Source: Acidobacteriota bacterium (GTDB taxonomy: Bacteria > Acidobacteriota > Thermoanaerobaculia > Multivoradales > JAGPDF01). From it: DNA of 64,000 nucleotides. The notes under the pieces are model-generated. The model was not told where the DNA came from and did not search any database. It was given only the letters and a program-made list of their open reading frames with translations. Below, piece after piece: positions 1 through 64,000 of the stretch (positions are counted from its first letter, which is position 1; each line of letters begins with the position of its first letter). A program made the translations under genes and the position numbers. The DNA is taken from assembly GCA_014584695.1 (NCBI GenBank), contig JACTMI010000031.1, positions 62,001 to 126,000 on the forward strand. The letters are read 5' to 3'.

Positions 1-747
1 CTGGTGGCGGGCGACCAGGCGGCCCTGGTGGTGCCCGGTCGGCATCGCCACCAGGATCGAGGCGGCGAGGCCAGCGACGACGCCGGTCGAGAGCGAAACC
101 CGCGCCACCTGCGCGTGCTCGCCGCGCAGCATCCAGTAGGCGCCCACGGCGGCCATCGCGAAGGCGCCGGTGACCACGGCGCCGACCATGGTGTGGGCGT
201 ACTGCGCGATCGCCCAGGGATTGGCGAGGTAGGCGCCGAGGTCGGCGATCGAGAAGACGCCCGCGGCGTCGCGCGTGAAGCCGACCGGATGCTGCATGAA
301 AGCGTTCGTGGTGACGATGAAGTAACCCGACAGCCAGCTGCCGACGAACAGCGCCACCGCCGCCAGGAAGTGCTTGCGCGGCCCCAGGCGCCGCTCGCCC
401 CAGATCAACAGGGCGAGGAAGCTCGACTCGAGGAAGAAGGCGAAGATCCCCTCCATCGCCAGCGTCTGTCCGATGACGCCGCCGGTCATGGCCGAGAACT
501 GCGCCCAGTTGGTGCCGAACTGGAACTCCATCGGAATGCCGGTCACCACGCCCATCGCGAAGGCGAGGCCGAAGATCCGGATCCAGAAGCGCGCCGCGTC
601 GTGGAACTCGGGCCGGCCGGTGCGCAGGCCGATCGACTTGAGCACCACGATCAGGAGCGCGAGCCCCATCGTGATCTGCGGGAACAGGTAGTGGTAGGTG
701 ATGGTGAAGCCGAACTGCAAGCGGTGCCAGAACAGCGGATCGCTCAA
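1..747 (-). CDS. cydA: cytochrome bd ubiquinol oxidase subunit I (partial; runs off left edge; TTG start)
   Basis: Minus-strand translation LSDPLFWHRLQFGFTITYHYLFPQITMGLALLIVVLKSIGLRTGRPEFHDAARFWIRIFGLAFAMGVVTGIPMEFQFGTNWAQFS is typical of CydA. Confidence 0.92.
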   Translation of the reverse strand, partial: MSDPLFWHRLQFGFTITYHYLFPQITMGLALLIVVLKSIGLRTGRPEFHDAARFWIRIFGLAFAMGVVTGIPMEFQFGTNWAQFSAMTGGVIGQTLAMEGIFAFFLESSFLALLIWGERRLGPRKHFLAAVALFVGSWLSGYFIVTTNAFMQHPVGFTRDAAGVFSIADLGAYLANPWAIAQYAHTMVGAVVTGAFAMAAVGAYWMLRGEHAQVARVSLSTGVVAGLAASILVAMPTGHHQGRLVARHQ

Positions 748-816
748 AGCCCGCCCTCCCGAACGGCCCTCACCCGCCGCCCTGGTGCCGATTGTCCCGC
801 TCTTTGCCGGCGAGCG

Positions 817-1521
817 CTAGGGGGCGGCCGGCGCGACCAGGATCTCGGTGCCGGTGCGGAACAGGTGGTGCAGGCTGCGCGCGTCCTCGGCGTCGACCAC
901 CAGGGTCACCAGCGGCGGGTGAGCCGGCGCGCGGCCGCGGACGCGCAGCCAGCCGTCCTTCGCCGAGGCGGCGAAGCGGCGCAGCCAGCCGAAGCGCGGC
1001 GGCCGGTCGACCAGGAAGAGCTGCCAGCCGTTGTCGAGCGCCACGCGGTAGCTCGCCGGCTTCTCGCGTTCGCCGGGCGGCGGCGCGGCGGTGCCGCCGG
1101 GCACCGGCGTGGGCGTCGGCGGCGCCATCTCCTCCTCCTCGGAGTAGGGGCGCAGCGTCGTCGGCGCGATCGTCTCGCGGTCGGTGTCGCCCGGGCCCTG
1201 CTCCACCGTCCAGACCGCCGGCGCCGCGAGCTGGGGCGGCTCGCCGCCGCCGAACAGCGGCCGGTAGGAGAGCAGCGTGAGCGCGCGCAGCTCGACGGTG
1301 TGGAGAACCAGGCCGCGCGCGCGCACGGTCAGCCGCTGGGCCGCCGGCTCGAGCACCAGGTAGAGCGCGGGCCGCTTGGCGAGCGCGGTCTCGAGCTCCG
1401 CCAGGCGCAGCGCGAGCGCGGCCTCGGTGGCGGCCGCCGCCGGCGCGGCGGCGAGCGCCCAGGCGAGCGCCAGCCTAGTAGAGGAAGACGCGAGCGCCGA
1501 CCGGAACCGTCTTGTACGCAA
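817..1521 (-). CDS. hypothetical exported protein
   Basis: ORF downstream of and overlapping the L,D-transpeptidase gene on the same strand; Ala-rich signal-like N-terminus; start uncertain. Confidence 0.5.
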   Translation of the reverse strand: MRTRRFRSALASSSTRLALAWALAAAPAAAATEAALALRLAELETALAKRPALYLVLEPAAQRLTVRARGLVLHTVELRALTLLSYRPLFGGGEPPQLAAPAVWTVEQGPGDTDRETIAPTTLRPYSEEEEMAPPTPTPVPGGTAAPPPGEREKPASYRVALDNGWQLFLVDRPPRFGWLRRFAASAKDGWLRVRGRAPAHPPLVTLVVDAEDARSLHHLFRTGTEILVAPAAP

Positions 1522-2215
1522 ACTCGAGGTCCTCGTCGCCCAACCGGATGCAGCCGTGGGTGACCCGTCTGCCGAGCAGGGTCTGGAAGATCGTGCCGTG
1601 GATGATGTAACCGTCGCGCATGTAGAGTCCGTAGCCGCCGAGCGAGAAGTCGTCGACCCGGTCGCGCAGGTTCTTCGGCGGCTCGTAGCCCTCCTCGATG
1701 AACGCCCAGTCGGGCTTGACCCAGACCGGGTTCTTCACCTTGCGCAGGATCTTGAGCTCGCCCTGGGGGGTGTCGAAGATCCACTCCTTGCCGTTGCGCG
1801 GATCCTTGAGGCGCACGCCGGAGCCGGTCGAGCAGACCGCTTCGCGCAGCAGCTCGTCGCCGCGGTAGATGCGCAGGCGATTGCGGTAGCTGTCGACGGT
1901 GACGTAGACCTCGCGGTCGCGCACCGGACTCGCCAGCCGCTGCGCCAGCCGTTCGGCGCGCGCGGCCGGTTCCTTCGGCAGCTCGTCGGGCCCCGGCAGA
2001 GCGAGGCGGGTGGTGAACTCGCGCTGGTCGTAGGAGCCGCCGTAGCGGGCCAGGCCGGTCGCCGCCCCGACGCCGACGATGGCGAGCGCGAGGACCGCCA
2101 GGCCGATCCGGCGCAGCCAGGCGAGCGCCGGCGGCGGCACGGCGGCGGCGCCGGCGGGTTGCGGCGGTTGCCGCTCGCGCGGGGCGATCGTCTGGCTGCC
2201 GACCGGGGGGATCAT
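1475..2215 (-). CDS. L,D-transpeptidase (YkuD domain), membrane anchored
   Basis: C-terminal IIHGTIFQTLLGRRVTHGCIRLGDEDLEFAY matches the YkuD HGCIRL catalytic motif; N-terminal TM segment. Confidence 0.9.
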   Translation of the reverse strand: MIPPVGSQTIAPRERQPPQPAGAAAVPPPALAWLRRIGLAVLALAIVGVGAATGLARYGGSYDQREFTTRLALPGPDELPKEPAARAERLAQRLASPVRDREVYVTVDSYRNRLRIYRGDELLREAVCSTGSGVRLKDPRNGKEWIFDTPQGELKILRKVKNPVWVKPDWAFIEEGYEPPKNLRDRVDDFSLGGYGLYMRDGYIIHGTIFQTLLGRRVTHGCIRLGDEDLEFAYKTVPVGARVFLY

Positions 2216-2238
2216 CGGAGGGGATTCTACCCGCCGGC

Positions 2239-3363
2239 TCAGAAGGTCCCGACGATGGTCACCGGCGTGCCGACGCGGGCGCGCGCGAAGACCTTGTCCA
2301 TGTCGGCGTTGGTCAGCGCGACGCAGCCGTCGGTCCAGTCCCGCCCCAGGCCGCCGTCGCCATGGATCTCGATCAGGCTGCCGATGCCGGCGCGCAGCGG
2401 CACTTGGCCGGTGCGCCGGCCGTGGGCGTAGCGCGCGCGGTCCTCGGCGTTCGGGTAGTCGAGCATCAGCGCCTTGTAGTACCTGGTGCGCCCGGGGCCG
2501 CGCACCTCGGTGACCTTGTAGTGCCCTTCCGGAGTCGCCTGGTCGCCGGAGTGGAGCTTGCGCTTGAGCCCCTTGGTGCCGAGCTCCGCTTCGTAAGTCG
2601 CGACGCGGTGGCCGTTCGCGTAGACGTGGAGCTTGCGCTTCAGCTTGTCGACGACGAACACGGTGGTGCGCTCGCGCTTCGAGCGGGCGACCGCTTCGTC
2701 GACCCATCGCCGCCACTGGCGGAGGTTCTGTGGATCGCTGAAGCGGGCGTGGAGCGCGACGTAGCTCTCGCGCACGGTGGCCGCGAAAGCCCGCGCCTGC
2801 TCGGCTTCGGCCAGCGCGCGCGCGGGATCGCCGGCCGCGGCGTAGCCCTGGGCGAGCGCCCACTTGTGCTGCGCCTGCTTCGCCGCCGCGATCTCCCGGC
2901 GCCCGACGCCGGCCTCGCCGGACTCCTGGAGCGCGCGCGCGACATCGGCGCCGACCACCGCGGCGACCGCGCCCCAGCGCTCCTGGAGCACGTTCTGGCG
3001 CCGGCGCAGGTCGGCCAGCGAGCGGTGGGCGGTCGACAGCGCCCGTGTCCAGGCGGCTTCGGCCCGGCCCGGCGAGCGCCTCCAGACCGGACGGTTCCGC
3101 TCCTGGGCGGTGATGACCTCGGCGTCGGCCACCAGCCGGTCGAGCAGGCGGGCGGCGGCGGGGACCTCCGGGCGCAGCGCTTCGACCGCACGTCGCACCG
3201 AGTCGCGGGCGCGGTCGGGGCGGTAGGGCGGTCCCCCTGGCCCCCCCTCGTACGAGCGCGCGGCGACCGAGGCGACCACGACCAGGCCGAGGGCGCCGAA
3301 AAGAAACGACCGGCGACGGAAGCCCGCCGCCGGTCGTGGAATGCGCAACCGGAGTCCGATCAA
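2239..3363 (-). CDS. L,D-transpeptidase family protein (YkuD) with long N-terminal region
   Basis: IEIHGDGGLGRDWTDGCVALTNADMDKVF; N-terminal TM segment. Confidence 0.88.
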   Translation of the reverse strand: MIGLRLRIPRPAAGFRRRSFLFGALGLVVVASVAARSYEGGPGGPPYRPDRARDSVRRAVEALRPEVPAAARLLDRLVADAEVITAQERNRPVWRRSPGRAEAAWTRALSTAHRSLADLRRRQNVLQERWGAVAAVVGADVARALQESGEAGVGRREIAAAKQAQHKWALAQGYAAAGDPARALAEAEQARAFAATVRESYVALHARFSDPQNLRQWRRWVDEAVARSKRERTTVFVVDKLKRKLHVYANGHRVATYEAELGTKGLKRKLHSGDQATPEGHYKVTEVRGPGRTRYYKALMLDYPNAEDRARYAHGRRTGQVPLRAGIGSLIEIHGDGGLGRDWTDGCVALTNADMDKVFARARVGTPVTIVGTF

Positions 3364-3379
3364 CGCTGCTGGAGCAGGC

Positions 3380-3991
3380 TCAGCAGCGGATCTTTTCCTT
3401 GCCGGCCTGCATGTCCGCGCTCAGCGCCTCGAGCGAAGCCGTGAGCGAGTCGGCGGCCGACTTGGCGCCGAAATAGTCCTCGGCGGCGAGCTGATTCTCG
3501 AGCCCGGCGACCTGGGCGGCGAGGCCGTCGAGGCTGCCGCGCATCGCCTCCATGTCCTTCTTGAAGTCCTTGGGCTGGCGACGGCAGGCGGCCAGCTCGG
3601 CGGCCAGCGCGCTGGCGCTGTCGACGGCGGCCTTGGCGGCGGCGACGGCTTCGTTGGCGGCGTTGCGGGCGGTCTCCTTGCCGACCGCGGCGGCCTGCTG
3701 GGCCTCCGTGGCGGCGCTGTTCGCCGCGGTGATCAGCTCCTTGGTCCGGGTGTAGCTACGGAACAGGGCGAACTTGTTCGCCTGGGCCTCGACTTCGGCG
3801 TTGACCGAGTTCATGGCGGCCTGGGCGGCGTTCCACGCGTCGGCCGCGTACTTCGGGGCCTCGGCCTGCTCGGCCGACGCGAGCGCGGCCTTGAGCGCAT
3901 CGATCTCTTGCTGCGGCGGCTGGGCGCACCCGGTGGCGAGCGTCAGCGTGAGCGCAGCGACTCCCAACAATGCCAGCTTGTGGTTCCGCAT
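3380..3991 (-). CDS. putative lipoprotein, Ala-rich helical
   Basis: MRNHKLALLGVAALTLTLATGCAQPP: signal peptide with lipobox-like LATGC; coiled-coil-like remainder. Confidence 0.7.
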   Translation of the reverse strand: MRNHKLALLGVAALTLTLATGCAQPPQQEIDALKAALASAEQAEAPKYAADAWNAAQAAMNSVNAEVEAQANKFALFRSYTRTKELITAANSAATEAQQAAAVGKETARNAANEAVAAAKAAVDSASALAAELAACRRQPKDFKKDMEAMRGSLDGLAAQVAGLENQLAAEDYFGAKSAADSLTASLEALSADMQAGKEKIRC

Positions 3992-4148
3992 GGGCTTTCC
4001 TTTCCCTCCTGGGGGCATGCAACGACGTTGGATCTGGGCTCTCGAGCGGCGACTTGCGCCCTGGGCGAGCCAAGCGGGCAAGTCCCGCCGCTCACTTGCT
4101 GCGGTCGGAGCTACTTTACCACAAGGGATATGGCCCAGGGGGAGGGGG

Positions 4149-6167
4149 TCAGGCGTCGGCCGCGAGTCGCCGCTCGATGCGCGCCAGGATGCCGTCGACG
4201 TCGAGTCCGAAGGCGGGAGCCAGGGCCTCAGCCGGCGCCGAGGCGCCGAAGCGCTCGAGCCCGATCACCTCGCCCTGGTCGCCGACCCAGCGGTGCCAGC
4301 CGAGCGGCGAGCCGGCCTCGATCGCCACCCGGCGCCGCACCGTGGGCGGCAGCACCGCGTCGCGGTAAGCGCGCTCCTGGGCGGCGAACAGCTCCCAAGA
4401 GGGGAAGGAGACGACGCGGGCCGCCAATCCCCGCTCGCCCAGGCGCCGCGCCACCGCGAGCGCCGGCGCGACCTCGGAGCCGCTCGCGAGCAGCAGCAGG
4501 TCGGGGTCGCCGGGGCGAGGGTCGGCCAGCACGTAGGCGCCGCGCGGAACCCCGTCGGCGGCGCGGGCTGCCGTCTCGGCGAGCAGCGGCAGCTTCTGGC
4601 GGGTGAGCGCGAGCGCCGTCGGCCCCGAACGCTTGGCGATCGCGACCCGCCAGGCCGCCACCGTCTCGCGCGCGTCGGCCGGCCGCAGCAGCGTCAGGCC
4701 GGGGATCGCGCGCAGCGCGGCCAGCTGCTCGACCGGCTGGTGGGTGGGGCCGTCCTCGCCCAAGAAGATCGAGTCGTGGGTGAACAGGTAGACGATGGGC
4801 AGACCCATCAGCGCCGCCAGGCGGATCGCCGGCCGCAGATAGTCCGAGAAGATCAGGAAGGTGCCGCCGTAGGGGCGCAGCAGGCCCGAGAGCGCCAGGC
4901 CGTTGAGGATCGCGCCCATCGCGTGCTCGCGCACGCCGAAGTGGAAGTTGCGCCCCTCGGGACGGTCCGCCGCGAAGGCGGCCTCGCCTTCGATCGGCGT
5001 GTTGTTCGATTCGGCGAGATCGGCGGAGCCGCCGAGCAGCTCGGGCAGGGCGCGCGCCAGCGCCTGCAGCGTCTTGCCGGAGGCGGCGCGGGTGGCGAGC
5101 GCGGGCGCGTCGGCGGCGAAGCTCGGCAGCGCGTCTTCCCAGCCCGTGGGCAGCTCGCCGGCGAGGCGGCGGTCGAGCTCGGCCGCGAGCTGCGGGTGCG
5201 CGGCGCGGTAGGCCTCGAGGCTCGAGCGCCACGAGGCCGCCGCGGCAGCGCCCCGCCGCCCGGCGGCGACAAACGGCCGGCGGGCCGCCTCGGCGACCGT
5301 GAAGGGCGGCTCGTCCGGGGCGCCCAGCGCGCGCTTGGTCGCGGCGGTCGCTGCCGGGCCGAGCGGCGCGCCGTGCACCGCCGCGGTGTCCTGCTTCGGG
5401 CTGCCGTAGCCGATGTGGGTGCGCACCGCGACGAAAGTGGGCCGCTCGTTCTCGGCGGCGGCCGCCGCCAGGGCGGCGTCGATCGCCGCGAGGTCGTTGC
5501 CGTCCTCGACGCGCAGCACCCGCCAGCCGTAGGCGGCGAAGCGGGCGGCGACGTCCTCGGTGAAGGCAAGGGAGGTCGGGCCGTCGATCGAGATCCGGTT
5601 GTCGTCCCAGAGCACGGTGAGCTCGGCGAGCGCCAGGTGGCCGGCGAGCGAGGCCGCTTCGGCGGCGACCCCCTCCATCAGGTCGCCGTCCGAGGCGATC
5701 ACCCAGACGCGATGGCGGAACAGCTCGAAGCCGGGGCGGTCGAAGCGGGCGGCGAGATGCCGGCGCGCGATCGCCATGCCGACGGCGTTGGCGAAGCCCT
5801 GGCCGAGCGGCCCGGTGGTGGTCTCGACGCCGGGGGTGTGCCCCCGCTCGGGGTGGCCGGGCGTCTTCGAGTCGAGTTGCCGGAAGCGCCGCAGCTCCTT
5901 TTCCGGCAGCTCGAAACCGGCCAGGTGGAGCAGAGCGTAGAGCAGCGCCGAGGCGTGGCCGCAGGAGAGGACGAAGCGGTCGCGGTCCGGCCAGGCCGGG
6001 TCCGCCGGGTCGAAGCGCAGCTGGCGGGTCCACAGGCGGCAGGCGAGCGGGGCCAGTCCGAGCGGCGCGCCGGGGTGGCCCGACTGCGCCGCCTCGACCA
6101 TGTCGAGGGCGAGGCAGCGCAGGGTCCGGATGGCGGCGAGCTCGTCGCCGGTCGAGATCGAGGTCAT
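4149..6167 (-). CDS. tkt: transketolase
   Basis: [37 protein letters not shown]... [58 protein letters not shown]. Confidence 0.96.
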
Positions 6168-6245
6168 GGTCGGTTCCTGGCTGGGAGCGGCGCGCGGCCG
6201 CACGAGGCGTGCAGGATACCGCAGCGCGGGCGGTGGGCGGCGGCT

Positions 6246-6275
6246 TTGACTCGCGCGCGCCGGCGCCCGTAAGAT
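6246..6275 (+). promoter_or_regulatory. candidate sigma70-type promoter of tRNA-Ser
   Basis: TTGACT-N18-TAAGAT ending ~20 bp before the tRNA 5' end. Confidence 0.5.
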
Positions 6276-6295
6276 CGCTCGACGCGTTGCCCCGC

Positions 6296-6389
6296 GGTGA
6301 GGTGGCCGAGTGGCTGAAGGCAACGGTTTGCTAAACCGTCATACGGGCCTAAACCTGTATCGAGGGTTCGAATCCCTCCCTCACCGCCA
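6296..6389 (+). tRNA. tRNA-Ser(GCT), including encoded CCA
   Basis: GGTGAGG/CCTCACC acceptor stem, anticodon loop TTGCTAA, long variable arm, GGTTCGAATCC T-arm, 3' GCCA. Confidence 0.95.
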
Positions 6390-6419
6390 AACCGACCTCC
6401 GAGCCCGCCGCCTCTCCCG

Positions 6420-8015
6420 ATGATCGACCCGACCCCCGCGGCGCCGGTGCGCGTCCGCTTCGCCCCCTCGCCGACCGGCTACCTGCACATCGGCGGCGTG
6501 CGCACGGCGCTGTTCAACTGGCTGTTCGCGCGCCGGCACGGCGGCACCTTCGTGCTGCGGGTCGACGACACGGACCAGCAGCGCAACCTGGCCGAGGCGC
6601 TCGAGCCGATCCTCGACGGCTTCCGCTGGCTGGGGATCGACTGGGACGAGGGCGTCGATGTCGGCGGTCCCCACGCGCCGTACTTCCAGTCGCAGCGCCT
6701 GCCGGTCTATCGCGCGGCGGTCGAGAAGCTGCTCGCCAACGGCTACGCCTATCGGGACTACGCCCGGCCGGAGGAGATCCAGGCCGAGCGTGCCGAAGCC
6801 GAGACGGCGAAGGTCCCCTATCTGGCGAGCCGCCGCTGGCTCGCCCACGGCGAGGCGGCGCGCGCGGCGTTCGAGGCCGAAGGGCGCACCGCGGTCGTTC
6901 GCCTGCTCATGCCGCGCGCGGGTCAGTGCCGGATCGACGACCAGGTGCGCGGCGAGGTCGTGTCGGAGTGGGCGTCCGAAGCGGATCACGTCATCCAGCG
7001 CGCCGACGGCACCTGCCTCTACCACCTCGCGAGCGTCGTCGACGACGTCGAGATGGAGATCACTCACGTCATCCGCGCCGAGGAGCACCTTCCGAACACG
7101 CCGCGGCAGATCCACATCTTCGAAGGGCTGGGCGCGCCGCTGCCGGCGTTCGCGCACCTGCCCGTCGTCGCCGAGCCGGGCAGCCGCGTCAAGCTCTCGA
7201 AGCGCAAGCTCGACAAGTACCTCAAGAACCCCGAGTTCGCCGAGCTGTACGCGCACGGCAGGAGAATCGCCGAGCGGCTGAAGCTCGGCGTCTCGCCCGA
7301 GACGTTCAATCCGGTGATCACCGACTTCTACCGCATCGCCGGCTTCCTGCCGGAAGCGATCCTCAACTACCTGCTGCTGCTCGGCTGGTCGCTCGATGAC
7401 AAGACCGAGATCCTGAATCGCGACGAGCGGATCGCGAGCTTCTCGCTCGACCAGGTGAACAAGTCGGCCGCGAGCTTCGATCCGAGGAAGCTGCTGTCGT
7501 TTCAGGAGCGTTACATGCGGGCGACGCCGCTCGAGCAGCGGATCGGGCTCTGCCTGCCGTTCGTCGAGCGGGCGGGCTGGACGGCCTCGCCCGCGTCGGC
7601 AGACCAGCGCGCCCTGGTCGCGCGGCTGGTCGAAGCGGCCGGCGACCGGATCAAAGTCGCCGGAGACGTGCTCGATTACGAGGAGTTCTTCGTCGCGGAC
7701 GACGCGTTCTCCCATGACGAGAAGGCGTTCGACAAGCGGATCCGAAACGCGGTTGGCGCGGCCGAGCTGCTCGGCGCCTTCCGCGGCGAGCTCGCCGCCG
7801 CGACCTCCTTCGAGCCCGGCGAGCTCGAGCAGCTCGCGCTGGCGTTCGTCGAAGCTCGCGGGCTCGGGCTCGGCGCGATCGTCCACGCCCTGCGCGTCGC
7901 GGTCACCGGCAAAGCGGTCGGCTTCGGCTTGTTCGATATCCTCGCGATCCTCGGCCGCGAGCGGGTGCTGGCGCGGATCGACCGCGCGCTCGCCCGCCTC
8001 GCGCCGGCCAACTGA
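6420..8015 (+). CDS. gltX: glutamyl-tRNA synthetase
   Basis: [37 protein letters not shown] motif. Confidence 0.96.
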
Positions 8016-8032
8016 CCCGCGACCGTATTCTC

Positions 8033-9709
<1,677 letters not shown>

Positions 9710-9768
9710 GAGCCCGTGCCCGCCTTACTCCGGCGGGGGTTTGGGCGCCTTCGGCCGGGGCCGCGAAG

Positions 9769-9796
9769 TTGACCGGCGGCGCCGCGATCCGATAAG
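9769..9796 (+). promoter_or_regulatory. candidate sigma70-type promoter of tRNA-Gln
   Basis: TTGACC-N16-GATAAG ~15 bp before the tRNA 5' end. Confidence 0.5.
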
Positions 9797-9811
9797 GTCC
9801 GCAGGTCCTGC

Positions 9812-9885
9812 TGGGAGGTCGTTCAATGGTAGGACATGCGGCTCTGGACCGCAGAATCGGGGTTCGAGTCCCTGCCTCCCAGCCA
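9812..9885 (+). tRNA. tRNA-Gln(CTG), including encoded CCA
   Basis: TGGGAGG/CCTCCCA acceptor stem, CTCTGGA anticodon loop, GGTTCGAGTCC T-arm. Confidence 0.95.
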
Positions 9886-9924
9886 AACTGACGTCGCCGC
9901 CGCTCGCTCGCGAGCGCGACCCGG

Positions 9925-9959
9925 AGCGCCGGTCCCCCGCGGGCCGGCGCTTTCGTTTT
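9925..9959 (+). terminator. intrinsic terminator downstream of tRNA-Gln
   Basis: AGCGCCGG-N11-CCGGCGCT followed by TTCGTTTT. Confidence 0.75.
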
Positions 9960-10006
9960 GGGTCGAGCCGCCGGAGCTCGCGGCGGTGCCGAACGAGGAG
10001 ACGATC

Positions 10007-10474
10007 ATGCATGTCGAACGTCGCGCCGAGCTTCACTTCGCCGCCCCGCCGGTCGCGGTCTTCCCCTACTTCACCCCGGACGGCGAGCGCGCCTACGTGC
10101 CGGGCTGGGACCCGCGGGCACTCCACCTGCCGCCGGGACCGGAAGGCCTCCAGACCGAGGGGGCGGTGTTCGCTACCGCGGCCGACGGCGAAGAGACCTT
10201 CTGGATCGTGCTCGCCTGCGATCCGGCCGCCGGCCGGGCGCGCTACGGCCGGTTCACGCCCGGCTCGCGGCTGGGCACGGTCGAGGTCGAGTGCGACCCG
10301 GACGGCACCGGCAGCGTGGTGCGGATCAGCTACCAGCTGACCGCGCTCGCCGAGGCGGGGCGCGGAGCGCTCGAAGCGATGAGCGCGAGCGCCTTCGCCG
10401 CCACCGTCGGGCGCTGGGAGCAGGCGATCGGGGAGCTGATCGCACGCCCCGTGCCTTCGGACAACAGGCTCTAG
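10007..10474 (+). CDS. SRPBCC/START-like small protein
   Basis: MHVERRAELHFAAPPVAVFPYFTPDGERAYVPGW resembles polyketide cyclase/START-type N-termini. Confidence 0.5.
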   Translation: MHVERRAELHFAAPPVAVFPYFTPDGERAYVPGWDPRALHLPPGPEGLQTEGAVFATAADGEETFWIVLACDPAAGRARYGRFTPGSRLGTVEVECDPDGTGSVVRISYQLTALAEAGRGALEAMSASAFAATVGRWEQAIGELIARPVPSDNRL

Positions 10475-11430
10475 CCCTCCGTCAGCTCGGCGCAGGCGGC
10501 GCGCAGGTTGGCCGCGAGCGAGAGCATCGTGCCGCGGCCGACGTGGTCGGGGAAGCCCGGCATCGCCTCGAGCGCGGCGATCTCGTCGACCGACCGGCCC
10601 GCGGCGAGGCCGCGCCGCGCCGTCTCGAGCAGCGCGGTCAGGTAGTCGCGCTGGTAGAGCAGCTCGGCGCGGCCGCCGGTGACGCCGAGCCCGGGCTTCA
10701 CGTGGCCGAAGACGTAGAGGGTGTCCGCGCCGTGCTCGTCCGCCACCCGCTCGAGCACCGGGATCCAGTGCGCGATTCGCGCGCCGCCCGGCCGGTCGAT
10801 GACCGGGAAGAGCCGGTTGAAGACCAGGTCGCCCATGTGGGCGACGTCGGCGCGCTCGAAGTGGACCACGATGTCGCCGCCGGTATGCGCCGGCCCGTAG
10901 TGCCGCGCCGCCACCGCCTCGCCGCCCAAGTCGCGCCGCCAGCTCTCGCTGAAGGTGGTGTCAGCCACCGTCTGCTCGCCCAGATCGCGCGCGACCGCCG
11001 CCTGGCGCTGCAGCTCCGGCACGTTGGCGTGAGCGACGATCGAGCCGACGGCGGGGCGGAAGACGGCGTTGCCGCCGGTGTGGTCCCAGTGGTGGTGCGT
11101 GTTGATCAACAGATCGACGCCGCGCGCCGAGCGCGCCTCGAGCCCCGCCAGGCAGGCCGGCGCCGAGTCGGGCATCTGGCTGTCGACCGCGAGCGCGGCC
11201 TGCGGCCCGACGTACCAGCCGACCGTGCCGCCCGACATCGAGAAGGTGCCGACGCCGCCGCGCAGCTCGCGGAAGACCGCTTCGGGAGCCGGGGGCGCAG
11301 CGGGCGCCGGCGTCGGCGCCGCGGTCGGGGTCGACGATTGGGCGCCGAGGCGGGCGCCGGCCAACGTGGCGAGGGCGCCGAGGCCGCTCCAGGAGCCTCG
11401 GATCAGCAGCTGGCGTCGCGACAGGGGCAT
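10471..11430 (-). CDS. MBL-fold metallo-hydrolase, Tat-like signal
   Basis: MPLSRRQLLIRGSWSG N-terminus; NTHHHWDHTGGNAVF metal-binding motif. Confidence 0.85.
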   Translation of the reverse strand: MPLSRRQLLIRGSWSGLGALATLAGARLGAQSSTPTAAPTPAPAAPPAPEAVFRELRGGVGTFSMSGGTVGWYVGPQAALAVDSQMPDSAPACLAGLEARSARGVDLLINTHHHWDHTGGNAVFRPAVGSIVAHANVPELQRQAAVARDLGEQTVADTTFSESWRRDLGGEAVAARHYGPAHTGGDIVVHFERADVAHMGDLVFNRLFPVIDRPGGARIAHWIPVLERVADEHGADTLYVFGHVKPGLGVTGGRAELLYQRDYLTALLETARRGLAAGRSVDEIAALEAMPGFPDHVGRGTMLSLAANLRAACAELTEG

Positions 11431-11557
11431 CGCATCCTCCTTCCGGGGTTTCCGGGTCCGACTCTATCCGCTGTGACGCGCGTCCTCGATCGCCGCGGCG
11501 GATCGTGATAGAAGAGATCGTTCGCCCGCATCCGCCCACCTCCCCGGAGACCGCCCG

Positions 11558-13603
11558 ATGCCCGACCGCTCGCTCGCCCGCCGCCTCGCGCTCTTGCTCG
11601 CCGCGCTAGCCGTACTCGCCGCGCCCGTCGCAGCCCAAGGGGTCGACCCCTGGACCGACGTCGAGGAGCCGGAGAGCGCGCTCGCCGACGGCGAGCGCTG
11701 GATCGTGCCGGAGCGCGCGCGCATCGTCCGCCTCGACGGCGGCGCGCTCGCGGCGCTGCTCGCGGTGACGCCGTCGGAGCTCGAAGCTCCGCGCGGGCTC
11801 GAGGGCGTCGAGCTCGTTCTGCCCGCGGTCGAGGGCGGCTCGCGCCGCTACCGGATCGTCGATTCGCCGGTGATGGCGCCCGAGCTCGCCGCCCGCTACC
11901 CGGAGCTGCGGACGTTCCGGCTGATCGACGCCGAGCAGCCGGGTTTCAGCGGCCGCGGCGACTGGACGCCGCAGGGATTCCACGCCGTCGTGCGCACGGC
12001 GTCCGGCACCGTCTACGTCGATCCGTTGCGGGTCGGCGACAGCGAGCACCACCAGGTCTACTACCGCGCCGATCTGCGCCCGCGGCCGGACCAGCGCTTC
12101 GTCTGCGAGGTCGAGGACCTCGAGAGCGAGCTCGCGGAGCTCGCGGACGCGGTCGCCTCGGCCAGCCCGCTGGTCGGCCTCGATCTGCGCACCTACCGCC
12201 TGGCCCTCGCCGCCACCGGCGAGTACACGCAGTTCCACGGCGGCACGGTGCCGGCCGGCATGGCGGCGATCGTCACCGCGGTCAACCGCGTCAACGAGGT
12301 CTACGAGCGCGACGTCGCGCTGCGCATGGTCCTGGTCGCCAACAACGACCTGGTGGTCTACACCAACGGCACCACCGACCCCTACACCAACAACAACGGC
12401 TCGGCGATGCTGAACGAGAACACCACCAACCTGAACGCCGTCATCGGCGTGGCCAACTACGACATCGGCCACGTCTTCTCGACCGGTGGCGGCGGCGTGG
12501 CGACGCTCAACGGGCCGTGCGGCGCCAACAAGGCGCGCGGCGTGACCGGCCTGCCGTCGCCGATCGGCGACCCGTTCTACATCGACTACGTCGCCCACGA
12601 AATGGGGCACCAGTGGGGCGCGGCGCACACTTTCAACGGCAACGCCAGCTCCTGCTCCGGCAACCGCAGCGCCGCCTCGGCCTACGAGCCGGGCAGCGGC
12701 TCGACCATCATGGCCTACGCCGGGATCTGCGGCGCCCAGAACCTGCAGTCGAACAGCGACGCCTACTTCCACCGCCGCAGCCTCGACCAGATGCAGACTT
12801 TCAGCCGCACGGGCACCGGCAACACCTGCGCGGCGGTGGTCGCGGTCGGCAACGAGCCGCCGGTGGTCGAGGCCGGCCCCGCCTACACCATCCCGCGGTC
12901 GACGCCGTTCGCCTTGACCGGCAGCGCCACCGACCCCGACGGCGACCCGCTGACCTACTGCTGGGAGCAGTGGGATCTGGGGCCGGCCGGGGCGCCCAAC
13001 TCGCCGTCGGGAGACGCGCCGATCTTCCGCTCGTTCGACCCGACGCCGAGCCCGACGCGGCTCTTCCCGAAGCTCTCGGATCTGCTCGGCAACACGCAGA
13101 CGATCGGCGAGATCCTGCCGACCTACGCCCGCACCCTCAATTTCCGCCTGACCGCGCGCGACAACGTCCTGCCGGCGGGAACCAACGCCTTCGATTCGAC
13201 CAGCGTCGCGGTCGACGCCGCCTCCGGACCGTTCCTGGTCACCTCGCCGAACACCGCGCTGGTGTGGAACGGCTACGGCCCGCACACCGTCACCTGGGAC
13301 GTCGCCGGCACCGACCAGCCGCCGGTCTCCTGCGCCGCGGTCGACATCCGCCTCTCGACCGACGGCGGCGTCAACTTCGACCGCCTGCTCGACACCGGCA
13401 TCCCCAACCAGGGCACCCGCTCCCTCTACGTCGGCGTCCCGAACACCGCGACCGCCCGCATCCAGGTCGCCTGCACCGGCAACATCTTCTTCGACATCTC
13501 GAACACCAACTTCTCGATCACCGCCGCCTCGAACCTGATCTTCGCCAACGACTTCGAACAGGGCAGCACGATCCTCTGGTCCCTGACCGAACCCGGCGTC
13601 TGA
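11558..13603 (+). CDS. secreted reprolysin-like zinc metallopeptidase
   Basis: Signal peptide; VAHEMGHQWGAAHTF zinc motif; C-terminal LIFANDFEQGSTILWS tag-like end. Confidence 0.85.
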   Translation: MPDRSLARRLALLLAALAVLAAPVAAQGVDPWTDVEEPESALADGERWIVPERARIVRLDGGALAALLAVTPSELEAPRGLEGVELVLPAVEGGSRRYRIVDSPVMAPELAARYPELRTFRLIDAEQPGFSGRGDWTPQGFHAVVRTASGTVYVDPLRVGDSEHHQVYYRADLRPRPDQRFVCEVEDLESELAELADAVASASPLVGLDLRTYRLALAATGEYTQFHGGTVPAGMAAIVTAVNRVNEVYERDVALRMVLVANNDLVVYTNGTTDPYTNNNGSAMLNENTTNLNAVIGVANYDIGHVFSTGGGGVATLNGPCGANKARGVTGLPSPIGDPFYIDYVAHEMGHQWGAAHTFNGNASSCSGNRSAASAYEPGSGSTIMAYAGICGAQNLQSNSDAYFHRRSLDQMQTFSRTGTGNTCAAVVAVGNEPPVVEAGPAYTIPRSTPFALTGSATDPDGDPLTYCWEQWDLGPAGAPNSPSGDAPIFRSFDPTPSPTRLFPKLSDLLGNTQTIGEILPTYARTLNFRLTARDNVLPAGTNAFDSTSVAVDAASGPFLVTSPNTALVWNGYGPHTVTWDVAGTDQPPVSCAAVDIRLSTDGGVNFDRLLDTGIPNQGTRSLYVGVPNTATARIQVACTGNIFFDISNTNFSITAASNLIFANDFEQGSTILWSLTEPGV

Positions 13604-13960
13604 CCGCGCACCTGGCGGCGCGTGCCTGGGGCCGGGTAGCTGTTGAACGCTGGGACACTCGCGTCATTCGCCCCACTTTCACGCGTGTGGACCGTGGTTC
13701 GGCGGGATCGGAGCGCAGGTTTCTGCGCTGGTTGCGAGCATTGGCGAGGACTTCTGAGCCGCTGCGCGGCGAGCCTGAGGTTCATGGTGAGCGCGGAACC
13801 CTGGTGCCGAACGCGGCCGACTCCTGCCCGGCCAAGGGCGGCGCACTCTCTCTGCCTTCCTCCCTCCTGCAGGTGCGGCGGCCGTAGTCAGGCAGAGGGG
13901 CAGCCTTTTGGCCAGCTGCTGAGGCTCCTTCCACTTCCGATCAACCGGCCCAGTCAGTAG

Positions 13961-14148
13961 AGCTAGCCTGGACTTCTCACCAGCCTTCTACTGCGGGTCC
14001 GGATCTGCCCGCGTCTGCTGCGTTGCGCTCGGTCGGGCTCCTCGACGGACCGTTAAGGTCCGCCTGCGGGGCCCTCGGTCGCGCGCCTTGCAGCCCCAGG
14101 CAGCTCCGGCCCCTCGCGACGAACGCTGGTGAGAAGTCCAGGCTAGCT
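13961..14148. repeat. 188-bp MITE-like concentric palindromic element
   Basis: Perfect 24-bp inverted repeat AGCTAGCCTGGACTTCTCACCAGC (13961-13984) / GCTGGTGAGAAGTCCAGGCTAGCT (14125-14148) around an imperfect inner palindrome (14017-14094) centred on GGACC-GTTAA-GGTCC. Confidence 0.8.
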
Positions 14149-16933
14149 ACTCGACGTGCACCGAGTCCGTCAGGCCGAGCTCCTGGAGGATCTGGCGTAG
14201 CTCGGCGATCAGGCTCGCGGCCGCGGTGTCCGACACCGAAACGCTGAAGTCGAGCCCGATCCGCAGCTCGCTGCCCGTGCGGAGCTTGGGCAGGATCTTG
14301 GTCCCGAGTCGATTCCAGACCTCGGGTGGGACCGATCCTCTGAGCCGGACGACCCTCGTCGAAGACGAAGCCGAGGTCTGAACGTTGGTGTCGGTCGCCA
14401 CCTGCTCGACCACGGCCGGCGTGGGCGCGGTGAGGTCGGTGGACGGCGTAGCGACAACCGTCGCGCCGCTCCGAAGAGACTCGGCTGTCGTCTTGCGAAG
14501 GAGGAAGACCCCGGCCTCGAAGGCGACCTCATCCGCGGCCACGAACTCTTGGAACCAGACGCGTTCGTAGGCGCCGTCGCCTTTCCGCCCGGATGCCAAT
14601 CCGAAGTCACCCCGGGACACGAAGTCGACAATCTTCGCCTTGAGGATTCCGTCAGGGTCGACCAGCCGGGTCAGCGCGCCGTTCAGGAAGCTCTGGCGGA
14701 GGCTCGAGAGCGGCCACGCCCCGCTCTCGCGGAGGGCAGGCGGCCAGTTCCTGTCGATGTATCCCGCGCCGACCGACTCGTTGAGTAGTGCCTCCGACTT
14801 GAGCGCGGCGAGGACACGACCGCTCAGGCTCTCGGCGCTGGACGAGTGCCCAGCGCCGAGGTCGATGACCTTGAGCCCGTCGCTCTCCGAGCCGCCGGCA
14901 CCGGCGGCGTTGCGGTCACTGTCGGCGACAACGGCATAGCGATAGTCGCCCCACACCTCGTCTTTCGCAGACTCCTCGGCGTCCTTGACTCTTGCTTGCA
15001 GCTCTGCACGGTCGCTCCGGTCGAACTCACCGCCCAGCGTTCCCTCGGCCACCTCGCGCGCGACCCGCTTCCAGGCGAGCGCCACCTCGACCTTCTCTCG
15101 TAGATCGCGCCCGGGCTTCTTGACGCACCAGACGACCGCACCAGGGTAAAGGCGGGGCGACTTGCCCCGGTTCCTCGTCCACTCCGAGATCTGCTGCCGG
15201 AACCCACCAGCTCCCGACCACTCGAGCTCGGGATCGGCGACGACGAGCGCGAGCCGCGGCGAATCGGCGATCTCCCCGCTCTCCCGAGGGAAGGGCACGA
15301 CCGGAATCGTCGCACCGCGCCGGAATTCGTCCTCGACGAGCCTCCGCATCGCCGGCTTGACCTCGGTCTCGTCGTCGAGAGAGGCGCGTCGATCGCTGAC
15401 CACCTTCTTCATGGTCGGCTGGTAGCCGATCCGGAACCCGTCCGTCCCCACCTTGCGAATGAAATAGGAGCGATCTTCGAGAGCAAAGGCGGCGTTGTCG
15501 ATCGTCGTCGTGTCGAGCTCGGGCTCGCCGAGCGCGAATCGGAGCTCGGGGAGGTGCGCGACCTTGTCGGTCTGCCCTCCAGAGGACTCGAAGAGAATCG
15601 CCGTACCGACTCGCCGGTGAATGTCGCGGAGCGGACCCTTGGTGTCGGCGTCGAGCGAGCGGCTGTGCGCCTGTTCGCCGGCGAGGTCGGTCTCGATCGC
15701 GGCCACCAGTCGGGACTCTCCGAGCTGCCCGAGAACGACGCTACGGAACCCAGGCTCCGAGAGAGGAGCCGACCCCAGCGTGATCAGCGGCTCGGTGCGC
15801 GCCTTGCGGAAGGCATCCTGAGCCGCGATCGAGATCCATTGCGCCAGCATCGCGAGGGTGCCGCGCGTCTGCTGATACTGGGGAAGGGCCTGCCACTTGC
15901 GCTGGAAGACCGAGAGGGTCGCGGGGTGGAACGGGTAGCAGGCCTCGAACCGTCGCTGCAGGAACTCTCGCGCCTTCGTCTCGGTGGCCGCCGAGTCGAC
16001 GGCGGTCCACTCGGGTGGCAGCTGCGCCCGGCGCTCGAAGCACCAATCGCCGAAGGCCTTCGCAACTGCGCGCCGGACCTTCTCCGGTCCGAGGTCCTGA
16101 AACAACCGCCGGCGCACAACCTCGCTGATCTCGGTTTCGTCGTTGGCGATCAGATCCTTGGCGACGCGCCGCACGACCTTGGCGATGCGGTCCTGCCACT
16201 CCTGGTCCCACTCGGTCATCTCGACCTGGCTGCGCGGCAGGGAGATCACGCAGGCGCCGTGGGTCGTCCCGGTCGTCGCCACCGTCAGGTTCTGGATGAA
16301 GGCGTGGAACGCCTCGGCGCTGCCGCGGTGGCGATTGAGGAAGTTGAGAACCTCATCGAACAGCAGGAGGACCGGTGCGCCGGCCGCCTGAAAGACCCGG
16401 GCGATCGCCTCGGTCCCGGGCGGCGTCGTGCGCGCCGCATCTCCGAGCGCCGCCACGCCGGCGTCCCCCGCCAGTTGGCGCGCAATGTCGATCCAAGGGG
16501 TCTCGCGGCCAGGCTGAGGGTCCCAGGCGTTGCCGACGAAGACCGCGACTCTCGCCTTCGGTATGCCCGGCACGTCGGCCGCCTGCGCGAGGGCGGCCAC
16601 GCCGCTCCACTCGCCGGCCGCGCTTCCGTGGCTCGCGAGGTGGTAGAGGGTCGTCAGAGTGTGGGTCTTGCCGCCGCCGAACTGCGTGATCAGCGTTAGG
16701 ACGGGCGCGGTGTTGTCGGTCCTCCCCGAGAGTCGCCGCAGCACCATCCCTGCGTGCTCGCGCAGCGCGCGCGTGAAGCAGGTTCGGGCGAAGAACTGAT
16801 CTGGCTTTCGGTAGTCCTCGGGAGCCGTTCCCGCAACCACTTGCTCGAGCGCGATCGCGAACTCGTCGGGGTTGAAGGAGCGCCCCTCGCGGACCTCCTT
16901 GCGCGGCATTGCGACCTTGTACCAGGGCTCCAT
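14147..16933 (-). CDS. DUF499-type AAA ATPase
   Basis: MEPWYKVAMPRKEVREGRSFNPDEFAIALEQV; Walker A LITQFGGGKTHTLTTLYHL; Walker B VLLLFDEVLNFLNRH. Confidence 0.85.
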   Translation of the reverse strand: MEPWYKVAMPRKEVREGRSFNPDEFAIALEQVVAGTAPEDYRKPDQFFARTCFTRALREHAGMVLRRLSGRTDNTAPVLTLITQFGGGKTHTLTTLYHLASHGSAAGEWSGVAALAQAADVPGIPKARVAVFVGNAWDPQPGRETPWIDIARQLAGDAGVAALGDAARTTPPGTEAIARVFQAAGAPVLLLFDEVLNFLNRHRGSAEAFHAFIQNLTVATTGTTHGACVISLPRSQVEMTEWDQEWQDRIAKVVRRVAKDLIANDETEISEVVRRRLFQDLGPEKVRRAVAKAFGDWCFERRAQLPPEWTAVDSAATETKAREFLQRRFEACYPFHPATLSVFQRKWQALPQYQQTRGTLAMLAQWISIAAQDAFRKARTEPLITLGSAPLSEPGFRSVVLGQLGESRLVAAIETDLAGEQAHSRSLDADTKGPLRDIHRRVGTAILFESSGGQTDKVAHLPELRFALGEPELDTTTIDNAAFALEDRSYFIRKVGTDGFRIGYQPTMKKVVSDRRASLDDETEVKPAMRRLVEDEFRRGATIPVVPFPRESGEIADSPRLALVVADPELEWSGAGGFRQQISEWTRNRGKSPRLYPGAVVWCVKKPGRDLREKVEVALAWKRVAREVAEGTLGGEFDRSDRAELQARVKDAEESAKDEVWGDYRYAVVADSDRNAAGAGGSESDGLKVIDLGAGHSSSAESLSGRVLAALKSEALLNESVGAGYIDRNWPPALRESGAWPLSSLRQSFLNGALTRLVDPDGILKAKIVDFVSRGDFGLASGRKGDGAYERVWFQEFVAADEVAFEAGVFLLRKTTAESLRSGATVVATPSTDLTAPTPAVVEQVATDTNVQTSASSSTRVVRLRGSVPPEVWNRLGTKILPKLRTGSELRIGLDFSVSVSDTAAASLIAELRQILQELGLTDSVHVE

Positions 16934-16944
16934 CGAAGCTCCCC

Positions 16945-17751
16945 TCAGTCCGGATAGACGTTCGCCATCTCGACGATGCGCCACGCTTTGCCGACACGGG
17001 CGAGAGCGCAACTGATCGACCAGCCGGGGCGAAGCAGCTCCGTGGCATCCTCCGGGACGGCGACGGGGCCGAGCTCGCGCATCCCGCCGGTCTCCCAGAC
17101 CTCGAGCCAGAGGCGCCCCGGTACGAGACGGGCGATCCGGAAGTGCTCGAAGTCTAGATAGTCCGACTCCGGAAGCTCGGCAACGTCAACGAAGACCTCC
17201 GACGTCGCGTCGTAGAGAATCCTCGCGGCCCGGTCGGCGCGCGGAAGGTCTCGTGCAGCAGCCGCACCTTGTTCGGTCGCGTCACGCGCAGCCTCGGCGT
17301 CGATGTAGCCCTTGGCTGCGAGCCAGGCTGAGAGCTTCTTCGTCACCGTTCCCGCGGCGCGCAGGAGATCGGGCTCCGCGACCACCTTGCGGATCATGAA
17401 GTAGCCGAGGAAGCTCGCGAGCTGGTCGGGGATCTTCTCGGGCCCGAACAGCTCGCAGAACTCGCGGTGCGCCTCCCCCTCGGCGTTGAACGCCCGATCC
17501 CAGAGCGCCCGTTCCGGCTTCGACAGGTTCTCGTGTGCGTAGCCGTCGAGATGGGCACGCAGCAGGTGCACGACGTCCTCGTACTTGCGAATCGTCTTCG
17601 CGCTGAGCTCCTGGCGAATCTCGGCCAGGAACTCGTCGAGCACGTGCGCGATGGAGCGCTCCGCGGGCCGCACCATCTCGACGACCTCCGCGCTCACGAT
17701 CTCCCCTCGGCTTCGTTCATTCGTCCTTCCCTTCGTCGTACGCCGTCTCAT
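16945..17751 (-). CDS. uncharacterised island protein; N-terminal region resembles an integrase core-binding (SAM-like) domain
   Basis: FLAEIRQELSAKTIRKYEDVVHLLRAHLDGYAHENL...; no integrase catalytic residues seen; start may be internal (GTG or ATG near ~17.7 kb). Confidence 0.6.
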   Translation of the reverse strand: MRRRTTKGRTNERSRGEIVSAEVVEMVRPAERSIAHVLDEFLAEIRQELSAKTIRKYEDVVHLLRAHLDGYAHENLSKPERALWDRAFNAEGEAHREFCELFGPEKIPDQLASFLGYFMIRKVVAEPDLLRAAGTVTKKLSAWLAAKGYIDAEAARDATEQGAAAARDLPRADRAARILYDATSEVFVDVAELPESDYLDFEHFRIARLVPGRLWLEVWETGGMRELGPVAVPEDATELLRPGWSISCALARVGKAWRIVEMANVYPD

Positions 17752-18295
17752 CGGCGTCCCAGTCGACGTACTGCGGCGGGCTGTCGCCGACCCGCGCGAT
17801 CACCCGCGGGTACCTTCCCGGCGGCGCCGCCTCGGCGATCGCCTCGACCCGGATCGTGTGCCACCAGTCGTCGCCGAAGTCGAACCAGTAGCCGAATCCC
17901 CAGCCGACCTCGAGCCCGAGCGAGTCGATCCTGGTCCGTGCCGCGCTGCGCATCGGCTGCCGCTGATCGAAGTCCCCGAACGGACTCGGCGGCTCGGGGA
18001 GCCCGTAGCGCCTCGCCCGCGGATCCATCGGCTTCTTGCCGCCGATCTGGAACTCGTAGAGGTGCTCGTCGAAGCGGTCGAAGGCGTCGAAGATCGCCGC
18101 GTGCAACCGCGCAAGTGTCTGGTCGCCGCGAATCTCGATCGTTCGCGCCACGATCGGGTTCTCCTTCGCGAACCGCTCGGTGATCGGTCCGCTCATGATG
18201 GCGACTTCGAGGGTGTAGAGGCGTGCAGGAACCCTCGCCCGGACTCCTGGCTTCGAGCGAGATTCCGTCCGCCGGGCGGCCGCGGCACTGGTCAC
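17717..18295 (-). CDS. plasmid pRiA4b ORF-3 family-like protein
   Basis: TLARLHAAIFDAFDRFDEHLYEFQIGG ... YWFDFGDDWWHTIRVEAI. Confidence 0.8.
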   Translation of the reverse strand: MTSAAAARRTESRSKPGVRARVPARLYTLEVAIMSGPITERFAKENPIVARTIEIRGDQTLARLHAAIFDAFDRFDEHLYEFQIGGKKPMDPRARRYGLPEPPSPFGDFDQRQPMRSAARTRIDSLGLEVGWGFGYWFDFGDDWWHTIRVEAIAEAAPPGRYPRVIARVGDSPPQYVDWDADETAYDEGKDE

Positions 18296-19974
18296 GGTTC
18301 GCCTCCCGGCAGCAGGGTTGCCGCAAGGCGAGCGAGCTTCTCGATGACTTCGGGGTGAATCTCTGCCGGCTCCATTCGTGCCGCCAGTAGATAGAGGTCC
18401 CTCTTCGGCGTGGGCCGGCCTACCCTCTCGAGAAGCGGAACGAGGAACTCGTCACTCGCCTTGAGGCGAACGAGGGAGACGTGGTCGCTCGCAAGGTCGG
18501 TCCCGGCGGGCACCTGGCGCCAGAACTCGGCGTCGACCTCGGGCTCGTGGAGCGGGAACTCGAGGTAGCGCTTGAGTACCTCGGGTCGCAGGAGGTAGTT
18601 CTCGATCTCGTATCTCCGCCAGCGCAGAACGACCAGTCCCGATCGAGTCGTCTCGGCGTCGGGTTCGTCGCGATTGTCGCCGTCGAGCAGGCAGAGGCCG
18701 CGAACTGCGGGGAATGCGGCGCGCATGGCGAAGAAGTGCGCCTTGGCCTCTCGGAGGCTCCGCCCGCCCAGCCAGTGGACGAAGGGTCGATCGAGGAATC
18801 GACGGGCGGGGTGGTCCAGCGTCCGCGCCCACTCGCCGAGGATCCGCTCGTCGGACTCTCCCTCGACATAGAGCACCGCGCCGACGTCCTCGCCGAGAAG
18901 GAGGTCGGTCGTCGTGATTCGCTTGAGGGCTTCCCGCATGGCGTCGCGTTCGGTCTCGTTCGCGAGCGGGCGCGGTCTGCCTCCGAAGAAGCCGAGAACG
19001 CGTGTGGGCTCGGTGGCGTCGAGCACGACTTCGGAGTGCGTCGCGATGATTACCTGCCCGCCCCGTTCGCGAGCGACCTTGCGGACGAGCTCGTAGACCT
19101 GCTTCTGAAGAATGACGTGCTGATGGGCATCGGGCTCGTCGAGGAGGATGACAGTCGCGGGTCTCGCGTACAGGAAGGCGAGGAGCAGCAGCACCTGGAG
19201 GGTGCCGCTCCCGACGTTCGCGAGATCGAGCGGCCGCTCGTGGTGCGGCTCGCGGTACTCGCAAACGATGAACGGCTGGGCGGGTGTGTAGGACGGCTCG
19301 AGCAGCTCGATTCGGAAGAGGTCTCGAATGTGCGCCGCGAGGCTCGTCCAGTCGTCCGGCCGGTTACGGGCGATCTCCCACAGGAGGTTGCGCAGGATCT
19401 CTCCCGGACGACCCTGACCGACCAGGAGGTCCTGCATTCCGCGGTCTCGCCGCGGCTCGTCGCGCTCGATGCCGGAGAGCGGCGGCACGTGGACGACTTC
19501 TAGACCCGCGGCCTCGGGGGGCGGGAACGCCTGGATCGCATCCTGGGGCAGGTTCTTGGCGTCGCGAGGCCGGACGTAGACGAGCTCCGGATTGGCGTAT
19601 TGGAGCTCGAGCCCGCAGGACCATGCCGACTCGCCGCTTCTCCCCTCCAGGATGATCTCGATGAGACGTGGGGTTCCGGGCTTCTCGCCGTTCCCGGAGA
19701 CGCGGCGGTCCTCCCAGAGCAGGTTGAGCTCACGCAGCGGCACGGCGGTGAAGTCGGCTCGCGTGATCGCCACTCCGGACCGCTTGGCGGCCTTGCCCCC
19801 CTTGCGCTGGGCGATCCAGCGATCGAGTCCGAGCTTCCATGTGGCGATCGCCTGCAAGAGAGTCGACTTGCCGGCGTTGTTCGGCCCGGCCAGGATGATC
19901 GAATCCGCGAGCTCGAACGACTGGTCGGCGAACCGCTTGAAGTTCTTGATGGTCACTCGACTCAGCATGGTCAC
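18292..19974 (-). CDS. AAA (ABC/SMC-type) ATPase with C-terminal TOPRIM-like domain
   Basis: MLSRVTIKNFKRFADQSFELADSIILAGPNNAGKSTLLQAI; VILLDEPDAHQH; VLYVEGESDERIL ... LCLLDGDNRDE; YEIENYLL. Confidence 0.85.
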   Translation of the reverse strand: MTMLSRVTIKNFKRFADQSFELADSIILAGPNNAGKSTLLQAIATWKLGLDRWIAQRKGGKAAKRSGVAITRADFTAVPLRELNLLWEDRRVSGNGEKPGTPRLIEIILEGRSGESAWSCGLELQYANPELVYVRPRDAKNLPQDAIQAFPPPEAAGLEVVHVPPLSGIERDEPRRDRGMQDLLVGQGRPGEILRNLLWEIARNRPDDWTSLAAHIRDLFRIELLEPSYTPAQPFIVCEYREPHHERPLDLANVGSGTLQVLLLLAFLYARPATVILLDEPDAHQHVILQKQVYELVRKVARERGGQVIIATHSEVVLDATEPTRVLGFFGGRPRPLANETERDAMREALKRITTTDLLLGEDVGAVLYVEGESDERILGEWARTLDHPARRFLDRPFVHWLGGRSLREAKAHFFAMRAAFPAVRGLCLLDGDNRDEPDAETTRSGLVVLRWRRYEIENYLLRPEVLKRYLEFPLHEPEVDAEFWRQVPAGTDLASDHVSLVRLKASDEFLVPLLERVGRPTPKRDLYLLAARMEPAEIHPEVIEKLARLAATLLPGGEP

Positions 19975-22900
19975 CTCGGCACCGCTAGAAGCATGGCATC
20001 GAGCAGCCGTTTCTCCTCGCTGCCGGTCGGGTAGAGCGCCGACAGGGCGTTGGCGAGTCGCAGGAAGGCCGGCCCACGCTCCTGCTCGGCATTGAGGAGC
20101 GCCCGGAGAGCGTTGGTTCGTCCACCCGACTGGAGGAGCATCGCGGCGTGCACGCGGTCGAGCGTCGTCGCCTCACGGGCGGCACCGAGCTGCTCGTCGG
20201 CGACGTCCATCGCGCCCTTTCGGCCACGGGTCGCACGGCTGCGCAACTTCGGCGCCGGATCCATCTCGGGAAAGAGCATCCCCTGGAGCACGTTCGCGCC
20301 GAGTGCGGCCCCATGCTCGAGCTGTGCCGCGACAGCTTGTGCCCCGTCCTCGCCGAAGAGCTGCCGCGCCCGCTCGGCGACCGGGAGGAGCCGGACGATG
20401 CCCTTCTTCGTCTCGATCACGCGCCCATCCCATTTCGGCAGGTCGATTCCGAGCGGCTGCGCGAAGCGCCGGACGACATCGAACACGAGCGTGAAGCCTT
20501 TGGCCTTGCCGCGGCCGGCCGCCTCGTCCTCCTCCTCATCTTGGTCTGCCGATTCCGTCCCCTCGCCGGCCTCCTCCGCCCCCTCCGCGTTGCCGTTGCC
20601 GTCGGTCGACTGGAGGGTCCAGAGAAAAAGCGCCGTCAGTCGCGCATCCTCCTCGACCGCCCCGGCCGCACCGTTGCGCGCCTTGGCCTCCGTCGTCCCG
20701 AGCACCTGCGCGAGCGCCGTGCGCCCGACGACCTCCCACACCTTCTCCAGGTACTCCCCGAGCCCCACTTCCCGCCCATCCGCCATCTCGACTCGCGAGT
20801 ACCGACTGAAGATTTCTAGGGCGGGCCCGATGCACGCGAACACGAGATCCGCCCCTCGCACGCCTTCTCCCTGCAAGCGCTCCATCCAATCGCCGACTCG
20901 CCCAGGCAGTTCCCGCAGCACATCGGCCCAATCGCCGACCTGCGCATCCTCCGGGCGCGGGCGACAGATGAGATGAACGCTCGTCGCAAGGGCGGCCGAG
21001 TCTTGCGAGCGTAGGCGGCCCGGGCGCTCGGTCGCGAGCGGCCAGGAACCGGAAATCGTCCAACCGCCGCGGATCATCCCGGAGAGCAGCGCCTCCCATC
21101 CTTCGGTCGTCTTGTGCGCAAAAACGACCGAGCCGACCCCGTCTTCGCGAAGTACGCGGCGACCCTCGGCAAAGGCTCTCGCCATGGTCTCTTCGAACCA
21201 AGCGCGATCCTTCGCCCGCCCGTCGACCCTCTTCGTCTCGTCCTGCACAGCCTCGCGCCGTTTCGGAACGAGCGGATTCGTGGGATCCAACGGATCACGC
21301 AACAGCCCGTGGTCAGGCAGCGAGCGTTTCAACCAGACGAAGAAGAAGTCGGAGAGGTCCGCGTAGGGAACAGCGTCGTAGTAGGGCGGGTCGGTAAACC
21401 AGACCTGCGAAGCGTCATCGGGAAGCGGGTGTACGGTGGCGTCCGCGGGCTGCATCTGTCCTCGCGTCGAACCCGGCCAGTTCTCGACGACGCGAGCCGC
21501 CCACTCCACGGCGCCTTCGAAGTTGCCGGACGAGTCCGACCACGGCACAGCCTCGGCGAAGTCCCAGACGATAGGGAGTGCTTGCCTGCCGAAGGTGCTC
21601 CGCACGAACTCACCGGATTGTGCCCAGCTCACGAGGGAGCTGCTGTAGTCCGCCGCTCTTCCCGTGACGAGCGCAAGCGTCTCGCGCAGTTCCTCTCTTT
21701 CAGCTGCTGTCTTGCTCGCAAGGGCAGCCAACGCCACCTTCTGCCGAGCAGTGAAGAGGTCGCCCCACTGGAGCATGCCGTAGCGCTGCACGCTGAACGC
21801 ACGACCGGCTCCTGAGCCGCCACCAGACGGAGTGGGCTCGCCGGGAATCGGACAGAAGCCCTGCTTGCCATTGTGCTCCCAGTCGGCGAGGAGCTTCGCG
21901 ACGCGCTGCTGGGCGGTGTGGACGGCCGCGTAGTCGCGGGCGGTCGGGAGGTGGTACTGGCGGCCGGTGACGCCGGGCTCGAGGGTGACGACGGCGAGAA
22001 GGCGGGCTCCGCCGGTGCGGCGGCCTTTCTCGTCGAAGATCGTGTCCGCGCCGCCGCGCTGGGCGGCGAGCTGGGCGCGGACGCGCTCGGGAGGGAGCAC
22101 GATGTTGCAGCACGGGCACGCCGCCTTGGCGCGCGAGACTGTGCCGGGCGAGACCTCCTTCTCGGATTTCGGCTCGAAGATCTCGAGCTCCACCCGCGGT
22201 GGCTCCTTCGAGCCCTTCGGCGGGCGGACGACAACCGGGCGTAGAGCCTTCCGGCGGCTCGCCTTCTTCGAGAGCCAGAACGAGCGCACGAGCGGAATCT
22301 CGGCGCCGCAGTTCGGAGACTCGCAGTGGACCGTGCGCGCCCAGAGGTAGGCGATCGGGGTCGCACCGTCAGGGTCCTTCGGGTAGAGGTCGGCGAGCTC
22401 CTTCTCGGCAGCCTTCTTGATCTCCGCTCCGGCCCGCCGCAGCTCCTCGGCGAGTTTCAGGCCGCGGCGCGGGATGTCCTCCAACATCACCTTCTGAATC
22501 AGGCAGGCAACGGGGTTCAAGTCGCTCGCGAACGCCTCGCAGCCGACCCTGAGGGCCTCGAGCGGGATAGACCCCCCGCCGGCGAAGGGGTCGACCACCA
22601 GCGGCGGCTCGTCCCCATGCGCCGCCTTGACCAGCGCGCGGCTCACCTCCAGGTAGAGCGGCTTCGAGGCATTGTCCCAGTTCGCGAAGTCCGCGATGAA
22701 CCGTAGGAGCGCTGTGCGGAGGTCCTCGCCAGTCTTTCCCGGGTGGCACCCGCCCACGGCACCGAGCCGCTTGCGAGCTTCCGTCTTGAACGCCTCCGGG
22801 CAGAGCGCATCGCACGGGTCTGGCCAAAGAAGCGCCAGAAGCACCGCCCGGCTCGAGGCCAGCGGTCGGCGAGCCCACCAGAGGTGGAGCGTCGAGGGAT

Positions 22901-22997
22901 GGCCGTGCCGAATCGACTTCTCCCGCGCCGCGTGCTTGGACACCTCGGCAATCGGGAAGTCGACCTCGGCGAGGCGCTTGCAGGCCTTGGGAATCAC
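19971..22997 (-). CDS. DUF1156-type adenine-specific DNA methyltransferase with Zn-ribbon-like insert
   Basis: KRLAEVDFPIAEVSKHAAREKSIRHGHPSTLHLWWARRPLASSRAV; DPFAGGGSIPLEALRVG; FTDPPYYDAVPYADLSDFFFVWLKR; cysteine pairs in CESPNCGAE and ACPCCN. Confidence 0.9.
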   Translation of the reverse strand: MIPKACKRLAEVDFPIAEVSKHAAREKSIRHGHPSTLHLWWARRPLASSRAVLLALLWPDPCDALCPEAFKTEARKRLGAVGGCHPGKTGEDLRTALLRFIADFANWDNASKPLYLEVSRALVKAAHGDEPPLVVDPFAGGGSIPLEALRVGCEAFASDLNPVACLIQKVMLEDIPRRGLKLAEELRRAGAEIKKAAEKELADLYPKDPDGATPIAYLWARTVHCESPNCGAEIPLVRSFWLSKKASRRKALRPVVVRPPKGSKEPPRVELEIFEPKSEKEVSPGTVSRAKAACPCCNIVLPPERVRAQLAAQRGGADTIFDEKGRRTGGARLLAVVTLEPGVTGRQYHLPTARDYAAVHTAQQRVAKLLADWEHNGKQGFCPIPGEPTPSGGGSGAGRAFSVQRYGMLQWGDLFTARQKVALAALASKTAAEREELRETLALVTGRAADYSSSLVSWAQSGEFVRSTFGRQALPIVWDFAEAVPWSDSSGNFEGAVEWAARVVENWPGSTRGQMQPADATVHPLPDDASQVWFTDPPYYDAVPYADLSDFFFVWLKRSLPDHGLLRDPLDPTNPLVPKRREAVQDETKRVDGRAKDRAWFEETMARAFAEGRRVLREDGVGSVVFAHKTTEGWEALLSGMIRGGWTISGSWPLATERPGRLRSQDSAALATSVHLICRPRPEDAQVGDWADVLRELPGRVGDWMERLQGEGVRGADLVFACIGPALEIFSRYSRVEMADGREVGLGEYLEKVWEVVGRTALAQVLGTTEAKARNGAAGAVEEDARLTALFLWTLQSTDGNGNAEGAEEAGEGTESADQDEEEDEAAGRGKAKGFTLVFDVVRRFAQPLGIDLPKWDGRVIETKKGIVRLLPVAERARQLFGEDGAQAVAAQLEHGAALGANVLQGMLFPEMDPAPKLRSRATRGRKGAMDVADEQLGAAREATTLDRVHAAMLLQSGGRTNALRALLNAEQERGPAFLRLANALSALYPTGSEEKRLLDAMLLAVPR

Positions 22998-24964
22998 GTT
23001 GCGGACTCCCGACGCTTCACGACGATTGCTTCGACAATCGCGCTCAGGGTTGCCGACTCGCTACCTTCAGCGCTGCACTCCTTCAAGAGCGCGCGAACGA
23101 CGCCTGGCTTCTTCCGCCCCTCCTTCGTGGAGAGGCCCTGAGCGGCGCACGCTGCCTGCAAACGGGTCGAGTACCCTGCAAGCTCCGCTTCCAGCAGTTG
23201 CTCGAGGTTGCCCTGGATGCAGGCGCCGGAAGCTTCGACGAATGCGGGATAGTCCTGCTCGGTTCTCCCTAGGATCTTGCAGAGAAGTCGGTTCACTTCG
23301 GGCTTGGCGTCGGGTCCGTTCTGGTCGCTGTCCCAGACGACATAAGTAGGGATGCCGAGCTTCCGGAAAACCAGCGTGGGCCGATCCAGGCTCGCCTTTC
23401 CGTCGCATGGTATGACCGAGACACCCAGGGCCTCGAGATCGTGCCCCTTTGTGGCCGCGTGGGCCAGGAGAGCCGCTCGATCCGACTCGCCTTCCACGAG
23501 CACGACGAGCTCGCTGAAGAACCCTTCATTCATCCACGGGTTGAGGATGACCTCCAGTCGCGGCCGTAGGGAAGCCGCGTTCCACTTCGCTCCGGGCCTT
23601 CCTGAGAGCTCCCAAAGCTCTTCGGCCACAGAGTCCAAGGAGGCGGCCCGAACCACGGTCTGCTTCACTCCGGTATCGCTCGCGGCTCTGCTCGCTCGGC
23701 GCACTTGGTCCATCCGATCGAGGCTGACCAAGAGGGGCGAGTGCGTCGAGTAGAGGATCTGCGTACGGCCCGCCACACCCGGGATCTCGCCCTTCGCTAG
23801 CCTGAGAAGTACCGAGGAGATCTGCCGCTGGCGGTTCGGATGCTGGTAGAGCTCGGGCTCCTCGATTGCGATGAGGAGACCCGGCAGTGGCGCGTCCGCG
23901 GCGTGCGTGGCGCCATCCCCTTCGGAGCCGTCGCCGGCGTCTGAATTGACGACCTTGACCTGGCCCTTGTGCCGCTCGGCTTCGAGGTGCTGCAGGAGAG
24001 TAACGATTAGTGCGCGTTGGAGACCATGACCGGCACGGTCGACAGTGCACTCGAAGCCGTGCTCCTTCAGCCTAACGAGGGCCTTCGGTTGGGGAAAAGC
24101 CAGCTCCGCTAACTCCTGCCATTGAAGGCGTACGCCCGTGTCCGTCGCATACTGCTGAAGAGTCTGCGACAGGGCTCCGCCCAGGTTGTCCAGGTCTGGC
24201 GACTCGACGGGGCTCACGAGCTCCTTGAGTTTCCCCTGTGTCTCCTGTCGCAGCGCCTCGAGCTCAGCATGAACTGCCATGCGGCTTCGCACAACCAGAT
24301 CGAGAAGCTCCGAGATCGGCGAGGCCTTTCCCTCCTCCGCTTCCTTCGCAGCCTCGCGCACGGCGGGGACCAGCACGAAACGGACGTGACGCCGAAGCGA
24401 ACCCTGGCCCACGCCCGTGTAGCCGAGGAACTGACCGGAGTCTCGGCGCCTCGTGCACTTCGCGGGGTGGGCTTCCTCCCAAGCAGCCAGCGCTGGCTCG
24501 ACTTGATCCTGCCTCGACACGTCGGGCAGTTCGGAGTAGTCGGCCTGATCTCGAAGCGCCCTGTAGGCGTTCGTCTTCTCTCTTCCCGAAGCACCTCGGA
24601 TCGCTTCGAATGCCGCGTGTTGGAGAGTCGATCCGAAGTACTTTCCCGAGATGGCAGGGTTTGCGAGCGAGAGGACGCGTGTCACCGAGAAATGCCCGTT
24701 GTCGACGTACTTCTGGAAATCGCGCTTTGCCTCGTCGGATAGGCCCGTGAAGGTCAGCGTGATCTCGATGTCCTTCTGCCTATCGCGCGCGTGGAAGTCC
24801 TCGTCGGAGATCCTCGGACTCCCCGTGAAGAAGTAGTCGAGGGCCCTGAGGAAGGCAGACTTGCCAGAGCCGTTCGAGCCAACGAGTACGGTCAGCTCTT
24901 CGAGTCGAAGCGTCTCGTCGACGATCGAGAGGAAGTTGGTGATCTGTACGCTCTCCAGGATCAC
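22994..24964 (-). CDS. OLD-like ATPase with TOPRIM nuclease-like domain (GTG start)
   Basis: ILESVQITNFLSIVDETLRLEELTVLVGSNGSGKSAFLRAL; LLIAIEEPELYQHP; VVLVEGESDRAALLA ... CDGK ... YVVWDSDQNG. Confidence 0.85.
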   Translation of the reverse strand: MILESVQITNFLSIVDETLRLEELTVLVGSNGSGKSAFLRALDYFFTGSPRISDEDFHARDRQKDIEITLTFTGLSDEAKRDFQKYVDNGHFSVTRVLSLANPAISGKYFGSTLQHAAFEAIRGASGREKTNAYRALRDQADYSELPDVSRQDQVEPALAAWEEAHPAKCTRRRDSGQFLGYTGVGQGSLRRHVRFVLVPAVREAAKEAEEGKASPISELLDLVVRSRMAVHAELEALRQETQGKLKELVSPVESPDLDNLGGALSQTLQQYATDTGVRLQWQELAELAFPQPKALVRLKEHGFECTVDRAGHGLQRALIVTLLQHLEAERHKGQVKVVNSDAGDGSEGDGATHAADAPLPGLLIAIEEPELYQHPNRQRQISSVLLRLAKGEIPGVAGRTQILYSTHSPLLVSLDRMDQVRRASRAASDTGVKQTVVRAASLDSVAEELWELSGRPGAKWNAASLRPRLEVILNPWMNEGFFSELVVLVEGESDRAALLAHAATKGHDLEALGVSVIPCDGKASLDRPTLVFRKLGIPTYVVWDSDQNGPDAKPEVNRLLCKILGRTEQDYPAFVEASGACIQGNLEQLLEAELAGYSTRLQAACAAQGLSTKEGRKKPGVVRALLKECSAEGSESATLSAIVEAIVVKRRESAT

Positions 24965-24968
24965 AGGC

Positions 24969-25487
24969 TCAGACCCCGATCCGCGAGAAGAGGGCGGCGT
25001 CGATCGCCAAGAACTTCGAGCTCTCCTGGAAGAGGTGCCACGACTTCCTGCCTGGCGGCATGGCGTTCTCGACCACGCGACCGAGGAAACGCACCTCGCG
25101 CACGGCCGGAACGAGGTCGCTGTCACCCGAGACGAGGATCGCGACGTCGTAGGTCTGGGAGTAGGCCATCGAAACGAGATCGGTCGCGATCTTCACGTCA
25201 ACGCCCTTCTCGTACCACTGCTGGCCGGTTCGCGCCATCCGACCGGTCCAGACGTCGAGCTCGGGGACCTGCTTGAGCTGGGCGAGAAACCGCTGCTGGT
25301 GAGCGTAGAGGTCGGTTCCCATCTGCTGCGTCACGGCGCCGATGTAGAAGCCGATCCGAACGATGGGGCGCGGGCCGGCGAGCTCCCGCGCGAGCTTCAG
25401 TGGCGAGTATCGGCCCGAGCCGAAGGTCGACTTGAACGCGTGATAGGCGTTCGACCCGTCGATGAAAACAGCAACCCGGTCAGGCAT
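24969..25487 (-). CDS. NYN domain (LabA/DUF88-like) protein
   Basis: MPDRVAVFIDGSNAYHAF ... KGVDVKIATDLVSMAYSQTYDVAILVSGDSDLVPAV. Confidence 0.9.
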   Translation of the reverse strand: MPDRVAVFIDGSNAYHAFKSTFGSGRYSPLKLARELAGPRPIVRIGFYIGAVTQQMGTDLYAHQQRFLAQLKQVPELDVWTGRMARTGQQWYEKGVDVKIATDLVSMAYSQTYDVAILVSGDSDLVPAVREVRFLGRVVENAMPPGRKSWHLFQESSKFLAIDAALFSRIGV

Positions 25488-25710
25488 CCGGGCTCTCCTT
25501 GGCCGCAAAAAGGAAAACCCGACATCCGTTGCCAGATGCCGGGGGGATGATTACCCGCCGTCCGAGTTGCCCCGGACGAGCGGGGGGGTCATTCCTAGTT
25601 GACGTAGCCATGGTAGTCGCTGGTCGGGTCGGGGTCAAGGCAGCCCCAGCGCCAGTTCGCTCGGAGAGAGGCCGCGCCCGGTCACTGCGCTCCAAGTTCC
25701 TTTGAATCAT
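25480..25710 (-). CDS. possible leader ORF (76 aa) overlapping the NYN start codon
   Basis: ATGATTCAAAGG... stays open across two hairpins and ends 8 nt inside the NYN gene; no homology recognised. Confidence 0.3.
   Translation of the reverse strand: MIQRNLERSDRARPLSERTGAGAALTPTRPATTMATSTRNDPPARPGQLGRRVIIPPASGNGCRVFLFAAKESPDA
25507..25543 (-). terminator. intrinsic terminator / candidate attenuator upstream of the NYN gene
   Basis: Minus strand CCCGGCATC-TGGCAACG-GATGTCGGG (one G-U pair) followed by TTTTCCTTTTT; then AAGGAG RBS and ATG. Confidence 0.7.
25547..25592. other. strong hairpin adjacent to the terminator
   Basis: CCCGCCGTCCG-AGTTGCCC-CGGACG(A)GCGGG: 11-bp stem with one bulged A, plus outer ATGA/TCAT. 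Confidence 0.6.
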
Positions 25711-25726
25711 AGAGTTATCTGCCTGT

Positions 25727-25759
25727 TACTACCTTTATTACCATTCAGTTCCTATTACC
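25727..25759 (-). promoter_or_regulatory. A+T-rich block with repeated GGTAATA/GGTAGTA heptamers
   Basis: TACTACC (25727-25733), TATTACC (25736-25742), TATTACC (25753-25759) on the plus strand, in a strikingly AT-rich stretch for this window; minus-strand TATGAT nearby. Confidence 0.4.
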
Positions 25760-25816
25760 TGATTCGACCGATCGTCAGCACCTCTCGAAGGATCTCGGCA
25801 CCAGATCGACGGGACC

Positions 25817-28800
25817 TCACGCCCCACCCCCGTACGGCGGCGGATCCGGCTCGCGCACCTCGGTAGGATCGACGAGCGCGTTGACCGATAGGTAGTAGTG
25901 GCTGATCTTCGTGACTTCGTGCCAGGGGCGGCTCGCTGGATCGAAGATCTGCTCGAGTCGGGGGTCGGTCTTGCAGTGCGTCACCACGTAGAGCCAGAAG
26001 CAGTCCCGCCGGTCCTGCGCAACGCGGCGCTCGTTGGGAGTCAGCAGAATGGCTCCGGTTGCACCACCGATGCCCTTGACCTCGATCAGTCGCAGCTCGC
26101 CCGAGGCGAGGTCGAGGCTGGTGACGTCGTAGCCGAGGTTCTTCTCGGAGACGTCGTACACCTGCCGCCCCAGCGCGCTCTCGTGCTCGATGACGACCCG
26201 CATCGCGATCGCTTCTGTCTCGAAGTCCGGCTTGAGGTGGCGGACCTCCGGCGATTCGCTCTCCGGATGCGGGAGAACGAGCACGCTCGCGAGGCGTTCG
26301 ACCGCCTGAAGCGAGAGCGCTCGCTCTCGCTGTAGATCGACACGCCGCCGGTCGCGTCGGGCGAGAAGCTCGGCATGCCGAGCTTCTGCCATCGCAAGGC
26401 GCCCTTCCGCGCCCGCCAGCTTCATGTCGACGTCGGCCGCGGCGCGTCCGATCTCCTCGTCCGCACGTTGCAGGAGCTCGGTCAGTGAGAGCTCGACGTG
26501 GTTCGCCACGCGCTCGATCTCGCCCAGCCGATCCTTCGCGACCTCCTCGAGGAACGGTTGAAGGGCATGGTCATGGAGCCAGCCGGAAGGCTCCGGCAGA
26601 TAGGCAGCGGTCGGCAGTTCGCTCGGCCGCTCGGCAGGGATGAAGTTGCCCAGCAGCCCGGGCTCCTGGATCCGCGGCTCTCCGGTCTCGGGAACCTCGA
26701 CCGCAAAGAGCCGCTCGTGCACGACGGTGCCGAGGCCGTCGACGACGCGAGCGCGGAAGAAGTCGACGCGGGCCGGCTGATCGTGCTGGAGCGAATAGTA
26801 GGTGGCGCCCTTGGCGAGAGCGTCCAGAGCCCGAGTATTCGTGTGGCGCCGGACGGCCTCGAACAGGGGGTGCCCTGGCGTCACCCACTCCAGCTTCTCG
26901 GTCTCCGCCGTATCGCGGTCGGTGGAGCACCGGGGATAGCGGTCCGCGAGAGCCGGAAGGCGCCAGTCCGGCTCTCGCTCGTAGTGACGCAGCGTCGAGG
27001 GGGTGCGCGCGGGCTCGAAAGCGTGCAGGAGCTGCGGCACGGGCTTCAGCGCGAGCGGGACGAACTCTGCGGCTTCGGTCAGGAAGCGCGCGATCGTCTC
27101 GGGGACGACCCGCTGCTCCTGCGCCCGAGCTCTCCGCTCGATCAGCATCTCGAGATTCAGCTTCTTGCTGGCGAGGCCCTCGAGAGCGTTCTGGCAGATC
27201 GCGCGGAACTGCCGCTCGTCGACGTTGCGGAGGAGACGGTCTTCCAGGTCGGCGTCTCCGAGGCGGCCTGCGTAGTAGTCGCGCAGAACGCGCTCGACAT
27301 GGGCCGAGGGAAGGATCTCGCCCACGACGTTGAAGACCGCGTCATCGTCGAGCGCGTCGCGGATCTCCTGGAGCTTCTCCAGGAGGCGCTGCAGGACCTT
27401 GCCCTCGATCGTGTTCGTCGCGACGAAGTTGAAGATGAGGCAGTCCTTGCGCTGGCCGTAGCGGTGGATGCGCCCCATCCGCTGTTCGAGCCGGTTCGGG
27501 TTCCACGGGATGTCGTAGTTGAAGAGGATGTTGCAGACCTGAAGGTTGATGCCTTCGCCGGCCGCCTCGGTCGCAACCAGAATCTGGATCTCCCCCTCGC
27601 GGAACTGCTGCTCGGCATGGAGGCGAGTGCCGGGTTCGTCCCGAGAGCCGGACTTCATCCCTCCGTGGATGAAGCCCACCCGGAAGCCCCAGTCGCGCAG
27701 GCGCGCGACGAGGTAGTCGAGCGTGTCCTTGAACTCGGTGAAGAGCAGGAGTCGCTGGTCGGCGTGGTCGAAGAAGCCCTCCTTCTGGAGAAGCGCCCGC
27801 AGCTCCGAGAGTTTGGCCTCGGCGCCGTCCGTCTCGACGGCCTGCGCCTGGGCGGCGAGACGGCGGAGCTCCTGGACCTCCTGTCGCACCTGATCGGCGC
27901 TCCCGGCGAGCGTCACGGCTTCGAGCAGGGCCTCGAGCCGCTCGCGCTCGCTCTCTTCCATCTCCTCGAGCTCTTCCGGGTCCGGCAGGTCGGGCGGCGC
28001 CAGACGTGCGAGGTCCTGCGCCCGCTTCAGCCCATCCTCGAGCCGATGAGCCCGGTTCTCGAGCGATCGGCGCATCGCGAACGTGCTCGAAGCGAGGCGC
28101 CGCTGGTACAGCGACATGAGGAAGCCGATCGCGCGTGCTCGTGGGTCTTCTCCTGCGGCTGCGGCGCGGGCGCTTTCCCGCTTCACGAACCGTGTGACGT
28201 CTCGGTAGAGCTCGAACTCGGCGCCGTCGATCTGAAAGTCGACCGTGTGCGGGATCCGGCGGGTGAAGATCGGCTCGGCCGCCCAGCTCCCGTCGGCGCG
28301 GCGCTCGGGGAAGTAGACCATCGCCTCCTTGGTCCGGCGGAGGTAGAACGGCGCGCGGCGGCGATCCATCGCCTCGCGGATCGACTTCACGTCGGCGTAG
28401 GCGTCGGAGTCGAGCAGCTGGAGAAAAAGGCTGAAGTTGAGCGGGTCGCCCTTGTGGGGCGTCGCCGTGAGCAGGAGCATGTGGTCCGCGGTGTCACGCA
28501 GGAGCTCCCCCAGGCGATAACGCAGGCTCTTGTGCGACTCGTCGGCGGCCGACATGCGGTGCGCCTCGTCCACGATGACCAGGTCCCAGTGAACCTGGCG
28601 AAGGCTCGGCAGAACGTCGGTCCGCTTGGCGAGGTCGAGCGAGGTAATCACGCGATTGCGCTCGATCCACTGGTTCACGCCGAACTGCTCCCGAAGGTCC
28701 TGCCCCTTCATGACCAGGAACTTGGTGTCGAACTTCTCCTTGAGCTCCCGCTGCCATTGGAACGCGAGATTCGCGGGGCAGACGATCAGGATCCGCTCGG

Positions 28801-29251
28801 CCAGGCCGCGCAGTTCCAGCTCGCGGATGAGTAGGCCGGACATGATCGTCTTGCCTGCCCCGGCGTCATCGGCGAGCAGGAACCGCACGCGCGCCAGCTT
28901 CAGCAGATAGTCGTAGACGGCTTCGAGCTGGTGCGGCAGAGGATCAACACGCGAGATCGAGAGTCCGAAGTAAGGATCAAACTCGTAGGCGATGCCCAGC
29001 GCGTAGGCCTGAAAGCCGAGGCGGAGCAGGCGCCCGTCTCCGTCGAACGAGTGTTCCGGTTCGAGGACGTGGAGGCTTGCCACCTGATCGGCGGTCAGTG
29101 TGACCTTGCGGAAGCGCTCGCTCTGCGTGCCGACGAGGCCCACGATCCAGCTCGCGGCGCCATTGGGGCGCACCGTCTCGACCCGCATGGGTTCGTTGAA
29201 GAGGGGGCCGGTCAGGATCTGACCGGAGGAGAGGAGCGAATCGTTGCTCAT
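25817..29251 (-). CDS. SNF2/SF2 helicase with C-terminal DUF3883-like domain
   Basis: PLPHQLEAVYDYLLKLARVRFLLADDAGAGKTIMSGLL; DLVIVDEAHRM; EAAGEGINLQVCNILFNYDIPWNPNRLEQRMGRIHRYGQ; C-terminal NLGYDVTSLDLASGELRLIEVKGI. Confidence 0.93.
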   Translation of the reverse strand: MSNDSLLSSGQILTGPLFNEPMRVETVRPNGAASWIVGLVGTQSERFRKVTLTADQVASLHVLEPEHSFDGDGRLLRLGFQAYALGIAYEFDPYFGLSISRVDPLPHQLEAVYDYLLKLARVRFLLADDAGAGKTIMSGLLIRELELRGLAERILIVCPANLAFQWQRELKEKFDTKFLVMKGQDLREQFGVNQWIERNRVITSLDLAKRTDVLPSLRQVHWDLVIVDEAHRMSAADESHKSLRYRLGELLRDTADHMLLLTATPHKGDPLNFSLFLQLLDSDAYADVKSIREAMDRRRAPFYLRRTKEAMVYFPERRADGSWAAEPIFTRRIPHTVDFQIDGAEFELYRDVTRFVKRESARAAAAGEDPRARAIGFLMSLYQRRLASSTFAMRRSLENRAHRLEDGLKRAQDLARLAPPDLPDPEELEEMEESERERLEALLEAVTLAGSADQVRQEVQELRRLAAQAQAVETDGAEAKLSELRALLQKEGFFDHADQRLLLFTEFKDTLDYLVARLRDWGFRVGFIHGGMKSGSRDEPGTRLHAEQQFREGEIQILVATEAAGEGINLQVCNILFNYDIPWNPNRLEQRMGRIHRYGQRKDCLIFNFVATNTIEGKVLQRLLEKLQEIRDALDDDAVFNVVGEILPSAHVERVLRDYYAGRLGDADLEDRLLRNVDERQFRAICQNALEGLASKKLNLEMLIERRARAQEQRVVPETIARFLTEAAEFVPLALKPVPQLLHAFEPARTPSTLRHYEREPDWRLPALADRYPRCSTDRDTAETEKLEWVTPGHPLFEAVRRHTNTRALDALAKGATYYSLQHDQPARVDFFRARVVDGLGTVVHERLFAVEVPETGEPRIQEPGLLGNFIPAERPSELPTAAYLPEPSGWLHDHALQPFLEEVAKDRLGEIERVANHVELSLTELLQRADEEIGRAAADVDMKLAGAEGRLAMAEARHAELLARRDRRRVDLQRERALSLQAVERLASVLVLPHPESESPEVRHLKPDFETEAIAMRVVIEHESALGRQVYDVSEKNLGYDVTSLDLASGELRLIEVKGIGGATGAILLTPNERRVAQDRRDCFWLYVVTHCKTDPRLEQIFDPASRPWHEVTKISHYYLSVNALVDPTEVREPDPPPYGGGA

Positions 29252-29282
29252 CGGCTGGCTCCGCGAGCGCGGAGGTCGAGAC

Positions 29283-29486
29283 TCACGGCGCCGGGCTCCG
29301 GCGGAGGGCGTGCGCCTGCCGTTCCATCCATGCTTCGAAATCTGCACGCCGCAGGCGCCACTGGCCGCGGACCTTGAATGCGGGCAGCTCGCCCTTCTGA
29401 GCCATCGAGTAGACGGTCTTGTCGGCGAGCTTCAGCAGGACGGCAATCTCCTGGATCGTGAGGACCTCGTCAGCCAACGTAGCCAC
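29283..29486 (-). CDS. excisionase-family helix-turn-helix DNA-binding protein
   Basis: EVLTIQEIAVLLKLADKTVYSMAQKGELPAFKVRGQWRLRRADFEAWMERQ; start likely GTG at 29486 (longer ORF reaches 29576). Confidence 0.8.
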   Translation of the reverse strand: MATLADEVLTIQEIAVLLKLADKTVYSMAQKGELPAFKVRGQWRLRRADFEAWMERQAHALRRSPAP

Positions 29487-29877
29487 CCCATCAGTATCGG
29501 ACGCCAGGCGGTACTGAATTCCAGTGGATGGAACCATACTCCAGGGTTTCGAGGGCTGCCAGGAGCGCGGGTTCACTTCGGGGGCCGTGGAGCTCTGAGG
29601 AGTTCAGGCGGGAACCTGCGACCTCTGTCGAGGGGCGCGGGTGGAGGTCAGCTCTAGCGCCCTGCGCGGGGCCGATCGCGGCCCGTTTGCCGTCGTTGAG
29701 GGGCCAGGCAACGGTCGCTGCGGTGAGATCTGCGTCTCGCAAGACCTCCGTCAGTCTCGAACTGGCGCCCGCGCACTGCAACGGCGATCGGACGGGTCGC
29801 GGCCGCTCGCTGTGTAGTCGTTTTCCGCCGCATCTACGCCATTGGGTTAACCCTTTCGGTTTCCGGCGCTTAGGTGG

Positions 29878-29916
29878 TGGAAAAAAATGGACAAAAGTGG
29901 GAGGGAGGTGTACATT
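29878..29916 (+). promoter_or_regulatory. mraZ promoter with MraZ-box-like TGG repeats
   Basis: TGGAA/TGGAC/TGGGA at 29878, 29888, 29898 (exact 10-bp period); TGGACA-N17-TACATT as -35/-10. Confidence 0.7.
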
Positions 29917-29948
29917 CGCTCCGCTTTCCACAACGAGTGGGGCGGAAG

Positions 29949-30389
29949 ATGTTTCGCGGAAGCACGACAGCGACCATCGACGAGAAAGGGCGTCTCAAGA
30001 TCCCGACCGAATTCCGGCGGCTGATCGAGGAGCGCTACGGGCTCGATCTGTTCGTGACTTCGGTCACGGGCGAGCAGGCGCTCGTCTATCCGCTGCCGGT
30101 GTGGGAAGAGATCGAGGGGCGCTTGGCGGGTCTGCCGGCGACCGATCGGGTCAAGGAGCGCTACCTCGAGCGGGTCTCTTACTTCGGCGCGCAGACCAAG
30201 CTCGATCCGCAGGGGCGGGTGCTGGTGCCGTCGATTCTGCGTCAGAGCGCGCAGATGGCGGGCGAGGTCGTGGTGTCGGCGCGCCTCGACCATCTCGTGG
30301 TCTGGAACCGCGAGCGCTTCGAGCAGCGGCTCACCGAGCGGCCGTTCACCGACGACGATTTCGCCGCGCTCACCGAGCGCGGCATCTGA
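29949..30389 (+). CDS. mraZ: transcriptional regulator MraZ
   Basis: MFRGSTTATIDEKGRLKIPTEFRRLIEE ... KLDPQGRVLVPSILR. Confidence 0.95.
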   Translation: MFRGSTTATIDEKGRLKIPTEFRRLIEERYGLDLFVTSVTGEQALVYPLPVWEEIEGRLAGLPATDRVKERYLERVSYFGAQTKLDPQGRVLVPSILRQSAQMAGEVVVSARLDHLVVWNRERFEQRLTERPFTDDDFAALTERGI

Positions 30390-30396
30390 GGCGGCG

Positions 30397-31314
30397 TTGG
30401 ATGCGCGACACGTCCCGGTCCTCTTGCGCGAGTCGGTGGCTTGGCTCGCCCCCGAGCGCGGCGGCACCTTCGTCGACTGCACGCTCGGCCTCGGCGGCCA
30501 CGCCGAGGCGCTGCTCGAAGCGGCGGCGGGGGTGCGGCTGCTCGGCCTCGATCGCGACGCCGAGGCGCGGGCGCTCGCCGCGCGGCGGCTCGAGCGCTTC
30601 GGCGCGCGGGTGGAGATCCGCGCCGCCGATTTCCGCGAGCTCGAGCGCGCGGCCGGCGATCGCGCGCCGTTCGCCGGCGTGCTCGCCGATCTCGGCCTGT
30701 CGTCGCTGCAGCTCGAGCGGGCCGAACGCGGCTTCAGCTTCCGGCTGGACGGACCCCTCGACATGAGGATGGGGATGAGCGAGCGCAGCGCGGCGGAGCT
30801 GGTCAACGCGGCATCGGAGGCCGAATTGGAGACGATCTTTCGCGAGTACGGAGAGGAGCCCGAGGCCCGGCGGGTGGCGCGCGCGGTGGTCGAGCGGCGG
30901 CGCGAGGGCGCGATCGACACCACCGCGCAGCTCGCCGATCTCGTCCGGCGCTCCAAGCGCGCGCCGCGCGGCGCGACCCGGATCGATCCGGCGACGCGGG
31001 TCTTCCAGGCCCTGCGCATCGCGGTCAACGACGAGCTCGACGCGGTCTGCGAGCTGCTCGACCAGGCCGCCCGCCTGCTCGACCGCGACGGCCGCCTGGT
31101 GGTGATCTCCTACCACTCGCTCGAGGACCGGATCGTCAAGAACCGGTTGCGCGACTTCGCGCGCGGCGAGACCGACCCGGTCACCGGCAGGCCGCGGCAG
31201 GAGACCCGCATCCTCGAAGTGCTGACGCGCAAGCCCGTCCGCCCCACCGACGAAGAAGTCGAGGCCAACCCGCGCGCCCGCTCGGCGCGCCTGCGGGCGG
31301 CCCGGAGGCTCTAG
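30397..31314 (+). CDS. rsmH: 16S rRNA (cytosine1402-N4)-methyltransferase (TTG start)
   Basis: HVPVLLRESVAWL; FVDCTLGLGGHAEALL; VISYHSLEDRIVKNRLRDF. Confidence 0.95.
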   Translation: MDARHVPVLLRESVAWLAPERGGTFVDCTLGLGGHAEALLEAAAGVRLLGLDRDAEARALAARRLERFGARVEIRAADFRELERAAGDRAPFAGVLADLGLSSLQLERAERGFSFRLDGPLDMRMGMSERSAAELVNAASEAELETIFREYGEEPEARRVARAVVERRREGAIDTTAQLADLVRRSKRAPRGATRIDPATRVFQALRIAVNDELDAVCELLDQAARLLDRDGRLVVISYHSLEDRIVKNRLRDFARGETDPVTGRPRQETRILEVLTRKPVRPTDEEVEANPRARSARLRAARRL

Positions 31315-31319
31315 CTCCC

Positions 31320-31664
31320 TTGCCCTCCGCCTACGTCGTCCGCCGGCAGGTCGTCAACGCGTACCTGGTGCGCGAGCGCGACCGCCGGCGGCTGCGCGAG
31401 CTGGTCTACGTCCTGCTCGCGGTGCTGCCGCTGGTCGCCGGCCTGGTCGTTTACACCTGGCTCCAGCTCGAGACCCTGCGCGTGCGCTACCGCATCGAGG
31501 CGCTCGAGCGGCGCGCGCACCGGCTGGAGCAGATCGAGCGCCAGCTGCGCCTGGAGTCGGCCTACCTGGCCGAGCCCAAGCGGCTGGCCGAGCGCGCCGG
31601 CGGCGAGCTCGGGCTGGTGCAGCCGAGCGTCGCGCAGGTGGTGTTCCTGGAGGAGTGGCGGTGA
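31320..31664 (+). CDS. ftsL: FtsL-like cell division protein (TTG start)
   Basis: Small single-TM protein with membrane-proximal coiled coil between rsmH and ftsI. Confidence 0.7.
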   Translation: MPSAYVVRRQVVNAYLVRERDRRRLRELVYVLLAVLPLVAGLVVYTWLQLETLRVRYRIEALERRAHRLEQIERQLRLESAYLAEPKRLAERAGGELGLVQPSVAQVVFLEEWR

Positions 31665-33613
31665 AGAGCCGGATGCTGCTCTTCGTCGTCGGCGCGCTGC
31701 TCTGGTTCGTCGCCATCGGCGCGCGCCTCTACGAGCTCCAGATCGACCGCCACGCCGAGTTCGCCCGCCGCGCCGAGCGACAGCAGCAGCGGGTGATCGA
31801 GCTCGACCCGCCGCGCGGCACCATCTACGACGCGCGCGGCCGCGAGCTGGCGGTGTCGGTCGAGGTCGAGTCGGCGTTCGCGGTGCCGCGGGAGATCGTC
31901 GAGCCGAAAACCGCCGCGGCGGCGCTCGCGCGCGCGCTCGGCGCCGACCGGGCGCGGCTCGAGCGCCAGCTCGCCGCCGACCGCGAGTTCGTCTGGGTGG
32001 CGCGCAAGCTCGATCCGCCGCAGGCCAAGGCGGTGCGCGACCTGGGCCTCGCCGGCGTCTACTTCCTGGAGGAGTCGAAGCGCTACTACCCGCTGCGCGA
32101 GACGGCGGCGCAGGTGCTCGGCTACGTCGGCACGGACAACCAGGGGCTGGCCGGGCTCGAGGCGCGCTTCGACAAGGTGGTGGCCGGCAAGCCGGGGCGC
32201 AAGACCGTGCTGCGCGACGCCCGGGCGGGCCTCGCGGTGCCGCCCGACCTGCCCTCGGCGGCGCCGCTGCCGGGCCGGGACCTCCACTTGACGCTCGACG
32301 CCGCCATCCAGGCGATGGCGGAGGAGGAGCTCGGCGCGACCGTGCGCCGGCTGCGCGCCAAGAGCGGCAGCATCGTGCTGCTCGAGCCGCACACCGGCGC
32401 CGTGGTCGCGATGGCGTCCTACCCGACCTTCGACCCGAACCGCTTCACCGCCTTCGGCGATGAGGCCTGGCGCAACCGGGCGATCGCCGACGCCTTCGAG
32501 CCGGGCTCGACGTTCAAGATGGTGACCGCGGCCGCGGCGCTCGAGCAGGGGCTGATCCATCCCGACGAGCGGCTCGACTGCGAGATGGGCGGCATCACGC
32601 TGGCGGGCATCCGCATCGCCGACCACAAGCCGTTCGGCACGTTGTCGTTCCGCGAGGTGATCGCCAAGTCGTCGAACGTCGGCACGATCAAGACCGCGCT
32701 GCGCGTCGCCAACGCCGACTTCTACGCCGCCATCCGTGCCTTCGGCTTCGGCCGCGCCTCGGGCATCGACCTGCCGGGCGAGAGCGCGGGGCTGCTGATG
32801 CCGGTCGAGCGCTGGCCGGCGCTCGCCAAGGCCTACATCTCGTTCGGCCAGGGGATCTCGGTGACGCCGCTCCAGTTGACCCGCGCTTTTGGCGTCGTCG
32901 CCAACGGCGGCCGCCTGCTCGAGCCCTACGTGGTGCGGCAGATCGGCAGCGGCGCCGAGGCCGAGTGGCCCCATCCCGAGCCGGTGGTGCAGGGCGAGCC
33001 GGTGTCGCCGCGCACGCTCGCGACGCTGCGCGCGCTGCTCGCCGGGGTGACCGTCCCCGGCGGCACCGGCCGCGGCGCGGCGGTCGAGGGCTATCCGGTC
33101 GCCGGCAAGACCGGCACGGCGCAGAAGGCGGTGCCCGGCCGCGGCTACCTGCCGGACGAGCACATCGCGAGCTTCGCCGGCTTCGCGCCGGTCGAGCGTC
33201 CGGCGCTGGTCGGCTTGGTGGTGCTCGACGCGCCGCGCGGCTCCTACCACGGCGGCGAGGCCGCCGCGCCGGTCTTCGCCGCGGTGATGCGACGGGCGCT
33301 GCTCTACCTGAACGTCCGGCCCGAGCGGGAGCGCCCGGAGCTGTGGCCCTTCGAGCGGCCGGCGGCGCCGGCCGAAGCGGTGGCGCCGCCAGGGCTGGTG
33401 ACGGCGGCGCGCGAGGCGCCGCCGCCGGGGACCTTCCCGGACCTGTCGGGCCGCACGGCGCGCGAGGCGCTGGCCGCCACCACGGCGCTCGGCCTCGCGC
33501 CGGTGCTGCGCGGCTCGGGCGTCGTCGCCCGCCAGTCGCCGCCGGCGGGCAGCCCGCTGCCGCCGCAGGGGACCAGGATCGAGCTCTGGCTGGATCGCGG
33601 AGGCACCGGTTGA
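31655..33613 (+). CDS. ftsI: penicillin-binding protein (FtsI/PBP2-like) with C-terminal PASTA-like domain
   Basis: EPGSTFKMVTAA (SxxK), SSN, KTGTAQKA; C-terminal FPDLSGRTAREALAATTALGLAP. Confidence 0.93.
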   Translation: MAVKSRMLLFVVGALLWFVAIGARLYELQIDRHAEFARRAERQQQRVIELDPPRGTIYDARGRELAVSVEVESAFAVPREIVEPKTAAAALARALGADRARLERQLAADREFVWVARKLDPPQAKAVRDLGLAGVYFLEESKRYYPLRETAAQVLGYVGTDNQGLAGLEARFDKVVAGKPGRKTVLRDARAGLAVPPDLPSAAPLPGRDLHLTLDAAIQAMAEEELGATVRRLRAKSGSIVLLEPHTGAVVAMASYPTFDPNRFTAFGDEAWRNRAIADAFEPGSTFKMVTAAAALEQGLIHPDERLDCEMGGITLAGIRIADHKPFGTLSFREVIAKSSNVGTIKTALRVANADFYAAIRAFGFGRASGIDLPGESAGLLMPVERWPALAKAYISFGQGISVTPLQLTRAFGVVANGGRLLEPYVVRQIGSGAEAEWPHPEPVVQGEPVSPRTLATLRALLAGVTVPGGTGRGAAVEGYPVAGKTGTAQKAVPGRGYLPDEHIASFAGFAPVERPALVGLVVLDAPRGSYHGGEAAAPVFAAVMRRALLYLNVRPERERPELWPFERPAAPAEAVAPPGLVTAAREAPPPGTFPDLSGRTAREALAATTALGLAPVLRGSGVVARQSPPAGSPLPPQGTRIELWLDRGGTG

Positions 33614-35088
33614 GGCGGCTCGCCGACCTCGTGCGCGACCTCGGCGTCTCCGGAGACCTCGGCTCGAACCCCGAGGTCTTCGGCGTTCGTCACGACTCGC
33701 GCACCGTCGCCCAGGGAGATCTGTTCGTCACCTGGCGGGGGGCGCGGCACGACGGCGCGCTGTTCGCGAGCCAGGCCCTGGAGCGTGGCGCCGTGGCGGT
33801 GGTGGCGGATCGCGAACGCCCGGAGGCGATCGCCGGCGGCGTCCCCTGGCTGGTCGCCGCCGACCCGCGCGCGCTGCTGGCGCGCCTGGCGCTGCCGGTC
33901 TACGGCCCGGCGCACCGCGATCTGGCGGTGGTCGGGGTGACCGGCACCAACGGCAAGTCGACCGTGGTCGAGCTGGTGGCGGCGCTGCTCGAGGCGGCGG
34001 GGCGGCCCTGCGCCCGGCTGGGCACGCTCGGCTACCGCTTCCCCGGCCTCGAGGCGGCGGGCGAGCGCACGACCCCCGAGGCCTCCGACCTGTTCCGCAT
34101 CCTCGCCGAGGTGCGCGGCCTGGGCGCCGCCGCGGCGGCGCTCGAGGTGTCGTCGCACGCGCTGGCGCAGGGCCGGGTCGAGGGCCTCGAGCTCGACGTC
34201 GGCGTCTTCACCAACTTGACCCAGGACCACTTCGACTTCCACGGCGACCTCGAGTCCTACTTCGCGGTCAAGGCGCGCCTGTTCGACCAGCTCAAGCCGG
34301 GCGGGCGGGCGGTGGTCGGCATCGAGGATCCGTTCGGCCGCCGGCTCGCCGAGCGCCGGAGCGGCGCGGTGACCTTCGGCGCCGGGGGCGCGGTGGCGCC
34401 GGCCGAGGTCGAGCTCGACGCGCGCGGCATCCACGGCGAGCTGGCGACGCCGCGCGGGCGGCTGCGCTTCACCTCGCCGCTGCTCGGCCGCTACAACCTG
34501 TCGAACCTGCTGGCGGCGGCGGCGGTCGGCGAGGCGCTCGAGTTGCCGCACGAGGCGATCGCGGCCGGCTTCGCCGCCACCCGGCCGCTCGCCGGCCGCA
34601 TGGAGCCGGTCGACGCCGGGCAGAGCTTCCCGGTGCTCATCGACTACGCGCACACGGACGCCGCGCTCGACGCCGCCATCCGCTCGGTGCGCGAGCTGGC
34701 GGGGCGCAAGCTGGTGGTGGTGTTCGGTTGCGGCGGCGATCGCGACGCCGGCAAGCGGCCGCTGATGGGCAGGGTCGCCGGCGCGCTCGCCGAGCTGCCC
34801 ATCGTCACCTCGGACAACCCGCGCGGCGAGGATCCGCTGGCGATCATCGCGGCGGTCGAGGAGGGGCTCAAGGCCTCCGGCAACACCGGCTACCGGGTGG
34901 TGCCGGACCGCCGGGAGGCGATCCGCCGGGCCGTCGCGGTGGCGGCGCAGAGCGGCTGGGCGGTCTTGGTGGCGGGCAAGGGGCACGAGCGCTTCCAGAT
35001 CATCGGCGCGCAGCGCCTGCCGTTCTCCGATCGCGAGGAGCTCGAGCGCGCGCTCGCCGAGCTCGGCGAGCGGGCGGGGAGGAGCTGA
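33610..35088 (+). CDS. murE: UDP-MurNAc-tripeptide synthetase (TTG start)
   Basis: GVTGTNGKSTVVEL; FTNLTQDHFDFHG; VFGCGGDRDAGKRPLMG; TSDNPRGEDP. Confidence 0.94.
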   Translation: MRRLADLVRDLGVSGDLGSNPEVFGVRHDSRTVAQGDLFVTWRGARHDGALFASQALERGAVAVVADRERPEAIAGGVPWLVAADPRALLARLALPVYGPAHRDLAVVGVTGTNGKSTVVELVAALLEAAGRPCARLGTLGYRFPGLEAAGERTTPEASDLFRILAEVRGLGAAAAALEVSSHALAQGRVEGLELDVGVFTNLTQDHFDFHGDLESYFAVKARLFDQLKPGGRAVVGIEDPFGRRLAERRSGAVTFGAGGAVAPAEVELDARGIHGELATPRGRLRFTSPLLGRYNLSNLLAAAAVGEALELPHEAIAAGFAATRPLAGRMEPVDAGQSFPVLIDYAHTDAALDAAIRSVRELAGRKLVVVFGCGGDRDAGKRPLMGRVAGALAELPIVTSDNPRGEDPLAIIAAVEEGLKASGNTGYRVVPDRREAIRRAVAVAAQSGWAVLVAGKGHERFQIIGAQRLPFSDREELERALAELGERAGRS

Positions 35089-35091
35089 CCG

Positions 35092-36177
35092 ATGCTCTTC
35101 CACCTGCTGGCGCCGCTGCGCGACGAGTTCGGGCTCTTCAACGTCGTCCGCTACATCACCTTCCGGACCTTCATGGCGGTGCTGACCGCGATCGCGCTCT
35201 CGCTGCTGTTCGGCCCGGCCTTCGTGCGCACGCTGCGCCGGCTCTCGGTCGGCCAGAACATCCGCGACGTCGGTCCGCAAGCGCACCAGGTGAAGGCCGG
35301 CACGCCGACCATGGGCGGCCTGCTGATCCTGTTCGCGCTCCTGGTGCCGACGCTGCTGTGGGCCAACCTGACCAACCCGTACGTGTGGATGGTGGTGGGC
35401 GTTACCCTCGCCTTCGGCGGCATCGGCTTCGCCGACGACTACCTCAAGGTGCGCCGCCGGCGCAATCTCGGTCTGACCGCGCGCGCGAAGTTCCTGCTCC
35501 AGGTCGGCGCCGCGGCGCTCGCCGGCGCGCTGCTGACCGCGCTGCCGCTCGGCGCGCCCTTCTCGCCCACCCTCGCCTTCCCGTTCTTCAAGGAGCTGGT
35601 GGTCAACCTCGGCCTGCTCTACGTGCCGTTCGTGGTCTTCGTGCTGGTCGGCGCCTCGAACGCCGTCAACCTGACCGACGGCCTCGACGGGCTGGCGATC
35701 GGCGCCACGCTCATCGCCGCCGGCACCTACGCCGTGTTCACCTACGTCGCCGGCAACCGGGTGGTGGCGACTTACCTCCAGGTGCCCTACGTCGCCGGGG
35801 CGGGCGAGCTCACTATCTTCTGCGGCGCCCTGGTCGGGGCCTCGATCGGCTTCCTCTGGTTCAACGCCCACCCGGCGGAAGTGTTCATGGGCGACGTCGG
35901 CTCGCTGGCGCTCGGGGGCGCGATCGGCATGGTGGCCGTGATCGCCAAGCAGGAGCTGGTGCTGGCGCTGGTCGGCGGCCTGTTCGTGCTCGAGGCGCTG
36001 TCGGTCATCGTCCAGGTCGCCTCGTTCAAGCTGACCGGCCGGCGCGTCTTCCGCATGGCGCCGCTGCACCACCACTTCGAGCTCGCCGGCTGGGCCGAGC
36101 CCAAGGTGATCGTCCGCTTCTGGATCGTCGCCGGGCTGTTCGCCCTGCTGTCGCTATCGACCCTCAAGCTGAGATGA
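35092..36177 (+). CDS. mraY: phospho-N-acetylmuramoyl-pentapeptide-transferase
   Basis: [43 protein letters not shown]. Confidence 0.96.
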
Positions 36178-37544
36178 GCGCGCACCTCGACCCCGAGCGT
36201 CTCCGCCACGTCGCCGTGCTCGGCCTCGGGCTGTCCGGCCGCGCCGCGGCGGAGCTGCTGCTGCGCCACGGCGTCGCGGTGTGGGCGACCGACCGGCGCC
36301 CGGCCGCCGAGCTCGAGCTGGGCCGCTTCGCCGAGGCGCCGGGGCTCTCGCTGGCGCTCGGCGCCGAGGCGCCGGAGCCGCCGCCGTCGCTCGACGCGCT
36401 GGTGGTCTCGCCCGGCGTGCCGCTCGACCACCCGCTGGTCGTGGGCGCGCGCGGCCGCGGCCTGCCGGTGGTGGCCGAGGTCGAGCTCGCGTTCGCCTTC
36501 CTCGACGGGCCGGTGGTGGCGATCACCGGCAGCAACGGCAAGTCGACCACCACGGCGCTGACCGGCGCGCTGCTCGCCGGCGCCGGCTTCGCGGTCGAGG
36601 TGTGCGGCAACATCGGCCGCCCGCTGTCGGCGGTGGCGGTGGGGCCGGCGGGCCGGATCTTCGTGGTCGAGCTGTCGAGCTTCCAGCTCGAGGCGATCCA
36701 CCGCTTCCGGCCGCGCGCGGCGGCGCTGCTCAACCTGTCGCCCGATCACCTCGACCGGCACGGCGATCTCGCCGGCTATCTGGCCGCCAAGCGGCGCGTG
36801 TTCGACAACCAGACCGCCGAGGACATCGCCGTGCTCAACGCCGGCGAGCCGGAGGTCGTGGCCACGCCGGTGCGCGCCCGCCGCCGCCTGTTCGCGCTCG
36901 CGGGCGAGGTCGAGGACGGCTGCGGCATGGCCGGCGACCGCTGCGTCGAAGTCGGTCCCGGCGGCGACCGCACCGAGCTGTTCGCCGCCGCGGACGTGCC
37001 GCTGCCCGGCCCGCACAACCTCGAGAACGCGATGGCCGCGGCGCTCCTGGCGCGGGCGCTGCGCGCGCCGGCGGCCACCGTGGCGCCGGCGCTGCGTGCC
37101 TTTCGCGGCCTGCCGCACCGCGTGGAGCGGGTGGTGACGGTGGGCGGCGTCGACTACTTCGACGACTCGAAGGGGACCAACGTCGCCGCCACCGCCCGCT
37201 CGCTCGAGGGCTTCGCCGACGGCAGCGTGCACGTCATCCTGGGCGGCCGCAACAAGGGCGCGGACCTGGCCTACCTGCGGCCGGTGGTGGCGCGCAAGGC
37301 CCGGCACGCCTATCTGATCGGCGAGGCGGCGCCGCTGTTCGCCAGCGCGCTCGCGGGCGCCGTCCCGCTGTCGCGCTCGGACACGCTCGACCGCGCCGTG
37401 ACCGAGGCCGCCGGCCGCGCGCGGCCCGGTGAAGCGGTGCTGCTGTCGCCGGCCTGCGCGAGCTTCGACCAGTTCCAGGACTACGCCGATCGCGGCCGGC
37501 GGTTCCAGGCGCTGGCGCGCGCGCTGGCGGGGGAGACGGTCTGA
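36174..37544 (+). CDS. murD: UDP-MurNAc-alanine-D-glutamate ligase
   Basis: [56 protein letters not shown]. Confidence 0.95.
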
Positions 37545-38632
37545 TGGCGAAGAAGCTCGCCTTCGACCGCGTCCTGTTCGCCACCGTGGTGCTGCTGGTC
37601 GGCCTCGGCCTGGTGATGGTCTATTCGGCCTCGGCGGCGATCGCGCGCGCCAAGGGGCACGCGATCAACCCGTTCCTGGTCAAGCAGGCGATCGCGGCGC
37701 TGGTGGGATTCGGCGGCATGTTCGCGGCCATGCACGTCGACTACCGGCGCCTGAAGCAGCCGCGCGTCGTCTACACCCTGCTCGGCGGCGCCTTCCTGCT
37801 GCTGGTGCTGGTGCTGTTCGGGCCCGAGCTCAACTCGACGCGGCGCTGGCTCTTCCTGGGCGGCGTCTCGATCCAGCCGTCGGAGCTCGCCAAGCTCGCC
37901 CTGGTGCCGTTCCTCGCCTACCAGATCGAGCGCAAGCTCGAGCGGGTCAACAGCCGCGACCTGCTGCTGCCGACCGCCACGGTCACCGGCCTGATGGCGG
38001 GGCTGGTGCTGCTGCAGCCCGACCTCGGCACCGCGGCGCTGCTGGTGGTCACCGCCGCCGTGATGCTCTTCCTCGCCGGGTTGTCGTGGCGGCTGCTGGC
38101 GGCGGGGGCGGCGGTCGCGCTGCCGGTCTTCTGGGTGCTGGTGATGTCGGTGCCCTACCGGCGGACCCGCCTGTTCGCCTTCTTCGAGCCGGAGCGCGAC
38201 CCGCTGGGCAGCGGCTTCCAGGCGCTGCAGTCGCTGATCGCGATCGGCTCCGGCGGGCTGCTCGGCCTGGGCCCCGGCGACAGCGTGCAGAAGCTCTACT
38301 TCCTGCCCTATCCGCACTCGGACTTCATCTTCGCCATCGTCGCCGAGGAGCTCGGCATGCTCGGCGCGCTGGCGGTGCTCGCCCTCTTCGGCGTGCTGCT
38401 CTGGCGCGGGCTGCGCGCGGGCTGGCGGGCGCCCGATCCGCTCGGGCGCTTCCTCGGCTGGGGCTTCGTCACGGTGCTGGTGCTGCAGGCGCTGATCAAC
38501 ATCTCGGTCGCGGTGGCGCTGTTCCCGACCAAGGGGATCCCGCTGCCCTTCATCTCCTACGGCGGCTCGTCGCTGGTGGTGTCGCTCACCGCCTGCGGCG
38601 CGCTGCTCAACGTCTCCCAACATGACGGATGA
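37544..38632 (+). CDS. ftsW: SEDS-family cell division protein FtsW
   Basis: VGLGLVMVYSASAAIA; multi-TM; FISYGGSSLVVSLTACGALLNVS. Confidence 0.94.
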   Translation: MAKKLAFDRVLFATVVLLVGLGLVMVYSASAAIARAKGHAINPFLVKQAIAALVGFGGMFAAMHVDYRRLKQPRVVYTLLGGAFLLLVLVLFGPELNSTRRWLFLGGVSIQPSELAKLALVPFLAYQIERKLERVNSRDLLLPTATVTGLMAGLVLLQPDLGTAALLVVTAAVMLFLAGLSWRLLAAGAAVALPVFWVLVMSVPYRRTRLFAFFEPERDPLGSGFQALQSLIAIGSGGLLGLGPGDSVQKLYFLPYPHSDFIFAIVAEELGMLGALAVLALFGVLLWRGLRAGWRAPDPLGRFLGWGFVTVLVLQALINISVAVALFPTKGIPLPFISYGGSSLVVSLTACGALLNVSQHDG

Positions 38633-39731
38633 GCGTGCCCGCCCGCTCTCGCTCCCGCGCCACGCGCTGCTCACCGGCGGCGGTTCGGGCGGCCACGTCT
38701 TTCCGGCGCTCGCGGTGGCGCAGGCGCTCGCCGCGCGGGGGTGGCGCGTGAGCTACGCCGGCGACCCGGCGGGGATCGAGGGGCGGCTGGTGCCGGCGCG
38801 CGGCTTCGACTTCGTGCCGCTGGCGGCGCGGCCGTGGGTCGGCCGCGGCCCGCTCGCCAAGGCGCGCGGCGCGGCGACCCTGCTCGGCTCGACCTTGGCC
38901 GCCCGCCGCGCCATCGTCCGCGGTGGCGTCGACGTGGTGCTCGGCACCGGCGGCTACGCCTCGGTGCCGGCGGCTCTCGGCGCGGTGCTGGCGCGCCGCC
39001 CGCTGCTGCTGCTGGAGCCCAACGCGCGGCCCGGCACCGCCAACCGCCGGCTGTCGCGCTGGGCCGTCGAGGCGGCGGTCGCCTACGAGGCGACCGCGCG
39101 CGAGCTCGCCTGTCCGGCGACCACGACCGGCGTGCCGGTGCGCGCGGAGTTCTTCGCCGTGCCGCCGCCGCCGGCGGGGCCGGCGCGCCTCCTGGTGCTG
39201 GGCGGCAGCCAGGGCGCGCGGCGCTTGAACGAGCTGCTGCCGGCCGCGGCCGCAGTGGCGGCCGGCGCCGTCGGCGAGCTCGCCGTCCTGCACCAGTGTG
39301 GCCCGCGCTGGCTCGAGGAGACGCGGGCGCGCTGGCTGGAGGCGGCGCCCGCGGGGGTGCGGGTCGAAGTCGTCCCCTTCGTCGAGGAGGTGGCCGCGGC
39401 GCTCGCCGGCGCGACGCTGGTGCTGTCGCGGGCCGGCGCCATCACGCTGGCCGAGATCTGCGCCGCCGGCCGGCCTGCGGTGCTGGTGCCGCTGGTGCTG
39501 GCGGGCGCCCACCAGCGCGACAACGCGCGCTGGCTCGAGCGGGCCGGCGCGGCGCTCTGCCTCGAGCCGGAGGAGCTCGACGCCGCGCGGCTCGGCGCCG
39601 CGCTGGCCGAGCTGCTGGGCGACGGCGAGCGCCGCCGCGGGATGGCCGAGCGGGCCCGCGCGCTCGCCCGGCCGGGCGCCGCCGACGCCATCGCGGACCG
39701 GATGAACGTCCACGCGCGGAGGCGGCGGTGA
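38622..39731 (+). CDS. murG: UDP-GlcNAc transferase MurG
   Basis: LLTGGGSGGHVFPALAVA; VLGTGGYASVPAALGA; LSRAGAITLAEICAAGRPAVLVP. Confidence 0.95.
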   Translation: MTDERARPLSLPRHALLTGGGSGGHVFPALAVAQALAARGWRVSYAGDPAGIEGRLVPARGFDFVPLAARPWVGRGPLAKARGAATLLGSTLAARRAIVRGGVDVVLGTGGYASVPAALGAVLARRPLLLLEPNARPGTANRRLSRWAVEAAVAYEATARELACPATTTGVPVRAEFFAVPPPPAGPARLLVLGGSQGARRLNELLPAAAAVAAGAVGELAVLHQCGPRWLEETRARWLEAAPAGVRVEVVPFVEEVAAALAGATLVLSRAGAITLAEICAAGRPAVLVPLVLAGAHQRDNARWLERAGAALCLEPEELDAARLGAALAELLGDGERRRGMAERARALARPGAADAIADRMNVHARRRR

Positions 39732-41113
39732 TGTTCCACCGCTTCGCCGGGCTCCAGCACGCCCACTTCGTGGGCATCGGCGGCGCCGGCATGAGCGGCA
39801 TCGCCGAGGTGCTCGCCGAGTACGAGCTGACGGTCTCCGGCTGCGATCTGGCGCCGGGCGAGACCACCGCGCGGCTGGCCGGCCTCGGCATCGCGATCGC
39901 CCGCGGCCACTCGCCGGCGCATCTCGACGGCGTCGACCTGGTGGTCATCTCCTCGGCGGTCGCGGCGGGCAACGAGGAGGTGCGCGCGGCGCGCGAGCGT
40001 GGCATTCCGGTGGTGCGCCGCGCCGAGATGCTGGCCGAGCTGATGCGCCTGAAGTACGGCATCGCGGTGGCGGGGACGCACGGCAAGACGACCACGACCT
40101 CGCTGGTCGGCGCGCTGCTCACCGAGTCCGGGCTCGACCCGACGGTGATCGTCGGCGGGCGGCTGCGCGTGTCGGGCACCGGCGCGCGGCTCGGCCATTC
40201 GGACTACATGGTGGTCGAGGCGGACGAGTTCGACCGCAGCTTCCTGTCGCTGGCGCCGATCCTGGCGGTGGTGACTTCGGTCGACGTCGACCACCTCGAC
40301 ACCTATCGCGACCTGGCCGAGATCCAGGACGCCTTCGTCGCCTTCGCCAGCCGGGTCCCATTCTTCGGCCAGATCATCGCCTGCGCCGACGATCCACGCG
40401 TGGTCGAGCTGCTGCCGCGGCTGGCCGACCGCCGCGTCCTCACCTATGGCCTGGCCGAGAGCTGCGACCTCGCGGCCCGCGAGCTCGAGACGAGCCCGGG
40501 CGGCAGCCGCTTCCAGCTTCGCCACCGCGCGCAGGGCGACCTCGGCACGATCGAGATCCCGCTGCCGGGCCTCCACAACGTCCGCAACACGCTCGCCGCC
40601 ATCGGTGTCGCGCTGGCGCTCGGGCTGCCGCTGCCGTCGGTGCGGCGGGCGCTCGCGGGCTTCGCCGGCGTCCACCGCCGGTTCGAGCGGATCGGCTCCT
40701 TCCACGGCGCCGAGGTGGTCGACGACTACGCGCACCATCCGACCGAGGTCGCGGCGACGCTCGCCGCGGCGCGCCAGGTCTATCCGCGCAAGACGCTGCA
40801 CGCCGTCTTCCAGCCGCATCTGTTCTCGCGCACCCGCGATCTGGCGGAGGAGTTCGGCCGCGCGCTGCTCGCCGCCGACCACGTCGTCGTCACCGACGTC
40901 TATCCCTCGCGCGAGCGGCCGATCGCGGGCGTGACCGGGGAGCTGGTGGTGCAGGCGGCGCGCGCGGCGGGCCACGGCCGGGTCGACTCCTGCCCCGACT
41001 GGCGGGCGACGCCAGAGCTGCTCTCCGGCGTCTCGGCGGACGACGTCATCCTCACCCTCGGCGCGGGCGACATCTACCGCCTCGCCCGCGAGCTCGCCGG
41101 AGCGCCGGAATGA
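39731..41113 (+). CDS. murC: UDP-MurNAc-alanine ligase
   Basis: AHFVGIGGAGMSGIAEVL; VAGTHGKTTTTSLVG; VDDYAHHPTEVAATL. Confidence 0.95.
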   Translation: MFHRFAGLQHAHFVGIGGAGMSGIAEVLAEYELTVSGCDLAPGETTARLAGLGIAIARGHSPAHLDGVDLVVISSAVAAGNEEVRAARERGIPVVRRAEMLAELMRLKYGIAVAGTHGKTTTTSLVGALLTESGLDPTVIVGGRLRVSGTGARLGHSDYMVVEADEFDRSFLSLAPILAVVTSVDVDHLDTYRDLAEIQDAFVAFASRVPFFGQIIACADDPRVVELLPRLADRRVLTYGLAESCDLAARELETSPGGSRFQLRHRAQGDLGTIEIPLPGLHNVRNTLAAIGVALALGLPLPSVRRALAGFAGVHRRFERIGSFHGAEVVDDYAHHPTEVAATLAAARQVYPRKTLHAVFQPHLFSRTRDLAEEFGRALLAADHVVVTDVYPSRERPIAGVTGELVVQAARAAGHGRVDSCPDWRATPELLSGVSADDVILTLGAGDIYRLARELAGAPE

Positions 41114-41949
41114 GCGCGCGCGAGCTGCCCCCGATCGACGCCAAGGTGCTGCCGTTCAGGCGGCCCACGGCGGCGGTCCGCTTCCGGCGCCGCAATCGCT
41201 GGCTGGCGCTGGCGCGGCCGTTCGCGCAGGCGCTGACCCTGGTCGGGCTGCCGCTCGCGCTCGCCCTCTGGCTGTTCTCCTCGCCGACGTTCGGGCTCGC
41301 CGCGATCGAGGTCGAGGGGCACCGCTACGTCGAGCCGGCCTGGGTGGAGCGCGCGCTGGCGCCGCTCGCCGGGCAGAACCTGGTCCTGTTGTCGCTGCCC
41401 GAGGTCGAGCGGGCGGTGGCGCCGAATCCCTGGATCGAGCGGCTGACCATCGACAAGCGCCTGCCCGACCGGCTGCGGCTGGTGCTGGTCGAGCGGCGCC
41501 CGGCGGCGCTGCTGCGGCGGGGCGCGAGCCTCGTCTACCTGGACGAGCGCGGGCGCGAGATCGCGCCGTTCGACCCGGCGCGCGGGCCCGGCGACCTGCT
41601 GCTGGTCTCGGTGGCGACGCGGCCGGCGCCGGAGCTCGGCGGCGTCTTCGCGCTGGCGCGCGAGCTCGAGCGGGTGGCGCCGGAGTGGGCGGCGAGCCTG
41701 TCCGAGATCGAGGTGCTGGGCGAGAACGACTACCGGCTCCAGCTCGGCGCGCTCGACTATCCCTTGACGGTCCGCGCCGGCACACTCGGGGCGCGGCTGG
41801 CCGAGCTGCGGCGCCTGGCGCCGGAGCTCGAGCGGCGTTACGGCGCCCTGCGCCGGGTGGACCTCCGATTCGATCGACGCATCGTCGTACAACCCGTGGA
41901 GCCCGCGTCGAGAGCGCGCGCGGCCGCTCCCGAACGAGTGAGGACTTGA
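41110..41949 (+). CDS. ftsQ: cell division protein FtsQ (POTRA domain)
   Basis: TM then IEVEGHRYVEPAWVERALAPLAGQNLVLL; position between murC and ftsA. Confidence 0.88.
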   Translation: MSARELPPIDAKVLPFRRPTAAVRFRRRNRWLALARPFAQALTLVGLPLALALWLFSSPTFGLAAIEVEGHRYVEPAWVERALAPLAGQNLVLLSLPEVERAVAPNPWIERLTIDKRLPDRLRLVLVERRPAALLRRGASLVYLDERGREIAPFDPARGPGDLLLVSVATRPAPELGGVFALARELERVAPEWAASLSEIEVLGENDYRLQLGALDYPLTVRAGTLGARLAELRRLAPELERRYGALRRVDLRFDRRIVVQPVEPASRARAAAPERVRT

Positions 41950-41954
41950 CGCAG

Positions 41955-43193
41955 ATGGCGAAAGCCGAAGAGTACGTGGTGGGTATCGACGTCGGCTCCT
42001 CGAAGGTCGCGGTGCTGATCGGCAAGCGCGACGGCAAGGGCGGGATCGAGATCGCGGGTCGCGGCCAGGCGCCCAACCGCGGCACCCGCCGGGGCAACAT
42101 CGTCAACATCGAGGCGGCGGTCGAAGCGCTCAAGGCCGCGAGCGAAGAGGCCGAGGTGATGGCGGGAGTCGAGATCTCGCGCGCCTTCGTCGGCGTCGCC
42201 GGCGCCGACGTCCGCTGCGTCAACTCGCGCGGTATGGTCTCGGTGGCGCGCAAGGACCGCGAGATCGCGCGCTCCGACATCCAGCGCGCGCTCGACGCGG
42301 CGCAGTCGGCGGCTCTGCCCTCGGATCGCGAGATCCTCCACGCCATCCCGCAGGAGTTCGTGGTCGACGAGCAGGGAGGCATCGCCGACCCGGCCGGCAT
42401 GCTCGGCAGCCGTCTCGAGGTGCTGGTCCACCTGGTGACCGGCCAGGCGGCGCGCTCGAAGACGCTGCTGACCTGCGTCAACCGGGCCGGCATCGAGGTC
42501 GCCGAAATGGTGTTCGAGCCGCTGGCGACCGGCGAGGCGGTGCTCACCCCGGACGAGAAGGACCTGGGCGTCCTGCTGGTCGACATCGGCGCCGGCACGA
42601 CCGCCTACGCGGTCTACAACGACGGCGAAGTGCAGCACTCCGGCGTGCTGCCGGTCGGCGCCGGCCACTTCACCAACGACCTGGCGATGGTGCTGCGCAC
42701 GCCCTACGCCGAAGCCGAACGGATCAAGCTCAAGGAGGGCTGCTGCCTGCTCTCGATGGTCCAGGAGGAGGAGGGGATCTCGGTGCCGGCGGTGGCCGGC
42801 GGGGCGGCGCGGGTGGTGCCGCGGCGCGAGATCTGCGAGATCCTCCAGCCGCGCGCCGAGGAGCTGTTGACGCTGCTGCGCGACGAGCTCGGCAGGAGCG
42901 GCTGGGAGGGCCAGCTGCGCGGCGGCATCGTGCTCACCGGCGGCGGCGCGCAGCTCGACGGCCTGCTGGAGCTCACCGGGCAGGTCCTGGCCGCCAGCGT
43001 CCGCTACGGCCTGCCGCACGGCCTGGGCGGGCTGGTCGACGTCCTCAACTCGCCCGGCTGGTCGACGGCCGCCGGGCTGATTCGCTACGCGATCCACGCC
43101 GAAGGCAGCGCGGAGCGGCGGCCGAAGCGCGCTGGATTCTCGGTGCGCGGCATGGTCGGCAGCCTGCGCAACGTCTTTTCGGACCTACTCTGA
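41955..43193 (+). CDS. ftsA: cell division protein FtsA
   Basis: [48 protein letters not shown]. Confidence 0.95.
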
Positions 43194-43221
43194 CCGCGCG
43201 GAAGCAGACAAAGGAGAACCC

Positions 43222-44496
43222 ATGATCCTCTTCGACGAGCAGGACGGCAGACCGGGCGCATTCGGGCCCCTGGCCGAGGGCGAGGTCGTGCCGGCCAAGA
43301 TCAAGGTGATCGGCGTCGGCGGCGGCGGCGGCAACGCGGTGAACCGGATGATCGCCGCCAACCTGCGCGGGATCGAGTTCATCGCCGCCAACACCGATCT
43401 CCAGGCGCTCGCCAAGTGCAAGGCGCAACGCAAGCTCCAGCTCGGCGCCCAGATCACCCGCGGGCTGGGCGCCGGCGCCGATCCCGAGGTCGGCCGCAAG
43501 TCGGCGCTCGAGGACACCGAGAAGATCCTCGAGATCCTCGACGGCGCCGACATGATCTTCCTGACCGCCGGCATGGGGGGCGGCACCGGCACCGGCGCGA
43601 TGCCGATCCTCGCCTCGCTGGCGTCCGAGATCGGCGCGCTCACGGTGGCGGTGGTGACCAAGCCGTTCGGCTTCGAGGGACGCCGGCGGCTGCACGTCGC
43701 CGAGGCGGGCGTCGAGGAGCTGCGCGGCGCGGTCGACACGCTGATCACGATTCCGAACGAACGGCTGCTGTCGTTCGTCGAGCGCGGCACGCCGCTCGCC
43801 GAGGCCTTCCGGATCGCCGACGACGTCCTGCGCCAGGCGGTGCAGGGGATCTCCGACCTGATCACGGTGCCGGGCGAGGTCAACGTCGACTTCGCCGACG
43901 TGCGGGCGATCATGGCGGGGATGGGCATGGCGCTGATGGGCACCGGCATCGCCAAGGGCGAGAACCGCGCGCTCGAAGCGGCCCAGCGGGCGATCAGCTC
44001 GCCGCTGCTCGAGGAGACCTCGATCGAGGGCGCCAAGGGGGTGCTGATCAACATCTCCGGCGGGCGCGACCTGACACTGCACGAGGTCGCCGAGGCGGCG
44101 CGGATCATCCAGACCGCGGTCGATCCGGACGCCAACATCATCTCCGGCATGGTGATCGACGACGGCCTCGAGGAGGAGATGAAGGTGACGGTGATCGCCA
44201 CCGGCTTCCGCTACGCCGGCGAGGTCCACGACCAGCTGCCGCGCGCCGCCGGCCTGCCCGCGCGTCCGGCGGCGGCGGCGGCGACGCCGGCGCTGCGCTA
44301 CGCGGCCCAGGCCGGCGGCGGGCGCCCCGCGGCGCCCGAGCCGGCGCCGCGCCCGGAGTCGCCGGCGGACGTCCCCTTCTACCGCAAGGTACTGGCCCAG
44401 GGGGCGCGCGGGGACGACCCGGGTGGCTTCGGCCCGAACTGGTCGAACGTCGACGACTTCGACATCCCGACCGTGCTGCGCAAGCAGATGGACTGA
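43222..44496 (+). CDS. ftsZ: cell division protein FtsZ
   Basis: [35 protein letters not shown]-terminal [14 protein letters not shown]. Confidence 0.97.
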
Positions 44497-44517
44497 GGCT
44501 CTCCGAGCCGGCTGGCG

Positions 44518-44560
44518 CGGCCCCGGGGTGACAAGAATTCGTCTCCCGGGGCCGTTTCTT
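44518..44560 (+). terminator. intrinsic terminator after ftsZ
   Basis: Perfect 10-bp stem CGGCCCCGGG / CCCGGGGCCG, 17-nt loop, then TTTCTT. Confidence 0.8.
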
Positions 44561-44670
44561 GTCCGGCGGTGCGCTCGGGTGCGGTGCGCCTCGCCGCTCG
44601 GGCCGCGGCGGCGCGGCGTGGCGGCGGGGGAGCGACCTCTGGCGCGAAAGGTGCAGCCACGGGTCGGCAG

Positions 44671-45681
44671 ATGGCTCCTTCGACCGCCCCGCCCGAGCTG
44701 GATGCGGTGCTCGGGCTCGCCGAAGAGTTGCTCGATGCCGCGTACGAGCCGGCGCTCTGGCCGGCAGCGCTGGCCCGCCTGGCGAGCGATCTCGGCTGCG
44801 AGCGGGCGCTGCTGCTGCGTGCGGAGGGGGTGCGCCGGGTGGTGCTCGCCACCAGCGATCTCGATCCCGGCGAGGTCCGCCGGCTGGCCGGCCGGCGCGC
44901 CGACCCGGAGGTGGAGCAGCGGCTGGTGCTCCCGCCGCGCCACCGCGAGGTCGGCCTCGGGGTCGACCCGGCGCTGCGCCTGCTGCTCGATCGCGCCGAG
45001 CTCGAACCGGCCGCGACGGAGCGGCTGCGACGGGTGGGACCCCTGGTGGCCAAGGCTTGGCGGCTGACCGACACGCTCGCCGCCAGCCGGCGCCACCAGT
45101 CCTGGAATCCGGTGGTGCTCGATCGGCTGGCGACCGGCGTCCTGGTGCTCGACGCCGCGGGGCGAGTGCTGCAGGCCAACGGCGCGGCGCGGCGGCAGCT
45201 CGGGACGCAGGGCGAGCTCGCGATCGAGCGCGGCCAGCTGCGCGCGGCCGCGATCGGATTCCAGCGCTCGCTCGCCGAGCTGCTGGCGCGCGCGGCGCGC
45301 TTCGAGGGCCGCGGCGTCGCCACCGAGTCGGTGCTGCTGCCGCGCGAGGCGCCCTGGGGACCGCTCGAGATGCTGATCGTCGCCTCACCGCGCTTCGCCG
45401 ACGCGGACCCAACCGCGGTCGCCGTCGCCCTGCTGTTCGATCCCCGGCGCGAGGAGGAGAACCCCGCCGTGGTCCTGGCGCGGCGCCATCACCTGAGTTT
45501 CGAGGAGACCCAGGTCGTTTCGCTGCTCCTGCGCGGGCGCGACATCCCGGAGATCGCGGCCGCGCTCGACGTCCCCGGCGAGGCCGTCGCGGCCTGCCTG
45601 CGCAATCTCTACGAGCAGGTCGGCACCACCCGTCAGGTCGAGCTGGTCAAGCTGCTGCTCGCGCGCGCCGCGCCGGCCTGA
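44671..45681 (+). CDS. LuxR-type HTH regulator with PAS-like region
   Basis: C-terminal LSFEETQVVSLLLRGRDIPEIAAALDVPGEAVAACLRNLYEQVGTTRQVELVKLLL; upstream ORF extension to 44569 unlikely. Confidence 0.75.
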   Translation: MAPSTAPPELDAVLGLAEELLDAAYEPALWPAALARLASDLGCERALLLRAEGVRRVVLATSDLDPGEVRRLAGRRADPEVEQRLVLPPRHREVGLGVDPALRLLLDRAELEPAATERLRRVGPLVAKAWRLTDTLAASRRHQSWNPVVLDRLATGVLVLDAAGRVLQANGAARRQLGTQGELAIERGQLRAAAIGFQRSLAELLARAARFEGRGVATESVLLPREAPWGPLEMLIVASPRFADADPTAVAVALLFDPRREEENPAVVLARRHHLSFEETQVVSLLLRGRDIPEIAAALDVPGEAVAACLRNLYEQVGTTRQVELVKLLLARAAPA

Positions 45682-45740
45682 ACCCGCCGCCGCGCGCTCG
45701 CGCTCCGACCGGAGCGGCCCCGTCAGCGCCGGAACCGCCC

Positions 45741-45802
45741 GTGCGAATCGGCTGGCACCTCGCGGCTGCGCGTGCGAATCGGCTGGCACTTTGGGGCTGC
45801 AC
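45741..45802 (+). repeat. two tandem 31-bp imperfect repeats
   Basis: GTGCGAATCGGCTGGCACctcgcgGCTGCgC / GTGCGAATCGGCTGGCACtttgggGCTGCaC-type units starting at 45741 and 45772. Confidence 0.7.
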
Positions 45803-45825
45803 TTTGCGGCTAAGCTCCGGGCGGT

Positions 45826-46401
45826 ATGGCGACCTCGAGGCAGCGGCGGCTCTGGCTCCTCGCGGGGGTCTACCTCGCCGCCATTTACGGCTCGCTCTAC
45901 CCGCTGCAGTTCGCCCTCGACGCGCTGCGCGCGCGCGGCCTGCTGCGGATCTCGATCGCCGCGGTGTTCCTGGGTGGGGCGGCGCTCGCCGTGGCGTGGG
46001 GGTGGCGCCGCCGCTGGCGGCCGGCGCAGTGGGGGGTGGCGGCCGTGGGCGCCGGGCTGTTCGCCGCCATCGCCACGCGCTTCGACGTCATTCAGGAGCG
46101 TCTCCACCTGGTCGAGTACGGTTTGCTTGCCGGGCTGCTGCGCGAGGCGTGGCGAGCGCGCTGGGCGGAGCCGGAAGGCGGTCTCCCGCCGCGCCGCCGC
46201 TGGACCGCCGCCGCCGCCGCGCTGGCTACGACCGCCGCCGCCGGCTGGCTCGACGAAGGGATCCAGTGGCTGCTGCCGAATCGGGTCTACGATCTACGGG
46301 ACGTCGTGCTCAACGCCGCCTCGGGGCTCCTGGCGCTCGCCGTGCTCGAGGCGATCGAGAGCGTCGGCGGATCCGAGCGGCCGGGGGCAGGCGCGCGATG
46401 A
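45826..46401 (+). CDS. VanZ-like family protein
   Basis: ERLHLVEYGLLAGLL ... WLDEGIQWLLPNRVYDLRDVVLNAASGLLAL. Confidence 0.85.
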   Translation: MATSRQRRLWLLAGVYLAAIYGSLYPLQFALDALRARGLLRISIAAVFLGGAALAVAWGWRRRWRPAQWGVAAVGAGLFAAIATRFDVIQERLHLVEYGLLAGLLREAWRARWAEPEGGLPPRRRWTAAAAALATTAAAGWLDEGIQWLLPNRVYDLRDVVLNAASGLLALAVLEAIESVGGSERPGAGAR

Positions 46402-47663
46402 ACGAGCAGGAGGTCCTGATCCGGCTGGCGGTGGGCGCGCTCGGCGGCCTCGCGGTCGGCATCGAGCGGGAGTGGTCGGCGCGGCGGGAGCGCGACCACA
46501 GCCGCTTCGGCGGCGTGCGGACCTTCCTGCTGCTCGGGCTTCTCGGCGGCTTGGCCGCGCTCCTGCTGTCCGGCCCGGCGCCGGTGGCCGGGCTGGTGAT
46601 CCTGGGCGGCGGCGTCCTCCTGGTGGCGATCGCCTACCTGGTCTCCGCCTGGCGCGGCACCATCGACGCCACGACGGAGGTCGCGGGGGTCGTGGTCCTC
46701 GCCGCCGGCGCGCTCGCGGGCGCTGGTTTGCTGGCGGTGGCGAGCGCGGTCTTCGCCGGCACCGCGCTGGTGCTGGTCGAGAAGAGCCGGATGCACGCCG
46801 CGGTCGAGCGCCTGCAGTCGGCCGAGCTCGAGGCCGGCGCCCATTTCGCCGTGCTCGCGCTGGTGGTCCTGCCGCTGCTGCCGGCCGGTCCGTTCGGCCC
46901 GGGCCCGGGGATCGAGCCGCGGAAGCTCTGGGCGTTGGTCCTGCTCTTCGCCGGCATCTCCTTCGCCGGGTACGTCGCCCTGCGGGTGGCCGGGCCGGAG
47001 CGGGGCCTGGGGCTCGCCGGGCTGCTCGGCGGCCTGGTCTCCTCGACCGCCGTGACGCTCAACTTCTCGCGCGACAGCCGCCGCCGGCCGGAGCTCGGCC
47101 GGGCGCTCGGTCGGGGCGTGCTCGCCGCCTCGGCCGTGATGCCGGTCCGGGTGCTGGCGCTGTCGGCGGTCGTCCACGCGCCGGTGGCGCGCGCGCTAGC
47201 GCTGCCGGTGTTGCCGAGCGTCGCGCTCGGCGCCGGGGTGGTCGCCTGGGCGCTGCGGCGCCGGCGCGGCGCCGCCGCGCAGCTGACCCCGCCCGCGGCT
47301 CCGGCGCCACCGGACAACCCACTCCGGCTGCGCGCCGCGATCCAGATGACGCTGCTGTTCATCGTCGTGCTCTGGCTGCTCGCCGCCGTCCGCGAGCGCT
47401 TCGGCGAGGGGGGAGTGGTCGGCTCGGCCGCACTGCTCGGCTTGACCGACCTCGACGCCCTGACCTACTCGGCGAGCCGCCTGGCGGCCACCGACGGCAC
47501 GGCGGCGGCCGCGGCGCGCGCGCTGCTGGTCGGCATGCTCTCGAACTCGTTGTTCAAGGCCGCCTTGGCAGCCGGTCTGGGTGGCGGCGCCTACCGCCGC
47601 TTCGCCGCCGCCGGTTTCCTCGCCTACGCGCTCGCGCTCGGCCTCGGCCTGCTGCTCATCTGA
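46398..47663 (+). CDS. MgtC/SapB family membrane protein with DUF4010-like C-terminus
   Basis: LAVGALGGLAVGIEREWSARRERDHSRFGGVRTFLLLGLLGGLAALL; multi-TM. Confidence 0.88.
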   Translation: MNEQEVLIRLAVGALGGLAVGIEREWSARRERDHSRFGGVRTFLLLGLLGGLAALLLSGPAPVAGLVILGGGVLLVAIAYLVSAWRGTIDATTEVAGVVVLAAGALAGAGLLAVASAVFAGTALVLVEKSRMHAAVERLQSAELEAGAHFAVLALVVLPLLPAGPFGPGPGIEPRKLWALVLLFAGISFAGYVALRVAGPERGLGLAGLLGGLVSSTAVTLNFSRDSRRRPELGRALGRGVLAASAVMPVRVLALSAVVHAPVARALALPVLPSVALGAGVVAWALRRRRGAAAQLTPPAAPAPPDNPLRLRAAIQMTLLFIVVLWLLAAVRERFGEGGVVGSAALLGLTDLDALTYSASRLAATDGTAAAAARALLVGMLSNSLFKAALAAGLGGGAYRRFAAAGFLAYALALGLGLLLI

Positions 47664-47720
47664 GCGCCAACTCCCCGGAATCTCCACGCCGCCCCCAAGA
47701 TCACCCAGAAACCGAGGGTT

Positions 47721-47922
47721 GGAGCGAGCCGCGAGGCTCGCGACCGCGGCGGGGTGAGGCCAGCGGATTGACTCCGCTGGCCGAGGGGAGGGCGCGAGCC
47801 CTCCCCAGTGAAGACGCTGCCGTTGGCAGGATCCCCGGAGCGAGCCGCGAGGCTCGCGACCGCGGCGGGGTGAGGCCAGCGGATTGACTCCGCTGGCCGA
47901 GGGGAGGGCGCGAGCCCTCCCC
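47721..47922. repeat. tandem duplication of an 86-bp module made of three hairpins
   Basis: Identical copies 47721-47806 and 47837-47922; each has GCGAGCC-GCGA-GGCTCGC, CCAGCGGA-TTGAC-TCCGCTGG, GGGGAGGGC-GCGA-GCCCTCCCC. Confidence 0.9.
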
Positions 47923-48009
47923 TGTGAGATCGATCCGACTGCCGACTTCACGGCGGGGGCGGCGAGGAGCTGCTAGGTTCGGGTCACGATCAACTCCCCG
48001 GAGGTTCCC

Positions 48010-49065
48010 ATGTCGAACACTCGAGCTCGCCCGTCGCTCCTCGCTCTCGTCGCCGCGTGCGCGCTGATGTTGCCGGTGGCCGGCGCCGAGGCCCAGCCCT
48101 TCAACGCCTGGATGACCCTCGCGGGTCACCCCAGCCACGGCTACATCGAGGTCGCCTCCGCGGCCGCGCTGAACCCGACCGCCGGCTTCACCTTCGAGGC
48201 CTGGGTGAATCTCGCCGACACCGGCGGCGGCTGCAGCTCGATTGCCGGCAAGAACTGGCAGGAGAGCTGGTGGGTGGGCATCTGCGGCACGACGCTGCGC
48301 TCTTACCTCAAAGGCAGCGGGACCAACTACACCATCGGCACGGTGCCGGCCGGCGAGTGGACGCACATCGCCGTGACCTGGGACGGCGCCACCCGGCGCC
48401 ACTACGTCAACGGCGAGCTCGCCGGCAGCCAGGCCCTCGCAGGACCGCTGCCGACCAGCGCCGCTCCCGTGCGGCTCGGCAGCGACGTCGCCTGGCAGTT
48501 CACCCCGGCCGGCGCCATGGACGAGGTGCGACTCTGGAGCGTGGCGCGTAGCGTCGAGGAGATTCGCGCGGCGATCAACCAGCCGATCCAAGCCGCGGAG
48601 CCGGGCCTGATCGCGGTCTGGGCGCTCGACGCCACGCCGGAAGACGTGGTCGGTCCCCACGACGGCACGGTCGGCGGCACCGGGGTGGGGGCCCTGACCT
48701 TCCCGGTGGCGATCGGTTGCAGCAGCACCGACGAGATCCTCTGCGTTCGCGACCGCTTCGCGATCTCGGCCAGCTGGCGGGACCACGAGGACACCACCGG
48801 CGCCGCCCAGGTGGTGCCGTTCCAGACCGACGAGTCGGGGCTGTTCACCTTCTTCGCGCCGACCAACTGGGAGATCCAGGTCAAGGTGCTCGACGGCTGC
48901 GGATTGAACGACCGCTACTGGGTCTTCTCGGCGGCGACGACCAACGTCTTCTACCGGATGGAGGTCCTCGACGTCGAGGGCGGCGCCAACAAGATCTACT
49001 TCAACTACCCCGGGCCGCCGGCCCCCGCCGTCACCGACGTCAACGCGTTCGCGACCTGCCCGTAG
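48010..49065 (+). CDS. secreted LamG-like (concanavalin A-like) domain protein
   Basis: Signal peptide; GFTFEAWVNLADTGGG ... EWTHIAVTWDGATRRHYVNGELAGSQALAGPL ... MDEVRLWSVARS. Confidence 0.85.
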   Translation: MSNTRARPSLLALVAACALMLPVAGAEAQPFNAWMTLAGHPSHGYIEVASAAALNPTAGFTFEAWVNLADTGGGCSSIAGKNWQESWWVGICGTTLRSYLKGSGTNYTIGTVPAGEWTHIAVTWDGATRRHYVNGELAGSQALAGPLPTSAAPVRLGSDVAWQFTPAGAMDEVRLWSVARSVEEIRAAINQPIQAAEPGLIAVWALDATPEDVVGPHDGTVGGTGVGALTFPVAIGCSSTDEILCVRDRFAISASWRDHEDTTGAAQVVPFQTDESGLFTFFAPTNWEIQVKVLDGCGLNDRYWVFSAATTNVFYRMEVLDVEGGANKIYFNYPGPPAPAVTDVNAFATCP

Positions 49066-49078
49066 CGGCGGCCGCCGC

Positions 49079-49849
49079 TCAGAGCGCGCCGCGGTCGATC
49101 TCTTCGGGTTCGTCGGCGAAGCGGACGATCACGGCGCGCACGCCCGACTCTCCCCAGGCGCCCTCGCCGAGCAACCAGCGGCGGACGAAGGTGGCGACGG
49201 TGGCGCGCGCGGGCTCGCGCGCCAGCGCGACCCGGCGCGGGTCGGCGGCCAGCCGCGACAGCGTCGGCGTCAGCTCGCGCTCGAAGGCGGCCAGCTGCGC
49301 GCTGGCGTCGAAGCGGAGCCAGCCGCTCTCGGCCCGCTTCTCCATCCGGTCGGTGTGGATCGCGGGCGGCAGCGACGGGCGCAGCGGCGGCGCTTCGACC
49401 GTGCAGATGCCCGCCGCGATCGAAATCCGCCAGGGCTCGTCGAAGCGCAGGTGGTAGCGGTAGGTGACCGGCACGCGGATCTCGACCGTGGTCGTGCCGA
49501 GCGGCAACAGGTCCCAGAACGCCCGCCGCTCGTCGGCGCGCGACAGGATCTCGGCGCTCTCGGCCACCGCCACTTCCAGCCGCCCGGCGCCGGCTGGCGC
49601 GAAGTCGGGCAGCGAGGAGAAGAAGCGTTCGGTCACCGTGCCGGTGCGGAAGGCCCGCGCCAGCCGCTCGGCGGCCGCGGCGACCGCGCGCGGCCCCTCG
49701 GCCGCCGCCTGGCCCCAGCGCTCGAGCCGCGCGAACAGCAACGCGAGCAGGATCAGCGCCGTCAGCAGCGCGGTCACGAGCAGCAGCGGCCCGCGCGGCC
49801 AGCCACTCGCCGGCCGTGGCGGTCGCGTGCGCGGGCGCGGAGATTCCAT
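49079..49849 (-). CDS. single-TM hypothetical protein
   Basis: LLLVTALLTALILLALLFARLERWG TM then extracytoplasmic domain; adjacent to the AAA ATPase gene on the same strand. Confidence 0.65.
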   Translation of the reverse strand: MESPRPRTRPPRPASGWPRGPLLLVTALLTALILLALLFARLERWGQAAAEGPRAVAAAAERLARAFRTGTVTERFFSSLPDFAPAGAGRLEVAVAESAEILSRADERRAFWDLLPLGTTTVEIRVPVTYRYHLRFDEPWRISIAAGICTVEAPPLRPSLPPAIHTDRMEKRAESGWLRFDASAQLAAFERELTPTLSRLAADPRRVALAREPARATVATFVRRWLLGEGAWGESGVRAVIVRFADEPEEIDRGAL

Positions 49850-49876
49850 CGCGGGCCCGGGCTCGCGGCGCCGGCC

Positions 49877-51694
49877 TCAGCCGATCCGCGCCCGCAGCTC
49901 CGCGATGCGGGCGCGGACGCGGTCGAGAGAGAGGTCGTGGTACTTGGGCGGCAGGAAGCGGGCGTCGGTGCACTCCTCGACCGCCAGGAGATCCATCAGC
50001 TCGAGCCGCTCGCCGTAGGCCGAGGGGCGCGCCTCGGCGAAGACTTCGTCCAAGATCTCGCCGATCGGCCGCGGCGTATCGTTGGCGCTCGCCAGGGCGT
50101 GGAGCCGGCCGGCGCGCACCAGCAGCGCCTCCATCTCGTTGCCGCCGAGCTCGCGGCCGAGCGCGGCGGCCGGGAAGTCGCCGGCGCCGGCGTCGACCTT
50201 GAGCTTCTTCGCCATGATGCGGAACAGCTCGCGGCGGCCGTCGTCGTCCTGCGGCGGGAAGAGCGGGATGTGGACGTCGAGTCGCCCCTGACGCTTGAGG
50301 TCGACCTCGAGCAGGTCGGGCCGAGAGGTGGCGAAGACCCAGACGATCTTGCCCCGGTTCTTGGTGTCGGCCATCTCCTGGGCGAGCATGGAGTAGATGC
50401 GGCCCGACAGGCCTGAGTCGCCGACGCCGCCCTCGCGCTTGCCGGTGGCTTGATCGGCCTCGTCGACGAACACCACCACCTGGCCGAGCGCCTTGAGGAC
50501 GCGGAAGATGGTCTCGAGGTTGCCCTCGGTGGCGCCGACCCACTTGTCGCGGAAGTTCTTGATCTCGACCATCGGCACGCCGAGCTCGCCCGCCCAGCAC
50601 TCGACCAGGAACGTCTTGCCGGTGCCGATCCGGCCGGTGATCAGGTAGCCCATCGGCAGGGCGCGGGTGGCGCCCGCCTTGAGCAGCCGCGCGTCCTCGC
50701 GCAGCCAGCTCTTGGCGGCGTCGTGGCCGGCCACCTGGTCGAGATCGAAGGGCGACTCGACGAACTCGAGCAGGCCCTGGCACTCCTTCTCGATCAGCTC
50801 CTTCTTGATCGCGGAGAGCTCGCGCGTGGTGAGCCGGTCGCCGGTGCCGACGGTGCGCAGCAGGAGCGAGCGCACGTTGGCGCGCGACAGGCCGACCAGC
50901 TTGGGCGCCATCGCGGCGACCGGCAGCTCGCAGCGCTCGGCGCCCTCCGGGATGCCGGCGAGCGCGGCGCCCGCGAACTCGACCATCTCGGCCTCGTTCG
51001 GCAACGTCAGCGCGAGCTTGGCGGCGAACGGGTTCTCGACCACCTGCCGGTGCAGGTCGTTGAGGTTCGGCGCGATCAGGCAGGTGACCACCGGCGAGGC
51101 GGCGATCGCCGGATCGCTCGCCCAGTCGAGGACGCGGATCAGGTGCTCCGCCGGCTCGCCGGCGAGATAGAGCGCGTCGCCCCGCGGCACCAGGAACTGG
51201 GCGTGGTCGAGCACCACGGCCACGCGCACCGGGTCGGCGACGCGGCTGCCGTCCTCGAGCGCGCGCGTCCGGTGCAGACCGGCGCGGACGAAGCGATCGA
51301 CCAGCTCGAGCGCCCGCCGCGGTTCGCGCGGCAGCAGCTGGGCGCGCTCGAGCGCCGCGCCCGGGTCCTGCGCGTCGCGCGCGGTGCCGTCCGAGAAGGC
51401 GGTGCCCTGGAACGAATCGAAGACCTTGAGCCACTTCTGGAACAGCTCCGAGCCCTTGCGCACGCGCAGGCCCTTGCCGCGGTCGTAGAAGACCACCGCC
51501 TCGAACGGGGCGAACAGCGTCTCCTCCAGGAACTGGCGCAGCGGCACGAAGCGGGTCCCGCCCTCCGGCGCGGGCGCGGCGACCAGGTCGAGCACGTTGC
51601 CGTAGAGCAGGAACTGGGAGGACGCGCCGGAGACGAAGAGCCGGCGCATGGTCTCCGCCCAGGGCGGCAGCTGAGGCCTCGCGGGGCTCGTCAT
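49877..51694 (-). CDS. AAA family ATPase (degenerate N-terminal plus active C-terminal AAA domain, Ycf46-like architecture)
   Basis: GYLITGRIGTGKTFLVECWAGELGVPMVEIKNFRDKWVGATEGNLETIFRVLKALGQVVVFVDEADQA. Confidence 0.85.
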   Translation of the reverse strand: MTSPARPQLPPWAETMRRLFVSGASSQFLLYGNVLDLVAAPAPEGGTRFVPLRQFLEETLFAPFEAVVFYDRGKGLRVRKGSELFQKWLKVFDSFQGTAFSDGTARDAQDPGAALERAQLLPREPRRALELVDRFVRAGLHRTRALEDGSRVADPVRVAVVLDHAQFLVPRGDALYLAGEPAEHLIRVLDWASDPAIAASPVVTCLIAPNLNDLHRQVVENPFAAKLALTLPNEAEMVEFAGAALAGIPEGAERCELPVAAMAPKLVGLSRANVRSLLLRTVGTGDRLTTRELSAIKKELIEKECQGLLEFVESPFDLDQVAGHDAAKSWLREDARLLKAGATRALPMGYLITGRIGTGKTFLVECWAGELGVPMVEIKNFRDKWVGATEGNLETIFRVLKALGQVVVFVDEADQATGKREGGVGDSGLSGRIYSMLAQEMADTKNRGKIVWVFATSRPDLLEVDLKRQGRLDVHIPLFPPQDDDGRRELFRIMAKKLKVDAGAGDFPAAALGRELGGNEMEALLVRAGRLHALASANDTPRPIGEILDEVFAEARPSAYGERLELMDLLAVEECTDARFLPPKYHDLSLDRVRARIAELRARIG

Positions 51695-51779
51695 CGGGCT
51701 GCGACACTAGCATCGGGCCGCCGGCGCGGGCGCGGCCGACGCGCTCTGCTACGCTCGCGCGCGCCGTCGGAAGCCGCCG

Positions 51780-53420
51780 TTGCCGAAACTCGCGCGCCGA
51801 AACCGCTCGCCGCCCGCCCGTCGCCGCGCCGCCTCTGCGTCCCCACCGTGGAGCGACGCGCGTTGGGCGCTCGTCCTGGGCGGCCTCGCGGCGCTGCTGC
51901 GCGTCCTCTTCCTGCTCTCGGGCGTCGATCGGAGCTGGCCCTACACCGCCTTCTACGAGGGGGACTCGGAGGCCTTCTTCCGTTTCGCCCGCGCGCTCCT
52001 CGCGGGCGAGCTCTACGATTCCGGGCTGCCGTTCCACCCGCCCGGCTTCGCTTTCCTGCTCGCCGGGCTCCACCTCGTGGTCGGCGCGGGTGGAGCGGGC
52101 GCGGCGGTGCCGCACCTCGCGGTCAAGGCGATCCTCGCCGGCCTTCTGGGCGGCGGCACGGTGGCGCTGCTGTTCCTGGCGGTCGCCCGGGCGCTCGGTC
52201 GCCCCGCCGCGATCGCCGCGGCGCTGCTCGCCGCCGGCCACTTCGGCCTCTACGTGCTCGCCGTCGCGCCGGTCGGCGACGGGCTCTATCAGGCGCTCCT
52301 GCTGGCCGCGATCGTCGTGCTGGTGCGGACGCTCGACGGCGGACGGCGGGCGCCGGCCGCTGGGCTCGTCGCGCTCGGGGCGCTCTGGGGGCTGCTCGCC
52401 CTGGTGCGCGCCGAGGGGATCGCGCACGGCGGCGCGCTGGCGGCGGTCGGGCTCTTCACCGCCTGGCGCGCGGGCCGTGGCGCCACCGGGAGCGCCGCGG
52501 CGGGGCCGGCCGTCCGGCTCCGGCGCTGGGGGTGGGTGCTCCTGGTCGCGGCGCTCGTCGTCGCGCCCTGGACGATCCGCAACGCCGTTCGCTTGGCGCA
52601 GGCCGAAGCCCGCCTCGGGGCGCGGCTGGTCGAGCCGCTGCCGCGCTTCGTGCCGGTCACCTTCTACGGTCCGCTGAACCTGGCGCTCGCCAACCACGCG
52701 GGCGCCGACGGCACCTTCTCGCGCGACGCGTTGCCCGAGCGCGGCGGGGCGGCGCGGCTCGACCTCTCGGATCCGGAGCACGTCCGCTTCGTCCTCCACG
52801 GCCACCGCCTGGCCGCCGACTGGATCGCCGACCACCCCGCGCAGTTCGGACGGCTGGTCCTGCGCAAGTGGGGGCTGGCGCTCGAAGCTCTACGCTTGGG
52901 CTGGACGCAGTGGAACTGGCCCGGCGGCCGCACCGGCGTGCGCCGCCCGGTGGACCTGTTCGTCCCCGACCGCGGCGTCGCGGCCTGGCTGCTGGTGCCG
53001 TGGATGGTGGCCGGAGTGGTGATCGCCGGACGCCGGGGGGCGGTGGGGCGCCGCTGGCTGGCCCTGGTCGGCGCGACGAGCGCGGTCACCTTCGTCGCCG
53101 TCGCGCTCTTTTTTGGCTACGCGCGCCTGGTGGTCGTGCTGCTGCCGCTCTGGTTGAGCTTCGGCGGGCTCGCGCTCGCCGCGGCGGGCCGCTGGGGGAG
53201 CGAGCGTTGGGCGGCGCGGCGATTCGAGCCGGCGACGCTGCGGCGGCTGGCCTGGGCGGCGGTCGCGCTGGTCGTCGCGCTGGAGCTTTACGGCGCGGTG
53301 CGCGGGCACCGGCTGGAGGCGACCGGCGCCACCGTGCCGGGCAGCGCCAAGCTGGATCGGGATCAGGAGATCCGCTTCCGGCCCCTGCCGCCATCCGAGC
53401 CGCCGCTCAAGGGGCGCTGA
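51780..53420 (+). CDS. ArnT/GT-C-like membrane glycosyltransferase
   Basis: Multi-TM; YEGDSEAFFRFARALLAGELYDSGLPFHPPGFAFLLAG. Confidence 0.7.
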   Translation: MPKLARRNRSPPARRRAASASPPWSDARWALVLGGLAALLRVLFLLSGVDRSWPYTAFYEGDSEAFFRFARALLAGELYDSGLPFHPPGFAFLLAGLHLVVGAGGAGAAVPHLAVKAILAGLLGGGTVALLFLAVARALGRPAAIAAALLAAGHFGLYVLAVAPVGDGLYQALLLAAIVVLVRTLDGGRRAPAAGLVALGALWGLLALVRAEGIAHGGALAAVGLFTAWRAGRGATGSAAAGPAVRLRRWGWVLLVAALVVAPWTIRNAVRLAQAEARLGARLVEPLPRFVPVTFYGPLNLALANHAGADGTFSRDALPERGGAARLDLSDPEHVRFVLHGHRLAADWIADHPAQFGRLVLRKWGLALEALRLGWTQWNWPGGRTGVRRPVDLFVPDRGVAAWLLVPWMVAGVVIAGRRGAVGRRWLALVGATSAVTFVAVALFFGYARLVVVLLPLWLSFGGLALAAAGRWGSERWAARRFEPATLRRLAWAAVALVVALELYGAVRGHRLEATGATVPGSAKLDRDQEIRFRPLPPSEPPLKGR

Positions 53421-54290
53421 CCTTCGCTTCCGGACGCTCGAGCAGGCGGGGCGGGGTGCCGGCGTCCTCGACGCCGAGGTCGGAGAGGATCTCCTCGTGC
53501 TGGCGCATCCAGGAGTCGTTTTCGGACAGGATGCCGGCGACCGAGTCGATCTTCATCGACAGGCTCTCGGCGTTGCGCGAGATCGCCGCCTCCTCGCGCA
53601 GCAGCTCGACCTGCTGCTCGATGCGCTGGAGCTCCGAGGCCAGCACCTGCCGCGCCTCGTTGGCGCGCGCCAGGTTCTCGAGCCGCTTCTCCTTGAGCTC
53701 GAGCAGCGACTGCCGGCTCCGCTTGAGCGCCTCGGAGGTGTCGGGGATCCGCGCCAGTTCCTCGCCGAGCGCGGCGACCTCGCGCTCGAGCGCGCGCGAG
53801 TCGACGCCGCCCATCTGGCGCTCGAGCAGCTCCAGCGAGACCTGCAGGCGCAGGAAGAGCCAGAGCAGCTGGTCGAGGCCCTTCCAGCGCTGCTCGTCGA
53901 TCACCGACAGGCCGCCGGGGCGCAGCGTCTGGTAGACCCGCTGCACCTGCTGGCAGTTGGCGCGCAGGGCCTGGAAGCGCTCGCGCGCCGGGTCGGAGAG
54001 CTCGGCCAACCAGCGGTCGATCTGCTGGTCGGCGGTGCCGCGCTCGGCCTCGAGGCGCTTGGCCCGGACGAGGTCGCGAAAGCGGGGATTGGTCGCCGAC
54101 AGGTAGAGGTAGGCGAGCTCGCCGGCGATGCCGAGCAGCCAGAAGCCGGGGTTGCCGAAGCCCAGGATGCCGGTCGCGACGAGGGCGATCTTGTTCCACG
54201 GCACGCCGCCCAGCCGCTTGACGTAGGGCTTGCGGTCGAACGCCTCGCGGACCAGGTCCCAGAAGGTCGGGTCGCGGGGGGGCATGGCGC

Positions 54291-54294
<4 letters not shown>
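53407..54294 (-). CDS. membrane-associated coiled-coil protein of unknown function
   Basis: Short hydrophobic stretch then long helical region; overlaps the ABC ATPase gene by 4 nt. Confidence 0.7.
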
Positions 54295-55141
<847 letters not shown>

Positions 55142-55145
<4 letters not shown>

Positions 55146-55939
55146 CGCGCCTCCCGGTAGGGGAAGAGCGCTTTCCCGGCCCAGGCCCACAGCCGGTCGG
55201 TCAGGAAGGCGAGCGCGGTGATCACCACCAGGACCAGGTAGATGTGCTCGCGCGGACCGCGCCGCTGCGAGATGATGATGATGTTGCCCAGCCCGGTCTC
55301 CGCCGCGACCATCTCGGCGAGCAGGATGTAGCCCCAGCCGACGCCGAAGCCGGTGCGCAGCGCCTGGAAGATGTCCGGCGCGGCGATCGCCACCAGCACC
55401 TTGCGCACCGCCTGCTCGGTCGAGGCGCCGAGGGTGAAGGCGGTTTGCAGGAAGACGGTGTCGACGTCGTCGATCGCCTTGACCGTCAGCGGCAGCAAGT
55501 AGACGAAGAAGGCGAGCGCCAGGAACATCACCTTCTGCAGCTCGCCGGTGCCGAACAGCGACAGGGTGAGCGGCACCAGGGTCGGGATCGGCAGGTAGCC
55601 CATCACGGTGGTCAGCGGCTGGAAGGCGGCGCGGGCGCGGCCGAACGCCGCCATCGCGATCCCCAGCGGCAGCGCCGTCACCGCGCCGACCGCGAACCCG
55701 ACCAGCACGCGCAGGAAGGAGGTGATGACCGAGCGCGACAGCGCCCGCTCCCACCACAGGGTGGGGAAGGAGCCGACCACCTCGCCGGGCGAGGGCAGGA
55801 TGACCGGCGACAGGACGCGCTCCTCGGCCGCGCCCAGGGTGAGCCCGAACCAGAGCCCGAGGGTGAGCGCGATCGGCACCGCGCCGAGCGCGATCGCGCG
55901 CGCGCGCGACACCGGCCGCCGGATCCTCCACGGGCTCAT
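55142..55939 (-). CDS. ABC transporter permease (BPD-type)
   Basis: Multi-TM; ALRTGFGVGWGYILLAEMVAAETGLGNII resembles an EAA-type motif. Confidence 0.88.
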
Positions 55940-55985
55940 CGCGACGATCTCCGCGGCGTCATCCGCCCGCGTCTCCGCGCGCCGC

Positions 55986-57749
55986 TCAGCCGCCCGACTC
56001 GACCGGGTAGACCGAGACCTCGACCCGGCGGTTCAGGGCATGGTTGTCGGGCTGGTTCGGATCGGCCGGAGCGTCCCAGCCCCTGCCCTCGACGGTGAAC
56101 TTGTTGGGGTCGAACTTGTACTTCTTGACCAGCGCGTTCTTGACCGCGTTGGCGCGCTCGCGCGAGAGCTGGCTGACCGCCTGCTGCGGCACCTTGCCCT
56201 TCATCGAGCCGTCGGTGTGGCCGGCGATCGCGATCACCGCGCGGTCGTACTGGCCGGCCAGCCGCGCCACCCGCTCGAGTGTCGCCTCGACGTTCGGGTC
56301 GTAGAGGGTGTTGGCGACGGCGGCGCCGTACTCGTCGTGCGCCGGCTCGTAGAGGTTCGACGAGTTCGGGTAGAAGTTGATCCGGATGGTCTGCGTCAGG
56401 ATCGGGGCCTCGGCCTGGACCTTCGAGAAGGAGGTCGGCACGAAGGTCGCGACGTACTCGTCCTTCTGGTGCTTGAAGGTCCCCTCGCGGTCGAGCTGCT
56501 GCAGCACCGAGAAGTCCATCACCTCGTCGAAGCGGACCGGCGTGCCGAGCAGGCCGAGCTCCTTGTAGACGAAAGAGACGTTCTTCCAGGTGCGCTCGAA
56601 GTTCGCCGGGTTGTTGGCGTTGAGGAAGAACTCCTTGTTCTCGGCGAAGTTGGTCGAGTGGGCGTCGGCGGCCATGCCTTCGACGTCGCCGACCTGCATG
56701 CCGTAGCCCTCGGCCATCCACTGGATCGCCCGGGCCTTCTCGGTCGGGTTCTTCAGCCGCTCCATGCCCTCGAAGATGCCGGCCACCAGCCCCTTGACCA
56801 CCTCCGGGTGGTCCTTGGCGAAGTCGGCGCGCACCGCCCAGACGTCGGCGATCAGCTTGTTGGCTTCGGCGGTGGTGGTGAGGATGCGCGTGCCGCGGAC
56901 CTTGTCCGGGATGTTGTAGATGTCGGGCGCCCAGGAGACGCAGGCGTCGATCGAGGGATCGGAGACGAACGCCGCCGCCGCCTCGAACGCAGTGGCGGTG
57001 AACTTGTGGCGGACTTCGGTCGGCTGGATGCCGGCGTTGAGCAGCAGGTTGTTGATGAAGTACTGCGACGGCGAGTTCTGGGCGTAGACGATGGTCTTGC
57101 CCTTGAGGTCGCGCACCGACTGGATGCGGTCGCGCACCACCACGCCGTCGCCGCCCGAGGACCAGTCGACCTGCTGGTAGACGCGCGGCGCGGTGCGCGA
57201 GTCCTTCATCAGGTCGGGCGCGAACAGCACGATCATGTCGAGCGTGCCCCACAGCACGTGGCTCTCGCCGGCGGCGTAGGCGTCGCGCGCCGCCACCGGA
57301 TCGTCGATCAGCTTGAGGTTGACCTGGAAGCCGTACTTCTTGGCGAAGATCGACTCCGGGTTGGGCGCGAAGCCGCCGTTGGCGGCGACGATCGGCAGCC
57401 AGCCGATCCAGACGTTGATCGGGAACTGGACGATCTTCTGGTTCGGGTCCCACTTGTAGGAGGAGACCCCCTTGACCGCGGGGAGCCGCTCCTGCGGCAG
57501 GTACTTGTACTCGGCGACGGTGGTGATGCCGGTGGGGTCGAAGGCCTCGGGGCCGTCGCTCGCCGGCTGGTCCTGGCCGGTCATCTGGCGGAACTTGGCG
57601 AGGTCGATGCCGCCGGGGCCCTTGCCCTCCGGGAAGAGCGAGCCGCGGAAGAACCAGGCGGCGCCGCCGATGGCGCCCAGGATGATCAGGAAGATGAGGA
57701 ACTTGGCGAGCTTGGTCGGGCCCACTTGCGGCGAGGTCGGGGTGGTCAT
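55986..57749 (-). CDS. ABC substrate-binding-like domain fused to C-terminal OmpA domain
   Basis: N-terminal TM; IVQFPINVWIGWLPIVAANGGFAPNPESIFAKKYGFQVNLKLIDDPVAARDA; C-terminal AIAGHTDGSMKG... LSRERANAVKNALVKKYKFDPNKFTVEGRGWDAPADPNQPDNHALNRRVEVSV. Confidence 0.9.
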   Translation of the reverse strand: MTTPTSPQVGPTKLAKFLIFLIILGAIGGAAWFFRGSLFPEGKGPGGIDLAKFRQMTGQDQPASDGPEAFDPTGITTVAEYKYLPQERLPAVKGVSSYKWDPNQKIVQFPINVWIGWLPIVAANGGFAPNPESIFAKKYGFQVNLKLIDDPVAARDAYAAGESHVLWGTLDMIVLFAPDLMKDSRTAPRVYQQVDWSSGGDGVVVRDRIQSVRDLKGKTIVYAQNSPSQYFINNLLLNAGIQPTEVRHKFTATAFEAAAAFVSDPSIDACVSWAPDIYNIPDKVRGTRILTTTAEANKLIADVWAVRADFAKDHPEVVKGLVAGIFEGMERLKNPTEKARAIQWMAEGYGMQVGDVEGMAADAHSTNFAENKEFFLNANNPANFERTWKNVSFVYKELGLLGTPVRFDEVMDFSVLQQLDREGTFKHQKDEYVATFVPTSFSKVQAEAPILTQTIRINFYPNSSNLYEPAHDEYGAAVANTLYDPNVEATLERVARLAGQYDRAVIAIAGHTDGSMKGKVPQQAVSQLSRERANAVKNALVKKYKFDPNKFTVEGRGWDAPADPNQPDNHALNRRVEVSVYPVESGG

Positions 57750-57772
57750 GCTCGGGATCTCCTACGGTCGCT

Positions 57773-58537
57773 TCAGGACCCCGTGGGGCCCATCTCCTTG
57801 AGCGGCGGCGGCGGCGGCGCGGCGGCGGTCTCGGTGGCCGGCGGCGCGGGCGCGGCCGGCATCTCGAGGCCATAGGCGCTCGCGAACTCGGCGAGCGCCT
57901 GGTCGGCGAGGGCCTTCTGCTCGCCCTCCTTGAGCTGGACGTCGGTCATGTCGAGCGTCCCCTTGGCCACCCGCGCCCGTCCGGCGGCCTGGTCGCGGCG
58001 CTCGTTCAGGTAGCCCTCGACGCGGTCGAGGGTGTCGCCGGCGCCGCCGATGGTCGAGATCATGCCGGTCGCCATCTCCTGGAGCTCGGCCTGGGCCTCG
58101 AGCATCTCGGTCTCGGAGAGCATCCGCTCGAGCTTCTGGATCTTGGCCTTGGCTTCGCGGACGGTGACGTCGCGGGCCTGGATCAGGTTCTGGTAGGTCT
58201 TCTCGGCGTCCTGGAGCTGGCCGCGGTTCTCCTCGAGCTGCGCCTTGACCCCCTGCAGCTGGAGCGCGTACTGACCCGCGGCCTCGCGGTTGCCGGCGCG
58301 CAGGTGCGCGGCGGCCTTGGCGGCCAGGTCCTTCTCCTGCGCTTCGAGCGTCTTGATCTGGCGCAGCAGGCGCTCGCAGAAACCGGCGTGCTGGGCGAGA
58401 TTGGTGTTGAAGCGGGCGATCTGCGCCCGCAGGTTCTCTTTCTCGGCCTCGATCAGCGCCTTCGGGTTGGCCTTTTCGAGCCCGGTGACGAACAGCGAGA
58501 GGAAGCCTCGGAACAGCGTCTTCAGGCGTTGGAACAT
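57773..58537 (-). CDS. PspA/IM30 family protein
   Basis: MFQRLKTLFRGFLSLFVTGLEKANPKALIEAEKENLRAQIARFN; long helical hairpin. Confidence 0.85.
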   Translation of the reverse strand: MFQRLKTLFRGFLSLFVTGLEKANPKALIEAEKENLRAQIARFNTNLAQHAGFCERLLRQIKTLEAQEKDLAAKAAAHLRAGNREAAGQYALQLQGVKAQLEENRGQLQDAEKTYQNLIQARDVTVREAKAKIQKLERMLSETEMLEAQAELQEMATGMISTIGGAGDTLDRVEGYLNERRDQAAGRARVAKGTLDMTDVQLKEGEQKALADQALAEFASAYGLEMPAAPAPPATETAAAPPPPPLKEMGPTGS

Positions 58538-58631
58538 CGCGCCCCCCTCCACGGAAGCTGAAGCGGCGGGCAGTGTAACACGGGCCTTCTGAAGGGTTTG
58601 ACCGCTAGAATCGCGCACCTTCGGGGGGCAC

Positions 58632-59876
58632 ATGAACGCGTTCGAGCTGGCGGTACGGCTGTTCCTGCAGCTGGCGGTGATCCTCGCGGTGTGCCGCGTC
58701 GTGGGGTGGCTCGTCCGCCCCCTCGGTCAGCCCCAGGTGGTCGCCGAAATGATCGCCGGCGTACTGCTCGGGCCGTCGCTGCTCGGCTGGGTGGCGCCCG
58801 GGCTCTCGGCCCGGCTCTTCCCGCCGGAGAGCCTGCCGATCCTCTTCGCGCTCGCCCAGATCGGGCTGGTCCTCTACATGTTCCTGGTCGGCCTCGAGTT
58901 CGACCTGGCGCTGCTGCGCCGGCGCGCGCGCAGCGCGGTGGCGGTCTCCTGGGCCGGCATCCTCACCCCGTTCGCCCTCGGCGCGCTGCTCGCCTGGGGG
59001 CTGCGCGACCACTACGACTTCTTCGCCCCCGAGGTGCGGGGCTGGGAGGCGGCGCTCTTCTTCGGCGCCGCGATGTCGATCACCGCCTTCCCGATGCTGG
59101 CGCGGATCCTCTACGAGCGCGGGTTGTCGGGGACCTCGCTCGGGACGCTGGCGCTCGCCGCCGGCGCGCTCGACGACGCGGCGGCCTGGTGCCTGCTCGC
59201 CGCCGTGCTGGCCGGCTTCTCGGGCGACGCCTCGGTGGCGATCCTGGCGATCGGCGGCGGCCTCGCCTACGGCGTCTTCACCTTGACGCTCGGCCGGCGA
59301 CTGCTCGCCCGCCTCTACGGGCGGTTGGCCGACGGCGAGGGCCGGGGAGCGCAGGTCCTGCCGGTGACCCTGATCCTGCTCTCGCTCGCCGCCTGGCTGA
59401 CCGACGCGGTCGGCATCTACGCCGTCTTCGGCGCCTTCGTGCTCGGCGCGGCGATGCCGCGCGGGCCGCTCCAGAAGCGGCTCGAGGAGTCGATCGCGCC
59501 GCTCACCACGGTCTTCCTGCTGCCGATGTTCTTCGTCAACTCCGGGCTCAACACCGAGATCCGGCTGTTGGCGAGCCCGGCGCTCGCCGGCGTCGCGCTC
59601 CTGGTGCTGACGGCGGCGGTGCTCGGCAAGGGGGTGGCCTGCGGCTTGGCCGCGAAGTGGACCGGCGCCACTGCCCGCGAAGCGGTGGCCATCGGCGCGC
59701 TGATGAACGCGCGCGGGCTGATGGAGCTGATCCTGCTGAACATCGGGCTCCAGCGCGGCCTGATCACGCCGACGCTGTTCACCGTCCTGGTGCTGATGGC
59801 GATCCTGACCACGCTCGCGGCGGTGCCGGCGTTCAACCGCATCTACGGCGAGCGCGGGGTCCCCGGCGAGCGGTAG
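58632..59876 (+). CDS. cation:proton antiporter (CPA2/Kef-like)
   Basis: LVRPLGQPQVVAEMIAGVLLGPSLLGWVAPG; multi-TM; MNARGLMELILLNIGLQRGLITPTLFTVLVLMAILTT. Confidence 0.92.
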   Translation: MNAFELAVRLFLQLAVILAVCRVVGWLVRPLGQPQVVAEMIAGVLLGPSLLGWVAPGLSARLFPPESLPILFALAQIGLVLYMFLVGLEFDLALLRRRARSAVAVSWAGILTPFALGALLAWGLRDHYDFFAPEVRGWEAALFFGAAMSITAFPMLARILYERGLSGTSLGTLALAAGALDDAAAWCLLAAVLAGFSGDASVAILAIGGGLAYGVFTLTLGRRLLARLYGRLADGEGRGAQVLPVTLILLSLAAWLTDAVGIYAVFGAFVLGAAMPRGPLQKRLEESIAPLTTVFLLPMFFVNSGLNTEIRLLASPALAGVALLVLTAAVLGKGVACGLAAKWTGATAREAVAIGALMNARGLMELILLNIGLQRGLITPTLFTVLVLMAILTTLAAVPAFNRIYGERGVPGER

Positions 59877-59943
59877 GGGCCACAGCCGGGCCGGCGCGGC
59901 GCTGCTACACTCGAACGCGAAAGCCCGAACCGATGGTGCGTCC

Positions 59944-60648
59944 GTGACCGACTCGCCCCCGCCCGCGCTGCCCGATCCCGAGCAGACCCAGTCGACGCAG
60001 CTCGCGGCACCCCGCCCGCTGCCCCGGCCCCGCCCCCGCCCAGCGCCCGCGCCGGCACCGGCCTCCGGGCGCGCCTGGGAGCGCGGCCTGGCGCTGCTGG
60101 GCGCGGTCGCGCTCGCCGTGGCGCTGTTCTGGAGCTACCGCTCGGTCGCCTCGGTGCGGCGGGCCGACGAGCGGACGGCGGCGCTCCAGGCGGCGCTCGA
60201 AGAGGTTCGCGCGGGGCGGATGGCGGCCGAGGAGCGGGTCAGCCGCGCCGAGCGCGAGCGCGACGCGAGCCGCGCCGAGCAGCGGCGCGGCACCCTGCCG
60301 CGCGCCAACGCGACGCTGGTCGAGCTCGGTCCGGCGCGCGCCGCCAACGGCGGGCGCGCGCCGGAGACCGAAGTGCCGCTCGCGGCCGACGGCCCGCCGG
60401 CGATCCTCCGGCTCGACCTCGGCAGCCGGCCGCTGGAGGCGAGCTTCGCGGTCGAGATCCACGACGCGCGGGGCTTGCTGCTCTGGCGCGGCGACCGGCT
60501 CCGGCGCGAACCGGGGGACCGCTTCGTGGTCGTGCTGCCCGGCGGCAGTCTCGCCACCGGCCGCCACGAGATCCACCTGCTCGGCGCCCGCGGCGGCGTC
60601 GAGCGACGACTCGCCAGCTGGACCATCCAGGTCGTCTCCGGCAGCTGA
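59944..60648 (+). CDS. hypothetical Pro-rich single-TM protein (GTG start)
   Basis: Pro-rich N-terminus, one TM, coiled coil, C-terminal beta-type domain. Confidence 0.6.
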   Translation: MTDSPPPALPDPEQTQSTQLAAPRPLPRPRPRPAPAPAPASGRAWERGLALLGAVALAVALFWSYRSVASVRRADERTAALQAALEEVRAGRMAAEERVSRAERERDASRAEQRRGTLPRANATLVELGPARAANGGRAPETEVPLAADGPPAILRLDLGSRPLEASFAVEIHDARGLLLWRGDRLRREPGDRFVVVLPGGSLATGRHEIHLLGARGGVERRLASWTIQVVSGS

Positions 60649-60863
60649 GCCCTCGCCACGAGCAGCGGGTCTTCACCAGTTGGATTGAGTCCCGCGGGGA
60701 CGAAGGGACCGGAGCAGAGAACGAGCGCGCCTGAGAGGTGCGCTCAGCCGGTCGCGACGATGAGCTCGAGGGCCCGGTCTGGCAGACCTTGTCCCTTGTC
60801 GGGTCTTATCTTCCCAGCCCCGGCTGCCGACGGCGTTGCCCATTCCGACCGGTGGAGCGTCTC

Positions 60864-60898
60864 AAAAAAAAGCCGGGCGAGTCACTCGACCCACCCGG
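60864..60898 (-). terminator. candidate intrinsic terminator for the 60969-62060 gene
   Basis: Minus strand CCGGG...CGAG-TGA-CTCG-CCCGG (internal loop) followed by CTTTTTTTT. Confidence 0.55.
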
Positions 60899-60968
60899 AC
60901 CCAGGAAGGGAGGCGGAGCGTCCCACGCCACGCCTGCTGCCTTCTGGTACGAAGCAGACGGACGAAGG

Positions 60969-62060
60969 TTACGAATTCCCGGCCAGCGGTGGCGCCGGCT
61001 CCTCGACCGACACGCCGGCGAGCGTGTCGACGAAGCGGGCGCCGAAGGCGAGCGACGGCGTCCAGCTGCCCGGCGCGAGCTCACCGGCGGCGACGCGGCG
61101 CGCGCACTCGATGGCGGCCGCGGCCGTCAGCCGGTAGCCCTCGGGCGCGACGAGTCGCGCCTCGAGCGCGCCGCCGTCGGCGCTCTCGATCCGCCCCCAG
61201 AGCAGCGAGCGGGCGCGCTCGCGGGTGGCGGCGTCGGGGCCGGTAACCGCGCGCCGGACGAGCGCCTGGAGCCCGCGGCGCAGCGGCGCCAGACCGAGCA
61301 GCGGCCGCAGCGCGCCCAACCAGCGCAGCGCGCCGAGTTGTCGCCGGCCGAGCCCCATCCAGGTGGTGAGATCGGGGATGCGGGTGGTGCGCCAAGCGGT
61401 CGCGAGGTCCCCCCAGGGGATCGCCACCGCCAGCCGCGGCCGCCCGGCGACGAACTCGATCGGGCGGGTCAGCGAGCCGGGGCGGATCGGCCGATAGCGG
61501 CCCGCGCGTCGGATCACGCTCCCTCGGGCCGCCCCCTCGATCATCGTCACCAGCGTGCCGCGGCTCCACGAACCACCGTCGGCGGCGAAGGCGAGATCGA
61601 GCCGGGCGGCGTCCGGCAGTGCCGCGGCGAGGCGGGCCGCGAGCGCGTCGGAGGGGACGACGTCGAAGCCGACGCCGGGCAGCAGGGCGACGCCGCGGGC
61701 GCGCGCCTCGGCGTCGCGCGCGAAGTGCGCCTCGAAGACCTCGATCTCGCCGGTGACGTCGAGGTAGTGGACGCCGGCGGCGAGGCAGGCGTCGACCATC
61801 GGCCGCGCCGTGTGGACGAACGGGCCGGCGCAGTGGAGGACGGCCGCGACGCCGGCGAGGCCCTCGGCGACCGCCGCCGGATCGTCGAGCGGAAAGGCGC
61901 GCGCCGGCAGCGCGAGCTCGTCCGCCAGCGCCGCGATCGCCGCGCGCCGGCGGCCGGCGAGGATCGGCGCCAGGCCGCGCGCGGCCGCCTCGCGCGCGCA
62001 CAGCTCGCCGGTGTAGCCGTTGGCTCCGTAAACGAGGATCGCGCCCGCCAGCTCCGTCAC
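60969..62060 (-). CDS. saccharopine dehydrogenase-like / trans-acting enoyl reductase family protein
   Basis: ILVYGANGYTGELCAREAAARGLAPILAGRR; VLHCAGPFVHTARPMVDACLAAGVHYLDVTGE. Confidence 0.88.
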   Translation of the reverse strand: MTELAGAILVYGANGYTGELCAREAAARGLAPILAGRRRAAIAALADELALPARAFPLDDPAAVAEGLAGVAAVLHCAGPFVHTARPMVDACLAAGVHYLDVTGEIEVFEAHFARDAEARARGVALLPGVGFDVVPSDALAARLAAALPDAARLDLAFAADGGSWSRGTLVTMIEGAARGSVIRRAGRYRPIRPGSLTRPIEFVAGRPRLAVAIPWGDLATAWRTTRIPDLTTWMGLGRRQLGALRWLGALRPLLGLAPLRRGLQALVRRAVTGPDAATRERARSLLWGRIESADGGALEARLVAPEGYRLTAAAAIECARRVAAGELAPGSWTPSLAFGARFVDTLAGVSVEEPAPPLAGNS

Positions 62061-62133
62061 CGGGACGGAGTCTAGCGGGCGCGAGGTGGGCGCGGCGCGC
62101 GGGGCGCGGCGCCCGGTGAGGTGCTGTTGGATG

Positions 62134-62736
62134 CTACTTCGCGACCGTGAACGGCACCCGCACCTCGGTGCGGATCCAGCGCAGGACCATGACGCCGCCG
62201 GCGTCGCTCTTGGCGAGGCCGATCGTGAACTGGTCGACCTCCTCCTTGTCGGCCGGGATCGCCGCGACCGCGGCGGTGACCGAGAGGACGTCGGTCGGGC
62301 CGAGGTCCACCGCCTCGAACTTGCCGGTCTCCGGGTAGAAGAAGCCGGTGCCCGACAGGCCGAGCTTCGAGTTGAAGCGGATCGTCCACTGCTCGGGGCC
62401 GGGCACGGTGAAGATCGAGTAGGTGCCGGCCGGCAGCTTCTGGTCGCCGAACATCAGGTCTTTCGTGGTCGTGATCTCGGTCGCCTCGTTGGCGCCGGTC
62501 CGCCAGAGCTCGCCGTAGGGCACCAGCGCGCCGCTCTCCTTGGTGCCGAAGATCTCGCGGTTGCGCTTGTAGGGGCGGCTGTAGTGGACCTTGACGTAGG
62601 CGTCGTCCAGGCTCAGCCGGGCGATGCCCAGGGGGCTCGGCCGGCGCGACGGGTGGAGGTCCTGGGCGGGCGCGAGCGCGGGGGCGAGCAGCGCGGCGCT
62701 GGCGGCGACGGCGAAACAGGTACGGCGCAGGTTCAT
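62134..62736 (-). CDS. DUF2911-type secreted protein
   Basis: VKVHYSRPYKRNREIFGTKESGALVPYGELWRTGANEATEITTTKDLMFGDQKLPAGTYSIFTVPG. Confidence 0.88.
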   Translation of the reverse strand: MNLRRTCFAVAASAALLAPALAPAQDLHPSRRPSPLGIARLSLDDAYVKVHYSRPYKRNREIFGTKESGALVPYGELWRTGANEATEITTTKDLMFGDQKLPAGTYSIFTVPGPEQWTIRFNSKLGLSGTGFFYPETGKFEAVDLGPTDVLSVTAAVAAIPADKEEVDQFTIGLAKSDAGGVMVLRWIRTEVRVPFTVAK

Positions 62737-62865
62737 CGGTTCCTCCTCTTGGCTGGGGATACGGGTCCGCGGGCGTCCCGGGAGCCGGGGCGCCCGCGGC
62801 AGACCAGAGCGTCTTCGGTCCCCGAGCCTACCAAACGGAGGCGGGGCGGTGCGGGTCGATCCGGC

Positions 62866-64000
62866 TCAGCCGGCGACCGGCTGCGCGGGGGCGTCGAGCG
62901 GCGCCAGGCCGCGCGCGGCGCGGTAGGCGGGCAGCGCCGCGGCGAGGATGCGCACCGCCCGCTCGAGGTGCTCGCGCTGGAGCACGTAGGCGATCCGCGC
63001 CTCGTCGCGGCCGGCGCCGGGCGTGGCGTAGAAGCCGGCCGCCGGCGCGATCATCACGGTTTCGCCGTCGAGCGCGAAATCGGTGAGCAGGAACTTGGCG
63101 AGCTCCTCGGCGTCGTCGACCGGCAGGCGGACGACGAAGTAGAAGGCCCCTTCGGGCTTGCGCAGGAAAACGCCGGGAATCGAGGTCAGCCCGTCGAACA
63201 GCACGTCGCGGCGCAGCTGGTACTCGCGCGCGACCCCCGCGAAGTAGTCGGGCCCGAGCTCGCTCGCGCCGGCGGCGACCAGCTGCGCCAGGCCGGGCGG
63301 CGACAGGCGCCCCTGCGCCATCCGCAGCGCCGCCTGGTGGACCTCCGGGTGGCGGGTCGCGAGGCAGCCCAGCCGGATGCCGCAGGCGCTGTAGCGCTTC
63401 GAAAGGGAATCGACGACGATGACCTGCTCCTCGAAGCCGGCCAGCGTGAGCGCCGAGATCGCCCGGCGGCCGTCGTAGACGAACTCGCGGTAGACCTCGT
63501 CGGCGACGAAGAAGAGGCCGTGGTCGCGGCAGAAGCCGGCGACCCGCTCGATCTCTTCCGGGGTGTAGACCGTGCCGGTCGGGTTGTTCGGATTGCACAG
63601 CAGGACGAGCTTGGTGCGCGGCGTGAGCGCTCGTTCCCAGGCCTCGCGCGGCGGCAGGTGGAAGCCGTCCTCGCCGCGCGTCGGCACGGTCACCAGCCGG
63701 ACCCCGGACATGGTCGCGAAGGAGTTGTAGTTCGTGTAGTAGGGCTCGACGGTCAGCACCTCGTCACCCTCGGAGGTGGTGGCGAAGAAGGCGAAGAGAA
63801 GGGCTTCGCTGCCGCCGGTCGTCGCCACCAGCTGCGCGGCGTCGAGCTCGATGCCATAGCGGCGGTAGTAGGTGATCAGCGAATCGAGATACTCGGGCGT
63901 GCCGCCCGACGGGGTGTAGGCGAGGGTCGGCTCGACCCGGGCCAGCCGGGCGCGCATCGGCGCGGGGGTTTCGAGGTCGGGCTGGCCGATGTTCAGGTGG
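62866..64000 (-). CDS. PLP-dependent aminotransferase (class I/II), partial at right edge
   Basis: HLNIGQPDLETP...YTPSGGTPEYLDSL; LLCNPNNPTGTVYTPEEIERVAGF; VIVVDSLSKRYSACGIRLGCLA. Confidence 0.93.
   Translation of the reverse strand, partial: HLNIGQPDLETPAPMRARLARVEPTLAYTPSGGTPEYLDSLITYYRRYGIELDAAQLVATTGGSEALLFAFFATTSEGDEVLTVEPYYTNYNSFATMSGVRLVTVPTRGEDGFHLPPREAWERALTPRTKLVLLCNPNNPTGTVYTPEEIERVAGFCRDHGLFFVADEVYREFVYDGRRAISALTLAGFEEQVIVVDSLSKRYSACGIRLGCLATRHPEVHQAALRMAQGRLSPPGLAQLVAAGASELGPDYFAGVAREYQLRRDVLFDGLTSIPGVFLRKPEGAFYFVVRLPVDDAEELAKFLLTDFALDGETVMIAPAAGFYATPGAGRDEARIAYVLQREHLERAVRILAAALPAYRAARGLAPLDAPAQPVAG

Follow-up and report, generated by a model that had tools for sequence, protein, structure and literature searches.

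In the 64,000-nucleotide stretch of Acidobacteriota DNA analyzed here (the window), a gene encoding a NYN nuclease is preceded on its own strand by two strong hairpins, the second of which ends in a U-rich tail. Why should a transcription terminator lie directly before a gene, and what is terminated there? An initial annotation of this region proposed an attenuator, in which a translated 76-residue leader open reading frame (ORF) or a signal would decide between termination and read-through into the NYN gene.

Organization of the locus

The hairpins lie in the 329-nt region between hmaA and the NYN gene (Table 1). The NYN protein retains the acidic active-site motifs, with Asp/Glu positions that are invariant across its relatives, and its ATG (25487) is preceded by AAGGAG. 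A comparison with solved structures gave no direct match to this protein; the profile of its relatives matches 2qip, an uncharacterised protein. The reading frame of the adjacent OLD-like gene is open back to 25126, and translation probably starts near 24973. The flanking genes match all three components of the Hma defence system in PADLOC (the helicase HmaA, the methylase HmaB and the ATPase HmaC), to which the RNA, NYN and OLD-like elements described below are an addition. A 268-aa ORF between an AAA gene and hmaC (17751–16945, minus strand) has no Pfam or PADLOC match. An AT-rich stretch 3′ of hmaA (25690–25765, minus strand) contains repeated GGTAATA/GGTAGTA words and is possibly a regulator site or an insertion scar.

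Table 1. Features of the locus, in window coordinates.
Feature	Coordinates	Strand	Basis or remark
HmaA helicase (host system, outside the RNA-NYN module)	25817..29347	-	PADLOC PDLC00659, E 9.7e-172; upstream neighbour
76-aa ORF, judged not to be a gene	25480..25710	-	ATG precedes the promoter; GC3 is low; codon changes mainly nonsynonymous
Sigma-70-like promoter, TTGACC-N17-TACCAT	25610..25638	-	1 found vs 0.1 expected; kept in G419
Proposed small non-coding RNA, ~100 nt	25505..25603	-	Ends predicted from the promoter (5′) and the terminator (3′)
Stem-loop 1	25545..25595 (core stem 25584-25554, outer pairs 25595-25545)	-	Folding and compensatory change in G419
Stem-loop 2 and U-rich tail (terminator), best-conserved part of the RNA	25507..25543	-	31/32 bases identical in G419
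NYN (PIN-like) nuclease, 172 aa, HEC-09 family	24969..25487	-	PF01936, E 1.1e-20; PADLOC HEC-09, E 2.3e-21
OLD-like AAA-TOPRIM protein	22994..24973	-	PF13175, PF20469; travels with the RNA and NYN
HmaB methylase (host system)	19971..22997	-	PDLC00661, E 4.1e-118, DUF1156; downstream neighbour

Promoter, stem-loops and terminator

A promoter that had been missed in the initial annotation is located between the start of the 76-aa ORF and the hairpins, with a predicted transcription start at about 25603. It is followed by stem-loop 1 (CCCGC-T-CGTCCGGG GCAA CTCGGACG GCGGG; −30 kcal/mol, z −4.0), whose folding is equalled by no shuffled sequence, and by stem-loop 2 (CCCGGCATCTGGCAACGGATGTCGGG, 25543–25518; −20 kcal/mol, z −3.8), which also exceeds its shuffles. 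The second stem-loop runs into TTTTCCTTTTT (25517–25507), 19 nt before the NYN ATG. The terminator and the strong hairpin upstream of it are therefore present as first described. Promoter, two stem-loops and terminator form a conserved block of ~100 nt directly before the NYN gene. It is predicted to give rise to a small RNA; most transcripts would probably stop before NYN, whose expression should then be limited by read-through. The alternative pairing that had been pointed out, between GGCATC (25540–25535) in the left arm of the terminator and GATGCC over the NYN start, is possible over 6 nt.

No known RNA or riboswitch in Rfam matches the window stretch or the related loci searched. Two candidate matches were rejected: a plant microRNA in locus L154, well away from NYN, and a weak, below-threshold match to rnk-leader in L076. 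A second copy of the element was not found elsewhere in the source genome, and a 17-nt pattern derived from the RNA matched only unrelated viral DNA.

The 76-aa ORF exists and ends 8 nt inside NYN, but several properties argue against its translation. A transcript from the promoter would lack its ATG (25710), which is 72 nt upstream of the −35 hexamer. Its GC3 is 0.62, compared to 0.88 for NYN and 0.86 for hmaA, and codon changes relative to the close relative G419 are mostly nonsynonymous in its frame (24 nonsynonymous, 6 synonymous), compared to 20 and 50 in NYN. Its length is unremarkable, as 18% of shuffled versions of the 329-nt region contain an ORF of 72 codons or more on the same strand. 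G419 has the frame open as well, joined without interruption to a fragment of hmaB, and comparison with G419 yields no conserved leader ORF. Thus, a leader-peptide attenuator is rejected on the position, composition and substitution pattern of the ORF.

Conservation in a close relative

Among 149 genomes of the class, G419, from a different family, is the only one with a close relative of the window NYN, and none was found in viral contigs. Its NYN is 88% identical and its OLD-like gene 86%, in the same gene order. The promoter of G419 (TTGACC-17-TAGCAT) is offset by −151 from the ATG, exactly as in the window, with a diverged spacer. Both hairpins are conserved. Hairpin 1 is 74% identical and changes from CCCGC/GCGGG to CCCGT/ACGGG, with one C-G pair replaced by a compensated U-A pair. 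Hairpin 2 is 97% identical (31/32), compared to 64% for NYN third codon positions and 44% for the sequence upstream of the promoter. Constraint on the RNA thus exceeds that on silent sites, and the promoter marks the start of the conserved sequence. The alternative pairing with the NYN start is also possible in G419, with one G-U pair. There, neither stem-loop is a clear repeat of the other.

The U-tract is partly lost in G419, where termination may be weak. As the hairpin sequence is nevertheless kept, the sequence of the RNA, and not only termination, appears to be under selection. In this genome, the promoter, RNA, NYN and OLD-like gene follow a 46-codon copy of hmaB, and a second hmaB start comes after the unit. 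This placement between hmaB copies indicates that the four elements moved together and have no dependence on hmaA. The duplication of the first 46 hmaB codons on either side of the unit (L174, 3533–3670 and 1–864) is a trace of insertion.

Structured RNAs beside NYN genes elsewhere

We collected 126 NYN genes (109 at <90% identity) from genomes, plasmids, prophages and viral contigs; the relatives come mostly from draft or metagenome assemblies. A same-strand terminator-like hairpin precedes 63 of the 109 NYN genes, compared to 8 of 100 control genes (P 4e-15), and a promoter together with a terminator precedes 27 and 2, respectively. These counts are lower bounds, since many clear examples escape the perfect-stem rule, among them L009 and L142, which were recovered by covariance models. 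NYN genes of the HEC-09/PF01936 type with adjoining hairpin RNA genes occur across phyla, on plasmids and in prophages or phages.

The orientation of the RNA gene varies. It is divergent from NYN in L144, L145, L146 and L178, and convergent, behind NYN on the opposite strand, in L166, L172 and L184; opposite-strand units were also recognized by eye in L008, L133–L135 and L169. As the partnership is constant while the orientation changes, action of the RNA in trans or on the protein is to be expected. On the E. coli plasmid pRHB40-C03_3 (L164, 577–693), tandem hairpin repeats of a 33-nt unit (2.6 copies and a degenerate one) and a terminator lie directly before NYN, and doubled RNA units are found in L196, where the two are adjacent, and in L011. 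NYN genes similar to that of pRHB40-C03_3 are present on many small plasmids of E. coli and Klebsiella.

Two covariance models were built from these RNAs. R1 consists of two stem-loops with a consensus of about ACCCC-hp-GGG-CGCGRGG-hp-CCUYUGCUUUUU, and R2 is a single long hairpin that ends in GGGGUUAU. Loops and flanks are strongly conserved in sequence, as in the R2 consensus GACACGCCG.AAGGCCUC. In expanded alignments that were fitted to the model, both partners differ in 17 of 18 pairs of R1 and 7 of 13 pairs of R2, and paired cells and covariation scores are higher than in any of 500 shuffles or any slid version; the initial MAFFT alignments give the same picture. Promoter-like hexamers (at least 9 of 12 positions) precede 58% of R1 and 33% of R2 RNAs, compared to 9% and 5% in shuffles. 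Neither family matches Rfam.

R2 has no match in the window. R1 matches the second hairpin in G419 with E 7.5e-4 and stem-loop 2 of the window weakly, at 11.4 bits (rank 2, E 0.12 over the whole window; E 4.5e-4 in a pre-specified 231 nt). The window RNA belongs to a subfamily of two members, itself and that of G419, and is at most a candidate member of the modelled families. What is established as common to the window and the wider NYN loci is the gene partner, the layout and the conservation.

RNA copies without an intact nuclease

Strong matches to the models (at least 30 bits for R1, at least 38 for R2) were found at 36 places in 396 genomes. Of the 32 examined, 10 lie beside an intact NYN gene, 8 beside a truncated or frameshifted one, and 14 have no recognisable NYN gene. 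The converse, an intact NYN of the R1 and R2 groups lacking a hairpin unit, is very rare, as judged partly by eye. Retention of the RNA when the nuclease is lost or broken is expected of an antitoxin; other reasons are possible, since several lone RNAs adjoin integrase or defence-type genes, and the RNA may have other roles too.

R1- or R2-type RNAs precede other genes, and NYN is gone or only a few of its codons remain, in L318 (1501–1551), L326 (1501–1550), L327 (1501–1551) and L288 (1501–1561). The genes behind the RNA in these loci encode DUF3644 with a REase-like domain, a ResIII helicase, DUF1016 and AlbA_2/HATPase proteins. R2 RNAs without NYN also occur in L313, L315, L316 and L322, in the last three ~115 nt behind a tyrosine integrase gene.

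Proposed function and relation to known systems

On balance, we favor the interpretation that the feature is a gene for a small non-coding RNA partnered with the NYN nuclease, most likely an RNA antitoxin, and that the RNA, NYN and OLD-like genes are carried as cargo in the Hma operon. The elements, with their order, conservation and association, are evident from sequence; their function is inferred. Transcription from the promoter to the terminator would give a two-stem-loop RNA of ~100 nt, and occasional read-through would produce NYN mRNA, leaving the RNA in excess over the protein. The RNA would most likely bind the NYN ribonuclease and neutralize its putative toxicity by keeping it inactive. 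If synthesis or stability of the RNA were lost, for example upon phage infection, the nuclease would be freed. More broadly, it is an even question whether these loci represent a widespread, undescribed class of RNA-protein toxin-antitoxin systems, in which HEC-09 NYN ribonucleases are paired with small structured RNAs absent from Rfam, on phages, on small plasmids and as defence-island cargo, including inside Hma, with the RNA often outlasting the nuclease gene.

The constant association in any orientation and the conserved loops and flanks of the RNAs would fit any RNA-protein partnership, including one in which the RNA is a working cofactor of NYN (an activator, guide or sensor in a ribonucleoprotein effector) and not its inhibitor. 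The RNAs retained beside truncated or missing NYN genes, and the tandem repeats before the terminator, suit an antitoxin better, and a cofactor role appears unlikely.

Control in cis of NYN and the genes downstream, by an attenuator or structured 5′ leader that needs no ORF, is the original proposal stripped of its leader peptide. Here and in most relatives, the likely promoter is separated from NYN by a terminator, and the 6-nt pairing with the NYN start is available in both the window and G419. However, action solely in cis is difficult to reconcile with the divergent and convergent copies of the RNA, with copies that have no NYN, with the lack of a conserved leader ORF, and with a hairpin sequence that is kept in G419 while its U-tract decays. 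We regard this explanation as rather improbable.

An RNA antitoxin for NYN would have close parallels. One is the AbiF/RCd22 system of Clostridioides difficile, found on phages and mobile elements, which is built alike: a promoter, a ~100–130-nt RNA containing two stem-loop motifs, an intrinsic terminator, and a ribonuclease gene expressed via read-through (PMC12373285). The nucleases are unrelated: AbiF is a HEPN (Abi_2) protein, whereas the protein here is NYN (PIN-like) with no HEPN match, and the AbiF RNA (RF03085) is not the RNA found here. Type III toxin-antitoxin systems (ToxIN, TenpIN, CptIN) likewise have an RNA gene, a terminator and a nuclease gene in this order, as do the window and most of its relatives. 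The tandem repeats of pRHB40-C03_3 and the doubled unit of L196 resemble their RNAs, and the window has two non-identical stem-loops. Type III toxins belong to the ToxN/AbiQ family, in contrast to the HEC-09 NYN (PF01936) protein here; additionally, most NYN loci have one two-hairpin unit instead of 2–5 repeats, the orientation of their RNA varies, and neutralization by the NYN-linked RNA is putative.

NYN proteins of the HEC-09 family are common on mobile elements, and their entry in PADLOC is only that of a hypothetical defence candidate. This model, which the window NYN and its relatives match, describes a protein alone, with no RNA partner, and in the open-access literature we found no paper that links NYN proteins to a partner RNA or to type III toxin-antitoxin systems. 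A partner RNA would give these proteins a mechanism, and its signature could be used to find more such NYN systems. If the antitoxin interpretation is correct, another nuclease fold would join the small group of RNA-neutralised ribonucleases (ToxN-like, AbiF/HEPN). AbiF/HEPN has been linked to the origin of Cas13.

The Hma operon as a cargo slot

HmaA relatives that are 68–92% identical occur in many phyla. In 76 of them without NYN, the next ORF begins at a median of 49.5 nt, and a terminator-like hairpin is found within 350 nt in 9. It is thus very improbable that the feature is the ordinary terminator of the helicase gene, a fallback allowed by the initial annotation: it does sit 3′ of hmaA, and hairpin 2 with its U-tract makes a good intrinsic terminator, but it starts ~220 nt past the hmaA stop with a promoter between, most HmaA relatives have no such terminator, and in G419 the unit follows the truncated hmaB copy and not hmaA. 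The best reading of this arrangement is that the RNA-NYN-OLD unit is extra cargo, which an Hma-type defence operon acquired by insertion between its hmaA and hmaB genes.

The hmaA-hmaB junction (25817–22997 in the window; loci L053–L132) is a cargo slot that ranges from ~10 nt (L056) to ~5 kb. Its contents are varied (AAA ATPases, AlbA-type, DUF3644, DUF1016-like, NYN and others) beside very similar helicases. The three HmaA relatives with NYN in the slot (L063, L076 and L112) have a promoter and a hairpin RNA before NYN. In L112, a Bipolaricaulota Hma locus, an R2 RNA (13561–13611) and a different promoter/two-hairpin unit (~13740–13840) both precede the NYN gene.
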